A DNA stretch of 64,000 nt from Terfezia claveryi (lineage: Eukaryota; Ascomycota; Pezizomycetes; Pezizales; Pezizaceae), in assembly GCA_015179025.1 (NCBI GenBank), contig WHUX01000268.1, positions 1 through 64,000 on the forward strand, read 5' to 3'. Shown here in pieces: positions 1-64,000 of this stretch; the first letter of the stretch is position 1; the number at the start of each line of letters is the position of its first letter. The notes under the pieces are model-generated. The model saw only the letters and a program-made list of their open reading frames with translations, was not told the DNA's origin and did not search any database. Position numbers and translations under genes: made by a program.

Positions 1-3000
1 GCCTTCTCGACGTCATTGATGGCGCCCCATCTCTTCTGGGGCTATTACCAACTCGCGTGTCTGCCCAGTACCATTGGAGACCATTCAGAGGACCTTCCAA
101 TGTTTGTAACCAAACTAAAATATCCAATTGTGCTTGGAATCCCCTAGCTCAGAATGCATGATGTGTCAGTCACCTTCGGCTCGTACACCTTGCAATTCAA
201 CAGCCATTATTGCAGAAAAAACTATAGAGGTCCAAAATCACCATCACGGGGCTATGCACATTACCACCCCGATAATCCACCCAGCCCAGGTGGTACACCA
301 GCCCACGCACATCAATGCTGCCCACTCCCCGTTACCCCTGTTCCCCCTGTTCCCCTGTTTCCCTGTTCCCCTGTTTCCCCTGTCCCTCTGTCCCCCTAGC
401 GACCCAAAGTCCTCAACATTAGCTTTATCGGGGCAAGGGCTTTCACTTACCTCACCAGGAGCACAAGCTGAAGGCTCATGCCCTGTCCATACATGAGGTG
501 AACCTGGAAATCAATAAGATGCGGCCTAAGGAGGAGTGGAAGGCTATGGTCCTGATGAATATCACAAGTTCATTGATCTGTTCTCGGAAAAAGCACGGAG
601 AAGCTAGCACCCCACCGACCATATGACCATACAATTCCGCTAGTAGAAGGGTAAGACCCCCCCTATGGGCCCTTTTACGGAATGTCCCGAGTGGAATTGG
701 AGGCCCTAAAGAAGTACCTGGAGGAGAACTTGAATAAGAGCTTCATTCGGCACAGCTCTTCCCCGCGGGTGCTCCTGTACTGTTCTGAAGAAATCGGATA
801 GCTCTCTTCGTTGTGTGTTGATTATTGTGGCCTGAACGAGATAACGGTCAAAAACAGGTACCCCCTACCTCTAATCCAGGAGATATTAGCTAGGCTTTCC
901 AAGGCAAAATGGTTCACCAAATTGGACTTGAGAGGGGTGTACAACCTGGTACGGATCGCTGAGGGAGGAAGTGGAAAACTGCCTTCCGGACATGTTATGG
1001 CCACTTCGAGTACAACGTCATACCCTTCGGCTTAACCAATGCCCGGCCTCTTTCTAACACTTTATTAATGACACTCTGCGAGACTTCCTGGATGTGTTCT
1101 GCACGACTTACCTCGACGATATCTTGATCTATTCAGATACTCTGGCAGAGCACAAAATCCATGTCAGGCAAGTCTTGGAGAAGCTGGAGCAGGCTGGGCT
1201 GTACCTTAAGCCTGAAAAATGCGAATTCCAATCCAAGAGGTGAAGTACCTGGGCTTGATCATAACTATGGAAGGTATTAGGATGGACTCCGCCAAAGTTG
1301 CTGCAATCCAAGAGTGGGAAACCCCAGCCAATTTGAAGGATATGCAAGCCTTCCTAGGATTTGCCAACTTCTACTACAATTTATCCTGGATACTCAAGAA
1401 TTGCGGCACCCCTGATAGTCTTGACGAAAACGAAGGCAGAAGCTGGCTCATACCTGACAAAAAGGGCCTTCACTGGAATCCAGAAGCCCAATCCCCTTCC
1501 AGAACCTCAAGGAAGCCTTCTGCTCAGCCCCAATCCTGGCCCATTTTGACCCCGATAGTAAGTGTATCATGGAAACGGACACCTCCGACTATGTCTCCGC
1601 CGGAATCCTGTCCAGTATGTCGATGGAGTCCTCCACCCAGTGGCCTATTTCTCAAAGAAGCATTCCCCAGCTGAGTGCAACTATGAGATCTATGACAAGG
1701 AGCTGATAGCCATCGTGCGAGCATTCGAGGAATGGAGGCCACACCTGGAGTCAGCCAAGGGGATTATCGAAGTACTTTACGACCATAAAAACTTTGAGTA
1801 CTTTACCACCACCAAGCTGCTCAACCGATGGCAGGCCAGGTGGTCGGAATTCCTCTCTCGGTTTAACTTTAAGATCAAGTACCATCCTGAGAAAGCTGGT
1901 GGCAAGCCCGATGCGTTAACCCGAAGATCAGGAGATCTCCCTAAGAGGGAGGATAAAAGGCTAAAATACCAAAATCAGGTGGTATTGAAGCCCGAAAACC
2001 TTGATCTGGCAGCCAATGTCCTCGCTGATGCTGAGGCTAATGCAGACGCCGAGGCTGCCATGGAAGCCGACCTCCGACAACTGGTGAGACGGGCATACGA
2101 GGATGACCCCCTGGCCAAGGGAATTATTGCCACAGTGGATTCTGGCTAGCGCCACCACCCCAAGATCTCCCTAGCCGAGTGTACTGTCCAGGAAGGCCTC
2201 CTCTACCACCTCGAACGGCTGTATATGCCGGAAAGAGAGCTGCACCTTCGATTGATCAAGAAACACCATGACAGCCTGGTTGTAGGTTACCTTGGAGTGG
2301 CCAAAACGTTAGAGCTTCTGGCTAGGGAGTACACATGGATCGACAAATGGAAGGACGTAGAGCGGTACATACGGAACTGCCACATTTGCAAACGTGCTAA
2401 GCCTGTCCGCCACGCCCCGTATGGGACCCTGAAACCTCTGGATATCCCTGATCGGCCGTGGCTGCACTTGACTATAGACTTCGTAACAGGGTTGCCAGAA
2501 GATTCGGGGTTCTATGCCATCTTGATGGTGGTGGATCGGTTGACGAAAATGAGGCATGTTATACCTTGCCGGGATACCTGCTCTGCCCCAGAGTTAGCCA
2601 ATCTTTACCTCAATAATATATTCCGATACCATGGCCTCCCTGAATCGATCGTATCCGACCATGGCCCCTAGTTTACCTCAGAATTCTGGCAAGCCTTCTG
2701 TAAACTTCTAGGGATCAAAGGACATCTATCAACGGCATATCACCCCCAGACGGACGGCCAATCAGAGAGGATGAACGCCATTATAGAGCAATATCTGGGG
2801 GCCTTTGTCAATTACCAGCAGGATAACTGGGTTTCATTGCTGGCCACCTGCGAATTTGCCGTGAACAACTAGTTCTCAGAATCCTCCAAAACCTCCCCTT
2901 TCCTAGCTAATTATAGTTGGCACCCCTGGTTCATGGATGCTCTGGCGCCCCTGCAAAAAGCCCACCCCCCAGCTAAGGAGTTCGCGGTTGGAATCACTAA

Positions 3001-3526
3001 ACTCCATCGTACCCTGAAAGCCGAGCTGGGATATGCGCAAGCCCGGCAAACTGAGTATGCCAACGGATCACAGTTACCAGCCCCCAGATATCAGCCAGGA
3101 GACAAGGTGTGGCTTTCCAGCTGGCACTTCCGAATAGAACGCCTCTCCCGCAAGCTAGATCATAAATTTCTGGGACCCTTTGAGGTATTGGCAGCTGTAG
3201 GAACTCATGCCTATCGATTGAGGTTTCCCAAAGATATCAAACGGCACCCGGTTGTTCATGTCTTCGAGATCGAGCCCGCTGCGGATAACCCCCTCCCAGG
3301 GCAGAAACACCTCCCTCTCCCTCTTGTGGTGATCGAGGGTGAAGAGGAGTGAGAGGTCAAAGAGGTATTGGACTCGAGGAAGAGGTATGGTCATCTGCAA
3401 TACAAGGTTAAATGGTTAGGGGATAAGGAGACTACTTGGCACCCCGCCGAGGACTTGGAGAATGCACAGGATTTGGTCTCCCTGTTCCATCAGTGATACC
3501 CGAGGAAGCCCCATCCAGTTGAGTGA
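1..3526 (+). pseudogene. pol: E1 Pol, broken (protease-RT-RNase H-integrase-chromodomain)
   Basis: The original product processes Gag-Pol, reverse-transcribes the element RNA and integrates the cDNA. Visible pieces are the end of the protease and a Pro-rich linker (about 150-400), RT (about 480-1380), RNase H and the acidic linker (about 1560-2150), and integrase with its zinc finger (C-x2-C near 2375-2400). The catalytic region includes VVDRLTK and TDGQSER, and the chromodomain ends near 3526. At least four single-base frameshifts break RT (near 600, 970, 1050 and 1230). In-frame stops replace residues kept in sister copies: TAG for Gln after SDHGP at 2669, TAG in NNQFS near 2870, and TGA in the WEVEEVLDS motif near 3350. 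It is clearly dead. Confidence 0.9.
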
Positions 3527-3718
3527 TCTCCCCATGTCTAAGTTAGGGTTCTTGTCCTTGTTCTTATTGTTATTGTCTCCGTTATTGCCTGCAACACAGA
3601 TGATAGGTCTTTGTTGTTGTTTGGAGTCAGGATTCTCGTTCTTGCACTTGTTGTTGTTTCCTGTATCGATTTTGCCGGTTGTCATGCCCAAAGCCTCCTT
3701 GTCGCTGGAGCTCCACCC

Positions 3719-3732
3719 TAAAGGAGGGATAG
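3719..3732 (+). promoter_or_regulatory. E1 polypurine tract
   Basis: Purine-rich taaaggagggatag directly abuts the TGTCAC start of the 3' LTR. This is the expected plus-strand primer. Sister copies have aaaggggggatag at the same place (15226-15238, 39564-39576). Confidence 0.8.
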
Positions 3733-4207
3733 TGTCACAACTGCGTGCTTAGTTGTCCTTGTCATCACTTGCGATGCAGGTGATAGGTTATTGCTATCCT
3801 GCTTGGCTCCCAAGATAGGGATCTCGGGAAGCTTATTCCTTTTGTTGCCTTGGCCCGGAATCATGTATATATATAGCCCCTGTCCCTTGTACTGTCGTTG
3901 GATCCCCATCCAACATCTTGTATACCCAATACAGGACCTTGCTTCTCCCAGCGCTTGTGCACCTCCCTTGTGCACATCCTTGTCTTGTACAAACAACTCT
4001 GCAGCACAGCTGCCTCTCTTGACATATGCGGCAACTGCCTCCGCGTGTCTCGTGTTCCTTGCCCTCTGCCTCTCTTGCCTCTTGCCCTTGCCTCCCGCCT
4101 TAGCCTTCCCCTGGTCACATATGTAGCATTCCTACGTGTGTGTTACCCTAGCCTTGCCCTTACCCTGGCGTACCCCTTGGTCGCCTTGTCCCCAGAGCCC
4201 ACGTCAC
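3733..4207 (+). repeat. E1 3' LTR (sub-type a)
   Basis: The LTR runs from TGTCACAACTG to ...CGTCACA, 475 bp. U3 keeps one degenerate copy of the CATCACYTGCGA / GCAGGTGAT palindrome. A tatatata box near 3866 is followed by the GTTGGATC-CCC-ATCCAAC hairpin and the ACACGTAG / CTACGTGT dyad typical of the family. It is shorter than the E2 LTRs (569-574 bp) because the U3 repeats are reduced. Confidence 0.9.
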
Positions 4208-6210
4208 AAATTGCCGTACTTAATGATTTCTTCTCAATACTTCTAGTCGGTATTTTGTATAGGTGTACAAATTGAGAATTAATTAAGTCTCTTCCCTTTG
4301 TTAGGAGATCAATTAAAGCTAGTGTAGGGTGTTCGTTAGCTTTAACGAATACCTTGCTAAAATCTGGTACCTGTTTTGACAAGAGTCGTCCCTTGATTTT
4401 ATCCTTGTTGTTTTTATTCTTAGTGGCTATCGGTAGAGCTAAATCTTGTACAGCTGTACGCATGGGTACTTTATTTTGTCATTTCCTACAGTCCTTGTAG
4501 GAGTGTCCAGGGTTCCAACACCATAGACATTTCTTGTCTCTAATTAATTGCATTTTTATCTTCTGATCCAATTTTTTTGTGATAGTGTCCCAATCTGAGT
4601 CCTTCTGTTTTTCTGTATTGGGTTTGGTGTTGGGATTGCTGCTAGGATTAAATCCTGTTTTTTGTCATTGATTCTGGTCCCTGCATGGACTGTGACTCCG
4701 ATTTTCATTTCGAGGGTGTTGCCGTCGTGATATATTTGTTGTAGGTAGTAGTGCAATATCTTTTTAGAAGCTTCATATGACTCCGCTTGATGCATAAGCT
4801 GATCATATGACCATTCTTCTTTGATTAAAGGAATTAATGTAGCTGATATATATAGTAGCAGGTGATTAAGAAACTTTCTTCTTTTTACTTCCTACGATAT
4901 TGATTGTTTGCCATCCTTGTCAATCAATTTGATTTGCATTTCAGTAAGCTAGTTGGCGAACTGTTTAATTCCCATGTGACGTAAGTCCTTGTATGGTATG
5001 GCTGTCTCCCATCGTTTCTCCAAAATGTCCTTACTAGTAGAGAGTATCAGAAAATCCCTTAGTGCTAGTATAAATTTAAAGAATGTCGCAATCTTTCCTT
5101 TTTCTCTTAGAAATTGATTATAAGTAGTGAGCGCACTTCCTTCCATTCTAAATCCAACAATTTCTAAAGCTGAAGCGCCTTCCAAATCTATTCCTTTGAT
5201 AACAAACCAACGTTGCATTGCTGTGGCCTAAGAGTCAACATATTGTGAGTCTTGCCATTTTTTGTCTTCTCCTGTTATTTTTTCTAATAGATCAATCTTT
5301 ATTCCTTTTAAAGCATTCTTTACCTCATAGTTACCTGTTGTAACCATTCCTGTTATAGATTCCCATTGCTGGTATTCAACTGATTTTCCTCGTTTGGGTT
5401 TTCTTCTAAGAGTTTGACTTGCAACTGACGATGCCTTATCAAAGTCCGAGCTATCATCTCCGCTATCATCGGGTCTCGTCTTCCTCCTTGCCTTTTCTGC
5501 TTCTGTTGGTCTAGTCCTGTATCTAGATCATCATCATCTTCTGGTAATTCTATATCTTCTGGTGGTTGGTCTTTGTCGTCTGGTTCTTTAGCTGACCCAG
5601 TCCTCCTTTCTGATATCTGAGGTGCTAGACCTTTGCCTTTCGATTGATCTTTTGGTGTTCTCAGGAATGCTTCTGGAAGTTCTTTGCTAGGATTGAAAAA
5701 ATCCTCCGTGGTATGTGCTGATTCTTCTAGATAAGTGCCACTCATCATGAATGCCATTATTTATTCCCAGTTATTTATTACCTAATTCAGTTTTCTTAAA
5801 AGTGGAACAACAGGTTTCTTTAATTCCTTACTTAAAAATGCGTTCATTTCTAAGTCTTCTTCTTTGAATGGGTAAGGTGTTAGCCATAAATAGTGTTTTG
5901 CTATAGCTTCCATTAAGAGTCGAGTATCATCTGGATGATACTGTTGGGCATGTCCCATTGAGCGAGTATATTTTAAAATCTCCTCAATTGTTTGAAGATG
6001 TCTGTCCCAAAATTCTTCTAGTATGAGAGGTAAAGCCATACTAAAATATAGTTTGGTTCTTGCTCCACCTAGTTCTCCTAATTCTATATCCATGGGCAGA
6101 TTTATTTCCCCTTCCGTGTTAGGAACTACAAATCTAGTCTTTCTGGGAGTTTCTTCTACTAATTTCTTAATATCTTCGAGTAACATAGTTAACCGTCTCG
6201 ACCTCTTAGT
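4208..6210 (-). pseudogene. gag: E8 Gag-protease, broken
   Basis: This is the minus-strand Gag of family c. In order it has a basic N-terminus, a helical capsid-like region (about 6180-5780), a Glu/Asp-rich linker (LPEDDDDLD near 5530), a second helical region (about 5220-4800), a CCHC knuckle C-x2-C-x4-H-x4-C (about 4488-4530) and the start of the protease-like domain (about 4350-4208). Nonsense codons replace residues intact in E5: TAG for Trp after KLN at 5782 and TAA for Glu near 5760. A frameshift lies near 5470, where DPDDSGDDSS becomes DPMIAEMIAR. Its translation start lies across E2 at 40179. Confidence 0.85.
6206..6210. repeat. E2 target-site duplication, left copy (TTAGT)
   Basis: ttagt precedes the E2 5' LTR and is repeated exactly at 40151-40155 after the 3' LTR. 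Joining 6210 to 40156 restores the KKT codons of E8 gag that are intact in E5 near 37708-37720. Confidence 0.95.
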
Positions 6211-6779
6211 TGTCACAACCGTGTGCTCAGTTGCCCTTGCCATCACCTGTGATCGCAGGTGATGGGTCATTGCCATTGTTGTCTTTGTCATCACCTGTGA
6301 TCGCAGGTAATGAGTTACTATTATTGCTGCCCTCGGCATCACCTGCGATGCAGGTGATGGGTTATTGTTATGTTACCTTGCTTGGCTTCCGAGATAGGGA
6401 TCTTGGGAAGCTAATTTCCCCCATTACCCTGACAGAATTATGTATATATAGACCCTGTTCCTCGTACTGTGTTGGATCCCTATCCAATATCTTGTATATC
6501 CAATACAGGACCTTACCTCTCCCAGCACTTGTGCACCTCCCTTGTGCACCCCCTTGTCTCGTGAACCGCTCTGCAGCACAGCTGCCTCCCTCTGACACAC
6601 GTGGCAACTGCCTCCATGTGTCTCATGCCCTTGCTCTCTGCCTCTCTCACCCTCGCCCTTGCCCCCGTCCTAGCCTTTTCCCCTAGTCACACACCTAGTG
6701 TTCCTACATGTGTGTCACCCTAGCCTTGCCCTTGCCCGGCGTACCCCTTGGTCGCCTTGTCCCCAGAGCCGTCGTTACA
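6211..6779 (+). repeat. E2 5' LTR (sub-type a)
   Basis: 569 bp, TGTCACAACCG...GTCGTTACA. U3 holds three roughly 49-bp tandem units, each centred on a CATCACCTG / CAGGTGATG palindrome (6242, 6291 and 6340). A tatatata box near 6443 is followed by the R-region hairpin near 6471-6488. Confidence 0.92.
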
Positions 6780-6781
6780 CT

Positions 6782-6790
6782 ACATTGGAT
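6782..6790 (+). promoter_or_regulatory. E2 candidate self-priming site
   Basis: ACATTGGAT lies 2 nt after the 5' LTR and is complementary (8 of 9) to ATCCAATAT in the R region at 6482-6490. No tRNA-type TGG primer site directly adjoins the LTR. Confidence 0.5.
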
Positions 6791-6814
6791 CACTCTGATC
6801 AACCGGTATGCTCA

Positions 6815-8030
6815 ATGGCTGCCTAAGACACCACTCCACGCTCACAGCCAGATTTGAGCCTGGCAAGCTCTACCCATTCCATGAACCAGGCCGATTTCGG
6901 CATCTATCGTCAGACCATTATTGATATATTCCTGGCGGCGGATGCCTTAGGCCAACGACTGGAATTAGCATATATGAAGGCCAACTAAAACAGACCAGAA
7001 CCAATGACGAGGTCACGATACTCACCGAAGACCTCCTCTCCTACCAGGCTGACCTCGCAACTGCCCAGAACAACTTGATCAATGAAAGAAGGACTATCCA
7101 GAGTCTGAATAGAGCCCTGGACACAATCCAAGTAGCCCCAGCACCCCAAACACTACAGGCACCCAAGACCCAGGATCTCCCTACTCCGCCAAAGTTCAAT
7201 AGCGATAGGACTCGCCTGAAAGCCTGGAAAAATTCCATCAAAATCAAACTAACTGTGGATGCTGTAAAATTCCCTACCATTCAGCACTGATTAGCTTATG
7301 TATACGGCCTATTGGAGGGCAGAGCTTTGGACCAGGTCCAACCCTATGTGCTCAATGACTGCTTCAACCTCCCTGATGTTGCTACTCTGCTCACAATCCT
7401 CGACCATGCCTTCGGAGACCCAGACCTCATGGGTACGGCAACTCGTGCTCTCCGAGTACTAAAACAGAAGGGCCATGACCTCTCAACATACGTGGCAGAA
7501 TTCTCAAGGTTGGCAGCAGAGGTGGAGTGGAATAATCGGGTGAAGCTGGAACAGTTTGAGGAAGGCCTCAATATTGAGCTCAAACAGGCCCTCCTCCAAT
7601 CTCCAGATGTTAAAACCCTGGATGAATTCATTGATCAGGCATTCAAGATGGAGCAAAAGATGGCTAGGTTGAGAGTCCAGGTCAGCGCCCCAGTACTTAT
7701 CGGCCTCCTGTTAAAGCCCAGCACCCCTAGCAACAAACTCGACCCCAGAACCCTAGCCCTCAGACCCAAGCTACAGCCAATAAGCCAGCCCACCCATCTC
7801 TGGTGGCGGGCAGCACCACCCCCATGGATTTATCATCTGGAAGGCCTCGCCTGACACAAGAAGAGAGGGAACGTCGCCGCAACAATGGGTTGTGTATTGC
7901 CTGTGGGAAAGGGGACCACTTCATCGTGGCATGTCCCCTCCGTAAAAACCGCTCGATGGCCGCCCACGCCATCTCCGAATCTAGGATCGAAGAGGTGGAT
8001 GAGTCGGGAAAAGCCCTGTCTCTTGCATAG
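6815..8030 (+). pseudogene. gag: E2 Gag, broken
   Basis: This is the structural Gag of family a/b. The start ATG is 35 bp after the LTR and matches the E4 start. Codon 4 is TAA where E4 has CAA (a C-to-T change), and further frameshifts lie before 7075 and near 7800. Long readable blocks are 7075-7290, 7312-7854 (helical capsid) and 7803-8030. The last has the CCHC knuckle (CIACGKGDHFIVAC, about 7890-7935) followed by a basic stretch. The TAG stop at 8028-8030 lies inside the predicted frameshift hairpin. Confidence 0.88.
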
Positions 8031-8051
8031 TCACTGACACTAGCAAGGGAC
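8006..8051 (+). promoter_or_regulatory. E2 gag-pol -1 frameshift signal
   Basis: Slippery heptamer GGGAAAA (8006-8012, zero frame TCG GGA AAA), 5-nt spacer GCCCT, then stem GTCTCTTGC (8018-8026) pairing with GCAAGGGAC (8043-8051). One stem position is a G-U wobble after a C-to-T change. Pol lies in the -1 frame. Confidence 0.7.
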
Positions 8052-9549
8052 CTGCATTAAGTCACCTGTCTTTGTCATCTTTTTCTGTTCCTTCTATGTC
8101 TGTTGATGAGTCTCACCTATTTGGTGAGCATTTTGTTGTACCTATCATGATATCTTTCAATGGTAAAACACTCGTCACATCAGCTCTTATAGACTGTGGA
8201 GCCTCAGGAATTGCCTTCATCGACCAGACCTTTGTCAGTAAGCATGCCATACCCACCTCTAAGCTCAAAACCCCCTGCCTCCTCAATATCATTGATGGCC
8301 AACCTATCTCTTCTGGAGCTATCACCGATATCGCATGTACTCCTGCCCAGATTAGGGACCACTCCAAAAGCCTCCCTATGTTTGTTACAAAGCTTAAGTA
8401 CCCAATTGTCCTCGGAATCCTATGGCTTAGAATGCATGATGTATCAGTCAGCTTTGGCTCTTATACTCTATAGTTTAATAGCCCTTACTGCAAAAACCAC
8501 TGCGGAAATCCAAAAGCCACTACCACTGAATTATGTGCATTACCACCCCCTATTATCCACCCGTCCCAGGTGGTGAATTCGATGGAACACCTTGATGCCA
8601 CTGTCCCCTCCGTTCCCCCTGTTCCCCCTATTCCCCCTGTTTTGTCGCGCCTAAAACCCCTGAATGTGAGCTTTATCGGAGCAGGGGCCTTCACTTACCT
8701 CACTAGAAGGTACAAGCTGAAGGCACATGCCCTGTCTATACATGAGGTGAACCTGAATATCAATAAAATGAGGTCCAAGGAGGAGTGGAAGTCTATAGTT
8801 CCGGACGAATACCACGAATTCATCGACCTGTTCTCAGAAAAGGCCGCGAAGAAGCTCGCACTATACCGACCATATGACCACACTATCCCACTGATAGAGG
8901 GTAAAACCCCCCCCTATAGGCCTCTCTACGGAATATCTCAGGTGGAGCTGGAAGCCTTGAAGAAGTACTTGGAAGAAAACCTCAACAAGAGCTTCATCCG
9001 CCACAGCTCCTTACCAGCGGGTGCTCCAGTGCTTTTTGTGAAGAAATCGGATAGCTCTCTCCGGTTGTGTGTCGATTACCGGGGCCTAAACGAGATAACG
9101 GTCAAAAACAGGTACCCCCTACCCCTAATTCAGGAGACATTAGCCAGGCTCTCCAAGGCCAAATAGTTCACCAAACTGTATTTGAGAGGGGCTTACAACC
9201 TAGTACGGATCGCCGAGGGGGAGGAGTGGAAAACTGCCTTCCGAACACGATATGGCCATTTTGAGTATAATGTGATGCCTTTTGGCCTAACCAATGCCCC
9301 TGCCTCCTTCCAGCACTTCATCAATAATACCTTGCGGGACTTCCTTGATGTGTTCTGTACAGCTTACCTGGACGATATCCTCATATACTCGGACTCCCTA
9401 GCAGAATACAAAGTCCATGTGAGGCAGGTGCTAGAGAAGCTAGAGAAGGCAGGATTATACCTGAAACCAGAGAAATGCGAGTTCCATATGCAGGAGGTCA
9501 AGTATCTGTAGTTAATCATCACTACAGAAGGTATCAGGATGGACCCCGC
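8031..9549 (+). pseudogene. pol: E2 Pol part 1 (protease-RT), broken and interrupted by E3
   Basis: The aspartic protease block is 8072-8470, with active-site motif ALIDCGASG (Asp-Cys-Gly) and the second hairpin YPIVLGILWL. A Pro-rich linker (about 8580-8650) is followed by RT, including the [17 protein letters not shown] and YLDDILIYS motifs (about 9367-9395). Stops include TAG for Gln at about 8471 and TAG for Trp in AKWFT at about 9164. Another stop is TAG after KYL at about 9509. The frame stops at 9549 where E3 begins; the RT end resumes at 21919. Confidence 0.9.
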
Positions 9550-10114
9550 TGTAACAACCGTGTGTTCAGTTGTCATCACCTGCGATTGCAGGTGACAGGT
9601 CATTGCCATTGTTGTCTTTGTCATCACCTGCGATCGCAGGTGATGGATTATTGTTATCATTACCTTGCTTGGCTTCCGAGATAGGGAAGCTAATTTCCCC
9701 CATTGCCCTGGCCTGGTTATGTATATATAAAGCCTGTCCCTCATACTGTCGTTGGATCCCCATCCAACGTCTTGTATACCCAATACAGGACCTTGCTTCC
9801 CCCAGCGCTTGTGCACCTCCCTTGTGCACATCCTTGTCTCGAACAAACAACTCTGTAGTACAGCTGCCTCCCTTGACACACACGGCAACTACCTCTGCAT
9901 GTCTTATGTCCCTTGCCCTCTGCCTCTCTCTGCCTCTTGCCTCTTGCCCTTGCCCCATCTCAGCCTCTCCCGAGTTACACACGTAGCGTTCCTACGTGTG
10001 TCTTACCCTAGCCTTTCCCCCGATCACATATGTAGCGCTCCTACGTGTGCGATTGGCCCTTGCCACTTCCCTGGCGTACCCCTTAGTCGCCTTGTCCCCA
10101 GAGCCCTCGTTACA
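9550..10114 (+). repeat. E3 5' LTR (sub-type a)
   Basis: 565 bp, TGTAACAACCG...CTCGTTACA. U3 contains two palindrome units, an imperfect one near 9575-9598 and a perfect 24-bp palindrome at 9622-9645 (arms CATCACCTGCGA / TCGCAGGTGATG). A tatatata box near 9722, the GTTGGATC-CCC-ATCCAAC hairpin near 9750-9768 and two CACGTAG / CTACGTG dyads follow. Confidence 0.92.
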
Positions 10115-10116
10115 CT

Positions 10117-10125
10117 ACGTTGGAT
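10117..10125 (+). promoter_or_regulatory. E3 candidate self-priming site
   Basis: ACGTTGGAT, 2 nt downstream of the 5' LTR, is a perfect 9-nt complement of ATCCAACGT in R at 9762-9770. That position is about 40 nt after the TATA box, close to an expected RNA 5' end. Confidence 0.55.
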
Positions 10126-10145
10126 CTTTCAGACCAACCGGTACG

Positions 10146-11281
10146 ATGTCCGCGAAAATTACACTACCCACCGATAGATTCGCAGCCTGAAGGGCGACTC
10201 TGATCCTATTAGACCCGGCAGAACTATCAACATACCGACGAACTGTGATCGAGATCTTCACAGACACCTATGCCATCAGCGAACAACAAGGAGCGGACCT
10301 CCAGAAAGCCGAAAGGCGAATCCGAGAAGCTGAAGACGAAATAACCCTCCTCCGAGAAGATGCAGCAGAGGACAGGATAACCATCCGGAGATTGACTCCC
10401 GCTTTAGACCTGTCCGATGGTCCAAAGAACCAGAAAACACAAGACCTACCAACTCCGCCCAAGTTTAATGGGGACCGGGGCCAGTTACGAGCATGGAAAA
10501 ACTCTGTGCAAATAAAACTCTCTTGGAACTCGGCGAAGTTCCCCACAGTTCACCACCAGCTCTCATACGTCTATGGCCTACTGGAGGGTAAAGCTATGGA
10601 CCAGGTATAGCCCTTCGTCAAGGCAACGGGAATTGATCTGGTAGATATCCCGGCACTAATGGCAATCCTGGACCGAGCCTTCGGGGACCCTGACCCTAAA
10701 GGAACGCCAGCAGGGCCCTGCGAGAGCTCATGCAAAAACACAACGAACTGTCAGCCTATGTCGCTGAGTTCTCTAGGCTAGCAGCAGAGCTCAATTGGAA
10801 TGACGAAGCCAAGCTCGATCAGTTCAAAGATGGGCTTACCTTCGAGCTGAAAAAGGCTCTGGTTTACTGCCCACCAACCAAGACCCTGGAGGAACTTATT
10901 GAACAAGCTAGCTGGGTGGAACAACAGACAGCAGCACTCAGAGCCCCCCAAAAGACACTCCCGACCTCGACTCCCCGTACCCCATTCCCGACAGTACGCA
11001 CCCAACAACAACAACAACCCACACCAGTCAACAAGCCTGCGCACCCCTCCTTAGTAGCGGGTGGGGCTACCCCCATGGACCTGTCAGCAGGTAGGCCATG
11101 GTTAACCCAGGAGGAGAGAGATCGCCGCCGAATGAACGGGTTGTGCATTGCGTATGGAAAAGGGGACCACTTTATTGCGGCATGTCCCCTCCAAAAAAAT
11201 CGCTCCCTGGCCGCTCATGCCATCTCGGAAGCCCAGATCAAGGAGGTTGATGAGGCGGGAAAAGCCCTGTCCCTTGCCTAG
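10146..11281 (+). pseudogene. gag: E3 Gag, broken
   Basis: The ATG lies 31 bp after the LTR and gives the same N-terminus as E6 Gag. Breaks are TGA for Trp near 10188 (TGG in E6), TAG for Gln in DQVQPF near 10609, and a one-base deletion near 10706 (ggaacgcc against ggaaccgcc in E6). Residual blocks are a coiled-coil-like N-terminal region (10245-10420), capsid (about 10450-10900), a Thr/Pro/Gln linker, and a zinc knuckle with its second Cys changed to Tyr (CIAYGKGDHF, about 11140-11170). The stop is TAG at 11279-11281. Confidence 0.88.
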
Positions 11282-11302
11282 TTACTGACACGAGCAAGGG
11301 AC
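11257..11302 (+). promoter_or_regulatory. E3 gag-pol -1 frameshift signal
   Basis: GGGAAAA at 11257-11263, spacer GCCCT, perfect 9-bp stem GTCCCTTGC (11269-11277) with GCAAGGGAC (11294-11302), and a 16-nt loop that contains the gag stop codon. Confidence 0.72.
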
Positions 11303-14300
11303 CTGCCCCAGCCATTTATCTCTGTCTTTGTCTGCATTTTCTGTATATTCCGCTTCTTCTATTGTTGACGAATCTCGCTTGTTCAGCGAGCATTTTGTTG
11401 TATCTATCTTTCTCAATATCAATGATAGAACAATTACCACGTCAGCCCTTATAGATTGAGGAGCCTCAGGAATTGCATTCGTTGACCAGGCCTTTGTCAG
11501 TAAATTCGCTATACCCACGTCCAAGCTCAAAACCCCCCGCGTTCTAGATGTCATCGATGGTCAACCCATCTCCTCGGGATATCACCGATATTGCTTGTGT
11601 GCCTGCCCTGGTCGGGGATCACTCCGAGGCAAACCTCCCAATGTTCGTGACAAAGCTCAAATACCCGATTGTCCTTGGAATCCCCTGGCAAGAATGCATG
11701 ATGTATTGGTCAGCTTCGGCTCCTATACCCTGCAGTTCAACAGCCAGTATTGCAAAAAGCACTGCGGGAACCCAAAGGCCACTGTCACTGGGTTGTGTGC
11801 CTTGCCACCCCTGATAACCCACCCGACCCAGGTAGCACACCAGTCCGTACACATCAATGCCGCTAAACCCCCTAGTCCCCCTGTTTCCCCGTTTTTTCCC
11901 CTGCGCCCCCGGTTTCCCCTATGCCCCCAGTTCCCCCTGTCCCCTCTGTGCCCCCGGTTCCTCAAAAACCTCTGAATGTTAGCTTTATCGGGGCAGGGGC
12001 TTTCGCTTACCTCACCAGGAGACACAAGCTGAAGGCTCATGCTCTATCTATACACGAGGTTAACCTGGAAATCAACAAGATGCGGCCTAAGGAGGAGTGG
12101 AAGGCTATGGTCCCGAATGAATATCATGAGTTCATTGATCTGTTCTCGGAAAAGGCCGTAAAGAAACTTGCACCACACCGACCATACGACCACACTATCC
12201 CGCTGGTAGAAGGTAAAACCCCCCCTATGGGCCTCTCTATGGAATGTCCCGAGTTGATCTAGAAGCTCTAAGAAGTACTTGGAAGAAAACCTCAACAAGA
12301 GCTTCATTCGCCACAGCTCCTCACCAGCGGGTGCTCCAGTGCTGTTCGTAAAGAAATCGGACGGCTCCCTTCAGTTGTGTGTTGATTATCGTGGCCTGAA
12401 CGAGATAACGGTCAAAAACAGGTACCCCCTACCCCTAATCCAGGAGACATTAGCAGGCTCTCCAAGGCCAAGTGGTTCACCAAACTGGATTTGAGAGGGG
12501 CATACAACCTGGTACGGATCGCCGATGGGGAGGAGTGGAAAACTGCCTTCCGAACTCGTTATGGCACTTTGAGTATAATGTTATGCCTTTTGGGTTAACT
12601 AACCCCCGGCCTCTTTCCAGCACTTTATTAATGACACCCTGCGAGACTTTCTGGATGTGTTCTGCACAGCCTACCTTGACGATATCCTGATTATTCGGAT
12701 ACCCTGGTAGAGCACAAAATCCATATATGTCAAGTGTTGGAGAAGCTGGAGCAAGCCGGATTGTACCTCAAGCCCGAGAAATGCGAGTTTCATGTGCAAG
12801 AGGTCAAGTATCTGGGGTTAATCATCACCACGGAGGGCATCAGGATGGACCCTGCCAAAGTTACCGCTGTCCAGGAATGGTAAATCCCAGCGAACCTCAA
12901 GGATGTCCAGGCATTCCTAGGGTTCGCCAACTTTTACCGGCGTTTTATCCTGGAATATTGAAGATCGTAGCCCCCCTCACCGCCCTGACCAAGAAAGACC
13001 GGCACTTCGACTGGAATCCAGAAGCCCAATCTGCCTTCCAGAACCTCAAGGGAGCTTTCTGCTCAGCACCGATCCTGGCCCATTTCGATCCAGACAGCGA
13101 ATGTATCGTGGAGACTGACACCTCCGACTATGTCTCCGTGGGATTCTTGTCTCAGTATGTTAATGGGATCCTCCACCCAGTGGCATACTTCTCAAAAAAG
13201 CACTCTCCGGCTGAGTGTAATTATGAAATCTATGATAAAGAGTTAATGGCCATTGTGCGAGCATTCGAGGAGTGGAGGCCACACCTGGAGTCAGCCAAGG
13301 GGATCATCGAGGTGCTATCCGATAATAAGAATCTTGAGTACTTCACTACCACTAAGCTGCTGAACCGACGGCAAGCTAGGTGGTCGGAGTTCTTATCTCT
13401 ATTCAACTTCAAAATCAAGTATCGGCCTGGAAAAGCTAGGAGTAAGCCGGATGCACTGACCAGGAGATCAGGAGATCTCCCTAAAGGGGGGGATGAAAGG
13501 CTGAAGTACCAAAATCAGGTGGTACTAAAACCTGAAAATCTCGACCTGGCAGCCACTAGCCATGCTGATGCTGATGCTAATGCTGATGCTGATGCTGATG
13601 CTGATGCTAATGCTAAAGCTGAAGCGAACCCCGGAGCAGATCTCCTTCTGCGGTTACAATAGGCATATGCGGAGGATGACCTGGTTAAGGATATAATCGC
13701 TGCAGTGGAGTCTGGACAGTGCCGTCACACCAAGATTTCCCTAGCCGAGTGCACTACTCAGGACGGCATCCTATACCACCTAGATCGGCTCTATATACCT
13801 GAAGAAGAGCTGCGGATGCAGCTGATCAAGGAACACCATGATACCCTGGCTGTGGGTCATCCTGGAGTAGCTAAAACGTTAGAGCTGCTAGCTAGGCAAT
13901 ATACGTGGATTGACCAACGGAAGGAGGTGGAGCAGTACATATGGAATTGCCATGTCTGCAAGCGTGCCAAACCCACCCGCTATGCTCCGTATGGTACCCT
14001 GAAGCCCCTGGAAGTCCCAGAACAACCCTGGCAACACCTGACTATGGACTTCGTCACTGGATTGCCGGAAGACTCGGGATTCAACGCCATCTTGATGGTA
14101 GTGGATCGGTTAATGAAAATGAGGCATGTGATACCCTGTCGAGACACCTGCTCGGCCCCCGAATTGGCATCCCTCTACCTGGAAAATGTCTTCCATTACT
14201 ATGGCCTCCCAGTGTCGATTGTCTCAGACCATGGCCCTCAGTTCGTTGCCGACTTCTGGAAAACATTCTGTGAGCTGTTGGGTATTGAAGTACACCTGTC

Positions 14301-15098
14301 TACGGCATACCACCCTCAGACTGATGGCCAGTCAGAACGTATGAACGCCATCATGGAGCAATATCTGAGGGCGTACATCAATTACCAGCAGAATAACTGG
14401 GTTTCATTGCTGGCCACCTGCGAATTCTCCGCCAACAACCACTTCTCTGAGACCCTGATGACCTTCCCATTCCTGGCCAATTATGGCTGGCACCCTCGGT
14501 TCGTAGACTCCCTGGCACCTCTGCGCAAGGCCAGGGAGAATGCCCCAGCTAAGGAGTTCACCATGCAGATTTCTAAACTTCACTCTACCCTGAAAGCCGA
14601 GCTGGGATATGCGCAAGCCAGGCAAGCTAAATATGCTAATGGATCACGTTGCCAGCCCCCAAGTATCAGCCAGGAGATAAGGTGTGGCTCTCCAGCTGGC
14701 ACTTCCGGATGGAACGGCCATCTCGCAAGCTGGACCACAAGTTCCTGGGTCCATTCGAGGTGTTGGCTACTGTGGGCACTCATGCCTATCGATTGAGGTT
14801 CCCCAAGGACATCAAACGCCACTCGGTTGTACACGTATCGGAAATTGAGCCAGCGGCTGATGATCCCCTCCCAGGGCAGAAAACCCCCCTCCCCCTCCTG
14901 TGGTAATCGAAGGTGAAGAGGAGTGGGAGGTCAAAGAGGTATTGGACTCAAGGAAGAGGTATGTCATCTGCAATACAAGGTCAAGTGGTTAGGGGACGAG
15001 GAGACTACCTGGCAACCTGGGAAGACTTGGAAAATGCACAGGACTTGGTCACCCTGTTCCACCAATGATACCTGAGGAAACCTCGCCCAGTTGAATGA
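11282..15098 (+). pseudogene. pol: E3 Pol, broken by many frameshifts
   Basis: All Pol domains are recognisable but spread over at least nine frame pieces. These are protease (11370-11720; the catalytic region reads LID-stop-GASG, where E7 has TGT), a Pro-rich linker, RT (about 11990-12860), RNase H (about 13090-13490) and an (Asp-Ala) repeat linker near 13560-13625. The integrase follows with C-x2-C near 13955, VVDRL, SDHGPQF and TDGQSERMN (13705-14640), then the chromodomain ending at TGA 15096-15098. Most lesions are one-base deletions, for example near 12228, 12270, 12452, 12565 and 14648. Two open blocks of 311 and 363 codons survive (12727-13662 and 13705-14796). Confidence 0.9.
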
Positions 15099-15225
15099 TG
15101 TCAGACCTTTTGCATTCTTGTTGTTGTTTGGAGTTGGGGTTCTTGTTTCTACCCTTGTTGTTATTTTCTATATTGATTTTGCCGGTTATCATGCCCAGGC
15201 CTTCTAGTCGCTGGAGCTACAGCCT

Positions 15226-15238
15226 AAAGGGGGGATAG
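15226..15238 (+). promoter_or_regulatory. E3 polypurine tract
   Basis: aaaggggggatag immediately precedes the TGTAAC start of the 3' LTR. The stretch 15099-15225 is the 3' non-coding spacer, with no ORF. Confidence 0.8.
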
Positions 15239-15674
15239 TGTAACAACCGTGTGTTCAGTTGTCATCACCTGCGATCGCAGGTAACGGGTCATTGCCATTG
15301 TTGTCTTTGTCATCACCTGCGATCGCAGGTGATGGGTTATTGTTATCGTTACCTTACTTGGCTTCCGAGATAGGGAAGCTTATTTCCCCCATTGCCCTGG
15401 CCGGGTTATGTATATATAGAGCCTGTCCCTCGTACTGTCGTTGGATCCCCATCCAACGTCTTGTATACCCAATACAGGACCTTGCTTCCCCCAGCGCTTG
15501 TGCACCTCCCTTGTGCACATCCTTGTCTCAAACAAACAACTCTATAGTACAGCTGCCTCCCTTGACACACACGGCAACTGCCTCCGCGTGTCTCGTGTCC
15601 CTTGCCCTCTGCCTCTCTCTGCCTCTTGCCTCTTGCCCTTGCCCCCGTCTCAGCCTCCCCCGGGTCACACACGT
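15239..15674 (+). repeat. E3 3' LTR, left part
   Basis: It matches the E3 5' LTR from TGTAACAACCG up to ...GGTCACACACGT, where E4 begins. Two palindromic U3 units lie near 15264 and 15312. The remaining 131-136 bp continue at 21783. Confidence 0.92.
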
Positions 15675-16173
15675 TGTCACAACCGTCCTTTCCTAGCCGG
15701 GTTTGAGAGTCAGACGGGATTCCGTCCGACTTTCGTTATTGTTGATTGATATCGTTGTTATCTCTATTCCCGAGATAAGGGGTCTCGGAACCTTATTCCT
15801 TCCGGTGGCCTTGGCCAGCCAGGAAGGAATCCTGTATATATAGCTTGCTCTCTCCGCCCTCTCGTTGGATCCCTATCCAACGTCTTGTATATCCAATACA
15901 GGGCCTTGCTTCTCTCCACGTTGGTGCATCTCCCTTGTGCACCTCCTTGTCTTGCCTCGACTCTGCAGCCCTGCTGCCCACCTTGACACACGCGGCAAAC
16001 TGCTTCCACGTGTGTCGTGTCCCTTGCCCTCGGTCCCTCTTGCCTCTTGCTCTTGCCTCCCGTCACAGCCTCCCCCTGGTCACACACGTAGTGTTCCTAC
16101 GTGTGTGTCATCCTAGCCTTGCCCTTGCCCCAGCGTACTCCTTGGTCGCCTTGCCCCCAGAGCCGTCATTACA
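15675..16173 (+). repeat. E4 5' LTR (sub-type b)
   Basis: 499 bp, TGTCACAACCGTCC...GTCATTACA. U3 is unrelated to sub-type a. It has a near-perfect inverted repeat (arms GAGAGTCAGACGG / CCGTCCGACTTTC) and a CCCGAGA / TCTCGG dyad. From the TATA box onward (15835-15842) it resembles sub-type a. Confidence 0.93.
15835..15883 (+). promoter_or_regulatory. E4 TATA box and predicted RNA start / self-primer
   Basis: TATATATA at 15835-15842 is followed about 40 nt later by ATCCAACGT (15875-15883). This is the 3' arm of the GTTGGAT...ATCCAAC hairpin and the exact complement of 16176-16184. The RNA start is inferred, not seen. Confidence 0.5.
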
Positions 16174-16175
16174 CT

Positions 16176-16184
16176 ACGTTGGAT
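16176..16184 (+). promoter_or_regulatory. E4 candidate self-priming site
   Basis: ACGTTGGAT starts 3 nt after the LTR and is a perfect 9-nt complement of 15875-15883. The same placement is seen in E3, E6 and (with wobbles) E7. Confidence 0.55.
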
Positions 16185-16212
16185 CACCCTGACCAACTGG
16201 TACATCCACATT

Positions 16213-17409
16213 ATGGCAACTCAAGAAACCACTCCTACGCTCCCAGGAGCTAGGTTCCAAGCCTGGCAAGCACTGCCAATCCCAAAAAATCAGACCGACT
16301 TCGACAACTATTGCAACACCATCATCGACATTTACCTCGCTGCGGACACCATGGGTTTGCAACTAGAAGCAGCCATGCGTGAAGCCCAACAGAAACTGGC
16401 TAGAGCCGAAGACGAAATTACAATACTCACAGAGGACCTTACATCCTGCCAGAAGGACTTGGCCAATGAAAAGAGGACTGTCCAAACCCTGACCAGGGCC
16501 CTGGACACCATAAACCCTGGGAATCAGGCACCTCAGGCCCCCAAAATACAGGACCTCCCCACTCCACCGAAATTCAAGGGCGAAAGGTCCCGCCTCAAAC
16601 CTTGGAAAAATTCAATCAATATCAAGCTAAATGGGGACGCTGCAAAGTTCCCCACCGTCCAACACCGCTTAGCCTACGTGTATGGCCTATTGGAGGATAA
16701 AGCCTTGGATCAAGTTCAACCATACATCCAAGACTCGGGTATCAAACTAGCAGACGTTCCTGCACTATTCGCTATCCTCGATCGGGCGTTTGGAGATCCA
16801 GACCCGGCAGGAATAGCAACCAGAGCCCTTCGGGCCCTAAGACAACGAGGCAATGACCTCTCGACATATGTAGCCGAATTCTCGAGGCTAGCGGCAGAGG
16901 TACCATAGAACGACCAGGTAAAACTGGAACAGTTCGAAGAGGGCCTTAGTGTCGAAATCAAAAAGCACCTTATTTTGTCTCCAGCCAAAACTCTTGAGGA
17001 GCTCATTGACCTGGCCTCGCAGGTGGAACAAAGGATAGCCAGGTTGGGGATACAACAGGCCCGGATCCATCCCCCCCAGAACCCATCGCAACCCCGCCTC
17101 CAGAATCAGCACCCCCTGAACCCATCGCAACCCCACCCCCAGAATCAACCTGACCCAGTTAAGGCAGCACACCCTTCCATGGTAGCTAGGGGAACCACCC
17201 CAATGGACCTATCTTCGGGAAGACCTTGGCTCACTCAGGAGGAAAGAGATCGCCGCCGCAACAATGGGCTATGCATCGCCTGCGGCAAGGGAGACCACTT
17301 CATTGCGGCATGTCCCCTCCGCAAGAACTGCTCGATGGCCGCCCACACCATCTCCGAGTCCAGGATTGAAGAGGTGGATGAGTCGGGAAAAGCCCTGTCC
17401 CTTGTATAG
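16213..17409 (+). pseudogene. gag: E4 Gag, one nonsense codon
   Basis: This Gag precursor has about 398 codons from an ATG 40 bp after the LTR. It has an N-terminal helical segment with heptad-like Leu/Ala/Glu (about residues 55-95), capsid (about 105-270), a Pro/Gln-rich linker with two PSQP-type repeats (about 285-310), and a CCHC knuckle CIACGKGDHFIAAC (about 352-365). The only break is TAG at 16906-16908, where other copies have TGG (G-to-A). The stop TAG at 17407-17409 sits in the frameshift hairpin. It forms particles that package element RNA; this copy would need the stop reverted. Confidence 0.9.
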
Positions 17410-17430
17410 TCGCTGACACTAGCAAGGGAC
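17385..17430 (+). promoter_or_regulatory. E4 gag-pol -1 frameshift signal
   Basis: GGGAAAA 17385-17391 (zero frame TCG GGA AAA), spacer GCCCT, stem GTCCCTTGT (17397-17405) with GCAAGGGAC (17422-17430). One G-U pair replaces a G-C pair. Confidence 0.72.
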
Positions 17431-20400
17431 CTATTCTGGGTCATTTGTCTTTGTCGTCTTTCTCTGTTCCTGCATCTATGTCTGTTGACGAATCTCGCTT
17501 GTTTGGCGAGCATTTTGTAGTACCAATAACTGTTAAATTCAATGGTAAAACAGTGGTAATATCAGCTCTCATAGATTGCGGTACTTCAGGAATAGCCTTC
17601 ATTGATCAGACCTTTGTCAGTAAAAATTCGATACCAACAGCCAAGCTAAAGACCCCCCGCCTTCTTGATATCATTGATGGCCGACCTATCTCTTCCGGGG
17701 CTATTACCGACCTCGCATGCCTACCTAGTGCCATTGGAGACCATTCAGAAAGCCTCCCCATGTTTGTAACCAAGCTCAAATACCCCATTGTCCTGGGGAT
17801 CCCCTGGCTCCGAATGCATGATGTCTCCATTAACTTTGGCTCTTACACCTTGAACTTTAATAGCGGGTATTGCGAGAAGCACTGCAGTGCCCCACAGACT
17901 GCAGTTAAAGGATTATATGCCCTACCACCCCCAATAGAGGATTCTAGCCAGGTGATGGCAGAAACCCCCCCACTAAAACCCCTCGATATCAACTTCATTG
18001 GAGCAGGGGCCTTTGCTTACCTTACCAGAAGGCACAAGCTGAAAGCCCATACTCTATCAATCTGCGAAGTTAACCTGGAAATCAATAAGCTGTGGTCCAA
18101 GGAAGAATGGAAGTCCATGGTGCCGGGTGAATACCACGAATTCATTGACTTGTTCTCTGAGAAAGCCGCGGAGAAGCTGGCACCACATCGACCTTACGAT
18201 CATACAATCCCCCTGGTGGAAGGAAAGACGCCCCCATACGGCCCGCTCTATGGAATGTCTCGGCTGGAACTGGAGGCTCTGAAGAAGTACTTGGAGGAGA
18301 ATCTCAATAAGAGCTTCATTCGGCACAGCTCTTCCCTAGCAGGTGCCCCTATACTGTTCGTCAAGAAATCGGATGGCTCCCTCCGGTTATGTGTTGATTA
18401 TCGTGGCCTGAACGAGATAACGGTCAAGAACAGGTATCCCTTGCCTCTAATCCAGGAGACATTAGCCAGGCTTTCCAAGGCGAAATGGTTCACCAAATTG
18501 GATCTCAGAGGGGCATACAACCTGGTACGGATTACTGAGGGGGAGGAGTGGAAAACCACCTTCCGGACACGATATGGCCATTTCGAGTACAATGTCATGC
18601 CCTTCGGCTTAACCAACGCCCCGGCCTCTTTCCAACACTTCATTAATGACACCCTGCGAGACTTCTTGGATGTGTTCTGCACGGCTTACCTCGACGATAT
18701 CTTGATTTATTCGGATACCCTAGCAGAACACAAGATTCATGTTCGGCAGGTATTGGAAAAACTGGAGCAAGCCGGATTGTACCTCAAGCCCGAGAAATGC
18801 GAGTTTCATGTGCAGGAGGTCAAGTATCTGGGACTGATCATCACCACAGAGGGCCTCAGAATGAACCCTGCCAAGGTTACCGCTGTCTAGGAATGGCAAA
18901 TCCCAGCAAATCTCAAGGATGTCCAAGCCTTTCTGGGATTCGCTAACTTCTACCGACGGTTCATTCTAGGGTATTCGAGGATTGTAGCCCCCCTCACCGC
19001 ACTGACCAAAAAAGACTGGCACTTCAACTGGAATCTAGAAGCCCAATCCACCTTCCAGAACCTCAAGGAAGCCTTCTGCTCAGCACCGATCCTGGCACAT
19101 TTCGACCCTGACCAGGAATGTGTCGTCGAAACCGATGCCTCCGACTATGTCTCCGCCGGAATCCTGTCCCAGTATGTCGATGGAGTCCTCCACCCAGTGG
19201 CCTATTTCTCCAAAAAGCACTCCCCGGCCAAGTGTAATTACGAAATCTATGATAAGGAGTTAATGGCCATTGTGCGAGCATTCGAGGAATGGAGACCACA
19301 CCTGTAATCGGCAAAGGGGGTTATCGAGGTCCTCTCTGACCATAAGAACCTAGAGTACTTCACAACCACCAAATTGCTAAATCGCCGACAGGCTAGGTGG
19401 TCGGAATTCCTCTCTCGGTTTAACTTCAAGATAAGGTATCGGCCGGGAAAGGCTGGGGGTAAGCCGGATGCACTGACCAGGAGATCAGGGGATCTCCCTA
19501 AAGGGGGGGATGAAAGGCTGAAGTACCAGAATCAGGTGGTACTGAAACCTGAAAATCTCGACCTGCCGGCCAATACCCTTGCAGAAGCTGAGGCTGAGGC
19601 TGATGCGGAAGCTGAAGCTGAGGCTGAGGCTGATGCGGAAGCTGAGGCTGACCTCCGACAACTAGTGAGACAGGCATATGAGGATGACCCCCTGGCCAAG
19701 GAAATTATCACCGCAGTAGATTCTGGCCAGCGCCGCTACCCCAAGATCTCTCTAGCCGAGTGTACCGTCCAGGAAGGCCTCCTCTACCACCTCGAACGGC
19801 TGTATGTGCCGGAAGGAGAGCTGCCCCTTCGATTGATCAAGGAACACCATGACAGCCTAGTTGCAGGTCACCCTGGAGTGGCCAAAACGTTAGAGCTTCT
19901 GGCCAGGGAATACACATAGATTGACCAGCGGAAGGAAGTAGAGCGGTACGTACGGAACTACCATGTTTGCAAGCGTGCTAAGCCTGTCCGCCACGCCCCA
20001 TATGGCACTCTGAAGCCCCTGGATATCCCGGATCGGCCGTGGCTGCATCTGACCATGGATTTCGTGACGGAATTGCCAGAAGACTCGAGATTCAATGCCA
20101 TCTTGATGGTGGTAGATCAGTTGACAAAAATGAGGTACGTTATACCTTGCCGGGATACCTGCTCTGCCCCAGAGTTAGCCAATCTCTACCTCAATAATGT
20201 ATTCCGATACCATGGCCTCCCTGAATCGATCGTATCCGACCGTGGCCCCCAGTTTACCTCAGAATTCTGGCAAGCCTTCTGCGAACTTCTGGGGATCAAA
20301 GTGCAGCTGTCAACGGCATATCACCCCCAGATGGACGGCCAATCAGAGAGGATGAACGCCATTATGGAGCAATATCTGCGGGCCTTTGTCAACTACCAGC

Positions 20401-21106
20401 AGGATAACTGGGTTTCGCTGCTGGCCACCTGCGAATTCGCCGCGAACAACCAGTTCTCGGAATCCTCCAAAACCTCTCCTTTCCTGGCCAATTACGGTTG
20501 GCACCCCCGATTCGTGGACACCCTAGCTCCCCTGCAGAAAGCCCAACCCCCAGCCAAGGAATTCGCAGCCGGAATCGCTGAGCTACACTCGACCTTGAAG
20601 GCAGAGCTGAGGTATGCGCAAGCTAGGCAAGCCGAATATGCCAACGGCTCACGGTTGCCAGCCCCAAGGTACCAGCCTGGAGACAAGGTATGGCTTTCTA
20701 GCAGACACTTCCGGACAGAACGGCCCTCCCGTAAGCTGGATCACAAGTTTCTAGGTCCCTACAAGGGGTTAGTGGCTGTGGGCACTCATGCTTACCGACT
20801 GAGGTTTCCCAGGGAGATTAAGCGCCATCCGGTCGTTCATGTCTCGGAGATCGAGCCAGCCGCCGACGATCCCCTTCCAGGGCAAAAGCACCCCCCCCCT
20901 CCTTCCGTGGTGATTGCAGGTGAAGAGGAGTGGGAGGTTGAGGAGGTACTGGACTCCAGGAAGTGCTATGGACGAGTTCAGTACAAGGTCAAATGGTTAG
21001 GGACGAGGAGACCACTTGGCAACCAGCAGAGGATCTGGAAAATGCCCCTGACCTGGTCACCCTATTCCACTAGCATTACCCTCTCAAGCCTCGCCCAGCT
21101 GAATGA
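17410..21106 (+). pseudogene. pol: E4 Pol (protease-RT-RNase H-integrase-chromodomain), few lesions
   Basis: The pol frame is open from the frameshift site; the first in-frame ATG is 17478. Domains are protease (ALIDCGTSG near 17565; YPIVLGIPWL), RT with VDYRGLNEI and YLDDILIYS (about 18688-18715), RNase H ([19 protein letters not shown]), a Glu/Ala/Asp repeat linker (19582-19650), integrase zinc finger and DDE-type core, and chromodomain. Lesions are TAG for Gln at 18888, TAA after HLE-type His-Leu at about 19305, and TAG for Trp at 19917. The zinc finger has CHVC changed to YHVC (19960), and a one-base deletion lies near 21000 in KWLGDEE. The stop is TGA 21104-21106. Confidence 0.9.
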
Positions 21107-21269
21107 TATTTTTGTCTTGTCTTCGTTGATTTGGAGTTGGAATTATGATTGTTGTTTCTGTTGTTGTCAGGATTGCCTGGCGTTGGGGTTGTGTTATGGG
21201 TTATTGGTTATTCGCCTGTCTTGTTTGTTTGTTCTTTCACCTTACCTTGCGTCGCTGGGGCTCCGAGCC

Positions 21270-21282
21270 TAAAGGGGGATAG
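21270..21282 (+). promoter_or_regulatory. E4 polypurine tract
   Basis: taaagggggatag abuts the 3' LTR. The stretch 21107-21269 is a T-rich 3' spacer without a gene, nearly identical to the first part of the spacer after E6 pol. Confidence 0.8.
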
Positions 21283-21782
21283 TGTCACAACCGTCCTTTC
21301 CTAGCCAGGTTTGAGAGTCAGACGGGATTCCGTCCGACTTTCGTTATTGTTGATTGATATCGTTGTTATCTCTGTTCCCGAGATAAGGGGTCTCGGGAAC
21401 CTTATTCCTTCCGGTGGCCTTGGCCAGCTAGGAAGGAATCCTGTATATATAGCTTGCTCTCTCCGCCCTCTCGTTGGATCCCCATCCAATGTCTTGTATA
21501 TCCAATACAGGGCCTTGCTTCTCTCCACGTTGGTGCATCTCCCTTGTGCACCTCCTTGTCTTGCCTCGACTCTGTAGCCCTGCTGCCCACCTTGACACAC
21601 ACGGCAAACTGCTTCCGCTTGTCTCGTGTCCCTTGCCCTCGGTCCCTCTTGCCTCTTGCCCTTGCCTCCCGTCACAGCCTCCCCCTGGTCACACACGTAG
21701 CGTTCCTACGTGTGTGTCATCCTAGCCTTGCCCTTGCCCCGGCGTACCCCTTGGTCGCCTTGCCCCCAGAGCCGTCGTTACA
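21283..21782 (+). repeat. E4 3' LTR (sub-type b)
   Basis: 500 bp, TGTCACAACCGTCC...GTCGTTACA. It pairs with 15675-16173 and differs by one indel plus mostly C/T and A/G changes. Confidence 0.93.
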
Positions 21783-21918
21783 CATGTAGCGTTCTTATGT
21801 GTGTCTTACCCTAGCCTTTCCCTCGATCACACACGTAGTACTCCTATGTGTGCGATTGCTCCTTGCTACTTCCCCGGCGTACCCTTTGGTCGCCTTGTCC
21901 CCCAGAGCCCTCGTTACA
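21783..21918 (+). repeat. E3 3' LTR, right part
   Basis: This continues the E3 LTR after E4, starting with the E4 TSD copy (catgt) and ending ...CTCGTTACA at 21918. It contains the second ACACGTAG / CTATGTGT dyad. Right after it E2 RT resumes. Confidence 0.9.
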
Positions 21919-24027
21919 CCTACCAAGGTTACTGCTGTCCAGCAATAGCCAACCCCAGAAAATCTCAAGGACGTCCAAGCCTTCCTGGGATTCGCTAACT
22001 TTTACCGGCGGTTCATTCTAGGGTATTCGAAGATTGTAGCCCCCCTCACCGCCCTGACCAAAAAAGACCGGCATTTCGACTAGAATCCAGAAGCCCAATC
22101 TGCCTTCCAGAACCTTAAGGAAGCCTTCTACTCAACACCGATCCTCACCCATTTCAACTCTAACCAGGAGTGTATTGTCGAAACCGATGCATCCGACTAT
22201 GTTTCTGCGGAAATCCTGTCCCAGAACGATGATAATGGCATCCTCCACCCTGTGGCCTACTTCTCGAAAAAACACTCCTAGGCTGAGTGCAATTATGAGA
22301 TTTATGATAAAGAACTGATAGCCTTTGTGCGAGCTTTCGAGGAATAGAGGCCACACCTGGAGTCAGCCAAGGAGATTATCAAGGTATTGTCCGATCATAA
22401 GAACCTTAAGTATTTTACCACCACCAAGCTGCTGAACTGACGGCAGGCTAGGTAGTCAGAGTTCTTGTCTCAGTTCAACTTCAAGATCAAGTACTGGCCT
22501 GGAAAGGCTGGAGGTAAGCTGGATGCACTGACCAGGAGATCAGGAGATCTCCCTAAAGGGGGGGATGAAAGGCTGAGGTACCAGAATCAGGTGGTACTGA
22601 AACCAGAAAATCTCGACCTGGTGGCCAATAGTCTTGCTGTTGCTGACGCTGATGCTGATGCTAAAGCTGAAGCGAACCCCGAAGCAGATCTCCTTCTGCG
22701 GATATGACGGGCATATGCAGAGGACGACCTGGTTAAGAATATAATCGCCGCAGTGGAGTCTGGAGAGCGCCGTCACACCAAGATTTCCCTAGCCGAGTGC
22801 ACCAGTCAGGGTGGCCTCCTATACCACCTAGATCAGCTCTATATACCTGAAGGGGAGCTGCAGATGCAGCTGATCAAGGAACACCATGATACCCTGGCTG
22901 CGGGTTATCCTGGAGTAGCTAAAACGTTGGAGCTGCTAGCTAGGCAATATACATGGATTGACCAATGGAAGAAGGTGGAGCAGTATATATAGAACTGCCA
23001 TGTTTGCAAGCGTGCTAAGCCTACCCGTCATGCTCCTTATAGGACCCTGAAGCCTCTGGAGATCCCAGACCAGCCTTGACAACACCTAACCATGGACTTT
23101 GTGACTGGGTTGCCGGAGGATTCGGGGTTTAATACTATTCTTATGGTAGTAGACCGATTAACCAAAATGAGGCATGTTATACCTTACCACGATACCTGTT
23201 CTGCCTGGGACCTCGCCGGCCTCTACCTCAACCATGTATTCCGCTACCATAGTCTCCCCAAGTCAGTCGTCTCGGACAGCAGCCCCCAATTTATCTCAGA
23301 CTTCTGGAAGGTATTCTGCGAGCTTTTGGGAATCAACGTACACCTCTCCATGGTGTATCACCCCTAAACAGATAGTCAGTTCGAGAGAATGAATGCAATC
23401 ATGGAGCAGTACCTGAGAGTATACGTCAATTACCAGCAAAACAACTGGGTTTCGCTGCTGGCAACCTGTGAGTTCGCCACTAACAACCATTTCTCGGAGT
23501 CTCTAAAAACCTCCCCGTTCCTAGCCAATTATAGCTGGCACCCTCGTTTCGTGGACTCCCTAGCACCTCTGCACAAGACTAGGGAGAACACCCCAGCTAA
23601 GGAATTCGCCACGGAGATTGCTGAGTTGCACTCCACCCTAAGAGCCGAACTGGTATATGCTCAAGCTAGGCAAGCGGAGTATGCCAACGGATCACGGTTG
23701 CCAGCCCCCAGGTATCAGCCAGGAGATAAGGTGTGGCTCTCTAGCAGGCACTTCCGGACGGAACGGCCATCTCGCAAGCTCGACCATAAGTTCCTGGGTC
23801 CATTCGAGGTGGTGGCCGCTGTGGGCACTTATGCCTATTGATTGAGGTTCCCTAAGGACATTAAATGCTACCCAGTTGTACATGTATCGGAAATTGAGCC
23901 AGCGGCTGACGATCCCCTCCCAGGGCAGAAACACCCCCCACCTCCTCCAGTGGTTATCGAAGGTGAAGAGGAATGGGAGGTGGAGGAAGTACTGGACTCA
24001 TGAAAGAGGTATAGGCATCTGCAGTAT
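21919..24027 (+). pseudogene. pol: E2 Pol part 2 (RT end-RNase H-integrase-chromodomain start), broken
   Basis: The reading frame cut at 9549 resumes (AKVTAVQ). It gives the RT connection region, RNase H (ETDASDYVS near 22175; SDHKNL), an (Asp-Ala) linker 22630-22675, integrase HHCC (C-x2-C near 23000), VVDRLTKM, and chromodomain up to HLQY, where E5 interrupts. At least 12 TAG/TGA stops sit at Gln, Trp and Arg codons, for example near 21947, 22081, 22278, 22347, 22437, 22454, 22705, 22991, 23078 and 23366. There are almost no indels. This stop-rich, indel-poor pattern is what RIP produces. Confidence 0.9.
24023..24027. repeat. E5 target-site duplication, left copy (AGTAT)
   Basis: agtat flanks E5 on both sides (24023-24027 and 39254-39258), exactly. 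Confidence 0.95.
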
Positions 24028-24715
24028 TGTAATGAATGGTACTAGACAGTATTCATTCGGTACCGTTTATACAATCTATATCCGTAGGCACGGACGTTTG
24101 TGTATTTCGGTTCTGCTGAGGTGAGACCTCAGAAGGGTAGGGAGATTACTATGTGGGACGTTCCCGAAGGGAACAGTAATTAACTGGTGTAATCTATCTT
24201 ATATGATTTGTGCTATCTAAGCTATATGATCTTGATCTTATCGGAATATAGGCTTGCTTACTCTGAAGGCTTGCTTGGTTGCTTCTTGTCTTTCTTTGTT
24301 TCTGTGGATTCCAGAGGGAATCCAGTGGCCTATTTATACTCCTCTGAGATCTGATGACTAAGGAAATAAATACAATAAAGGGTGGCACACCAGAAGGTGG
24401 TGCGCTGTACAAAAGGGGTCATGTGGCCATAGTAATGAGTCACATGCCATAAACGATGGTTATGTAGCCATAGTAGTGACTCACACGCCTTTAAACAGAG
24501 GTCACGCGGCCATAATGAGGGTGTCTTCATATGGCAAGTACCATGGAACTTCCCATAGCAAATTCCGCGTGCTATGGACGCTTATAAAACAGTATGGGGT
24601 GGTAGAAGGCTAGTCCTTCAACCGAGAGGCTTAGTTACATAACATAGAAGTAATATAGGAAATACAGAAGTATATAATCAATTATATAAGCAATGAGATA
24701 ACGTTCTCTATTACA
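24028..24715 (-). repeat. E5 3' LTR (family c)
   Basis: 688 bp, TGTAATGAATGG...CTATTACA on the + strand. It carries three roughly 41-bp tandem units starting at 24417, 24458 and 24500 (core GTCAYGYGGCCATA). The adjoining inner sequence cttccccacatag is, on the minus strand, the polypurine tract (ctatgtggggaag). Confidence 0.93.
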
Positions 24716-24730
24716 CTTCCCCACATAGAA
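24716..24730 (-). promoter_or_regulatory. E5 polypurine tract
   Basis: On the minus strand, purine-rich gtggggaag directly precedes the 3' LTR. This fixes the transcription direction as minus. Confidence 0.75.
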
Positions 24731-24743
24731 GGATTTCCTATCC

Positions 24744-26482
24744 TTACTTCCTTCGCTCTGCCATATTGGTTTCCATACGTCCTAAGATTTGATGCATTGT
24801 TAATACATTAGCATTAACGTGAATATCCTTAGTGTTTCCTTGACTCATGATTCTATCTCGTTCTTGTTGGATGAGAGCTCGGGTCTCATCTCTAGTTCGT
24901 GGTCCTTGTTTTCCTTTAGTCCTTCGATGTCTCTTGAATGTATCTTCCATACTTCCGGTCATCCAGAAGTCTTGAAGAATTTCGGTGGTAATATCCTTGG
25001 CGTTTACCCAGGAATCATATTTAGGAGTGTATCCTAGCCATCTGACCTTATATTGTCTTTCTCCAGTTCGAGGAGCTGTTCTGAATTCTAATACCTTTTC
25101 AACTTCATAACGATCATCTTGAATTGGTCCTGGTTCCCGAGATTGTCTGTGAGGGAACTGGGTAGGATCGTTTTTATAGTAGGGTTTGAGTTTGCTAATA
25201 TGAAAAGTATTATATATAAGGTGGAGGTCAGGTTGACTGGATAGGTCTAGGCTATAGTTATTGCGTTTCCGATTACTAGAAATAATGGGAAATGGGCCTA
25301 GCCATTTTGGTTTGAGTTTGGGTGAGACGTTCGATAGGTTGATATTTTCTGAGGAAAGCATAACTTGTTGTCCAACTGAAAATTTGGCTATATTGGGTAG
25401 TCGTTTGTTCGCTTGAGATGCTTGAGTATTCTTGGCGTCATATAGGTTTTTAGATGTTACCTCATGACGTTCGTTTGCTGGTACATATGCATTAATGGGG
25501 TATGGAAGTATCGATATGCTAAGATGTGCATTAAATCCAAATAGTGTGGAAAAGGGACTATTCTGTCTAGCGGCATTATACCTAGAGTTAAGTTTCAACT
25601 GTATCTCTGGTAGTTTCTGTAGCCAATCAAATCCTTCGATTTTACAGGCTCTTGCTACTTGTAGAATTTCTTTGTTCACAATTTCCGATTGTCCGTCTGC
25701 ACGTGGATGATATGCGGTGGACGGTTCCAACTTGATTCCATTATTCCTAGCCCAATCTTGAAAGTGCGTTGACATAAAAAGAGTGTCGCAGTCAAAAACA
25801 ATACAGAAAGGGTATCCCATTGTCGGGACTACATGAGTATCAAAGGTAGCAGTACATTGTTCTGCTGTGAAATTATCTAAGACAGGAATAAGAAACTTGA
25901 ATCCTGATTGTCTATCGACAATCGTCCAAAGTCGTGAAATACAAACTACATGATCTTCTTCAACAGGAATATTCAGGTACAAAATTGAACACTTAGTAAA
26001 CACAGGTGCTACTTTAAGAAAATCCATCGATATGTCAGTCTATGGCCTGCTTGGTACATGTAATGGGGTTACGAGTCCAAGTGGCGCCTTGTTGGAATAC
26101 TTTGTCCGTTGACAAGTATCACAACTTCTGATATAGTCCTTAGTTAGTTCTGCAAAGGACTGGCAATCATATCGGTCAGTAAGATATTTCATCGTTTTTT
26201 CAATGCCACCATGAGCAGTTGCTTCATGTGCATGTTTAATAACCAATTCGAGATAGTTCTTACCTTCGATGTTAAAGGTAAGGGCAAGACTAGTCTCCAT
26301 TGTCCTTGTCGGTTCTTGACATACAAAAATCCATCTTTTCTTCTATGATCCTTATGATTCACAAAGGTATTATAATAGTTCTTCCAGATAGGACATACTC
26401 TCATACATGATTGATATGCGGCTTTCATACCTGTACCTTGGTAAGCCACTGTGTGATGAAGTAGTCCTTGTCGTCTTCCCAT
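24744..26482 (-). pseudogene. E5 integrase-chromodomain, two frame pieces
   Basis: The zinc-binding part (about 26300-26040) has spaced His residues (HAHEATAHGG) and C-x2-C (SCDTCQRTK). The catalytic core and C-terminal domains are an intact 427-codon block (26027-24744). Core residues seen are Asp in TIVDRQSGF, Asp in IVFDCDTLF, and Glu in ADGQSEIVNKE. A GPY-type segment (KWLGPFPI) and a chromodomain (YEVEKVLEF...YKVRWLGYTP..DSWV) follow, then a Lys/Arg/Glu-rich tail. A TAG at 26040 (a Trp codon in the usual PW motif) separates the zinc finger from the core. It integrates cDNA; the chromodomain is a histone-methyl reader in this family. Confidence 0.88.
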
Positions 26483-26489
26483 CCGTCGC

Positions 26490-27224
26490 TGATGTGCTTT
26501 TCTTCAATGAGCTTGTTTAGGGTTGGTTCGATCCTTGCGTTGAAGTCATTGATGGTGGGTTTCTTCTCCTTGCATGTAGAAGCATTATGTCCTGAGAACT
26601 TACAGAAATCACAACGCTGTCTGGAGGTCTTGGTATCTTGAATGAAAGAGGGTAGATCTTCGTCAATGGCTACTCGCTTTTTAGAATGAGTGGTGACAGC
26701 GGCGGTGTTGATTGGAATCGCATTACTGCTGCTAGCGGTTGTAGCTGGTTGTTGAGGTGCATTCCATGGTTGTTGCGGGCAACAGGAGTATTCATGATCT
26801 CCTGTTCCATTTGTCGGTTGGTCATCTGTTCGGTAGGGTTACTGAACTGAATGTTGGGTTGGAGAGTGGGTTGTGTCGGCTTGTTGGCAATCCATCTTTT
26901 TGCCTATTTTCCGATTTCCTGGATAGCTTCTTCACGGCTGAGAGCTGGTGGAGGTGGATAAGCTAACGTTTGTTGTACTGGTGCTAGTTCCTTTTGAGGC
27001 TCATTTGCAGCTAGGATATACGCAATACGAGTCGTAAGGAATTCCTTCTCCTTCTTAAGAACTGAGGCTGTCAGGTCACAGTTCAAACTGCCATGTCGTG
27101 GTGGTTGCAAATTGCACATGTTTCGACGGTGAACATGCGGTTGTTCATGGCGTGGGAGCTGCCATGAACTGGACAGTAAAAATCGCGGCAAAAGGACCAG
27201 TGCATCCTTTTGTGTTGTTGCCAA
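26490..27224 (-). pseudogene. E5 extra cassette, second half: Gag-like CCHC region
   Basis: This lies between the Cys-rich ORF and the integrase. Minus-strand pieces read in changing frames: a helical Lys/Glu segment (about 27080-26905), a Gln/Pro/Asn-rich stretch with TAG at about 26905, then a piece with C-x2-C-x4-H-x4-C (CDFCKFSGHNASTC, about 26580-26625) and an acidic segment up to about 26450. The knuckle is a second one, separate from that of Gag at 29748-29789. I do not recognise the family. It could be a captured host or retroelement gag fragment, or a genuine accessory domain with frameshifts. Confidence 0.55.
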
Positions 27225-27577
27225 TTGCTATGAGCTAGGTCGATAGCAATTTCTTTCACTTCTTCAGGAGCGAGGGTATTTTGTTGTGCGTTTTCAGAAG
27301 ATGGAGGCCTATATCTTAGTCCAACAACTGTTAAGGGTTTGTTCTTGTTTATATTGGGTACACAATCATACCCACTGAAAACTTCTTCTGGTATAGTAGA
27401 TAGAGTCTCGTCGTCTGAGGACTCTTCTTCCTTCATTATGTCATATTCGCTTTCTTCATCCTGGATGCCCTCGAAGTATGGACAGAAGATATGGTGTCCA
27501 AGTTCTTCGGCTCTTCCACGACATTTGTTGAAGTCGCAGTCGACATGCTTGAAATTGATAGCTCTGCGAGAAACCAT
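27083..27577 (-). CDS. E5 extra cassette, first half: Cys/His-rich ORF of unknown function
   Basis: An uninterrupted 164-codon ORF starts at an ATG 77 bp after the RT-RNase H stop. The N-terminal part has Cys and His spaced as in a small metal-binding module (HVDCDFNKC ... GHHIFC). The middle is acidic (EEESSDDETLS). The C-terminal part has a second Cys/His cluster (SFCRDFYCPVHG ... CAICNHH). No gypsy pol normally has a protein between RNase H and integrase. The C-terminus probably continues into the next frame near 27090, after a one-base slip. No function is assigned. Alternatives are a captured host zinc-finger fragment or a Gag N-terminus. Confidence 0.6.
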   Translation of the reverse strand: MVSRRAINFKHVDCDFNKCRGRAEELGHHIFCPYFEGIQDEESEYDIMKEEESSDDETLSTIPEEVFSGYDCVPNINKNKPLTVVGLRYRPPSSENAQQNTLAPEEVKEIAIDLAHSNWQQHKRMHWSFCRDFYCPVHGSSHAMNNRMFTVETCAICNHHDMAV

Positions 27578-27653
27578 ATTGTTCTGAGTAGGGGTTTCTG
27601 GTGAGTGGAAAGTTCTTAAAGCGTTGGTAGAGATGTTGCGGTTGTAGGTATGG

Positions 27654-29237
27654 TTAGGAGGATGATGCTGTTGGAGATATAATCATCCTCGGTGTGGGAG
27701 TATCCAAGTATTTATGCTTTCTTGATAGAGCGTCTGCTATCAAATTTTCCTTTCCTGCGGTATGTTGTATGTCTGTATCAAATTCCATTAGGTAATCTTG
27801 CCATCGCCTCAATTTTTGACTTGCAGGCGTTTGAGTATGGAAGGTTACTAACGGTTTGTGGTCGGTAAGGATAGTGAACTTGTGACCTCTTAATTGTGCT
27901 TCAAAAAATTTTAATGAGTCAATAATCGCTAATAATTCCTTTTGAAAGGTAGGATAATTGAGTTGTGCTGGATTAAATTTTCTAGAGTGGAAGCATGATG
28001 GTCTGATGTGCGTCAACGGTCCTTGACCTATCCAAGATCCTAGTCCTACATCACTAGCATCACAGACTAAATATTTGGGTTCAGTAGATTTATTATTCCA
28101 GGGTTTTAAAACATGTGGGGAATTCACGAGTTCCTTGAGTTTTTCAAATGCTGCGTTATGAGTATCTGTCCATTCCCATTTCTTTGTTTCTCCTTGCAGT
28201 TCTGACAGGGTGCTTGCATACGATGCCAAGTCAGGAATAAATCTGCTGAGATAATTAACTATTCCAAGGAATCCTCTAAGATCCTTTTTTCTTGTAGGAG
28301 TCGGAAATGTTAATATAGTAGTCCTCTTCTTCGGGTCTACATGTAATCCATCTGATGTCAAAACATGTCCTAAGATTTCCAATCTTGGAGTAAAGAACTG
28401 GCATTTGCTTTCTTTGAGATAGAATTTCTCATCCTGTAGACGTTGAAGTACTTTTTTCAATAATTCTACATGTTCTTCATATGTTTTAGAGAATATAATA
28501 ATATCATCAATATAGATGATTAAATTTTTATAGACCATGTCCTTAAAAATTTCATGCATAACGCGAACTATGGTAGCTGGTGCGTTACGATCCCCTTGTT
28601 GCATAACTCTACTTCTGAAAAATCCCATGTGACATAAAAAGGTAGAGTGTTGCTCAGATTCTTCATCGTTCCTGATATTAAAAAATCCGTCGGCTAAGTC
28701 GACCTTAGTCCAAATGGGATTCTCCACTACTAGTTCAATTGCTTCATTAATATCTGGCAATGGGGTGTGATCCGGTTCGATAGCTAAATTGCAGTCTCGA
28801 CAGTCATTGACATGTCGAGCTTCTTCCGGTTTATCTCGTTTAGGAATAGTGAACATGACTACAGCATTTGTGTCATTTTCTACTCTATATATGCGACCTG
28901 ATGCTTCTTCTTCGACTAATTTGTCATGGATTTGTGGTCTAAATTGATGTCCTGAGGGTCGCCATTTTGGTATCCAAGTAGCTCCTGCTTTTGGTTTGAT
29001 AGAGTGATTAATTTTTCTTAGTGGCGGTAATTCCCGTGGAATTGTCTTGGGAAATAATAAGGGAAACTCCGTTACAGGGTTGAATTGTTTCTGTACCGTA
29101 GAAACAGCTGTCACGAGTTCTCTTTCTGAATCGGTTTCGTCTGCGTTACTAATATTTTCCCAATTATCCGGTTCACTATAATCTGCGACTGATTCACAGC
29201 TGACCTGTGTATACGCTGATCTTATACCATTCGCCAT
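27654..29237 (-). CDS. E5 reverse transcriptase-RNase H
   Basis: An open 527-codon block, in frame with the upstream gag ORF across a single TAA (29289-29291). RT motifs visible are KVDLADGFFN, GDRNAPAT, and YIDDIIIFS (about residues 247-255). The RNase H motifs are CDASDVGLG, the TDHKPL block, and a terminal NLIADALSRK. It ends at TAA 27654 instead of running into integrase. The TAA at 29289 is probably a CAA codon hit by C-to-T, so gag and pol were likely one ORF in this family, unlike family a/b. It copies RNA to DNA in the particle. Confidence 0.85.
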   Translation of the reverse strand: MANGIRSAYTQVSCESVADYSEPDNWENISNADETDSERELVTAVSTVQKQFNPVTEFPLLFPKTIPRELPPLRKINHSIKPKAGATWIPKWRPSGHQFRPQIHDKLVEEEASGRIYRVENDTNAVVMFTIPKRDKPEEARHVNDCRDCNLAIEPDHTPLPDINEAIELVVENPIWTKVDLADGFFNIRNDEESEQHSTFLCHMGFFRSRVMQQGDRNAPATIVRVMHEIFKDMVYKNLIIYIDDIIIFSKTYEEHVELLKKVLQRLQDEKFYLKESKCQFFTPRLEILGHVLTSDGLHVDPKKRTTILTFPTPTRKKDLRGFLGIVNYLSRFIPDLASYASTLSELQGETKKWEWTDTHNAAFEKLKELVNSPHVLKPWNNKSTEPKYLVCDASDVGLGSWIGQGPLTHIRPSCFHSRKFNPAQLNYPTFQKELLAIIDSLKFFEAQLRGHKFTILTDHKPLVTFHTQTPASQKLRRWQDYLMEFDTDIQHTAGKENLIADALSRKHKYLDTPTPRMIISPTASSS

Positions 29238-29288
29238 GGTTCTAGATCCCTTCCATACACTTAGCTGGAATCGTGGAATGTTTTCCGG

Positions 29289-30012
29289 TTAGATAGTAAC
29301 TGGTTCCTGATGGGCAGGAATTATTGCTCGCACTTTGCTGAGAGCAGGTTCTCCTAGTATCATGTCCCATCCAGTCAAATGAGCTACATAGAACGTTTGT
29401 TCTTCTACATAACCTATCCAATCAAGTTTGATAGTACAAGCTTTGTCTATCGTTCCTTTTAAGCCTTTAATTGCAGTACTTAATGATTTCTTCTCGATAC
29501 TTCTAGTTGGTATTTTGTATAGGTGTACAAATTGAGAATTGATTAAGTCTCCTCCCTTTGTTTGGAGATCAATTAAAGCTAGTGCGGGGTGTTCATTAGC
29601 TTTAACGAATACCTTGCTAAAATCTAGTACCTGTCTTGACAAGGGTCGTTCCTTGATTTTATCCTTATTGTTTTTATCCTTGGTGGCTATCAGCATAGCT
29701 AAATCTTGTGCGGCTGTACGCATGGGTACCTTATTTTTTCGTTTCCTACAGTCCTTGTAGGAGTGTCCAGGGTTCCAACACCATAGACATTTCTTGTCTT
29801 TAATTAATTGCATCTTCGTCTTCTGATCCAATTTTTTTGTGATGGTGTCCCAATCTGAGTCCTTCCGATTTTCTGTGTTGGGTTTGGTGTTGGGATTGCT
29901 GCTAGGATTAAATCCTGTTTTTTGTCGTTGATTCTGGTCCCTACATGGACCGTGACTTCGATTTTCATTTCGAGGGTGTTGTCGTCGGGATGTATTTGTT
30001 GTGGGTGGTGGG
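29289..30012 (-). pseudogene. gag: E5 Gag C-terminus and protease-like domain (continues from 36245)
   Basis: Downstream part of E5 gag after the E6 insertion. It has a CCHC knuckle (CLWCWNPGHSYKDC, about 29748-29789), a basic linker, then a retropepsin-like segment ending WDMILGEPAL (about 29345-29375). The position that normally holds Asp-Ser/Thr-Gly reads ALIDLQTKGG, so the canonical triad is not visible. The E8 copy reads the same way (ALIDLLTKGR). The block closes with TAA 29289-29291. Confidence 0.82.
30008..30012. repeat. E6 target-site duplication, left copy (GTGGG)
   Basis: gtggg at 30008-30012 and again at 36245-36249, exactly. The site lies in E5 gag. Confidence 0.95.
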
Positions 30013-30561
30013 TGTAACGAGGGCTCTGGGGGACAAGGCGACCAAGGGGTACGCCGGGGAAGTGGCAAGGGGCAATCGCACACGTAGGAGCGCTACGTGT
30101 GTGATCTGGGGAAAGGCTAGGGTAAGACACACGTAGGAACGCTACGTGTGTGACTAGAGGAAGACTGAGACGGGGGGGGGCAAGGGCAAGAGGCAAGAGA
30201 GGCAGAGGGCAAGGGACACGAGACACGCGGAGGCAGTTGCCGCGTGTGTCAAGGGGGGGCAGCTGTACTGCAGAGTTGTAGGTTCGAGGCAAGGATGTGC
30301 ACAAGGGAGGTGCACAAGCGCTGGGGGAAGCAAGATCCTGTATTGGGTATACAAGACGTTGGATGGGGATCCAACAAGAGGGCGGAGAGAGCAAGCTATA
30401 TATACAGGCTTCCTTCCTGGCCAAGGCCACCGGAAGGAATAAGGTTCCCGAGACCCCTTATCTCGGGAACATAGATAACAACGATATCAATCAACAATAA
30501 TGAGAGTCGGACGGAATCCCGTCCGACTCTCAAACCTGGCTAGGAAAGGACGGTTGTGACA
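30013..30561 (-). repeat. E6 3' LTR (b-type U3)
   Basis: 549 bp. On the + strand it reads TGTAACGAGG...GGTTGTGACA. U3 has a perfect 13-bp inverted repeat (GAGAGTCGGACGG / CCGTCCGACTCTC, 30502-30531, loop AATC). Two CACGTAG / CTACGTGTG dyads sit near 30080-30155. Confidence 0.94.
30502..30531. repeat. Perfect 13-bp U3 inverted repeat of b-type LTRs
   Basis: GAGAGTCGGACGG and CCGTCCGACTCTC around a 4-nt centre. It recurs in the E6 5' LTR (36185-36214) and in mutated form in E4 and E7. It is a candidate binding site for a dimeric regulator or an RNA hairpin in the 3' end. Confidence 0.8.
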
Positions 30562-30575
30562 CTATCCCCCCTTTA
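30562..30575 (-). promoter_or_regulatory. E6 polypurine tract
   Basis: ctatcccccctttag on the + strand is the polypurine tract of the minus strand (ctaaaggggggatag) abutting the 3' LTR. The stretch 30576-30750 is non-coding spacer. Confidence 0.82.
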
Positions 30576-30750
30576 GGCTCGGAGCTCCAGCGACTAGGAG
30601 TCCTGGGCACGATAACCGGCAAAATCAACACAGGAAACAACAACAACAACAACAAGGTAAGGACAAAGACCCCAACTCCGAACAACCTGACAACAACAGA
30701 AACAACAATCATAATTCCAACTCCAAATCAACGAAGACAAGACAAAAATA

Positions 30751-33700
30751 TCATTCAGCGGGGCGAGGCTTGAGAGGGTAACGCTGGTGGAATAGGGTGA
30801 CCAGGTCAGGGGCGTTTTCCAGGTCCTCCGCTGGTTGCCAGGTCGTCTCCTCATCTCCCAGCCATTTGACCTTATATTGCAGGTGCCCATACCTTCTTCG
30901 GGAGTCCAGCACTTCCTCTACCTCCCATTCCTCCTCACCTTCGATCACCACAGGAGGGGGAGGGGGGTGTTTCTGCCCTAGGAGGGGATCGTCAGCCGCT
31001 GGCTCAATTTCCGATACGTGTACAACCGAGTGGCGTTTGATGTCCTTGGGGAACCTCAATCGATAGGCATGAGTGCCCACAGCAGCCAACACCTCGAATG
31101 GACCCAGGAACTTGTGGTCGAGCTTGCGAGATGGCCGTTCCGTCCGGAAGTGCCGGCTGGAGAGCCACACCTTATCTCCTGGCTGATACTTGGGGGCTGG
31201 CAACCGTGATCCATTGGCATATTCAGCTTGCCTGGCTTGCGCATATCCCAGCTCGGCTTTCAGGGTAGAGTGAAGTTCAGAAATCTGCGTGGCGAACTCC
31301 TTAGCTGGGTCGTTCTCCCTGGCCTTGCGCAGAGGTGCCAGGGAGTCTACGAACCGAGGGTGCCAGCCATAATTGGCCAGGAATGGGGAGGTCTTCAGGG
31401 TCTCAGAGAAGTGGTTGTTGGCGGAGAATTCGCAGGTGGCCAGCAATGAAACCCAGTTATTCTGCTGGTAATTGATGTACGCCCTCAGATATTGCTCCAT
31501 GATGGCGTTCATACGTTCTGACTGGCCATCAGTCTGAGGGTGGTATGCCGTAGACAGGTGTACTTCAATACCCAACAGCTCACAGAATGTTTTCCAGAAG
31601 TCGGCGACGAACTGAGGGCCATGGTCTGAGACAATCGACGCTGGGAGGCCATGGTAACGGAAGACATTATCCAGGTAGAGGGATGCCAATTCGGGGGCCG
31701 AGCAGGTGTCTCGACAGGGTATCACATGCCTCATTTTCGTTAACCGATCCACTACCATCAAGATGGCGTTGAATCCCGAGTCTTCCGGCAATCCGGTGAC
31801 GAAGTCCATAGTCAGGTGTTGCCAGGGTTGTTCTGGGACTTCCAGGGGCTTCAGGGTACCATACGGAGCATGGCGGGTGGGTTTGGCATGCTTGCAGACA
31901 TGGCAATTCCGTATGTACCGCTCCACCTCCTTCCGTTGGTCAATCCACGTATATTGCCTAGCTAGCAGCTCTAACGTTTTAGCTACTCCAGGATGACCTG
32001 CAGCCAGGGTATCGTGGTGTTTCTTGATCAGCTGCATCCGCAGCTCTCCTTCAGGTATATAGAGCTGATCTAGGTGGTATAGGAGGCCGTCCTGAGTGGT
32101 GCACTCGGCTAGGGAAATCTTGGTGTGACGGCGCTGTCCAGACTCCACTGCAGCGATTATATCCTTAACCAGGTCATCCTCTGCATATGCCCGTTGTATC
32201 CGCAGAAGGAGATCTGCTCCTGGGTTCGCTTCAGCTTTAGCATCAGCATCAGCATCAGCATCAGCATCAGCATCAGCATCAGCATCAGCATCGGCATCAG
32301 TAGCATTAGCATCAGCATCAGCATCAGCATCAGCATCAGTATGGCTAGTGGCCGCCAGGTCGAGATTTTCAGGTTTCAGTACCACCTGATTTTGGTACTT
32401 TAGCCTTTCATCCCCCCCTTTAGGGAGATCTCCTGATCTCCTGGTCAGTGCGTCTGGTTTCCCACCAGCCTTTCCAGGCCGATACTTGATCTTGAAGTTG
32501 AATCGAGATAAGAACTCCGACCACCTAGCCTGCCGTCAGTTCAGTAGCTTAGTGGTGGTGAAGTACTCAAGATTCTTATGATCGGATAGCACCTCAATGA
32601 TCCCCTTGGCTGACTCCAGGTGTGGCCTCCACTCCTCGAATGCTCGCACAATGGCCATTAACTCCTTATCATAGATTTCATAATTACACTCCGCCGGAGA
32701 GTGCTTTTTTGAGAAGTATGCCACTAGGTGGAGGATGCCGTTCACATGCTGGGACAGGATTCCGGCGGACACATAGTCAGAGGCATCTGTTTCTACGATA
32801 CACTCGCTGTCGGGGTCGAAGTGGGCCAGGATCGGGGCTGAGCAGAAGGCTTCCTTGAGTTTCTTGAAGGCAGATTGGGCTTCCAGACCCCACTGGAAGC
32901 GTTGGCCCTTTTCCATGCCCTTGGTCTTGGTTAATGCTGTCAGTGGTGCCACGATCTTCGAATATCCCAGAATGAACCGGCGATAGAAGTTAGCAAAACC
33001 CAGGAAGGCCTGTACATCCTTGAGGTTGGCTGGAGTTTCCCACTCCTGGATCGCAGCAACCTTCGCAGGGTCCATCTGGATGCCCTCCGTGGTGATAATT
33101 AGCCCCAGATACTTGACCTTCTGCACATGGAACTCGCATTTTTCCGGCTTCAGATATAACCCAGCTCCCTCCAGCTTCTCCAGCACTTGTTGGACGTGGA
33201 TCTTGTGTTCTGCTAGGGTATCCGAGTAAATGAGGATATCGTCCAGGTAGGCGGTACAGAATACGTCCAGAAAGTCCCGCAGAGTATCATTGATAAAGTG
33301 CTGAAAAGAGGCGGGGGCGTTGGTTAAGCTGAAAGGCATCACATTATACTCAAAATGGCCATATCGCGTCCGGAAGGCAGTTTTCCACTCCTCCCCCTCG
33401 GCGATCCGTACCAGGTTGTAAGCCCCTCTTAAATCCAATTTGGTGAACCATTTGGCCTTGGAGAGCCTGGCTAATGTCTCCTGGATCAGGGGCAAGGGGT
33501 ACCTGTTTTTTACCATAATCTCATTCAGGCCGCGATAATCCACGCACAACCTAAGGGAGCCGTCCGACTTCTTCACGAACAGCACCGGGGCACCCGCTGG
33601 GGAGGAGCTGTGGCGAATGAAGCTCTTGTTGAGGTTTTCCTCCAGATACTTTTTTAGAGCTTCCAGTTCCATCTGGGACATCCCATAGAGAGGTCCATAA

Positions 33701-34526
33701 GGGGGGGTCTTACCTTCTACCAGCGGGATTGTGTGGTCATATGGTCGATGGGGGGCAAGCTTCTCCGCGGCTTTTTCAGAGAACAAGTCAATGAATTCGT
33801 GGTATTCACCCGGCACCATGGACTTCCATTCTTCCTTGGACCGCAGCTTATTGATTTCCAGGTTAACTTCGCAGATTGATAGAGTATGGGCTTTCAGCTT
33901 GTGCCTTCTGGTAAGGTAAGCAAAGGCCCCTGCTCCAATGAAGTTGATATCGAGGGGTTTTAGTGGGGAGGTTTCTGCCATCACCTGGCTAGGATTCTCT
34001 ATCGGGGGTGGTAGGGCACATATTCCTTTAACGGCAGTCTGTGGGGCACCGCAGTGCTTCTTGCAATACCCACTGTTAAAGTTCAAGGTGTAAGAGCCAA
34101 AGTTAACGGAGACATCATGCATTCGGAGCCAGGGGATCCCCAGGACAATGGGGTATTTGAGCTTGGTTACAAACATGGGGAGGCTTTCCGAATGGTCTCC
34201 AATGGCACTAGGTAGGCATGCGAAGTCGGTAATAGCCCCGGAAGAGATAGGTCGGCCATCAATGACATCAAGAAGGCGGGGGGTCTTTAGCTTGGCTGTT
34301 GGTATCGAATTTTTACTGACAAAGGTCTGATCAATGAAGGCTATTCCTGAGGCACCACAATCTATGAGAGCTGATGTTACCACTGTTTTACCATTGAATT
34401 TAACAGTTATTGGTACTACAAAATGCTCGCCAAACAAGCGAGATTCGTCAACAGACATAGATGCAGGAACAGAGAAAGACGACAAAGACAAATGACCCAG
34501 GATAGGTCCCTTGCTAGTGTCAGTGA
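30751..34526 (-). CDS. pol: E6 Pol, one in-frame TGA
   Basis: One frame of about 1,250 codons, entered by -1 frameshift from gag. Counting from the Leu codon at 34491, the protease ALIDCGASG has its Asp at 44. RT YLDD is at 415-418, and the RNase H Asp of ETDAS is at 569. A (GATGCT)n-coded Asp-Ala tract covers about 717-752. The integrase zinc finger (HHDTLAAGHPG, CHVC) is at about 824-865, and the catalytic Asp/Asp/Glu (VVDRL, SDHGP, GQSER) at about 914, 957 and 994. The chromodomain (WEVEEVLDS...YKVKWLG..ETTW) is at about 1188-1235. The single lesion is TGA at 32536-32538, CGA in sister copies. Reversion or readthrough would restore a complete polyprotein. The first ATG downstream of the junction is at 34458. 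Confidence 0.93.
32232..32345. repeat. (GATGCT)n hexanucleotide repeat inside E6 pol
   Basis: Tandem agcatc (GATGCT on the coding strand), about 18 units with a few variants, encodes alternating Asp-Ala between RNase H and integrase. Shorter or Glu-Ala versions occur at the same place in E1 (about 2018-2065), E2 (22630-22675), E3 (13560-13625), E4 (19582-19650) and E7 (48770-48805). Confidence 0.92.
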
Positions 34527-34551
34527 CTATGCAAGGGACAGAGCTTTTCCC
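34506..34551 (-). promoter_or_regulatory. E6 gag-pol -1 frameshift signal
   Basis: Minus strand: GGGAAAA (34551-34545, zero frame TCG GGA AAA), spacer GCTCT, perfect stem GTCCCTTGC (34539-34531) with GCAAGGGAC (34514-34506). The gag TAG is in the loop. Confidence 0.75.
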
Positions 34552-35663
34552 GACTCATCCACCTCTTCAATCCTGGATTCGGAGATGGCGTGGGCGGCCA
34601 TCGAGCGGTTTTTGCGGAGGGGACATGCCGCGATAAAATGGTCCCCCTTTCCGCATGCAATGCACAAACCCTGAGTGCGGCGACGGTCCCTTTCCTCCTG
34701 GGTAAGACGAGGTCTACCTGCTGACAGGTCCATGGGGGCAGCCCCACCCGCTACCAGGGAGGGGTGTGCAGGCTTGTTGACTGGTGTGGGTTGTTGTTGT
34801 TGTTGGGTGCGTGCTGTCAGAAATGGTGTACGGGGAGTCGAGGTCGGGAGTGTCTTTTGGGGGGCTCTGAGTGCCGCTGTCTGCTGTTCCACCCAGCTAG
34901 CTTGTTCAATAAGTCCCTCCAGGGTCTTGGTTGGTGGGCAGTAAACCAGAGCCTTTTTCAGCTCGAAGGTAAGCCCGTCTTTGAACTGATCGAGCTTGGC
35001 TTCGTCATTCCAATTGAGCTCTGCTGCTAGCCTGGAGAACTCAGCGACATAGGCTGACAGTTCGTTGTGTTTTTGCTTGAGGTCTCGCAGGGCCCTGCTG
35101 GCGGTTCCTTTAGGATCCGGGTCTCCGAAGGCTCGGTCTAGGATTGCCATTAGTGCTGGGATGTCTACCAGATCAATCCCCGTAGCCTTGACGAAGGGCT
35201 GTACCTGGTCCATGGCCTTACCCTCCAGTAGGCCATAGACGTATGAGAGCTGGTGGTGGACGGTGGGGAACTTCGCCGAGTCCCCAGAGAGTTTTATCTG
35301 CACAGAGTTTTTCCATGCTCGTAGCCGGCCCCGGTCCCCATTAAACTTGGGCGGGGTGGGTAGGTCTTGTGTTTTCTGGTTTTTTGGACCATCGGTCAGG
35401 TCCAAAGCGCGAGTCAGTCTCTGGATGGTTATCCTGTCCTCTGCTGCATCTTCTCGGAGGAGGGTTATTTCATCTTCAGCTTCTCGGATTTGCCTTTCGG
35501 CTTTCTGAAGGTCCGCTCCTTGTTGTTCGCCGATGGCATAAGTATCTATGAATATCTCGATCACAGTTCGTCAGTATGCTGATAGTTCTGTCGGGTCTGA
35601 TGGGATCGGAGTTGCCCTCCAGGCTGCGAATCTATCGGTGGGTAGTGGAATGTTCGCGGACAT
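34527..35663 (-). CDS. gag: E6 Gag, one in-frame TGA
   Basis: A 378-codon Gag from the ATG 31 bp inside the 5' LTR. TGA at 35571-35573 (codon 31) replaces CGA of E3; the rest is open. It has a Glu/Lys/Arg-rich coiled-coil-like segment (about residues 40-85), capsid (about 95-250), a Thr/Pro/Gln linker with a five-Gln run, and a CCHC knuckle CIACGKGDHFIAAC (about 335-348). N-terminal and capsid parts are E3-like, while the C-terminus from the zinc knuckle on matches E4. It forms the virus-like particle. Confidence 0.9.
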
Positions 35664-35683
35664 CGTACCGGTTGGTCTGAAAG

Positions 35684-36087
35684 ATCCAACGTAGTGTAAC
35701 GAGGGCTCTGGGGGACAAGGCGACCAAGGGGTACGCCGGGGAAGTGGCAAGGGGCAATCGCACACGTAGGAGCGCTATGTGTGTGATCTGGGGAAAGGCT
35801 AGGGTAAGACACATGTAGGAACGCTACGTATGTGACTAGGGGAAGACTGAGACGGGGGGGGGGCAAGGGCAAGAGGCAAGAGAGGCAGAGGGCAAGGGAC
35901 ACGAGACACGCGGAGGCAGTTGCCGCGTGTGTCAAGGGGGGGCAGCTGTACTGCAGAGTTGTAGGTTCGAGGTAAGGATGTGCACAAGGGAGGTGCACAA
36001 GCGCTGGGGGAAGCAAGATCCTGTATTGGGTATACAAGACGTTGGATGGGGATCCAACAAGAGGGCGGAGAGAGCAAGCTATATATA
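35684..36087 (-). promoter_or_regulatory. E6 TATA box, RNA-start region and self-priming site
   Basis: Minus strand: TATATATA at 36087-36080; about 40 nt on, ATCCAACGT at 36047-36039 in R; and its perfect complement ACGTTGGAT at 35692-35684, 2 nt inside the 5' LTR end. Same geometry as E3 and E4. Confidence 0.55.
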
Positions 36088-36244
36088 CAGGCTTCCTTCC
36101 TGGCCAAGGCCACCGGAAGGAATAAGGTTCCCGAGACCCCTTATCTCGGGAACAGAGATAACAACGATATCAATTAACAATAATGAGAGTCGGACGGAAT
36201 CCCGTCCGACTCTCAAACCTGGCTAGGAAAGGACGCTTGTGACA
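35695..36244 (-). repeat. E6 5' LTR (b-type U3)
   Basis: 550 bp, pair of 30013-30561. One extra G in a G run and a handful of transitions distinguish them. It is followed by the right copy of the GTGGG duplication at 36245-36249. Confidence 0.94.
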
Positions 36245-37733
36245 GTGGGGCAATATCCTTTTTGGAAGCTTCATATGACTCTGCTTGATGTACGAGCTGA
36301 TCATATGACCATTCTTCTTTGATTAAAGGAATTAATGTAGCTGACATATATGGCGGCAGGTGATTAAGAAACTTTCTTCTTTTTACTTCCTGCGATATTG
36401 ATTGTTTGCCATCCTTGTCAATCAATTTGATTTGCATTTCAGTAAGCCAGTTGGCAAACTGTTTGATTCCCATGTGACGTCCGTTCTTGTATGGTATAGC
36501 TGTCTCCCATCGTTTCTACAAAATGTCCTTACTAGTAGAGGGTATCAGAAAATCCCTTAGCGCTAGTATGAATCCAAAGAATGTCGCATTCTTTCCTTTT
36601 TCTCTTAGGAATTGATTATAAGTAGTAAGCGCACTCCCTTCCATTCTGAATCCAACAATTTCCAGAGCTGAAGCGCCTTCTAAATCTATTCTTTTGAGAA
36701 CAAACCAACGTTGCATTGCTGTAGCCCAAGAGTCAAAATATTGTGAATCTTGCCATTTTTTGTCTTCTCCTCTTAATTTTTCTGGCATATCAATCTTTAT
36801 TCCTTTTAAAGCATTCGTTGCTTTATGGTTACCCATTGTAACCATTCCTGTTGTAGATTCCCATTGTTGGTGTTCAACTGATTTTCCTCGTTTGGGTTTT
36901 CTTTTAAGAGTTTGACTTGCAACTGAAGATGCCTTATCAGAGTCCGAGCTATCATCTCCGCTATCATCGGGGTCTCGTCCTCCTCCTTGTGTTTTCTGCT
37001 GCTGTTGGTCTAGTCCTGTATCTAGATCATCATCGTCTTCTGGTAATTCTATATCTTCTGGTGGTTGGTTTTCATCATCTGGTTCTTTGGCTGACCCAGT
37101 CCTCCTTTCTGGTATCTCAGGTGCTCGACCTTTGCCTTTCGATTGATCTTTTGGTGTTCTCAGGAATGCTCCTGGAAGTTCTTTGCTAGGATTGAAAAAA
37201 TCCTCCGCGGTATGTGCTGATTCTTCTAGATGAGTACCGCTCATCATGAATGCCATTATTTCTTCCCAGTTGTTTATTACCCAATTCGGTTTCCTTAAAA
37301 GTGGTACAACAGGTTTCCTTAATTCTTTACTTAAAAATGCGTTCATTTCTAAGTCTTCTTCTTTGAATGGGTAAGGTGTTAGCCATAAGTAGTGTTTTGC
37401 TATGGCTTCCATTAAGAGTCGAGTATCATCAGGATGATACTGTTGGGCATGTCCCATTGAGCGAGTATATTTCAAAATCTCCTTAATTGTTGGAAGATGT
37501 CTATCCCAAAATTCTTCTGGTGCGAAAGGTAAAGCCATACTAAAATATAGTTTGGTTCCTGCTCTACCTGGTTCTCCTATTTCTATATCGATGGGCAGAT
37601 TTATTTCCCCTTCTGTGTTAGGAATTATAAATCTGGTCTTTCTGGGAGTTTCTTCTACTAATTTCTTAATATCTTCGGGTAACATAGTTAACCGTCTCGA
37701 CCTCTTAGTCTTCTTACTAAGTTCAGACGCCAT
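36245..37733 (-). pseudogene. gag: E5 Gag N-terminal part
   Basis: Family c Gag from the ATG at 37733. It has a Lys/Arg-rich N-terminus, a helical region to about 37250, a linker with an acidic run (LPEDDDDLD) and Ser-rich basic segment, and a second helical domain (about 36760-36270) resembling retrotransposon Gag capsid (WQDSQYFDSW, FANWLTEMQ). TAG at 36516-36518 replaces the GAG codon of E8 and breaks the frame. It continues at 30012 after E6. The ATG is 1 bp from the start of the divergent + strand ORF. Confidence 0.85.
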
Positions 37734-37734
37734 T

Positions 37735-38337
37735 ATGTCTGATTTCGTCGTCTGTCCGCAACCAAATGCAGCTGGTTATGCAATACGATCGTCGAGTTAC
37801 TTTTCTTCTTTGGCACCTTTCTGTGCTGATGGTGTGGTGGCTGATGATCCTTATGATCTCCGTTCGACTGACGGTTCTGTTGGTTCGGTTGCTCACGAGG
37901 CTGGTGAGGCTGGATGTCAGGATCCTGATGTTTCTTATGGTCCTGGTTTTTCTTCGTCTACTAGTCTAGAATCTAGTTCTAGTTCTTCCGGCAAGAGTGT
38001 CACGTTTTCTGATTGGTGTGTTGAGGTAGACGTTGGGGGCGCAGAGGTATTGGTAGAGATGTCTGGGCCTAAGGAAGGTTCTGATGGAGGTAATTCTTTT
38101 CTGGAGGAAATGGCTGCAGTGGAGGCAGCGAGATTTGAGCCTTGGGATTGTGACGCTTGGTTGTTTAGACCAATTATTCCTGGGACCTGGGGGGCCGGTT
38201 TTTCAATGGTATACTGGATTTACAGGTACAGATGTAATGGCGGTTGCCAGGAGTGCAAGATGAGTTGTCGATCTTATTGGGAAAAGTGTTGTGAACGAGG
38301 GTGTGATTGTTTAATGTGGGATACCACTGCCCGTTAG
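37735..38337 (+). CDS. Divergent Cys-rich accessory ORF of family c (E5 copy, intact)
   Basis: An intact 200-codon ORF on the strand opposite to all other E5 genes, in the leader between gag and the 5' LTR. Its ATG (37735) and the gag ATG (37733, minus) share CATTATG. The N-terminal third is polar, then a Ser-rich tract (SSSTSLESSSSSSG, about residues 77-90) and a Trp-containing acidic region. The C-terminal 35 residues hold eight Cys (RCNGGCQECKMSC...KCCERGCDC). An AATAAA signal follows at 38495. E8 and E9 keep the same frame without indels (40181, 41692). There is no clear signal peptide or membrane segment, and no family recognised. It might regulate silencing or transposition, but this is unproven. 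Confidence 0.7.
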   Translation: MSDFVVCPQPNAAGYAIRSSSYFSSLAPFCADGVVADDPYDLRSTDGSVGSVAHEAGEAGCQDPDVSYGPGFSSSTSLESSSSSSGKSVTFSDWCVEVDVGGAEVLVEMSGPKEGSDGGNSFLEEMAAVEAARFEPWDCDAWLFRPIIPGTWGAGFSMVYWIYRYRCNGGCQECKMSCRSYWEKCCERGCDCLMWDTTAR

Positions 38338-38565
38338 AGCTCTGCTTAGCTTGCTTCTAAGTCTTTGTTGATGTACTGCAGTTGAGAGTCTGATGTCTCG
38401 TTTGTTGGATTTTTTTGTTGGCTAGCTAGTGGAATAACGATATCGATTTTATATGTGCACTTGGGTGTCGTATTGTATACACTTGCGTGAGTGTAATAAA
38501 GGTATCCGAAGGTTGATCAGGCCTTGAATTTAAGAGTAAAGATTAGGTAAGTAAGTTAAAAAAAA
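38338..38565. other. Family c leader, non-coding
   Basis: Region between the accessory ORF stop and the LTR. It holds AATAAA at 38495-38500 (+ strand), a gtaagt-like stretch and an A-rich end (aaaaaaa) against the LTR. No tRNA-type primer site starting TGG adjoins the LTR on the minus strand. E8 (40784-41010) and E9 (41999-42227) have the same layout. Confidence 0.6.
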
Positions 38566-39253
38566 TGTAATGAATGGTACTAGACAGTATTCATTCAGTA
38601 CCATTTATACAATCTATATCCGTAGGCACGGACGTTTGTGTATTTCAGTTCTGCTGAGGTGAGACCTCAGAAGGGTAGGGAGATTACTATGTGGGACGTT
38701 CCCGAAGGGAACAGTAATTAACTGGTGTAATCTATCTTATATGATTTGTGCTATCTAAGCTATATGATCTTGATCTGATCGGAATATAGGCTTGCTTGCT
38801 CTGAAGGCTTGCTTGGTTGCTTCTTGTCTTTCTTTGTTTCTGTGGATTCCAGAGGGAATCCAGCGGCCTATTTATACTCCTCTGAGATCTGATGACTAAG
38901 GAAATAAATACAATAAAGGGTGGCACACCAGAAGGTGGTGCGCTGTACAAAAGGGGTCATGTGGCCATAGTAATGAGTCACACGCCATAAAGGATGGTCA
39001 TGTGGCCATAGTAGTGACTCACACGCCTTTAAACAGAGGTCACGTGGCCATAATGAGGGTGTCTTCATATGGCAAGTACCATGGAACTTCCCATGGCAAA
39101 TTCCGCGTACTATGGACGCTTATAAAACAGTATGGGGTGGTAGAAGGCTAGTCCTTCAACCGAGAGGCTTAGTTACATAATATAGTAGTAATATAGGAAA
39201 TACAGAAGTATATAATCAATTATATAAGCAATGAGATAACGTTCTCCATTACA
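38566..39253 (-). repeat. E5 5' LTR (family c)
   Basis: 688 bp, the pair of 24028-24715, with about 16 differences. On the minus strand a consensus TATA box TATAAATA (38876-38869) is followed by a perfect GGATTCC-CTCT-GGAATCC hairpin. Three roughly 41-bp U3 repeats lie upstream of the TATA; one carries CACGTG near 39042. Confidence 0.93.
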
Positions 39254-39258
39254 AGTAT

Positions 39259-39396
39259 AAGGTTAAATGGTTAGGGGATAAGGAGGCTACCTGGCAACCC
39301 GCTGAGGACCTGGAAAATACTCAGGATCTGATCTCCCTGTTCCATCAGCGATACTTGAGGAGGCCCCGTCCAGTTGAGGGATCTCCCCATATCTGA
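39259..39396 (+). pseudogene. pol: E2 Pol C-terminus (chromodomain end)
   Basis: The chromodomain resumes after the E5 duplication: KVKWLGD..ATWQPAEDLE, then LFHQRY..RPRPVE. The usual TGA after Glu is GGA here, so the frame runs five codons further to TGA 39394-39396. The stretch 39397-39563 is spacer and contains one isolated atcacctg/gcaggtaat palindrome near 39436. Confidence 0.88.
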
Positions 39397-39576
39397 GTTG
39401 GGGTTCTTGTCCTTATTCTTGCTGTTGTTATTATCACCTGTGACGCAGGTAATGGGTCTTTGTTGTTTGGAGTTTGGGGTTCTCGTTCTTGTACTTGTTG
39501 TTGTTTCCTGTATTGATTTTGCCGGTTGCTATGCTCAGGCCTCTGTCGCTGGAGCTCCAGCCTAAAGGGGGGATAG

Positions 39577-40150
39577 TGTCACAACCATGTGCTTAGTTGC
39601 CCTCGCCATCACCTGCGATCGCAGGTGATGGGTCATTGCCATTGTTGTCTTTGTCATCACCTATGATCACAGGTGATGAGTTACCGTTATTGCTGCCCTC
39701 GGCATTACCTGTGATGCAGGTGATGGGTTATTGTTATTGTTACCTTGCATGGCTTCCGAGATAAGGATCTTGGGAAGCTTATTTCCCCCATTGCCCTGAC
39801 AGAATTATGTATATATAGACCCTGTCCCTCGTACTGTTGTTGGATCCCTATCCAACATCTTGTATATCTAATATAGGACCTTGCCTCTCTCAGTGCTTGT
39901 GCACCTCCCTTGTGCACCCCCCTTGTCTCGTGAACCGCTCTGCAGCATAGCTGCCTCCCTCCGACATAGGTGGCAACTGCCTCTGCATGTCTCGTGCCCC
40001 TTGCCCTCTGCCTCTCTCGCCCTCGCCCTTGCCCCCGTCCTAGCCTTTTCCCCTAGTCACACACCTAGCGTTCCTACATGTATGTCACCCTAGCCTTCCC
40101 CTTGCCCCGGCGTACCCCTTGGTCGCCTTGTCCCCAGAGCTGTCGTTACA
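39577..40150 (+). repeat. E2 3' LTR (sub-type a)
   Basis: 574 bp, TGTCACAACC...GTCGTTACA, preceded by polypurine tract aaaggggggatag (39564-39576). It has three tandem palindromic U3 units; the one near 39608 is perfect. It is followed by TTAGT (40151-40155). Confidence 0.92.
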
Positions 40151-40180
40151 TTAGTCTTCTTACTAAGTTCAGACACCATT

Positions 40181-40783
40181 ATGTCTGATTTCGTCGTCTG
40201 TCCACAACCAAATGCAGCTGGTTATGTGATACGATCATCTAGTTATTTTTCTTCTTTGGCACCTTACTATGCTGATGGTGTGGTGGCTGATAATCCTCAT
40301 GATCTCCGTTCGACTGACAGTTCTGTTCGCTCGGTGGCTCACATAGCTAGTGAGGCTGGATGTCAGGATCCTGATGTTTCTCATGGTCCTGGTTTTTCTT
40401 CGTCTACTGCTCTAGAATCTAGTTCTAGTTCTTCCGACAAGAGTGTTACGTTTTCTGATTGGTGTGTTGAGGTAGATGTTGGGGGCGCAGAGGTATTGGT
40501 AGATATGTCTGGGCCTAAGGAAGGTTCTGATAGAGGTAATTCTTTTCTGGAGGAAATAGCTGCAGTGGAGGCAGTGAGATTTGATCTTTGGGATTGTAAT
40601 GCTTGGTTGTTTAGACCAATTATTCCTGGGACCTGGGGGGCCGGTTTTTCAATAGTGTACTGGATTTACAGGTACAGATGTAATGGCGGTTGCTAGGAGT
40701 GCAAGATGAGTTGTCGATCTTATTGAGAAAAGTGTTGTGAATAAGGGTGGGATTGTTTAATATGGGATATCACTGCCCATTAG
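40181..40783 (+). pseudogene. Divergent accessory ORF, E8 copy (truncated by TAG)
   Basis: Same start geometry as E5: gag ATG at 40179 (minus), ATG at 40181 (+). It is open for 171 codons and then stops at a TAG that is CAG in E5, a C-to-T change just before the Cys-rich tail. Downstream TGA/TAA replace Trp and Arg codons up to the original stop at 40781-40783. No indels against E5. About 18 amino-acid differences in the first 170, with the Ser-rich tract and the TFSDWCVEVDVGGAEVLV core fully conserved. Confidence 0.75.
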
Positions 40784-41010
40784 AGCTCTGCTTAGCTTGC
40801 TTCTAAGTCTTTTGTTGATGTACTGCAGTTGAGAGTCTGATGTCTCGTTTATTGGATTTTTTGTTGGCTAGCTAGTTGAATAATGATATCGATTTTATAT
40901 TTGCACTTGTGTGTTGAATTGTATACACTTGCGTGAGTGTAATGAAGGTATCCGAAGGTTGATCAGGCCTTGGATTTAAGAGTAAAGATTAAGTAAGTAA
41001 GTTAAAAAAA

Positions 41011-41691
41011 TGTAATGAATGGTACTAGATAGTATTCATTCAGTACCATTTATACAATCTATATCCATAGGCACGGACGTTTGTGTATTTCGGTTCTGCT
41101 GAGGTAAGACCTCAGAAGGGTAGGGAGATTACTATGTGGGATGTTCCCGAAGGAAACAGTAATTAACTGATATAATCTATCTTATATGATTTGTGCTATC
41201 TAAGCTATATGATCTTGATCTGATCAGAATATAGGCTTGCTTGCTCTATATGCTTGCTTGTTGCTTCTTGTTTTTCTGTTCTGGATTCCAGAGGGAATCC
41301 AGCGGCCTATTTATACTCCTCTGAGATCTGATGACTAAGGAAATAAATACAATAAAGAGTGGCATACCAGAAGGTGGTGCGCTGTACAAAAGGGGTCATG
41401 TGGCCATAGTAATGAGTCACATGCTTTAAACGATGGTCATGTGGCCATAGTAATGAGTCACACGCCTTAAACAGAGGTCACGCGGCCATAATGAGGGTGT
41501 CTTTATATGGCAAGTACCATGGAACTTCCCATGGCAAATTCCGCATGCTATGGATACTTATAAAGTAATAGGAGGTGGTTGAAGGCTAGTCCTTCAACCG
41601 AGAGGCTTAGTTACATAACATAGTTGTAATATAGGAAATACAAAAGTATATAATCAATTATATAAGCAATGAAAAAACGTTCTCCATTACA
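41011..41691 (-). repeat. E8 5' LTR (family c)
   Basis: 681 bp, TGTAATGAATGG...CTCCATTACA, three U3 repeat units. It is followed by the sequence of the E9 accessory ORF, so E8 inserted inside that ORF. Expected TSD copy: cgttg 41692-41696. Confidence 0.92.
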
Positions 41692-41998
41692 CGTTGGGGG
41701 CGCAGAAGCATTGGTAGAGATGTCTGGGCCTAAGAAAGGTTCTGATGGAGGTAATTCTTTTCTAGAGGAAATAGCTGCAGTGGAGGCAGCAAGATTTGAG
41801 CCTTGGGATTGTGATGCTTAGTTGTTTAGACCAATTATTCTTGGGACCTGGGGGGCCGGTTTTTCAATAGTGTACTGGATTTACAGGTACAGATGTAATG
41901 GCGGTTGTCAAGAGTGTAAGATAAGTTATCAATCTTATTGGGAAAAGTGTTATGAACGAGGGTGGAATTGTTTAATGTGGGATACCACTGCCCATTAG
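41692..41998 (+). pseudogene. Divergent accessory ORF, E9 fragment
   Basis: Codons homologous to residues about 101-200 of the E5 ORF, same frame, no indels. TAG replaces Trp in CDAWLF near 41818. The Cys tail keeps CNGGCQEC but changes two later Cys residues. The stop is at 41996-41998. Confidence 0.72.
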
Positions 41999-42227
41999 AG
42001 CTCTGCTTAGCTTACTTTTAAGTCTTTTGTTGATGTACTGCAGTTGAGAGTCTGATGTCTCGTTTGTTGGATTTTTTTGTTAGCTAGCTAGTTGAATAAT
42101 AATATCGATTTTATATGTGCCCTTGTGTGTCGAATTGTATACACTTGTGTGAGTGTAATGAAGGTATCCGAAGGTTAATCAGGCCTTGGATTTAAGAGTA
42201 AAGATTAGGTAAGTAAGTTAAAAAAAA

Positions 42228-42942
42228 TGTAATGAATGGTACTAGACAGTATTCATTTGGTACCGTTTATACAATCTATATCCGTAGGAATAGACGTTTG
42301 TGTATTTTGGTTTTGCTGAGGTAAGACCTCAGAAGGGTAGTGAGATTACTATGTGGGACATTTCCGGAGGGAATAGTAATTAACTGGTATAATTTATCTT
42401 ATATGATTTATGCTATCTAAGCTATATGATCTTGATCTGATCTGAATATAGGCTTGCTTGCTCTGTGTGCTTGCTTGTTGCTTCTTGTCTGTAGATTCTA
42501 GAGGGAATCCAGCAGCCTATTTATACTCCTCTGAGATCTAATGACTAAGGAAATAAATACAATAAAGGGTGGCATACCAGAAGGTGGTGCGGTGTACAAA
42601 AGAGGTCATGTGGCCATAGTAATGAGTCACACGCCTTAAATAATGGTCATGTGGCCATAGTAATGAGTCACACACCTTAAATAATGGTCATGTGATCATA
42701 ATAATGAGTCCCACGCCTTAAACAAAGGTCACGTGGCCATAATAAGGGTGTCTTTATATGGCAAGTACCATGGAACTTCCCGTGGCAAATTCCGCATGCT
42801 GTGGATGCTTATAAAGCAATAGGAGGTGGTTGAAGGCTAGTCCTTCAACCAAGAGGCTTAGTTACATAACATAGTAGTAATATAGGAAATACAAAAGTAT
42901 ATAATCAATTATATTAGCAATGAAACAACGTTCTCCATTACA
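42228..42942 (-). repeat. E9 5' LTR (family c, four U3 repeats)
   Basis: 715 bp, TGTAATGAATGG...CTCCATTACA. It is longer than the other c-LTRs because it carries four 41-bp units, starting at 42604, 42645, 42686 and 42727. Confidence 0.92.
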
Positions 42943-43340
42943 GTATGCCTCTGTAGCCTCTTGAAAGGTATTTGTTGCTATGATACTAATTCTGTCTACA
43001 TTTGTCCACCTACCGAGTATCATAGGAAAACTATTATATTTAGTATTGACATTCTGTAAAATTTCTTGACATAAACATCGGAATGCAGTCTTCAGAATAA
43101 TTAATTGCATGCTAGCCTGTTGCCTCCAAATTTGTCTAATAATTACCATGGACAGCAGACTTAGTATTTCCAGTTCAAATTAACACTAGAGAAGTTCTTA
43201 TGCTGATTCACCCTTCTCTTTTTTAGAACTACCCTTTTCTTTTTTGGGACCACTTTATGTCTTGATCCTGTTGTGATGGGCACTTTTGCGGGGGGTACTA
43301 TCGTTTTGATATTCCTAGCTCGTTGTTTTGTTCTGGCCAT
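42943..43340 (-). pseudogene. Histone H3-like (H3/CENP-A type) fragment cut by E9
   Basis: The ATG at 43340 starts MARTKQRARN, 8 of the first 9 residues as in histone H3, then a Lys/Arg/Pro-rich tail to about 43200. After a frame change (intron or frameshift near 43165-43150) the sequence reads MVIIRQIWRQQAS and LIILKTAFRCLCQEI, aligning with the alpha-N and alpha-1 helices of H3 (TVALREIRRYQKS, LLIRKLPFQRLVREI). It then reads TFQEATEAY, aligning with LQEASEAY of alpha-2. It stops exactly at the E9 LTR. The loop between helices is longer than in H3. It is divergent, so either an old H3 pseudogene or a fast-evolving variant; whether it was ever functional here is unknown. Confidence 0.55.
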
Positions 43341-43917
43341 TATATCTATCTGTATTTGGAGGTATAAAAGAGTAAGTATTATTTTCCACACTGCCTGAAA
43401 GTTGTAGATCGAAGGATCTGAGGTTTGAGACAATAAGTTTGCTTATATGGTACAACAATCCATTATATTGACTAGGACTGGCAGCTGCGCCAATATATGA
43501 TTGGATTCCAGTACCTAAGTAGGAAAGCTCATAGCACTATTGACTTGAATAACAATCTAAGTAAATTAATTCAAGAATATGGGATCATGAACCAAGTCTT
43601 GGCTGTTGTTTCAGATAACATCAGTATAAATACAGCTTTAGCTAGGCATTTACAAGCCAATGTTTTCAGTGCTAAATAGGACCCCCTGCAATATTAACTT
43701 CCCTGTCTAGCATATGTGATTGCTTTAGTTAGCAACAAGTTTATAAAAGTACTCAAGTCTAGCCCAGATAATGAAGATTCTAGCTCATCTACCCCTCTGA
43801 TTGAGTCTTTAATAAGAATGCTGCAGAACTATGTGCCAGGTATATTTGCATACTCTGTTTGCAAAGTAAGTCATTTTCTATGCTGCTCAATAAATTAAGG
43901 TGGATTATGAAAGGCAG

Positions 43918-43995
43918 ACATGTCACGGAATAGCAAACATATCACAGAATTACAAACATGTTACGGAAGGCCAATACATATCACGGGACACTATT
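43918..43995. repeat. TGTCACGGAA-type motif cluster 1 (hAT region)
   Basis: Four degenerate copies of TGTCACGGAAT about 19-23 nt apart (tgtcacggaat, tatcacagaat, tgttacggaag, tatcacgggac), between two transposase coding pieces. Confidence 0.6.
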
Positions 43996-44694
43996 GCTAA
44001 CATTTATACAGGTTCGAGAGCTCTATAAGGCTATAGTTGCTAGCCCACAATACCTGGCGCAATTCAAGGAACTCCAAACTGACAACTGAGCACCTATAGG
44101 CCTCATCCAGAATGTCAAAACTCACTAGAAATCAACGATTGAAATGCTTATATGAGCATTGAGGCTCCAGTACTACATTGAGCAATAGATCACTCTAGCT
44201 ATGACAGAACAGAAGTATACGAAGTTGTAGTTAAGTCAAAAAGAGTGGACCCAAGTTCAGAAGGCTACTATTTTCCTCAAACCTTTATCTGATTACACTC
44301 ATACTATCTCTACAGGTCAGCATACAACCATACACAATATGTTCTTCATCTACAATAACATCTTTGACCACATAGAAAAGTAGTACAAACATATATACAA
44401 AGTTCCTAGTAATCCTACTTGGGCTACTGGATTTCTCTCCATGATGAAAGTATATAAGCAGATGTTCCAGAAGTATTATTCTAAGACTGAAAAACAATCT
44501 CTCATCTACAACCTTGCTACCATCCTTGATCTGTCTAAGAAATTATCCTTGAATATGGATTGGAGAAATCTCATAGTTCAAGATCCAAGTGGGACACAGC
44601 AGAATAGTGACTCTATTGCATATATGGAGTATTACAAGTATGTTTGAATTCAATCCAACCCTTTCTCTTTTACTCAATATGTTTTCGATCTTTT

Positions 44695-44790
44695 CCATAA
44701 TATGAGATTTTCCGTAACACCAGATTTCCAGTAACATGAGATTTTTTGTAACACAAGATTTTCCGTGACATGAGATGCTCAGTGACATAC
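44695..44790. repeat. TGTCACGGAA-type motif cluster 2, inverted
   Basis: Five degenerate tandem units of about 17-18 nt (gattttccgtaacac, gatttccagtaacat, gattttttgtaacac, gattttccgtgacat, gatgctcagtgacat). This is the reverse complement of the cluster 1 motif. Confidence 0.65.
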
Positions 44791-45268
44791 AGGAAAATAA
44801 TTCTTATAAAATTCAGTGCTCAAAGTTCAGTTCGAAGATTATTTTGACCATAATTATGCCAAGTATGCACTGGAACCCCAGGTTCATAATACACAGGTCG
44901 ATAATGGAGAACAATCCTATATCATGCATCAACTACAAGAGTGTACAACAGTACAATCGGAGGACATACTAGAGATCAAAAGATACCTATCAATTCCAGT
45001 AACAATACTGAATAGCAAATGCTCTCTCTCTTGATGGAAAGTCCATGCTATTGAATTTCTAGTGCTGGCATGAATAGTAAGAGACATATTGAGTATTTCA
45101 CTGACATCTGTACTAGTCAAGCGAATATTTAGTTGTGCTAGAGATATTTTGCCTTACAGATAAAACAGAATGGGTCATGAGATAATAACTGTGCTGATGC
45201 TAACCAAATCATAGGCAACCATACATGCAAAATACGGAACCCCAGAGGGACAAATTACACCAGCATAT

Positions 45269-45556
45269 GTGGAAGAAGGGATAGCCAACCTGGATAAAGG
45301 TGAGGTAATGCTAGAAAAAGAGGCTCTCAGTTATAACATAGACTTCCTCTGCTATATGGTACCCCAATCTCTAGATCTAGCAGATGGAATGACGGACTTG
45401 GATTCAGATACAGATTGTAATATGGATGCAGGTGGGAGCGATCTGATGGAAGATTACCTGGAAAATGACCTGGGAGACTCAGTATTGGATAATACAAGCC
45501 TATCACATAGTCTCATGGAACATTCTATGCCAGGCTTATCAAACTTGTTCCATTGA
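45269..45556 (+). CDS. Acidic ORF downstream of hAT remnant, unrecognised
   Basis: A 95-codon open frame, strongly acidic (DLDSDTDCNMD, DYLENDLGDS). It follows the hAT C-terminus directly and may be a 3' exon or tail of that element. Not recognised; it could be chance. Confidence 0.25.
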   Translation: MEEGIANLDKGEVMLEKEALSYNIDFLCYMVPQSLDLADGMTDLDSDTDCNMDAGGSDLMEDYLENDLGDSVLDNTSLSHSLMEHSMPGLSNLFH

Positions 45557-46499
45557 ACTCTATTGTGCAAGCAAGAAGCAATACTATCCTCCTCAACTCT
45601 ATATTGGAGCATGAAGTGCCGTACATCACCATCCATAAGCCTGATGCTATCAATGGCAACCAGGTTTCAGAAGAAACTATGACCTATTCAGCATAGGAAC
45701 TATAAAGTCTGAGTGAGTAGTATATATTATATGGGGTTTGATAATATGTAGGGTGTATGGGAGGGTAATTATTACTGCTGGCTTAGTAATCAGGAGTGTC
45801 TAGGGATGTTGCAGTTTAAATATTAGTGTTTGATAGGGAATGTTTCTCTTGTATATTAGGAATATTTTTAGATTTAGGTTTTTTTTTTTAGGTAGTGTTA
45901 GTTATGATTTCGTGTTTTGTTAGCGAATTAGCATTCAGGCATATTTTCCAATAATAGAAAATGTTTCTTTTGTATCTTGGAATTGTTTTTGAGTTAAGTT
46001 TGCTTAGTTTTATATAGAATATATCAGGATCAGATTTTTGTGGTATTATTTTACAATACTCCAACTTGGCTATATGCTGCTGGCAGACAAGTTCTCATAC
46101 ATACTGTATATAATTCGGGTCAAATTTAACTTAGTACACTGTCACTGTTACAGATTTCTTACACGTTATAGATTGCCTCCACTATTATGGATTGCTTGCA
46201 CTGTCATGCAATTGTCGCCAATTTTCACGGTCCCGTAGTTGTCACGGAATCAACTCAAGTTGTCACAGAATTGTTTAAAGCTAACTCTAGCAAATTTCTC
46301 TGCTAAGAGAACAATTTAGTAATAATAGAAATGAAGAACACAGTAAAACATTGGTCAGTAATTTTTGGTGAGAATTTGGTTGATCACCAAGTACTCAGCG
46401 AGTCGGTACGAGGTGGCTTCACAAGAAGTGTAGCTGGTGCAAGTCAGTACCGAGTCAGAAAAAGAGTTGCAAAACTCGTCTCGACTCATATTGGGGTGC
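45557..46499. other. AT-rich stretch without recognisable gene
   Basis: No ORF of note. The only structure is motif cluster 3 near 46195-46276 (ttgtcacggaat and ttgtcacagaat, plus weaker copies). It probably contains the hAT 3' end and the junction to the copia remnant. Confidence 0.5.
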
Positions 46500-46564
46500 A
46501 CACTATTCTTCACTACCTATTCATCTAATATCAACTGCAACGTTATCTTCTTCTCCACCAGCTC
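46500..46564 (+). pseudogene. Copia Pol linker, left of E7
   Basis: In one frame this reads STATLSSSPPA and continues after E7 (from 52808) as PRPTSKPTPQV. The reading frame is restored when E7 and one AGCTC copy are removed. Confidence 0.6.
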
Positions 46565-47104
46565 TGTAACGATGGCTCTGGAGACAAGGCGACCAAGGGG
46601 TACGCCGGGGCGAGGACAGAAACAAGGTGAGACACATGTAGGAGCACTACGTGTGTGATCAAGGGAAAGGCTAGGGGCAAGGTAAGGGCAGGGCTAGGGT
46701 AACACACACATAGGAATGCTACATGTGTGACTGGGGAAGGCTGGGACGGGGGATAAGGGTAAGAGGCAAGAGACACGTGGAAGTGGTTGCCGCATGTGTC
46801 GGAAGGAGACAGCTGTTGCTGCAGAGCTGTTTCACGAGATAAGGAGGTGCACAAGGGAGGTGCACGAGCACTGGGAGAAGCAAGGTCCTGTATTGGGTAT
46901 ACAAGACGTTGGATAGGGATCCAATGAGAGGGCGGAGAGAGCGCACTATATATACAGGCTTCCTTCTTAGTTGGCCAAGGCCACCAGAAGGATTAAAGTT
47001 TCCTGAGACCCTTTATCTCGGGAGTGAAGATAGCAACAATAACGAGAGTCGGGCGGAATCCCGCTTGACTGTCAAAACTAGGCTAGGAGGGGACGGTTGT
47101 GACA
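46565..47104 (-). repeat. E7 3' LTR
   Basis: 540 bp, + strand TGTAACGATGG...GGTTGTGACA. It has a TATA-type tatatata near 46950 and a decayed GAGAGTCGGGCGG inverted repeat near 47043. Inner ctatccccccttta (47105-47118) is the polypurine tract on the minus strand. Confidence 0.93.
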
Positions 47105-47298
47105 CTATCCCCCCTTTAAGCTCGGAGCCCCAGCGATGAAAGGCAAGGCAAAGAAAACAAGTAAACAAAACAGGTGAGTGAAACCAATAACCCATAACAC
47201 AAACCCCAACGCCGGAAATACGCACGAACAATAACCAACAACAGCAAATAACAACAATGACTATAACAACTAACCCCAATCCCAGGCCGACAAGAACA

Positions 47299-50200
47299 TC
47301 ATGGCATGGGGCGAGGCTTTCGAAGGTAGCGCTGGTGGAACAAGTTGACCAGGTCCTGTGCATTTTCCAGGTCATTAGCGGGCTGCCAAGTCGTCTCCTC
47401 GTCCCCTAGCCACTTAACCTTGTACTGCAAATGCCCATACCTTCTTTAGGAGTCCAGCACTTCCTCTACCTCCTATTCCTCCTCACCTTCGATAACCACG
47501 GGGGGACATGGAGGATGTTTCTGGCCGGGAAGAGGGTCACTAGCGGCAAGCTCGATCTCGGAAACATGGACGACTGGGTGTCGTTTGATGTTTTTGGGGA
47601 ATATCAGGCGGTAGGTATCAGTGCCCATAGCGGCCAACACCTCGAATGTACCTAGGAACTTGTGGTCGAGCTTGCGGGAGGGCCATTCTGTTCAGAAGTG
47701 CTGGCTGGAGAGCCATACCTTGTCGCCTGGCTGATATCTAGGGGCTGGCAACCATGAGCCATTAGCATATTCGGCTTGCCTAGCTTATGCATATCTTAGC
47801 TCTGCCTTCAGGGTGGAGTAGAGCTCAGCGATTCCGGCTACGAATTCCTTAGCTGGGGGGTGGGCTTTCTGCAGGGGAGCTAGGGGGTCCACGAATCGGG
47901 GGTGCCAACTGTAATTGGCCAGGAAAGGAGAGGTTTTGTAGGATTCCGAGAACTAGTTGTTCGCAGTGAATTCGCAGGTGGCCAGCAGCGAAACCCAGTT
48001 ATCCTGCTGGTAATTAACAAAGGCTTGCAGATATTGCGCCATAATGGTGTTCATCCTCTCTGATTGGCCATCAGTCTGGCGGTGATAGGCCATTGACAAA
48101 CGCACTTTGATCCCCAGGAGCTCGGAGAAGGCTCTCCAAAAGTCCGAGGTAAACTGAGGGCTACGGTCAGACACAATCGATTCGGGGAGGCCATGATACT
48201 GGAATACATTATTGAGGTAGAGGTTTGCTAACTCTAGAGCAGAGTAGGTATCCCGGCAGGGTATAACATACCTCATTTTCGTCAACCGATCAACCACTAT
48301 CAGGATAGCGTTGAACCCCGAGTCTTCCGGCAATCCCGTCACAAAATCTATGGTAAGGTACAGCCAGGGCCGATCCGGAATCTCCAGAGGTTTCAGGTTC
48401 CCGTATGGGGCATGGCGGACAGGCTTAGCACGCTTGCAAACATGACAGTTCTGTATATACTGCTCCACGTCCTTCCGCTGGTCAATCTAGGTGTACGCCC
48501 TGGCCAGAAGTTCTAACGTCTTGGCCACTCCAGGATGACCTGCCACCAGGGTATCATGGTGTTCCTCGATCAGCCTGAGGCATAACCCTCCTCCTTCTGG
48601 TATATAGAGCTGTTCTTGGTGGTATTAGAGGCCCTTCTGGACGGTACATTCAGCCAATGAGATCTTGGAGTGGCGGCGCTGGCCGGAATCCACTGCAGCG
48701 ATAATTTCCTTGGCTAGGAGGTCATCTTCATATGCCTGTCTCACTAGTTGTCGGAGGTCGGCTTCCCCAGCAGCCTCGGCCTCAGCTTCCGCATCAGCCT
48801 CAGCTAAAACGTTGGCTACCAGATCAAGGTTTTTGGGCTTCAATACTACCTGATTTTGGTATTTTAGCCTTTCATCCCCCCCTTAGGAAGATCACCTGAT
48901 CTCCGAGTTAATGCATCGGGCTTGCCTCCAGCTTTTCCGGGATGGTATTTAATCTTAAAGTTGAACCGAGAGAGGAATTCTGACCACCTAGCCTGCTGTT
49001 GGTTGAGCAGCTTGGTAGTTGTAAAATATACAAGGTTTTTGTGATCAGATAATACCTCGATAATCCCTTTAGCTGACTCCAGGTGTAGCTTCCACTCCTC
49101 GAACGCCCTTACGATGGCCATCAACTCCTTGTCGTAGATCTCGTAGTTGCATTCGGCCGGAGAATGCTTCTTTGAGAAATAGGCCACTGGGTGGAGGATG
49201 CCCTTATTATCATTCTGAGAGAGGATACTCTTGGAGACATAGTCGGAGGCATCGCTTTCAATGACACACTCCTGGTCAGGGTTGAAATGTGTCAGGATTG
49301 GCGCTGAAGAGAAGGCTTCCTTAAGCTTCTGGAAGGTAGCTTGGGCTTCAAGATTCCAGTCGAAGCGCCGGTCTTTTTTGGTTAGGGCAGTAAGCGGGGC
49401 TACGATCTTCGAATATCCCAGGATAAAACACCGGTAAAAGTTGGCGAACCCCAGGAATGCCTGGAAGTCCTTGAGATACACCAGAGTTTCCCAGTCCTGG
49501 ATAGCAGTGACCTTGGCGGAGTCCATCCTGATACCCTTCGTAGTGATGATTAGCCCTAGATACTTGACCTCCTGCACATGAAACTCGCACTTCTTGGGCT
49601 TGAGGTACAATCCGGCTTGCTCTAGCTTTTCCAACACCTGCCGGACATGAATCTTGTGTTCTGCTAGGGTATCCGAATAAATCAAGATATCGTTGAGGTA
49701 GGCTGTGCAGAACATATCCAAAAAGTCCCGTAAGGTATTATTGATGAAGTGCTGGAAGGAGGCAGGGGCGTTGGTTAGGCCAAAGGGCATAACGTTGTAC
49801 TCAAAGTGGCCGTAACGTGTCCAGAAGGCCGTTTTCCACTCCTCCCCTTCGGCGATCCATACCAGGTTGTACGCCCCTTGCAAGTCCAATTTGGTGAACC
49901 ATTTCGCCTTTGAAAGCCTGGCTAATGTTTCCTGGATCAGAGGTAGGGGGTACCTATTTTTGACCATTATCTCATTTAGGCCCCAGTAATTAACACACAA
50001 CTAGAGAGAGCTGTCCGATTTCTTCACGAATAGCACCGGGGCACCTGCTAGTAAGGAGCTATGGCAAATGAAGCTCTTGTTGAGGTTTTCCTCCAAGTAT
50101 TTCTTCAAAGTTTCTAGCTCTAACCAGGACATTCTATAAAGGAGCCCATAGGGGGGAGTCTTACCCTCTATCAGTGGAATAGTGTGGTCATATGGCCGGT

Positions 50201-51004
50201 GGGGTGCGAGCTTTTCTACGGCCTTCTCCGAGAACAGCTCAATGAATTCGTAGTATTCGTCTGGGACCATGGACTTCCACTCCTCCTTAGACCTTGTCTT
50301 GTTAATCTCCAGGTTCACCTCATATATGGACAGGGTATGAGCCTTCAGCTTGTGCCTCCTAGTGAGGTAAGCGAAAGCCCCTGCTCCGATAAAGCTAACA
50401 TTCAGAGGTTGTGGAGGTGGTACAATAGGAGGATTGGCATCGATGTGCGCCTGCCGAGGTACCACCTGGGTCAGGTGGGTTATCGGGGGTGGCAAGGCAC
50501 ATAGCCCAGTAAAGGTGGCCTTTGGATTTCCGCAGTGTTTTTGGCAATACTGGCTATTGAACTGCAGGGTGTAAGAGCCAAAGCTGACCAATACATCGTG
50601 CATTCTAAGCCAGGGGATTCCGAGGACAATTGGGTATTTTAGCTTAGTAACAAACATAGGGAGGTTGGCCTCAGAGTGATCCCCCACCAGGGCAGACAAG
50701 CACGCAATATCGGTGATATCTCCGGAGGAGATGGGTCGACCGTCAATAACATCTAGGACATGGGGGGTTTTAAGCTTGGACGTAGGTATAGAGAATCTAC
50801 TAACAAAGGCTTGGTCAATGAATGCAATTCCTGAAGCTCCACAATCTATAAGCGCTGACATATTGATTGTTCTATCATTGATTCTGAGAGAGATAGATAC
50901 AACAAAATGCTCACTGGACAAGTGAGATTTATCAACAATGGAAGAAACAGAAAATGCAGACAAACGCAAATGGCCTGGGGCAGGTCCCTTGCTAGTGTCA
51001 GTAA
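47299..51004 (-). pseudogene. pol: E7 Pol, broken
   Basis: Minus strand, -1 frame to gag. Protease ALIDCGASG near 50835 is in an open 322-codon block (50969-50001) that runs into RT. TAG at 50001 replaces a CGG Arg (two transitions). An open RT-RNase H block of 378 codons follows (50000-48864), with YLNDILIYS in place of YLDD (first catalytic Asp lost). A base-loss frameshift lies near 48880, then a Glu/Ala linker (48770-48810). The integrase block is 48468-47953, followed by several TAG codons and a chromodomain ending at TGA 47299-47301. Dead copy. Confidence 0.9.
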
Positions 51005-51029
51005 CTAGGCAAGGGACAGGGCTTTTCCC
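50984..51029 (-). promoter_or_regulatory. E7 gag-pol -1 frameshift signal
   Basis: Minus strand GGGAAAA (51029-51023), spacer GCCCT, perfect stem GTCCCTTGC (51017-51009) with GCAAGGGAC (50992-50984). Confidence 0.72.
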
Positions 51030-52226
51030 GACTTGTCAACCTCCTCGATCTGGAGTACTGGAGTGTTGGAAATGGCATGGATGGCTAGGGTATGGGCTTT
51101 CCGAAGGGGACAGGCTGCGATAAAATAATCAGCCTTCCTGCATGTAATATACAAGCCTTTAACCTTGCACCTATCCCATTCCTCCTGCGTCAATCGAGGC
51201 CTTCCCGAGGATAAATTAATAGGGGCAGGCCCTCCTGGCACCAGCGAAGGATGTGCCGGTTTGTTGGCTAGGGTCATGGTTGTTGTGGAGGATTGGGCTG
51301 GCTTCGGCTGCTGCTGCTGTTGTAGAGGATTGGGCTGGCTTCGGCTGCTGCTACTGTTGTGCTAGGCAAGGGGTTGGTCAGAAGGCCAGTCGGTGGCATA
51401 ACCTGGCCATTCGTTGCTCTACCATAGAGGCCTGGTTGATCAACTCCTCAAGGGTATCAACCGCAGGAAGGGTAACCATAGCTTGTTGGAGCTCATCACT
51501 GAGCCTCTCCTGGAATTGCTTGAACTTAGCTTGGTTGTTCCACCTTATGTCTGCGGCCAGCCTTGAGAACTCTGCAACGTAAGTAGACAGCTCTGAGTTG
51601 CGCTATCTCAGTGCCCGGAGCGCTTGACTAGCCATCCCCACTGCATCAAGATCTCTGAACGCCCTATCCAGGATTATGAAAAGGGCCGAGATATCGTTGA
51701 GCTTGATCCTGGTTTCAAGGATGTATGGCTGGATCTGGTCACAAGCTTTCCCCTCTAGTAAGGCGAAAACGTATGCCAGTCGATATTGTTCTGACGGAAA
51801 CCTGGCAGAATCCCCATTGAGCTTGAGGTTGACTGCATTCATCCAGGCTCGTAGACGAGCCCGGTCCCCATTGAACTTGGGGGGTGTTGGAATGCTTTCG
51901 GTCTTGTTGCTACTGGCTGCTATTGGTATTGCAATGTTCCCTAGAGTGCAGCTGAGGTTTTAGACCATAGTCCGTTTGTTGGTTAGAGCAAGGTTCACAT
52001 GGTTGAGATCCGTCTGGAGGACCATGATCTCTTCGTCGGCGGATCTCAGCTTTCATTCGGCCATGGCCAGGCTGTTGCCGAGTTCGGCCCCGATGGCATC
52101 CATGGCCTTGAAGATATCGATGATTTCTCGACGATAGGCATTCAATTTGTTCGGGCCTGAGGGTATAGGGGAGCTTCTCCAGGTCTGGAACCTGACAGTG
52201 AGTGGTGGGAGAGCTGCTCCTGACAT
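51005..52226 (-). pseudogene. gag: E7 Gag, broken
   Basis: The ATG at 52226 is 37 bp inside the LTR. The N-terminal region, capsid (open 51842-51603) and a Gln/Pro/Ala linker are readable. Stops at Arg/Trp/Gln codons occur near 52056, 51963, 51604, 51365 and 51220. The zinc-knuckle Cys codons are partly lost (CIAC region reads YITCRK). The TAG stop at 51005-51007 is in the frameshift loop. Confidence 0.87.
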
Positions 52227-52251
52227 GACTGCGTACCAGTTGGTCTAAAGG

Positions 52252-52612
52252 ATCCAACATAGTGTAACGATGGCTCTGGGGACAAGGCGACCAAGGGGTA
52301 CGCCGGGGCGAGGACAGAAATAAGGTGAGACACACGTAGGAGCGCTACGTGTATGATCAGGGGAAAGGCTAGGGGCAAGGTAAGGGCAGGGCTAGGATAA
52401 CACATATATAGGAATGCTATGTATATAACTGAGGAAGGCTGGGACGGGGGACAAGGGTAAGAGGCAAGAGACACATAGAAGTGGTTGCCGCGTGTGTTGG
52501 AAGGAGACAGCTATTGCTTCAGAGCTGTTTCACGAGACAAGGAGGTGCACAAGGGAGGTGCACGAGCGCTAGGAGAAGCAAGGTCCTGTATTGGGTATAC
52601 AAGACATTGGAT
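52252..52612 (-). promoter_or_regulatory. E7 self-priming pair
   Basis: Minus-strand ATGTTGGAT at 52260-52252, just inside the LTR end, can pair over 9 nt with ATCCAATGT in R (52612-52604), using two G-U wobbles. The changes are compensated as wobbles rather than mismatches. Confidence 0.45.
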
Positions 52613-52802
52613 AGGGATCCAACGAGAGGGCGGAGAGAGCACACTATATATACAGGCTTCCTTCCTGGTTGGCCAAGGCTACCAGAAGGATTAAGGTTTC
52701 CCGAGACCCCTTATCTTGGGAGTGGAGATAGTAACAATAATGAGAGTCGGGTGGAATCCCACCTGACTGTCAAAACTAGGCTAGGAGGGGACGGTTGTGA
52801 CA
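52263..52802 (-). repeat. E7 5' LTR
   Basis: 540 bp, pair of 46565-47104, differing mainly by transitions. Followed by AGCTC 52803-52807. Confidence 0.93.
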
Positions 52803-54696
52803 AGCTCCTAGACCTACATCCAAACCAACTCCACAAGTTTACTTACCTTCTCTACCTCAAAATCAAGATAAATATTTATCACTTACTTTAATTCCTTAGG
52901 ACTTTCGACAATCTTTACCCAATGACTCCAATGATGGAAACTTCACCCGAATCATTAGTAGAAAAATAGTTAGACCTACAACTATTACTAAGGCAGGTCG
53001 AGTTGTTTTTAAGGCAATTAAATTCAGAACTGTACAAGCTCTGATCATCCCTATAATTGGTACAAAGATTTAGTTTAATAGTCATTCTAGATTCATCAAA
53101 GACCCACCTGAAGTCTTTGATAAGGAAAATAAAGAAGATAAAACATTGATCACTTTAGTCTTACAACATAGTGATGAACCTCGAACCTTTAAACAGGCTG
53201 TTAACTCACTTGATAAAAAAAAATAAAGAAAGGCTATGAATGATGAGTTGAAAGCTATGAAGGATTAAGATGTTTGGAAAGTGGTTCCAATACTATAAGA
53301 TAGGAATATTATTAGAAGCAAGTGGGTATTTAAGATTAAGCTAGATGCTAATAGGAATATTAATCGGTACAAAACTCATCTAGTTACTCAAGGTTTCTCT
53401 CAACAACTCGGCATAGACTTCGACGAAATCTTTTCTCCTATTGTCTGATATGACTATCTTCACCTCTTTATCACTCTATCTGCCCACTTCCAATCAGAAC
53501 CTCAATAAATGGATATCAAACTTGTAGCCTTTCTTTATAACTCTTTGAATGAAATTATCTATATGCAACTTCTAGAAGGCACCTGGATTGATCATATGTA
53601 TGCTAAACTTAACCGATCCATTTATGGATTAAAGTAGTCTCCTCATCAGTAGTATAAATGATTAACATCTTTCCTCCTAACAATAGGTTTTTCTGCTTGT
53701 GCCTGTGACTCCTGCATCTTTATCCATAAGTTTGGTACAATTATACTCACCCTTTATGTCGACGATATTACTTTATTCAGATACAAAGACTCAGCTATTA
53801 TGAAGTCTACCAAACAGTTACTCAAATGAGAGTCTAAGTTAACTGATATGAGTAACTTACATTGGCTTCTAGGAATTCGAATTAAGTACTCTAAGCATAG
53901 TATCATACTATTCCAATCCTACTATATCGACAAGATTCTCGAATGTTTCAGTATGATGGGCTGCAACCTTGTCACTCTTCCTCTTAATTCGAACTATACT
54001 CTTCAACAATATACAGATGAAGATGAGGTTACCGATATCTCCTTCTATCAACAAATTGTTAGATCACTTATGTATGCAGTTATTAGAACACATCCTGACC
54101 TGGCTTACTCTATAACTCTTCTCTCACAATGCTCTTACAAACTATTAAAGGATCACCTTAGAGCAGTTAAACAAATTCTACACTACCTTAAGAGTACTCG
54201 TGACCTTACCTTAACCTACAAACTCGGACAACCTCTCTCACTCGAAGGATTTACTGATTCAGATTTTGCTGAATGTCATGACACTCAATAGTTGACCTCA
54301 GGATATATCTTCAAGCTTACCTCTTGTACTATTTACTGGAGATCACAAAAACAAAAATGCGTGACAACCTCTACTACCGAAGTAGAATACATTACTGGTT
54401 CTCCTACTGCTAAACAACAACTTTAGCTTCAGAATACACTAAGTGAGCTCTCTATTAAAGATATTCCTTCTGCCCTCTCTTGTGACAATAATAGTTCTAT
54501 CGACCTGTCTCATAATCCTTGAATCTCTGATAAGTCAAAGCATATTGATGTTGCTTACCACTTCGTTCTCAAACTCATTAACTCTGGTACTATCACGCTA
54601 TTACACATTCCTAGTGAACACAATCCAGTAGATATATGCATAAAGGCCTTTCCTAGTCTATAGTTCTCCTATCTCAAAGAATTAATTATAGAATAA
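52803..54696 (+). pseudogene. Ty1/copia Pol remnant (linker-RT-RNase H)
   Basis: A single frame with few indels: Pro-rich linker, then AMNDELKAM...VWKVVP, RSKWVFKIK, RYKTHLVTQGFSQQ and GIDFDEIFSPIV. LYVDDITLF follows (about 53750-53780, catalytic YVDD), then WLLGIRI, and RNase H blocks FTDSDFAEC, EVEYITGS and HIDVAYHFV. Stops are TAG or TGA at Gln, Trp and Arg positions (for example near 53267, 53447, 53505, 53635, 53650 and 54289), typical of RIP. The end is at TAA 54694-54696. Upstream Gag and integrase core are not identified. Confidence 0.88.
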
Positions 54697-55349
54697 CAAG
54701 TAGAAAGGGTGTTGAAAATAATCATTTCTTTTTAATATAGTTAAGTATTTCTATACAATACATTGTTTTTCTTACGATTACTTCCATATCATACTGATAC
54801 CCAATATGGACACTTTTTACTAATTATAGACTTCTATAATATTTCTTTCATATATATTTACATGTCATTCACATGTTCTTATTATCTTTGCTTACTTTCC
54901 AAACTTAGTATCTATTATCATTGCATAATGCTACTTTACTACTTAAGATTACTACTTACTTATTCAGTTGTCATGACTTAATGATTATCTCTTCTATAAC
55001 TTTTTGTCATATTTGTTGACTTATATTACTATCTTAGTTACATACCTCTATGTATTTCTTCATTCACATATACACAAAATACTATTTTTAGGTTATATAA
55101 CTTAGACTTTCTTACTAGATCTTTACCCTTAACTCGTACCATTATATATGAGTTTCCTACTCCTGTATCTAGTTTTATATACTTCTCAATTAGACTTAAT
55201 ATACTGTCTACTCTTAACATAGTTCTACTATTTGCTTTCTCTCTCACACTTCTACTTACTTGTACTCTCTGCTTAATAGCACTACTGTCTACTGCTACTA
55301 CTCCGTAATTACTACCATGATATCTCTACTCATAGTAACCTTTCAATAA
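54697..55349. other. AT-rich stretch, nothing recognisable
   Basis: Very T/A-rich, with only short chance frames. No LTR ends could be defined for the copia remnant here. Confidence 0.5.
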
Positions 55350-57145
55350 GAACAATAGGATATTTTAGCTTGGTGACAAATATAAAGAGACTTTTGGAGT
55401 GGTCCTCAATCTAGGCAAGAGCATATACAATATCAGGAATGGCTCTAGAAGAGATAGGTCAGCTACTAATGATATTAAGGAGACAGAGGTTTTGAGCTTA
55501 GAGGTAGGTATAGTATGCTTACTAATAAAGACTTAGTTAATGAAGGCAATTCCTAAGTCTCTACAGTCTACGAGAGCTGATATAACAAATGTTTTACTAT
55601 TGAAGAGTATTGTAATAGGTACAACAAAATACTTACTAAACAGGTAAGACTTGTCAATAGATGTGGAAGGAATAGAAAAAGATAATAAAGATAGATGACC
55701 TAATATAGGTCCATTACTAGTATCAGTGACTAAGCAAGAAACAGGACTTTTTTTGCCATATTTATCTCTTCAATCCTGATTCGGAGATAATATGGCCGAC
55801 TATCAAGTAGTTTTTACAGAGGGATATGCCATGATAAAATGGTCCCTTTTCTATATGCTAGGTATAGCCTATTTATTCACGGTGATTTCTCTTCTTCTAG
55901 GTTAACTAGGATCTTCTGAAAGAGAGATCTATGGGAGTGGGTACTCTTACCACCAATGATAGATATGCTAGTATATTGGCACATCAAGAAAGAAAATAGT
56001 TTATCTCTAGTGTTCTAAAGACAGTAATGCCACTGGAGACAAGATATGTCTCCACGATTGGCAGAATATCTCCTGGTATCTCCTGAGACACTGGAGATAC
56101 CAGGAGATATATAAAAGACAACCAGGAGACACTCAGGAGACATAAAAGACACAAAAGACACAAAAGACAACCCTGTCTCTTAGAGACACCACCTGGCGTC
56201 CCGATGCCACTTTTTTCTTGCTGATATAAGTATAGAGGGTTATTGCTGTTGCTATTGGGGGCATGCTGCTAAAAAACTTATCTAAGGGGTTATGGTTGGG
56301 TAAGTCCTTTGAGAGCCCCTGAGTGCTACTATTTGCTATTCTACTTAACTGGCCTGTACAATAAGCTCTTTCAAAGTCTTAGTTAACAGGAAATATACTA
56401 GAGCCTATTTAAGTTTGAAGGAAAGACTAATCTTGAATTGATCTAATTTGGCCTTATTATTCTATATGAGTTCAGCTACCAATCTAGAGAATTCAGTGAT
56501 ATAGGTTAAAAGTTATTATTTTTTTGTCTAAGGTCCTGCAGAGCCCAGCTCACCATCCTTTTAGGGTCTAAGTCCCTAAAGGCTTAATCCAAGAGTGCCA
56601 TTAAGGCTGAAACATCAACCAAATCACCTTAATGGCCTTAATGAATAGCTAGACTTAGTTTATAGCCTTACCCTCTAATAGCTTATAAATGTATGAGAGC
56701 TAGTATTAGACTATAAAGAACTTGACCAAGTTCCCTGATAGCTTGATCTGTACTAAGTTCTTCTATGCTCTTAGCTTGTCTCGATCCCTATTGCACTTAG
56801 AGGGTACTAGTAAGTCCTATATTTTAAGTGTGTTTTAGGAGTCTATAGTATCTAAGGTATGGGTTAGTCTATAGATAGTATTTCGGTCCTCTATTGCTTC
56901 CTCTTGAAAGAGAGTAATTATATCTTCGATAGACTTAAGTTATTACTTGGCTTTTAGAAAGTTGGCACCTTATTGCTTACTAATTATATAGGTGGCTAAG
57001 AATATTTCAATGATTGTTCTGTAGTACTCTAGGAGCTAAGCTGGGTTAGAGGGGATCAAGGTCTCCCTCCAGACTTGAAATCTAATAGTAGGTAAAAGGA
57101 ATGACTCGGATATTATACTAGTTGGTCAGATTGGATCCAACATAG
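55350..57145 (-). pseudogene. E10: heavily RIP-mutated protease-gag of family a/b
   Basis: Aligns base for base with E6 34140-35690 but with pervasive C-to-T and G-to-A changes. For example, the E6 stretch at 34581-34590 (gagatggcgt) is gagataatat here near 55784. The order on the minus strand is gag from about 57110 to 55740, then protease to 55350. No long frame survives. It is truncated inside the protease on the left. It contains a non-RIPped island at 56027-56210. Confidence 0.85.
56027..56210. mobile_element. Hairpin-rich insert in E10, MITE-like
   Basis: An island of about 177-184 bp with normal CA/TG content inside AT-shifted sequence, bounded by ATGCCAC at 56027-56033 and 56204-56210. 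It holds a perfect hairpin GGAGACA-AGATA-TGTCTCC (56035-56053) and a perfect 18-bp inverted repeat (ATATCTCCTGGTATCTCC and complement, 56066-56110, 9-nt loop). CAGGAGACA / acaaaagac repeats and TGTCTC-TTA-GAGACA (about 56174-56188) follow. No coding capacity. Confidence 0.5.
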
Positions 57146-57781
57146 TATAATAAGGGCTCCAAGAGATAAGGCAACTAAGGAGTATACTTGGGTAGTAGGT
57201 AAGGAGATCATATATATAGGAATGCTATATGTATGATAGGGGGAAGTTGGAATAGAGCAAGGGTAAAGAGCAAGAGGTAAGAGGCAAGAGGCAAGAGATA
57301 CATAGAAGTAGATACTATATATATTGGAGGAAGGCAGCTCTACTATAGAGTTATATAGAGAGATAAGATACGAAGAGGCAAGGCAAAATGATGACAAGGG
57401 GTGTACAAGAAGGGAACACCTTCATGGAGAGAAGCAAGGTCTTATATTGGATATATAAGATATTGGATAGGGATCCAATAATAGTATGAGGGATAAATAC
57501 TATATATACATAATTTTGTCAGGATAATAGAAGGAATAAGCTTCCTAAAATCCTTATCTTAGAAACTAAGTAAGGTAATGATAACCTATCATCTGCAATC
57601 ATAGGTGATGACAAAGACAATAATAGTAATAACCCATTACTTGCATTATAGGTGATACCAGAGCAACAATAATAATAACCCATTACCTATGATTACAAGT
57701 GATAACAAAGACAATAATGGTAATAACCCATCACCTGTATTGCAAGTAATAATAAAGACAACTGAGTACATAGTTATAACA
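57146..57781 (-). repeat. E10 5' LTR, RIP-mutated (sub-type a)
   Basis: Begins TATAATAAGGGC (from TGTAACGAGGGC) after the ggatccaacatag leader and ends ...ATAGTTATAACA. Three decayed units of the CATCACCTG / CAGGTGATG repeat (57590-57740) mark U3 of sub-type a. About 636 bp. Confidence 0.8.
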
Positions 57782-58569
57782 GTAGGTATATTATAATATA
57801 AGAAAATTTTTACTAATATATAATTAATATACCTTTCTTATATACTTTTTTGCTTTATCTCATCTTTATAGCCTTACTACTAACTTTATAAACTCCTTTT
57901 CACTAATTTTAATATATATAGTAAAGCTTTTAAGTATTTTATTTTCTATAATATTATTTATAATATTTATAATAGATATCTGTAATAGCCTCCTATTACT
58001 TCTAAAATATATATATAGCTGTTTTTATATATGTAATTCCTTTACCTATTTCTTAGATATACTTCTTAGTTACTTTATCTCTCTAATGTTTATATTATAA
58101 TATTATTTATATATTTAAAGAACTACTAGCTATAAAGCAGATGCTAGCTAAATACTTAAAAAATATTTAAAAAAAGATTTCTGAATCTCTTTTAAAAGTA
58201 CTATATAAATCTATACTATGTTAGATGGTAGCTGTAATTAAGGCAAGTAGGTATAGTTTTTGACCTAGTAATGATCTATGATAGTGTAATGATCTATGTC
58301 AACTACCCCAGTCATAATGAATATTTTGGAGTAGTATATTTACTAGACTACCTCTATACACCTGATAAATTGGTTTCCAGTATTATCGAATATGCTCTAC
58401 AATATGTGTATAATAGCTAAGGATATAACTTAGATAAAATCATGATATCTACCAATCTACCCCCAAAATTAAAAAAATACCTCCCCCTCTACTATATAAT
58501 GCTCTTAAGCAGGAATATCAAGAATTAAAAAACTTATCTAGTGCTAGAACCTCAACTTACCATCTATAT
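57782..58569. other. Very AT-rich stretch without gene
   Basis: Mostly T/A runs and TA steps, with no frame above noise. It looks like RIP-saturated, unidentifiable repeat sequence. Confidence 0.5.
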
Positions 58570-60057
58570 TTACATTAGTATAAATAATATAGGTATAGGT
58601 TGATATTTGGGATTAATATACACAAGCACTTATATTAGAGAATTCAATAATTTCTAGCTCTTGTACTATATCTACTAATTCTTCAGCATCTTAATCGTCT
58701 ATATCCTTGATATCTTATACAGTCTCTATATTTGCATTGCCAGCTTGCTCTAGACCCTCCACACTCTCTTCTGCACCCTTCATATATTCTAGGCTTTGCA
58801 TACCTACTGTCTTTGGTCTTGGCGGCTTTACAAGCTTTTTAGGAGGCTTCTGATATTCTATACAAGTCTGGTCCTGCTCAAGATGCCATGAAGCCTCAGC
58901 CTCAGCATATTCCGCATTCTATTAAGCCTCTAAAATAGCTTGTGCCTCACGAGTGGCCTTTTTCTGTTGTATAGCTTGTTTTTTAATAATCTTCTTAGTT
59001 ATAGCCTCTTTCTTATATGCTAGTTTGGCTTTTTCTACTACTTCTGCTTCAACTTTCTTCCAAGCAATTTCTTTAAGCCCTACATCTACTGTCTTGCAAT
59101 CCATAACTCTTGCCATGCCAAGGTGCTTTTTACTAGTTCTCTTCCATACCTTTCTATTCTTCAGTTTATTTAGTATTATTGCACAAGAGTTAATATTTCG
59201 ATATTCAGCAACAACTTGTATTACTGTATCAAAAATGCATACAGTAAAAGCTTACTTAAGGTAGTAAGCTCAGGAATTACTACCTCTATATTATTTGCTA
59301 TTGCCCGCTGCTGAATAAAAGTATCTAATGCATGAATATTCAAGATAGTTGTCTTAGATTGTGCCATCATAATTGCACTAGTCTCACTTGGGGGTAGAAG
59401 TGGTGGGAGACTACCACGAGCTACAAAAATATCAATAGGCCAATAGCCAGAGGCTTTGAATGCAGCCATAATTGTTGCTATTATATATACCTAATAATTT
59501 AGTTAGTTTCTTATAGTATAGACTAGTAGGTAGTATATATATACCTTATCTTGTACTGGAAATAATAGTTTAAAGAAGTCAAGCTTTCGTAAAATAGCAA
59601 GCAGATTTAAATGAATCCATTTACAAAGGTTATACTGGTAGGCCTTCTGCAAGATACCAAAACATTCAATATTAAGAGATTAAAGAAGGTGAGTACTTTT
59701 GGAAGGCAAATATATAATATAAATATTCTGCTTAAGAGTATAATCAACAACTAGATAGGCAATATGTAATACATGTCCATCAACAATCAGAACTTGTGGC
59801 TACTGTTCAATTGTATATCAAGTATGAGTATTAAAGTGCTTTATATACTCTAATCTAAGCTCATTATCTATATATCCACTAGGTGAGACTACAAATGTTG
59901 TATTATAAGTATATACTCCCCTTTTATCCATCTGATAGTAGGACTCTCGATATATTTTGCTTTACCATATAATAAATAGAGGTAGTATTTTTCTATAGTA
60001 CTGATTGTTTCCAATACACTGCAAAACTCGTATGAACCCTCTATTGTTGTATAGCAT
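58570..60057 (-). pseudogene. Fot1/pogo-like (DDE) transposase remnant
   Basis: The minus-strand frame from about 60047 reads NRGFIRVLQCIG, LPLFIIW, SGYIDNELRLEYIKHF, PQVLIVDGH, YLPSKSTHLL-stop-SLNIECFG and ILQKAY. This matches the order of the catalytic region of Fot1/pogo transposases (S-NG-TDNEL, LLILDGH, PPHSSHLLQPLDVGCF). It continues with AAFKASGYWPID (about 59465-59430), the C-terminal motif of this group, and a Lys/Glu/Ala-rich tail (59116-58922). TAG/TGA/TAA interrupt it many times. The N-terminal DNA-binding part is absent; the similarity starts next to the palindrome at 60075. Confidence 0.8.
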
Positions 60058-60074
60058 CAGCAACGAGTTTATTT

Positions 60075-60103
60075 GCGCCAGGTGCACCTGGTGCACCTGG
60101 CGC
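60075..60103. repeat. 29-nt near-perfect GC-rich palindrome
   Basis: Arms GCGCCAGGTGCACC and GGTGCACCTGGCGC around a single T. It sits at the border between the RIP-shifted zone on the left and ordinary-composition DNA on the right. Confidence 0.9.
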
Positions 60104-61080
60104 TCTATTGCAGAACTAAGCCTTGTGACGCACTAGTGTTCCATGTTCCCTTCCTGGCGTACCTCTGGTGCTTCCAACTCCCTGAACCACCATGTTACCT
60201 TTACACTGTTTCTACCACGGTATCTATGCATACCTCTTTCCCTATAACATCCCAGCGTTATCCGCTTTGCTAAGTTTCCAATCCAACATTTTGCGTTCCC
60301 CTCATTCCGCTTCAGCCTCACTTCTCTTCTACTCCTACCTCTGTCTCTTGACTTTGCAAGCATGCGTTCACCCTTTGCATTCTCCTGCATTCGCCCAACC
60401 TATTCTCCTCCTTTTCCTGTTGTCACTCACATATCTCACCGTCCCAACTCGATATGCACACAATCCGCTCCTTAAAGTTACACCTCCTATCCCGCGTCTT
60501 CCTGGCTTGAACTTCTCCCTATTGTCTTTGTGATGTTTTCAATCCGACACATCACGTTCCTAAGTTTCCCTTCCTACAATTCTCCTTCTGAAGTTTTTAA
60601 TGCGACATATCGCGTTTCTAAGTTCCCCTTCCTAACAATTGCTCTTCTGATGCTTGTGATTTAATTTATCTTCGTTCTAAATCGATCACTCATTCTTGGC
60701 ACAAACATGAGGTTTTCTTTGTTTGACTTCTATTTTCCATGACTAAAAAACACATTCCGAACCTCATGGCCACACCTACAAACTACCACCAAATGAAATC
60801 CAATGCGCTGCGTCCTCCCCCCTCTCACCCGATTATATCCACGTCCCAGCCACAAATTACTCAGTAATAAAAAGCACAGTGAGAGAAACATGTAGAGAAA
60901 AACATGTGGAGTGAAACACAGAGAGAAACAAGCAAGCGACAAGAGAAAAAGAACTAATACCGACTGACAAGAAAAACAAAACCAATTACCATACGGAGAC
61001 AGAACTAACTGGGAACTGATCTAGGAAAACCCTTCCTCCCCCTACTATATTCGCTTCCAGTCCCTATCCGACGTGTTCAG
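60104..61080. other. Intergenic, no supported gene
   Basis: Pyrimidine-rich DNA with ordinary base composition. The open frames here lack codon structure or recognisable motifs. It contains a 58-bp tandem duplication at 60535-60650. Confidence 0.5.
60535..60650. repeat. 58-bp tandem duplication
   Basis: Two units starting at 60535 and 60593 share gtttt-aat-cgaca-atc-cgtt and the ctaagtt-ccctt cores. About three quarters identical. Confidence 0.7.
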
Positions 61081-62560
61081 TTACTTCGTATCCGCTCCGT
61101 CGAAATTAATGTCCAAATCCCCGCTCCCGCTGTCCAAATCTCCACCCTCTTCGTCTATATCTCCACTCTCCTCCAGTTCATCATCAACAATCGGGTCCAA
61201 TGGCCCTGCCAACTCTACGGAAGAATCTCTTAATTGGCTCCCTTCACGACGGCGTTTGTGTGCTGGCACATTCAATCTGTCGTACGAGTGCTCTAGCTCC
61301 TTTCTCAATTCTGCCTCATATTTGGCTTCATCTTCGACCTGTGGTGCGTCAACGGGTTCTCGTTCCAAAATCCTTACTTGAGCTGCAATTCGACGTGCCA
61401 GGTCAGCCTTGATGTTATTCACAATAAGCTCCTGTATTACTTTTGGATGTATCTCCCATGTATTCTTGAGTCTCTCATATGTGCCTGTTTCACGTTAGTC
61501 ATTTTCCAACGTAGTGAGTACTTTCGCCCCTCATTATAGGTCATGCACAACTTATACCAGGCAGTCTCATATTTAAACTCCTGCATCACTGGAGCAATCT
61601 CACCCTTCCTCCATGCCTTCAAACTATGACGCATGGCTGATGCCACAAAGCATATGAAGACACCATTTATCTTATTTAGGAAATCTGGGTCCCTATTCCC
61701 CTGCATTTTTGAGCCCTGGAAATACCGCTAATATATAATCGCAATGATCTCCTCGGCGCGGAAGCGACCCTTGAGTTCCTTTCCGACTATTAGCGTTGGA
61801 TCTTGGACTATAAGGCTACTCGTACTGGGATCTGCAACTCCATCAACTTACGCTGCGACTGCTTTGCCTACAGATGAATCGATCCCCATCTAGCAAGTAC
61901 TCAACCTGGGTCTTCATGCTTTCCTTTGGTAACCGGCCAATATCATACACCCTCGTGATGCTGGCTCGACATTCAAATATAAGATGTGATCTTGTTCGGG
62001 ATTGTACAGCTTTGAGCTGTTTCCAATTAGCAAGCCGACGCAGCAAAACGGATTTGGTACTATACAAAGGTATCCACCTCCTTTACTCGTTCACATAGCG
62101 TGGCTCCGTTTGGGCCTTGGACTAAGCATGCTGTATCAGCAGGAGTATTTCCCTGGGTGTTAACAGTGGTTTCCTGTATAATGTGTATTTTGTCACAATC
62201 TTTTTTGCTGTGCTGGCAAAGGGTTGCAAAATACTGGGAATCGCCGAAAATGCTAGCGTGCCTTTTCCAACGCCTGGCGCGAGCACAGCAGCGTCAACGA
62301 GTATTTCCTCGTCTGAATCGGACGAGAATCGGACGAGGATTCATTTCCATTATCCTACATTGGAATTAGCTTACAATGTAGCCAAAATATTACAATCCAC
62401 ATTCCTCTTCATCGAACAAGATTTCATTCCTGTATGCAACCCCAGTTTCAATTCTTGGCCGTGGTCCAATACCAGGAGCTATTGCTTGGGAGGCCTTGCG
62501 TTTACGGCTTGCCTGCCCTGCTGGCAGAGGGGCTTGTTGAGAGGATGATTTTCGAACCAT
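61081..62560 (-). pseudogene. Unrecognised fungal gene, frame-broken
   Basis: Minus-strand pieces in order: a start MVRKSSSQQAPLPAGQ (ATG 62560) with a basic region; a Ser/Asp-rich piece (SDSDEEILVDAAVLAPG, about 62320); and a block LLRRLANWKQLKAV...FECRASITRVYDIGRLP (62067-61843). After a frame change comes IVQDPTLIVGKELKGRFRAE, then FICFVASAMRHSLKAWRKG...FKYETAWYKL (61706-61437). One missing base near 61437 leads to the C-terminus (KADLARRIAAQ..., acidic end, stop 61081). The middle block is reminiscent of DUF6532-type fungal proteins, but I cannot confirm this. Some breaks may be introns; the 61437 one looks like a true frameshift. Confidence 0.5.
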
Positions 62561-62656
62561 TGTAGAGGAAAGACTCGCACAGAAGGTTTAGAAGGGTAAA
62601 ATTCCAATGCATAGCGTTCAATGCCTTTATTAAAAACTCAAATTGCTAACTAAATC

Positions 62657-62722
62657 CACCCCCAAAAAAATCCCGACAACCACCCCCCAAAAAAATCCCA
62701 ACGACCACCCAAAAAAAAATCC
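62657..62722. repeat. Short minisatellite, about 25-bp units
   Basis: Three units of ccaccccc-aaaaaaa-tcccraca in tandem, the last one shortened. Confidence 0.75.
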
Positions 62723-62808
62723 CAATGAACAGACCCTGGCACAGACCTCTGTGCCTGCCTCCACATACCAACCTTATCCCAAAGCCCTCCATGCCTCATT
62801 GGCTACCC

Positions 62809-63507
62809 TTACTCCTTCATCATGTCCGCCTGTCGCCTCGCCCTGCGAGTATTCCTATCCGCCGGGGGAGCTGCAGGATCCACTTCCAGCATAGCTCGCA
62901 TAGCCGTCATTCCGGCAGCGGTCGGACCCCTGGCTAGCACCATTTCCCTGCCATTCTCCGGTTGGGGATCCAGTCCCTGCTGGATATTCCACCCCTCAGA
63001 GTCGGAATTGTAGATCTCCTCAGCTGGGTACTTTTCCTGCTCCTTCCTCTTCATTGCACGCAAAGCTCTCTTTTGCCTCTTAATCCGCATCCTGATCTTT
63101 AGCTTCCGCACTTCGAATCCCTCCTGCATGCGAGGGAATGTACGCTTTGCAAAGCCGGCAAGATTTCGACTCAAAGAGTCGGAATCCTCCGCAGGGTCCA
63201 TATACTCCTCTGCTGGATCAAGGAAGTCAGCCTCGAAGTATGCACCATCGTCTGCCGGTGGACTGTCCGCAACCGGAGGCACCAAAGCTGGATCCCTATA
63301 ATGGATAACTTGTACCCGAACAGGTTTTGACGAGGTTAGCTCTAAAAAGGCTTGCACCTCTTCGTCGGTTTGCAGACGTGTAGCAGGAGGAATTGCGTTG
63401 CCTGGGCTTGGGTTCTCTAGTGCCCCATAGATAGCCCGTACCTTCCTCCCCGCTGGGATTCTTTCTCGGATCTTGTCCACAATCTCTAAAAGAGATGCCG
63501 ATCTCAA
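62809..63507 (-). CDS. Unrecognised 232-codon ORF, possible PB1-like N-terminus
   Basis: The frame is open from about 63650 to the stop at 62809, but no ATG precedes 63507 (a TTG), so the 5' exon or start is missing. The N-terminal part ([20 protein letters not shown], then [20 protein letters not shown]) has the beta-strand/helix rhythm of ubiquitin-like or PB1-like folds; this is a guess. The middle is acidic ([15 protein letters not shown]), then a Lys/Arg-rich segment ([14 protein letters not shown]), and an Ala/Pro/Arg C-terminus. Base composition is ordinary and there are no RIP stops. It may pair functionally with the broken gene downstream, but nothing proves it. Confidence 0.5.
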
Positions 63508-63713
63508 AATAGCAACACAGTTGCTCGAAGCTTCATCCCATTTATACTCCCTACTAACATTATCCTGTACCTCATTGCCGCGGCTGGATCGATGAGGAAT
63601 AGTCTTACAGGCTTTCGGAAGCCCTCCTGACCATTGTCCTCTGCATTTCGACCAGTTGCGTCGGCCCCCCCAAACTGGACATCTGGAGCATTAGCAGCCA
63701 GTTTGCTACTTGG

Positions 63714-63890
63714 CTAATGCGTGCCCCCGCTCTGTGTCTCTGCCTTTTTGAGCACGTCTTGCAAAATCTTATCGAGAGCAGTCTCAGCTCTCTTTTGATG
63801 GCCGCTGCCCCATTTTGGATTAGGGCAATTCCGGATGCAGGCAGCCCAGTCTCCTGCTGAGCATAGGTTTGAATTGATGCCAGAGGGCAT
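63714..63890 (-). CDS. Small Cys-containing ORF, possible upstream exon
   Basis: 58 codons from ATG 63890: [18 protein letters not shown], then [17 protein letters not shown] and a Lys/Glu helix, ending at TAG 63714-63716. It lies just upstream of the 62809-63507 frame and on the same strand, so it may be an exon of the same gene. No identified family. The stretch 63891-64000 shows nothing. Confidence 0.3.
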
Positions 63891-64000
63891 TACCAGCCTG
63901 CTTTTTCCCCGTTATCTCATTAGTCCGTGCCCACCCCTTGACCCCGTTCCTCCATTGGAGTACCGGGGTCATGCTCCCCCCACCCCAATAGTGCTTTTGC

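Follow-up and report, generated by a model that had tools for sequence, protein, structure and literature searches.

The gypsy element E5 of Terfezia claveryi appears to carry a third, protein-coding gene, which runs backward in the gag-pol leader, is expressed from an antisense RNA of its own and yields a product acting in trans; we assign this reading as a whole a probability of about 0.6. Its parts differ in strength. The antisense accessory ORF (aORF) is very probably a real protein gene under selection, and it is probably read from its own antisense transcript. By analogy, the product may be a trans-acting regulator or an anti-silencing factor, for which we would give slightly less than even odds. 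The window analyzed here is the whole 64,000-nt stretch of contig WHUX01000268.1 in which E5 lies.

The antisense ORF and its carrier element

E5 lies on the minus strand as a complete insertion, and its features, together with those of the aORF, are as follows.

24023..24027, no strand: left copy of the target site duplication (TSD), AGTAT
24028..24715, minus strand: 3' LTR of E5 (repeat and LTR comparison)
24744..26027, minus strand: E5 pol, integrase core, Tf2-1-like SH3 and chromodomain (Pfam: rve, SH3_Tf2-1, Chromo)
27654..29237, minus strand: E5 pol, reverse transcriptase and RNase H (Pfam: RVT_1, RNaseH)
36516..37733, minus strand: E5 gag ORF, 405 aa, ATG at 37733 (ORF list, gag homologues)
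37731..37737, no strand: CATTATG, back-to-back start codons of aORF and gag with one base (37734) between them
37734..38565, minus strand: gag leader, 832 nt from the 5' LTR to gag, ATG-free on the sense strand, with the whole aORF on the other strand
37735..38337, plus strand: aORF, 200 aa, 200 codons intact, antisense to gag-pol, between the 5' LTR and gag (ORF list, homologues)
38495..38500, plus strand: AATAAA, possible poly(A) signal of the antisense transcript
38566..39253, minus strand: 5' LTR of E5, with TATA-like words at sense LTR positions 27, 39, 377 and 644
39254..39258, no strand: right copy of the TSD, AGTAT

The paired 688-bp LTRs differ at 16 of 688 positions, have ends of the TG..CA type (TGTAATG..ATTACA) and are flanked on both sides by AGTAT. 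Both by these LTRs and TSDs and by the order of its pol domains, in which reverse transcriptase and RNase H precede integrase and chromodomain, E5 is a Ty3/gypsy chromovirus LTR retrotransposon. The integrase ORF stops 28 bp short of the 3' LTR, so that there is no room for an accessory ORF at the 3' end. At the other end, the TATA-like word at sense position 377 of the 5' LTR (TATAAA) is TATAAATAGG. The stretch adjoining this LTR (38540-38566; sense TTTTTTTTAACTTACTTACC) has no TGG-type start and shows little likeness to a tRNA primer binding site; its complementarity to the LTR extends over 6 bases at most. A second LTR element, delimited by direct repeats (30012-30471 and 35694-36154; 98-100% identical), is nested in E5 between gag and the reverse transcriptase, and a CAGCAT-like repeat array occupies 32208-32366, close to the start of the integrase ORF of this nested element.

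The gag protein of E5 is 95% identical over 61% of the query to a protein of T. claveryi (hypothetical protein BGX38DRAFT_1280541) and 34-39% identical to 11 homologues from outside Terfezia (coverage 66% or more); a Pfam search with gag as read gave no match. The genome, 72.6 Mb in 794 contigs, contains a single STE2 pheromone receptor, as is typical of Ascomycota. One gag homologue (36% identity), P0124, is an NCBI protein labelled as coming from a Pseudolysinimonas MAG; given this homology, that bacterial MAG probably contains a fungal contig.

Both the intact 200-codon ORF opposite gag-pol and the start codons 1 bp apart within a shared CATTATG had been proposed from the letters of the DNA, and both are present as described. 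Because of the one-base spacing, the ATGs of aORF and gag each have an A at -3. The aORF frame stays open upstream to 37552 and holds a further in-frame ATG at 37591; the start is placed at 37735 on account of the conserved residues MS, with 37591 as the alternative. Codon usage was not discriminating, since that of the aORF is no closer to gag's than are the frames of the opposite strand. Just 3' of the AATAAA, the plus strand at 38545-38555 (AG/GTAAGTAAG) resembles a strong donor site at which an antisense transcript might be spliced.

Homologous proteins in other lineages

As the sequence-only reading had advised, the 200-aa product was searched against other proteins, and this gave 2 homologues by single-sequence search and 113 by profile search. 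The 113 matches lie mostly on short ENA contigs, and many are visibly broken or truncated. Full-length homologues are P0004 (195 aa) and the group of P0097, P0099 and P0104 (244-252 aa), which are close relatives and are counted as one observation. The E5 product (P0001) is 39% identical to P0004 over 196 columns (E=6e-32) and 35% identical to P0097 over 230 columns (E=7e-31), and P0097 and P0004 are 31% identical to each other (E=2e-27). Common to all three proteins are the MS start, KSVT[FW][SC]D, PGTWGA, GGCQECK and the end WDTTA[R/F]; in P0097 the MS is internal and the predicted start lies further upstream. The motifs containing Cys, Trp and Gly are the best conserved between lineages. 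By these comparisons, homologues are present in at least two other lineages and the aORF is not a chance frame, which bears out the earlier claim of a genuine divergent accessory gene in a gypsy family. It looks conserved about as well as gag (31-39% versus 34-39% identity), the two sets possibly coming from different elements; the contigs that carry them have no length in common. No homologues were found in the viral contigs searched.

We infer, reading the placement from the protein itself, that the other two lineages also have elements with the same antisense layout. In P0097, P0104, P0021, P0023 and P0101 the frame runs upstream of the start into residues that resemble the antisense of the E5 gag start (SSGNIV, CSGNIT), which suggests that gag lies there too. 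A codon-compatibility comparison of the upstream residues of seven homologues with five gag N-termini was not significant: a single pair of 35 (P0101/P0117) beat its 15 shuffles. The result is a protein family with no Pfam model, whose carriers are a gypsy element here and, by inference, elements in at least two further lineages.

Absence of AUG from the sense leader

The 832-nt sense leader contains no ATG against 7.1 expected, a count that 0 of 2000 dinucleotide shuffles reach, and ATG has the lowest P of the 60 triplets tested; the opposite strand of the same leader has 20 ATG (17.4 expected). When the aORF protein was held fixed and randomly recoded with the codon usage of the element, 7.7 CAT were expected, and of 20000 trials 0.025% had none (P=0.00025). 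If instead the codons of the aORF itself were shuffled, the absence of CAT had only P=0.11, because this null retains a codon set that is already poor in CAT; TCA is depleted as well (4 versus 11.3 expected, P=0.0035). CAT reappears in decayed copies, with 0-8 in 22 older copies and 0-3 in 44 younger ones. Inside the LTR, the part 3' of the TATAAA at 377 retains two ATGs, whose uORFs of 24 and 4 codons both end before gag.

The simplest reading is that ribosomes would scan the leader, if it is unspliced, to reach gag, and that selection has removed upstream AUGs opposite a stretch that encodes a protein. Read in this way, the leader segment shows a double constraint, with a protein on one strand and no AUG on the other. 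Moreover, P0004, P0097, P0099 and P0104 contain no His (CAT/CAC); at the His rate of this element, such absence has P=0.003 for P0004 and 0.0006 for P0097. P0001 has one His, and over 107 sequences of the decayed ENA group the proportion is 0.84%. The His-free homologues fit the same arrangement elsewhere, opposite an AUG-free leader. The combination of a protein on one strand with the exclusion of AUG from the other could also serve as a sign, readable from DNA, for spotting further cases.

Copies in the Terfezia genome

A protein search of the genome with the aORF found at least 150 places with 82-100% identity, many with stops; among the places listed, the matched part is free of stops in 54 of 150. 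Among the matches listed, a divergent aORF start lies within 200 bp of the gag 5' end in 83 of 106 cases, the 106 ends being taken from 122 rows and the other 23 not thereby shown to be aORF-less, and in 75 of the 106 the two starts have exactly the spacing of E5. The aORF is thus present in most copies of the family, as is generally expected of antisense aORFs. CATTATG persists in 45 of 51 copies, as does the downstream AATAAA in 45 of 52, the copies scored being mostly the best protein matches and not a random sample. Divergent subfamilies were sought with P0003 as query: 8 of about 22 outlying places were examined and all belong to the same family, six of the eight with a split ORF match. 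The matches in this genome, among those listed and examined, are copies of the aORF family.

Two further copies lie in the window.

40181..40783, plus strand: E8 copy of the aORF, all 603 bases gap-free, in-frame stops at codons 172, 182 and 188 (alignment)
41688..41998, plus strand: E9 copy of the aORF, last 311 bases gap-free, one in-frame stop (codon 142) (alignment)

The sequence-only reading had stated that E8 and E9 keep the frame without indels, that the Ser-rich tract and a core motif are identical between E5 and E8, and that an AATAAA follows the ORF. Both copies are indeed gap-free, but E8 has three in-frame stops and E9 one. The core TFSDWCVEVDVGGAEV is identical, whereas the Ser tract has a Ser to Ala change inside and a Gly to Asp change at its edge. 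The AATAAA is present at 38495 and widely kept, as counted above, but E8 and E9 have AATGAA in its place.

The aORF copies in this genome are young, and they decay neutrally, mostly by point mutation. Among singleton changes, 85 nonsynonymous, 25 synonymous and 4 stop changes were observed against 82.3, 23.9 and 7.8 expected; changes found in three or more copies include 16 synonymous ones against 12.9 expected (P=0.13). No excess of synonymous change was thus found among the copies of this genome, and the proposed dN/dS comparison fits neutral decay. Among the 40 closest copies, with E5 included, 17 have indels in the ORF, and three of these indels are common to 3-4 copies. With copies so young, so many ORF indels and neutral N/S counts, a frame kept without indels is not the sign of function for which it had been taken. 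Because the family is young and its variation resembles decay after insertion, dN/dS among genome copies is uninformative about selection. At the cut-offs used, younger and older copies differ systematically at four sites only. Frequent indels with dN/dS near 1 had been named in advance as grounds for rejecting the gene, and both were seen; in our view such a test does not suit dead copies, and it is the homologues found elsewhere that count.

Among the 45 changes common to at least three copies, C to T changes at CpG number 24 and those at CpA 20, a spectrum resembling that of methylation or RIP. A comparison of indel density between ORF and leader in 40 copies (14 distinct indels in 603 nt versus 16 in 228 nt) was set aside, since these copies had been ranked by ORF similarity and the comparison is biased. 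A figure of 51/52 from the same comparison was also set aside, as it reflects mostly one indel of E5 itself and a T-run.

Protein features and predicted structure

Residues 1-135 of the product are acidic (pI 4.05) and Ser-rich, and residues 136-200 form a near-neutral module (pI 7.9) rich in Cys and Trp. The tail is even denser in Cys than had been noted, with eight in 26 residues (167-192) instead of about 35. Cys 171, 174, 178 and 185 are common to P0001, P0004 and P0097 and could bind metal. Residue 190 of the tail is Trp in P0004, P0097, E8 and E9. A secreted, toxin-like Cys protein was considered and dropped, and with it the description of the product as secreted-like, as no hydrophobic stretch resembling a signal peptide is visible by eye.

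Structure prediction, which had been suggested for the Cys tail, yielded a helix there (172-187, with pLDDT block means of 74 and 83), but the AlphaFold2 models are poor, with mean pLDDT of 48 for P0001 and 41.5 for P0097. In the P0001 model only this helix and a beta hairpin (93-109) fall in blocks with means above 70. A sequence search of PDB with the aORF protein gave no convincing relative, and none of 14 matches in a PDB fold search with the P0001 model reached E<=0.001. In Pfam no convincing family was found for the aORF family (best E 0.0078, in one member); the 10 families matched by the 60 members searched at E up to 1 are weak and were not used. As the models are poor, the function of the aORF rests on analogy.

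Proposed mechanism and alternative explanations

Since a single base separates the two start codons, separate promoters cannot fit between them, and an accessory mRNA that uses the ATG at 37735 would have to begin inside gag, on the other strand. Its 5' end would fall near the beginning of the gag frame, in the simplest case between 37735 and the upstream plus-strand ATG at 37591, and its 3' end close to the AATAAA that precedes the LTR; transcription from a point upstream of 37591 would yield a longer protein. An unspliced gag mRNA would hold the full complement of the aORF. With at least 600 complementary bases between the two mRNAs, production of the antisense RNA may itself dampen gag. The product, with its acidic, Ser-rich front and the Cys/Trp-rich module behind it, would act in trans, most likely in the nucleus, where it may tune the element's own transcription or blunt host silencing, a role that has been proposed for the plant antisense accessory proteins and is known for HBZ of HTLV. 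A more elaborate version, which we consider unlikely, is a two-way switch: the head-to-head starts (CATNATG) would make gag and accessory RNAs complementary and mutually exclusive, each element copy would be either 'gag on' or 'accessory on', and in the latter state the accessory protein would be made and would counter the silencing triggered by sense/antisense RNA. If the product is a regulator or an anti-silencing factor, repeat-rich truffle genomes would offer a setting in which the escape of elements from control can be studied.

Two alternatives dispense with the protein as the working part. The conserved thing may be the sense leader, an AUG-free and possibly structured 5' UTR serving packaging, priming or translation, with the aORF as a by-product that makes no protein. 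The exclusion of AUG does indicate that the leader itself is constrained, and the genome copies have no excess of synonymous change. Between lineages, however, frame, MS start and the stop behind WDTTA[R/F] all persist although the proteins are only 31-39% identical, and as far as the proteins compared can tell, a noncoding RNA is not expected to hold one frame open at such divergence, which makes this explanation improbable. Only slightly better placed is the antisense RNA, which could pair with the gag leader to limit gag (copy-number control) or feed small RNAs. The one-base spacing of the starts forces any two mRNAs to overlap here, and Vicient and Casacuberta (PMC7264820) raise a dsRNA route for plant aORFs. 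Such an RNA leaves the conservation of the protein across lineages unexplained; it could act together with the protein, and we doubt that it is the working part by itself.

The other two alternatives accept a protein and differ in its role or origin. A structural or capsid-associated factor, such as a nucleic-acid chaperone whose Cys module binds zinc, would suit the four Cys common to three lineages, the predicted helix at 172-187 and a gag that, as read, has no Pfam match. Antisense expression would be an odd route for a part of the particle, and the strongly acidic residues 1-135 are unlike a nucleocapsid; there is, in our view, a small chance that it is correct. Recent chance capture of a host gene fragment is the least probable of all, to the point of being nearly negligible. 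Accessory ORFs of some elements do arise by transduction (PMC7264820), but this family occurs in three diverged lineages, has no convincing relative in Pfam or PDB, and in this genome is matched, among the places listed and examined, by copies of itself.

Comparison with known systems

The sequence-only reading knew of no such gene in fungal gypsy elements. This needs correction, since Boty (BcGypsy1) of Botrytis cinerea has an antisense gene, brtn (Zhao et al. 2011, as cited in PMC7264820 and PMC8365987; also PMC5987419), and the gag-pol of Boty includes a chromodomain (PMC4227169). Like the aORF of E5, brtn is thus an antisense accessory gene in a fungal LTR element with a chromodomain. By description, which is the basis of the comparison, brtn sits between pol and the 3' LTR (PMC7264820), whereas the aORF of E5 lies between the 5' LTR and gag. 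An antisense gene in the latter position in a fungus was not found in the literature searched, which covered few subscription journals; nor did that literature yield a description of the 5'-leader position with back-to-back starts in fungi or of the aORF protein family.

In plants, antisense aORFs are described for Grande (gene23), RIRE2, Retand (TRP28) and PvRetro13; Grande's has its own promoter, and the products have been proposed to be nuclear or DNA-binding regulators (PMC7264820, PMC11963269). Their orientation is that of the E5 aORF, but they lie between pol and the 3' LTR. Plant accessory ORFs can also be situated upstream of gag-pol, in either orientation (survey cited in PMC7264820), and PMC7264820 calls the functions of antisense accessory genes of LTR elements unknown. 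The TRP28 domain PF04195 was not matched by any of the 60 aORF family members (Pfam, E up to 1).

HBZ of HTLV-1 is an antisense regulator, a bZIP protein encoded at the 3' end and started from the 3' LTR. The aORF of E5 resembles it in being an antisense gene of an LTR element, and differs in that Pfam gave no sign of a bZIP domain. An HTLV antisense promoter is mentioned in PMC7264820. In the Drosophila MDG1 group, sORF1 and sORF2 lie upstream of gag and their expression has been demonstrated, with sORF1 being subnuclear (PMC11952523). They share the position upstream of gag with the E5 aORF but are sense ORFs on the main transcript, whereas the aORF is on the opposite strand. To the antisense accessory genes known from LTR elements, the E5 aORF adds one from a fungus that occupies a new position.
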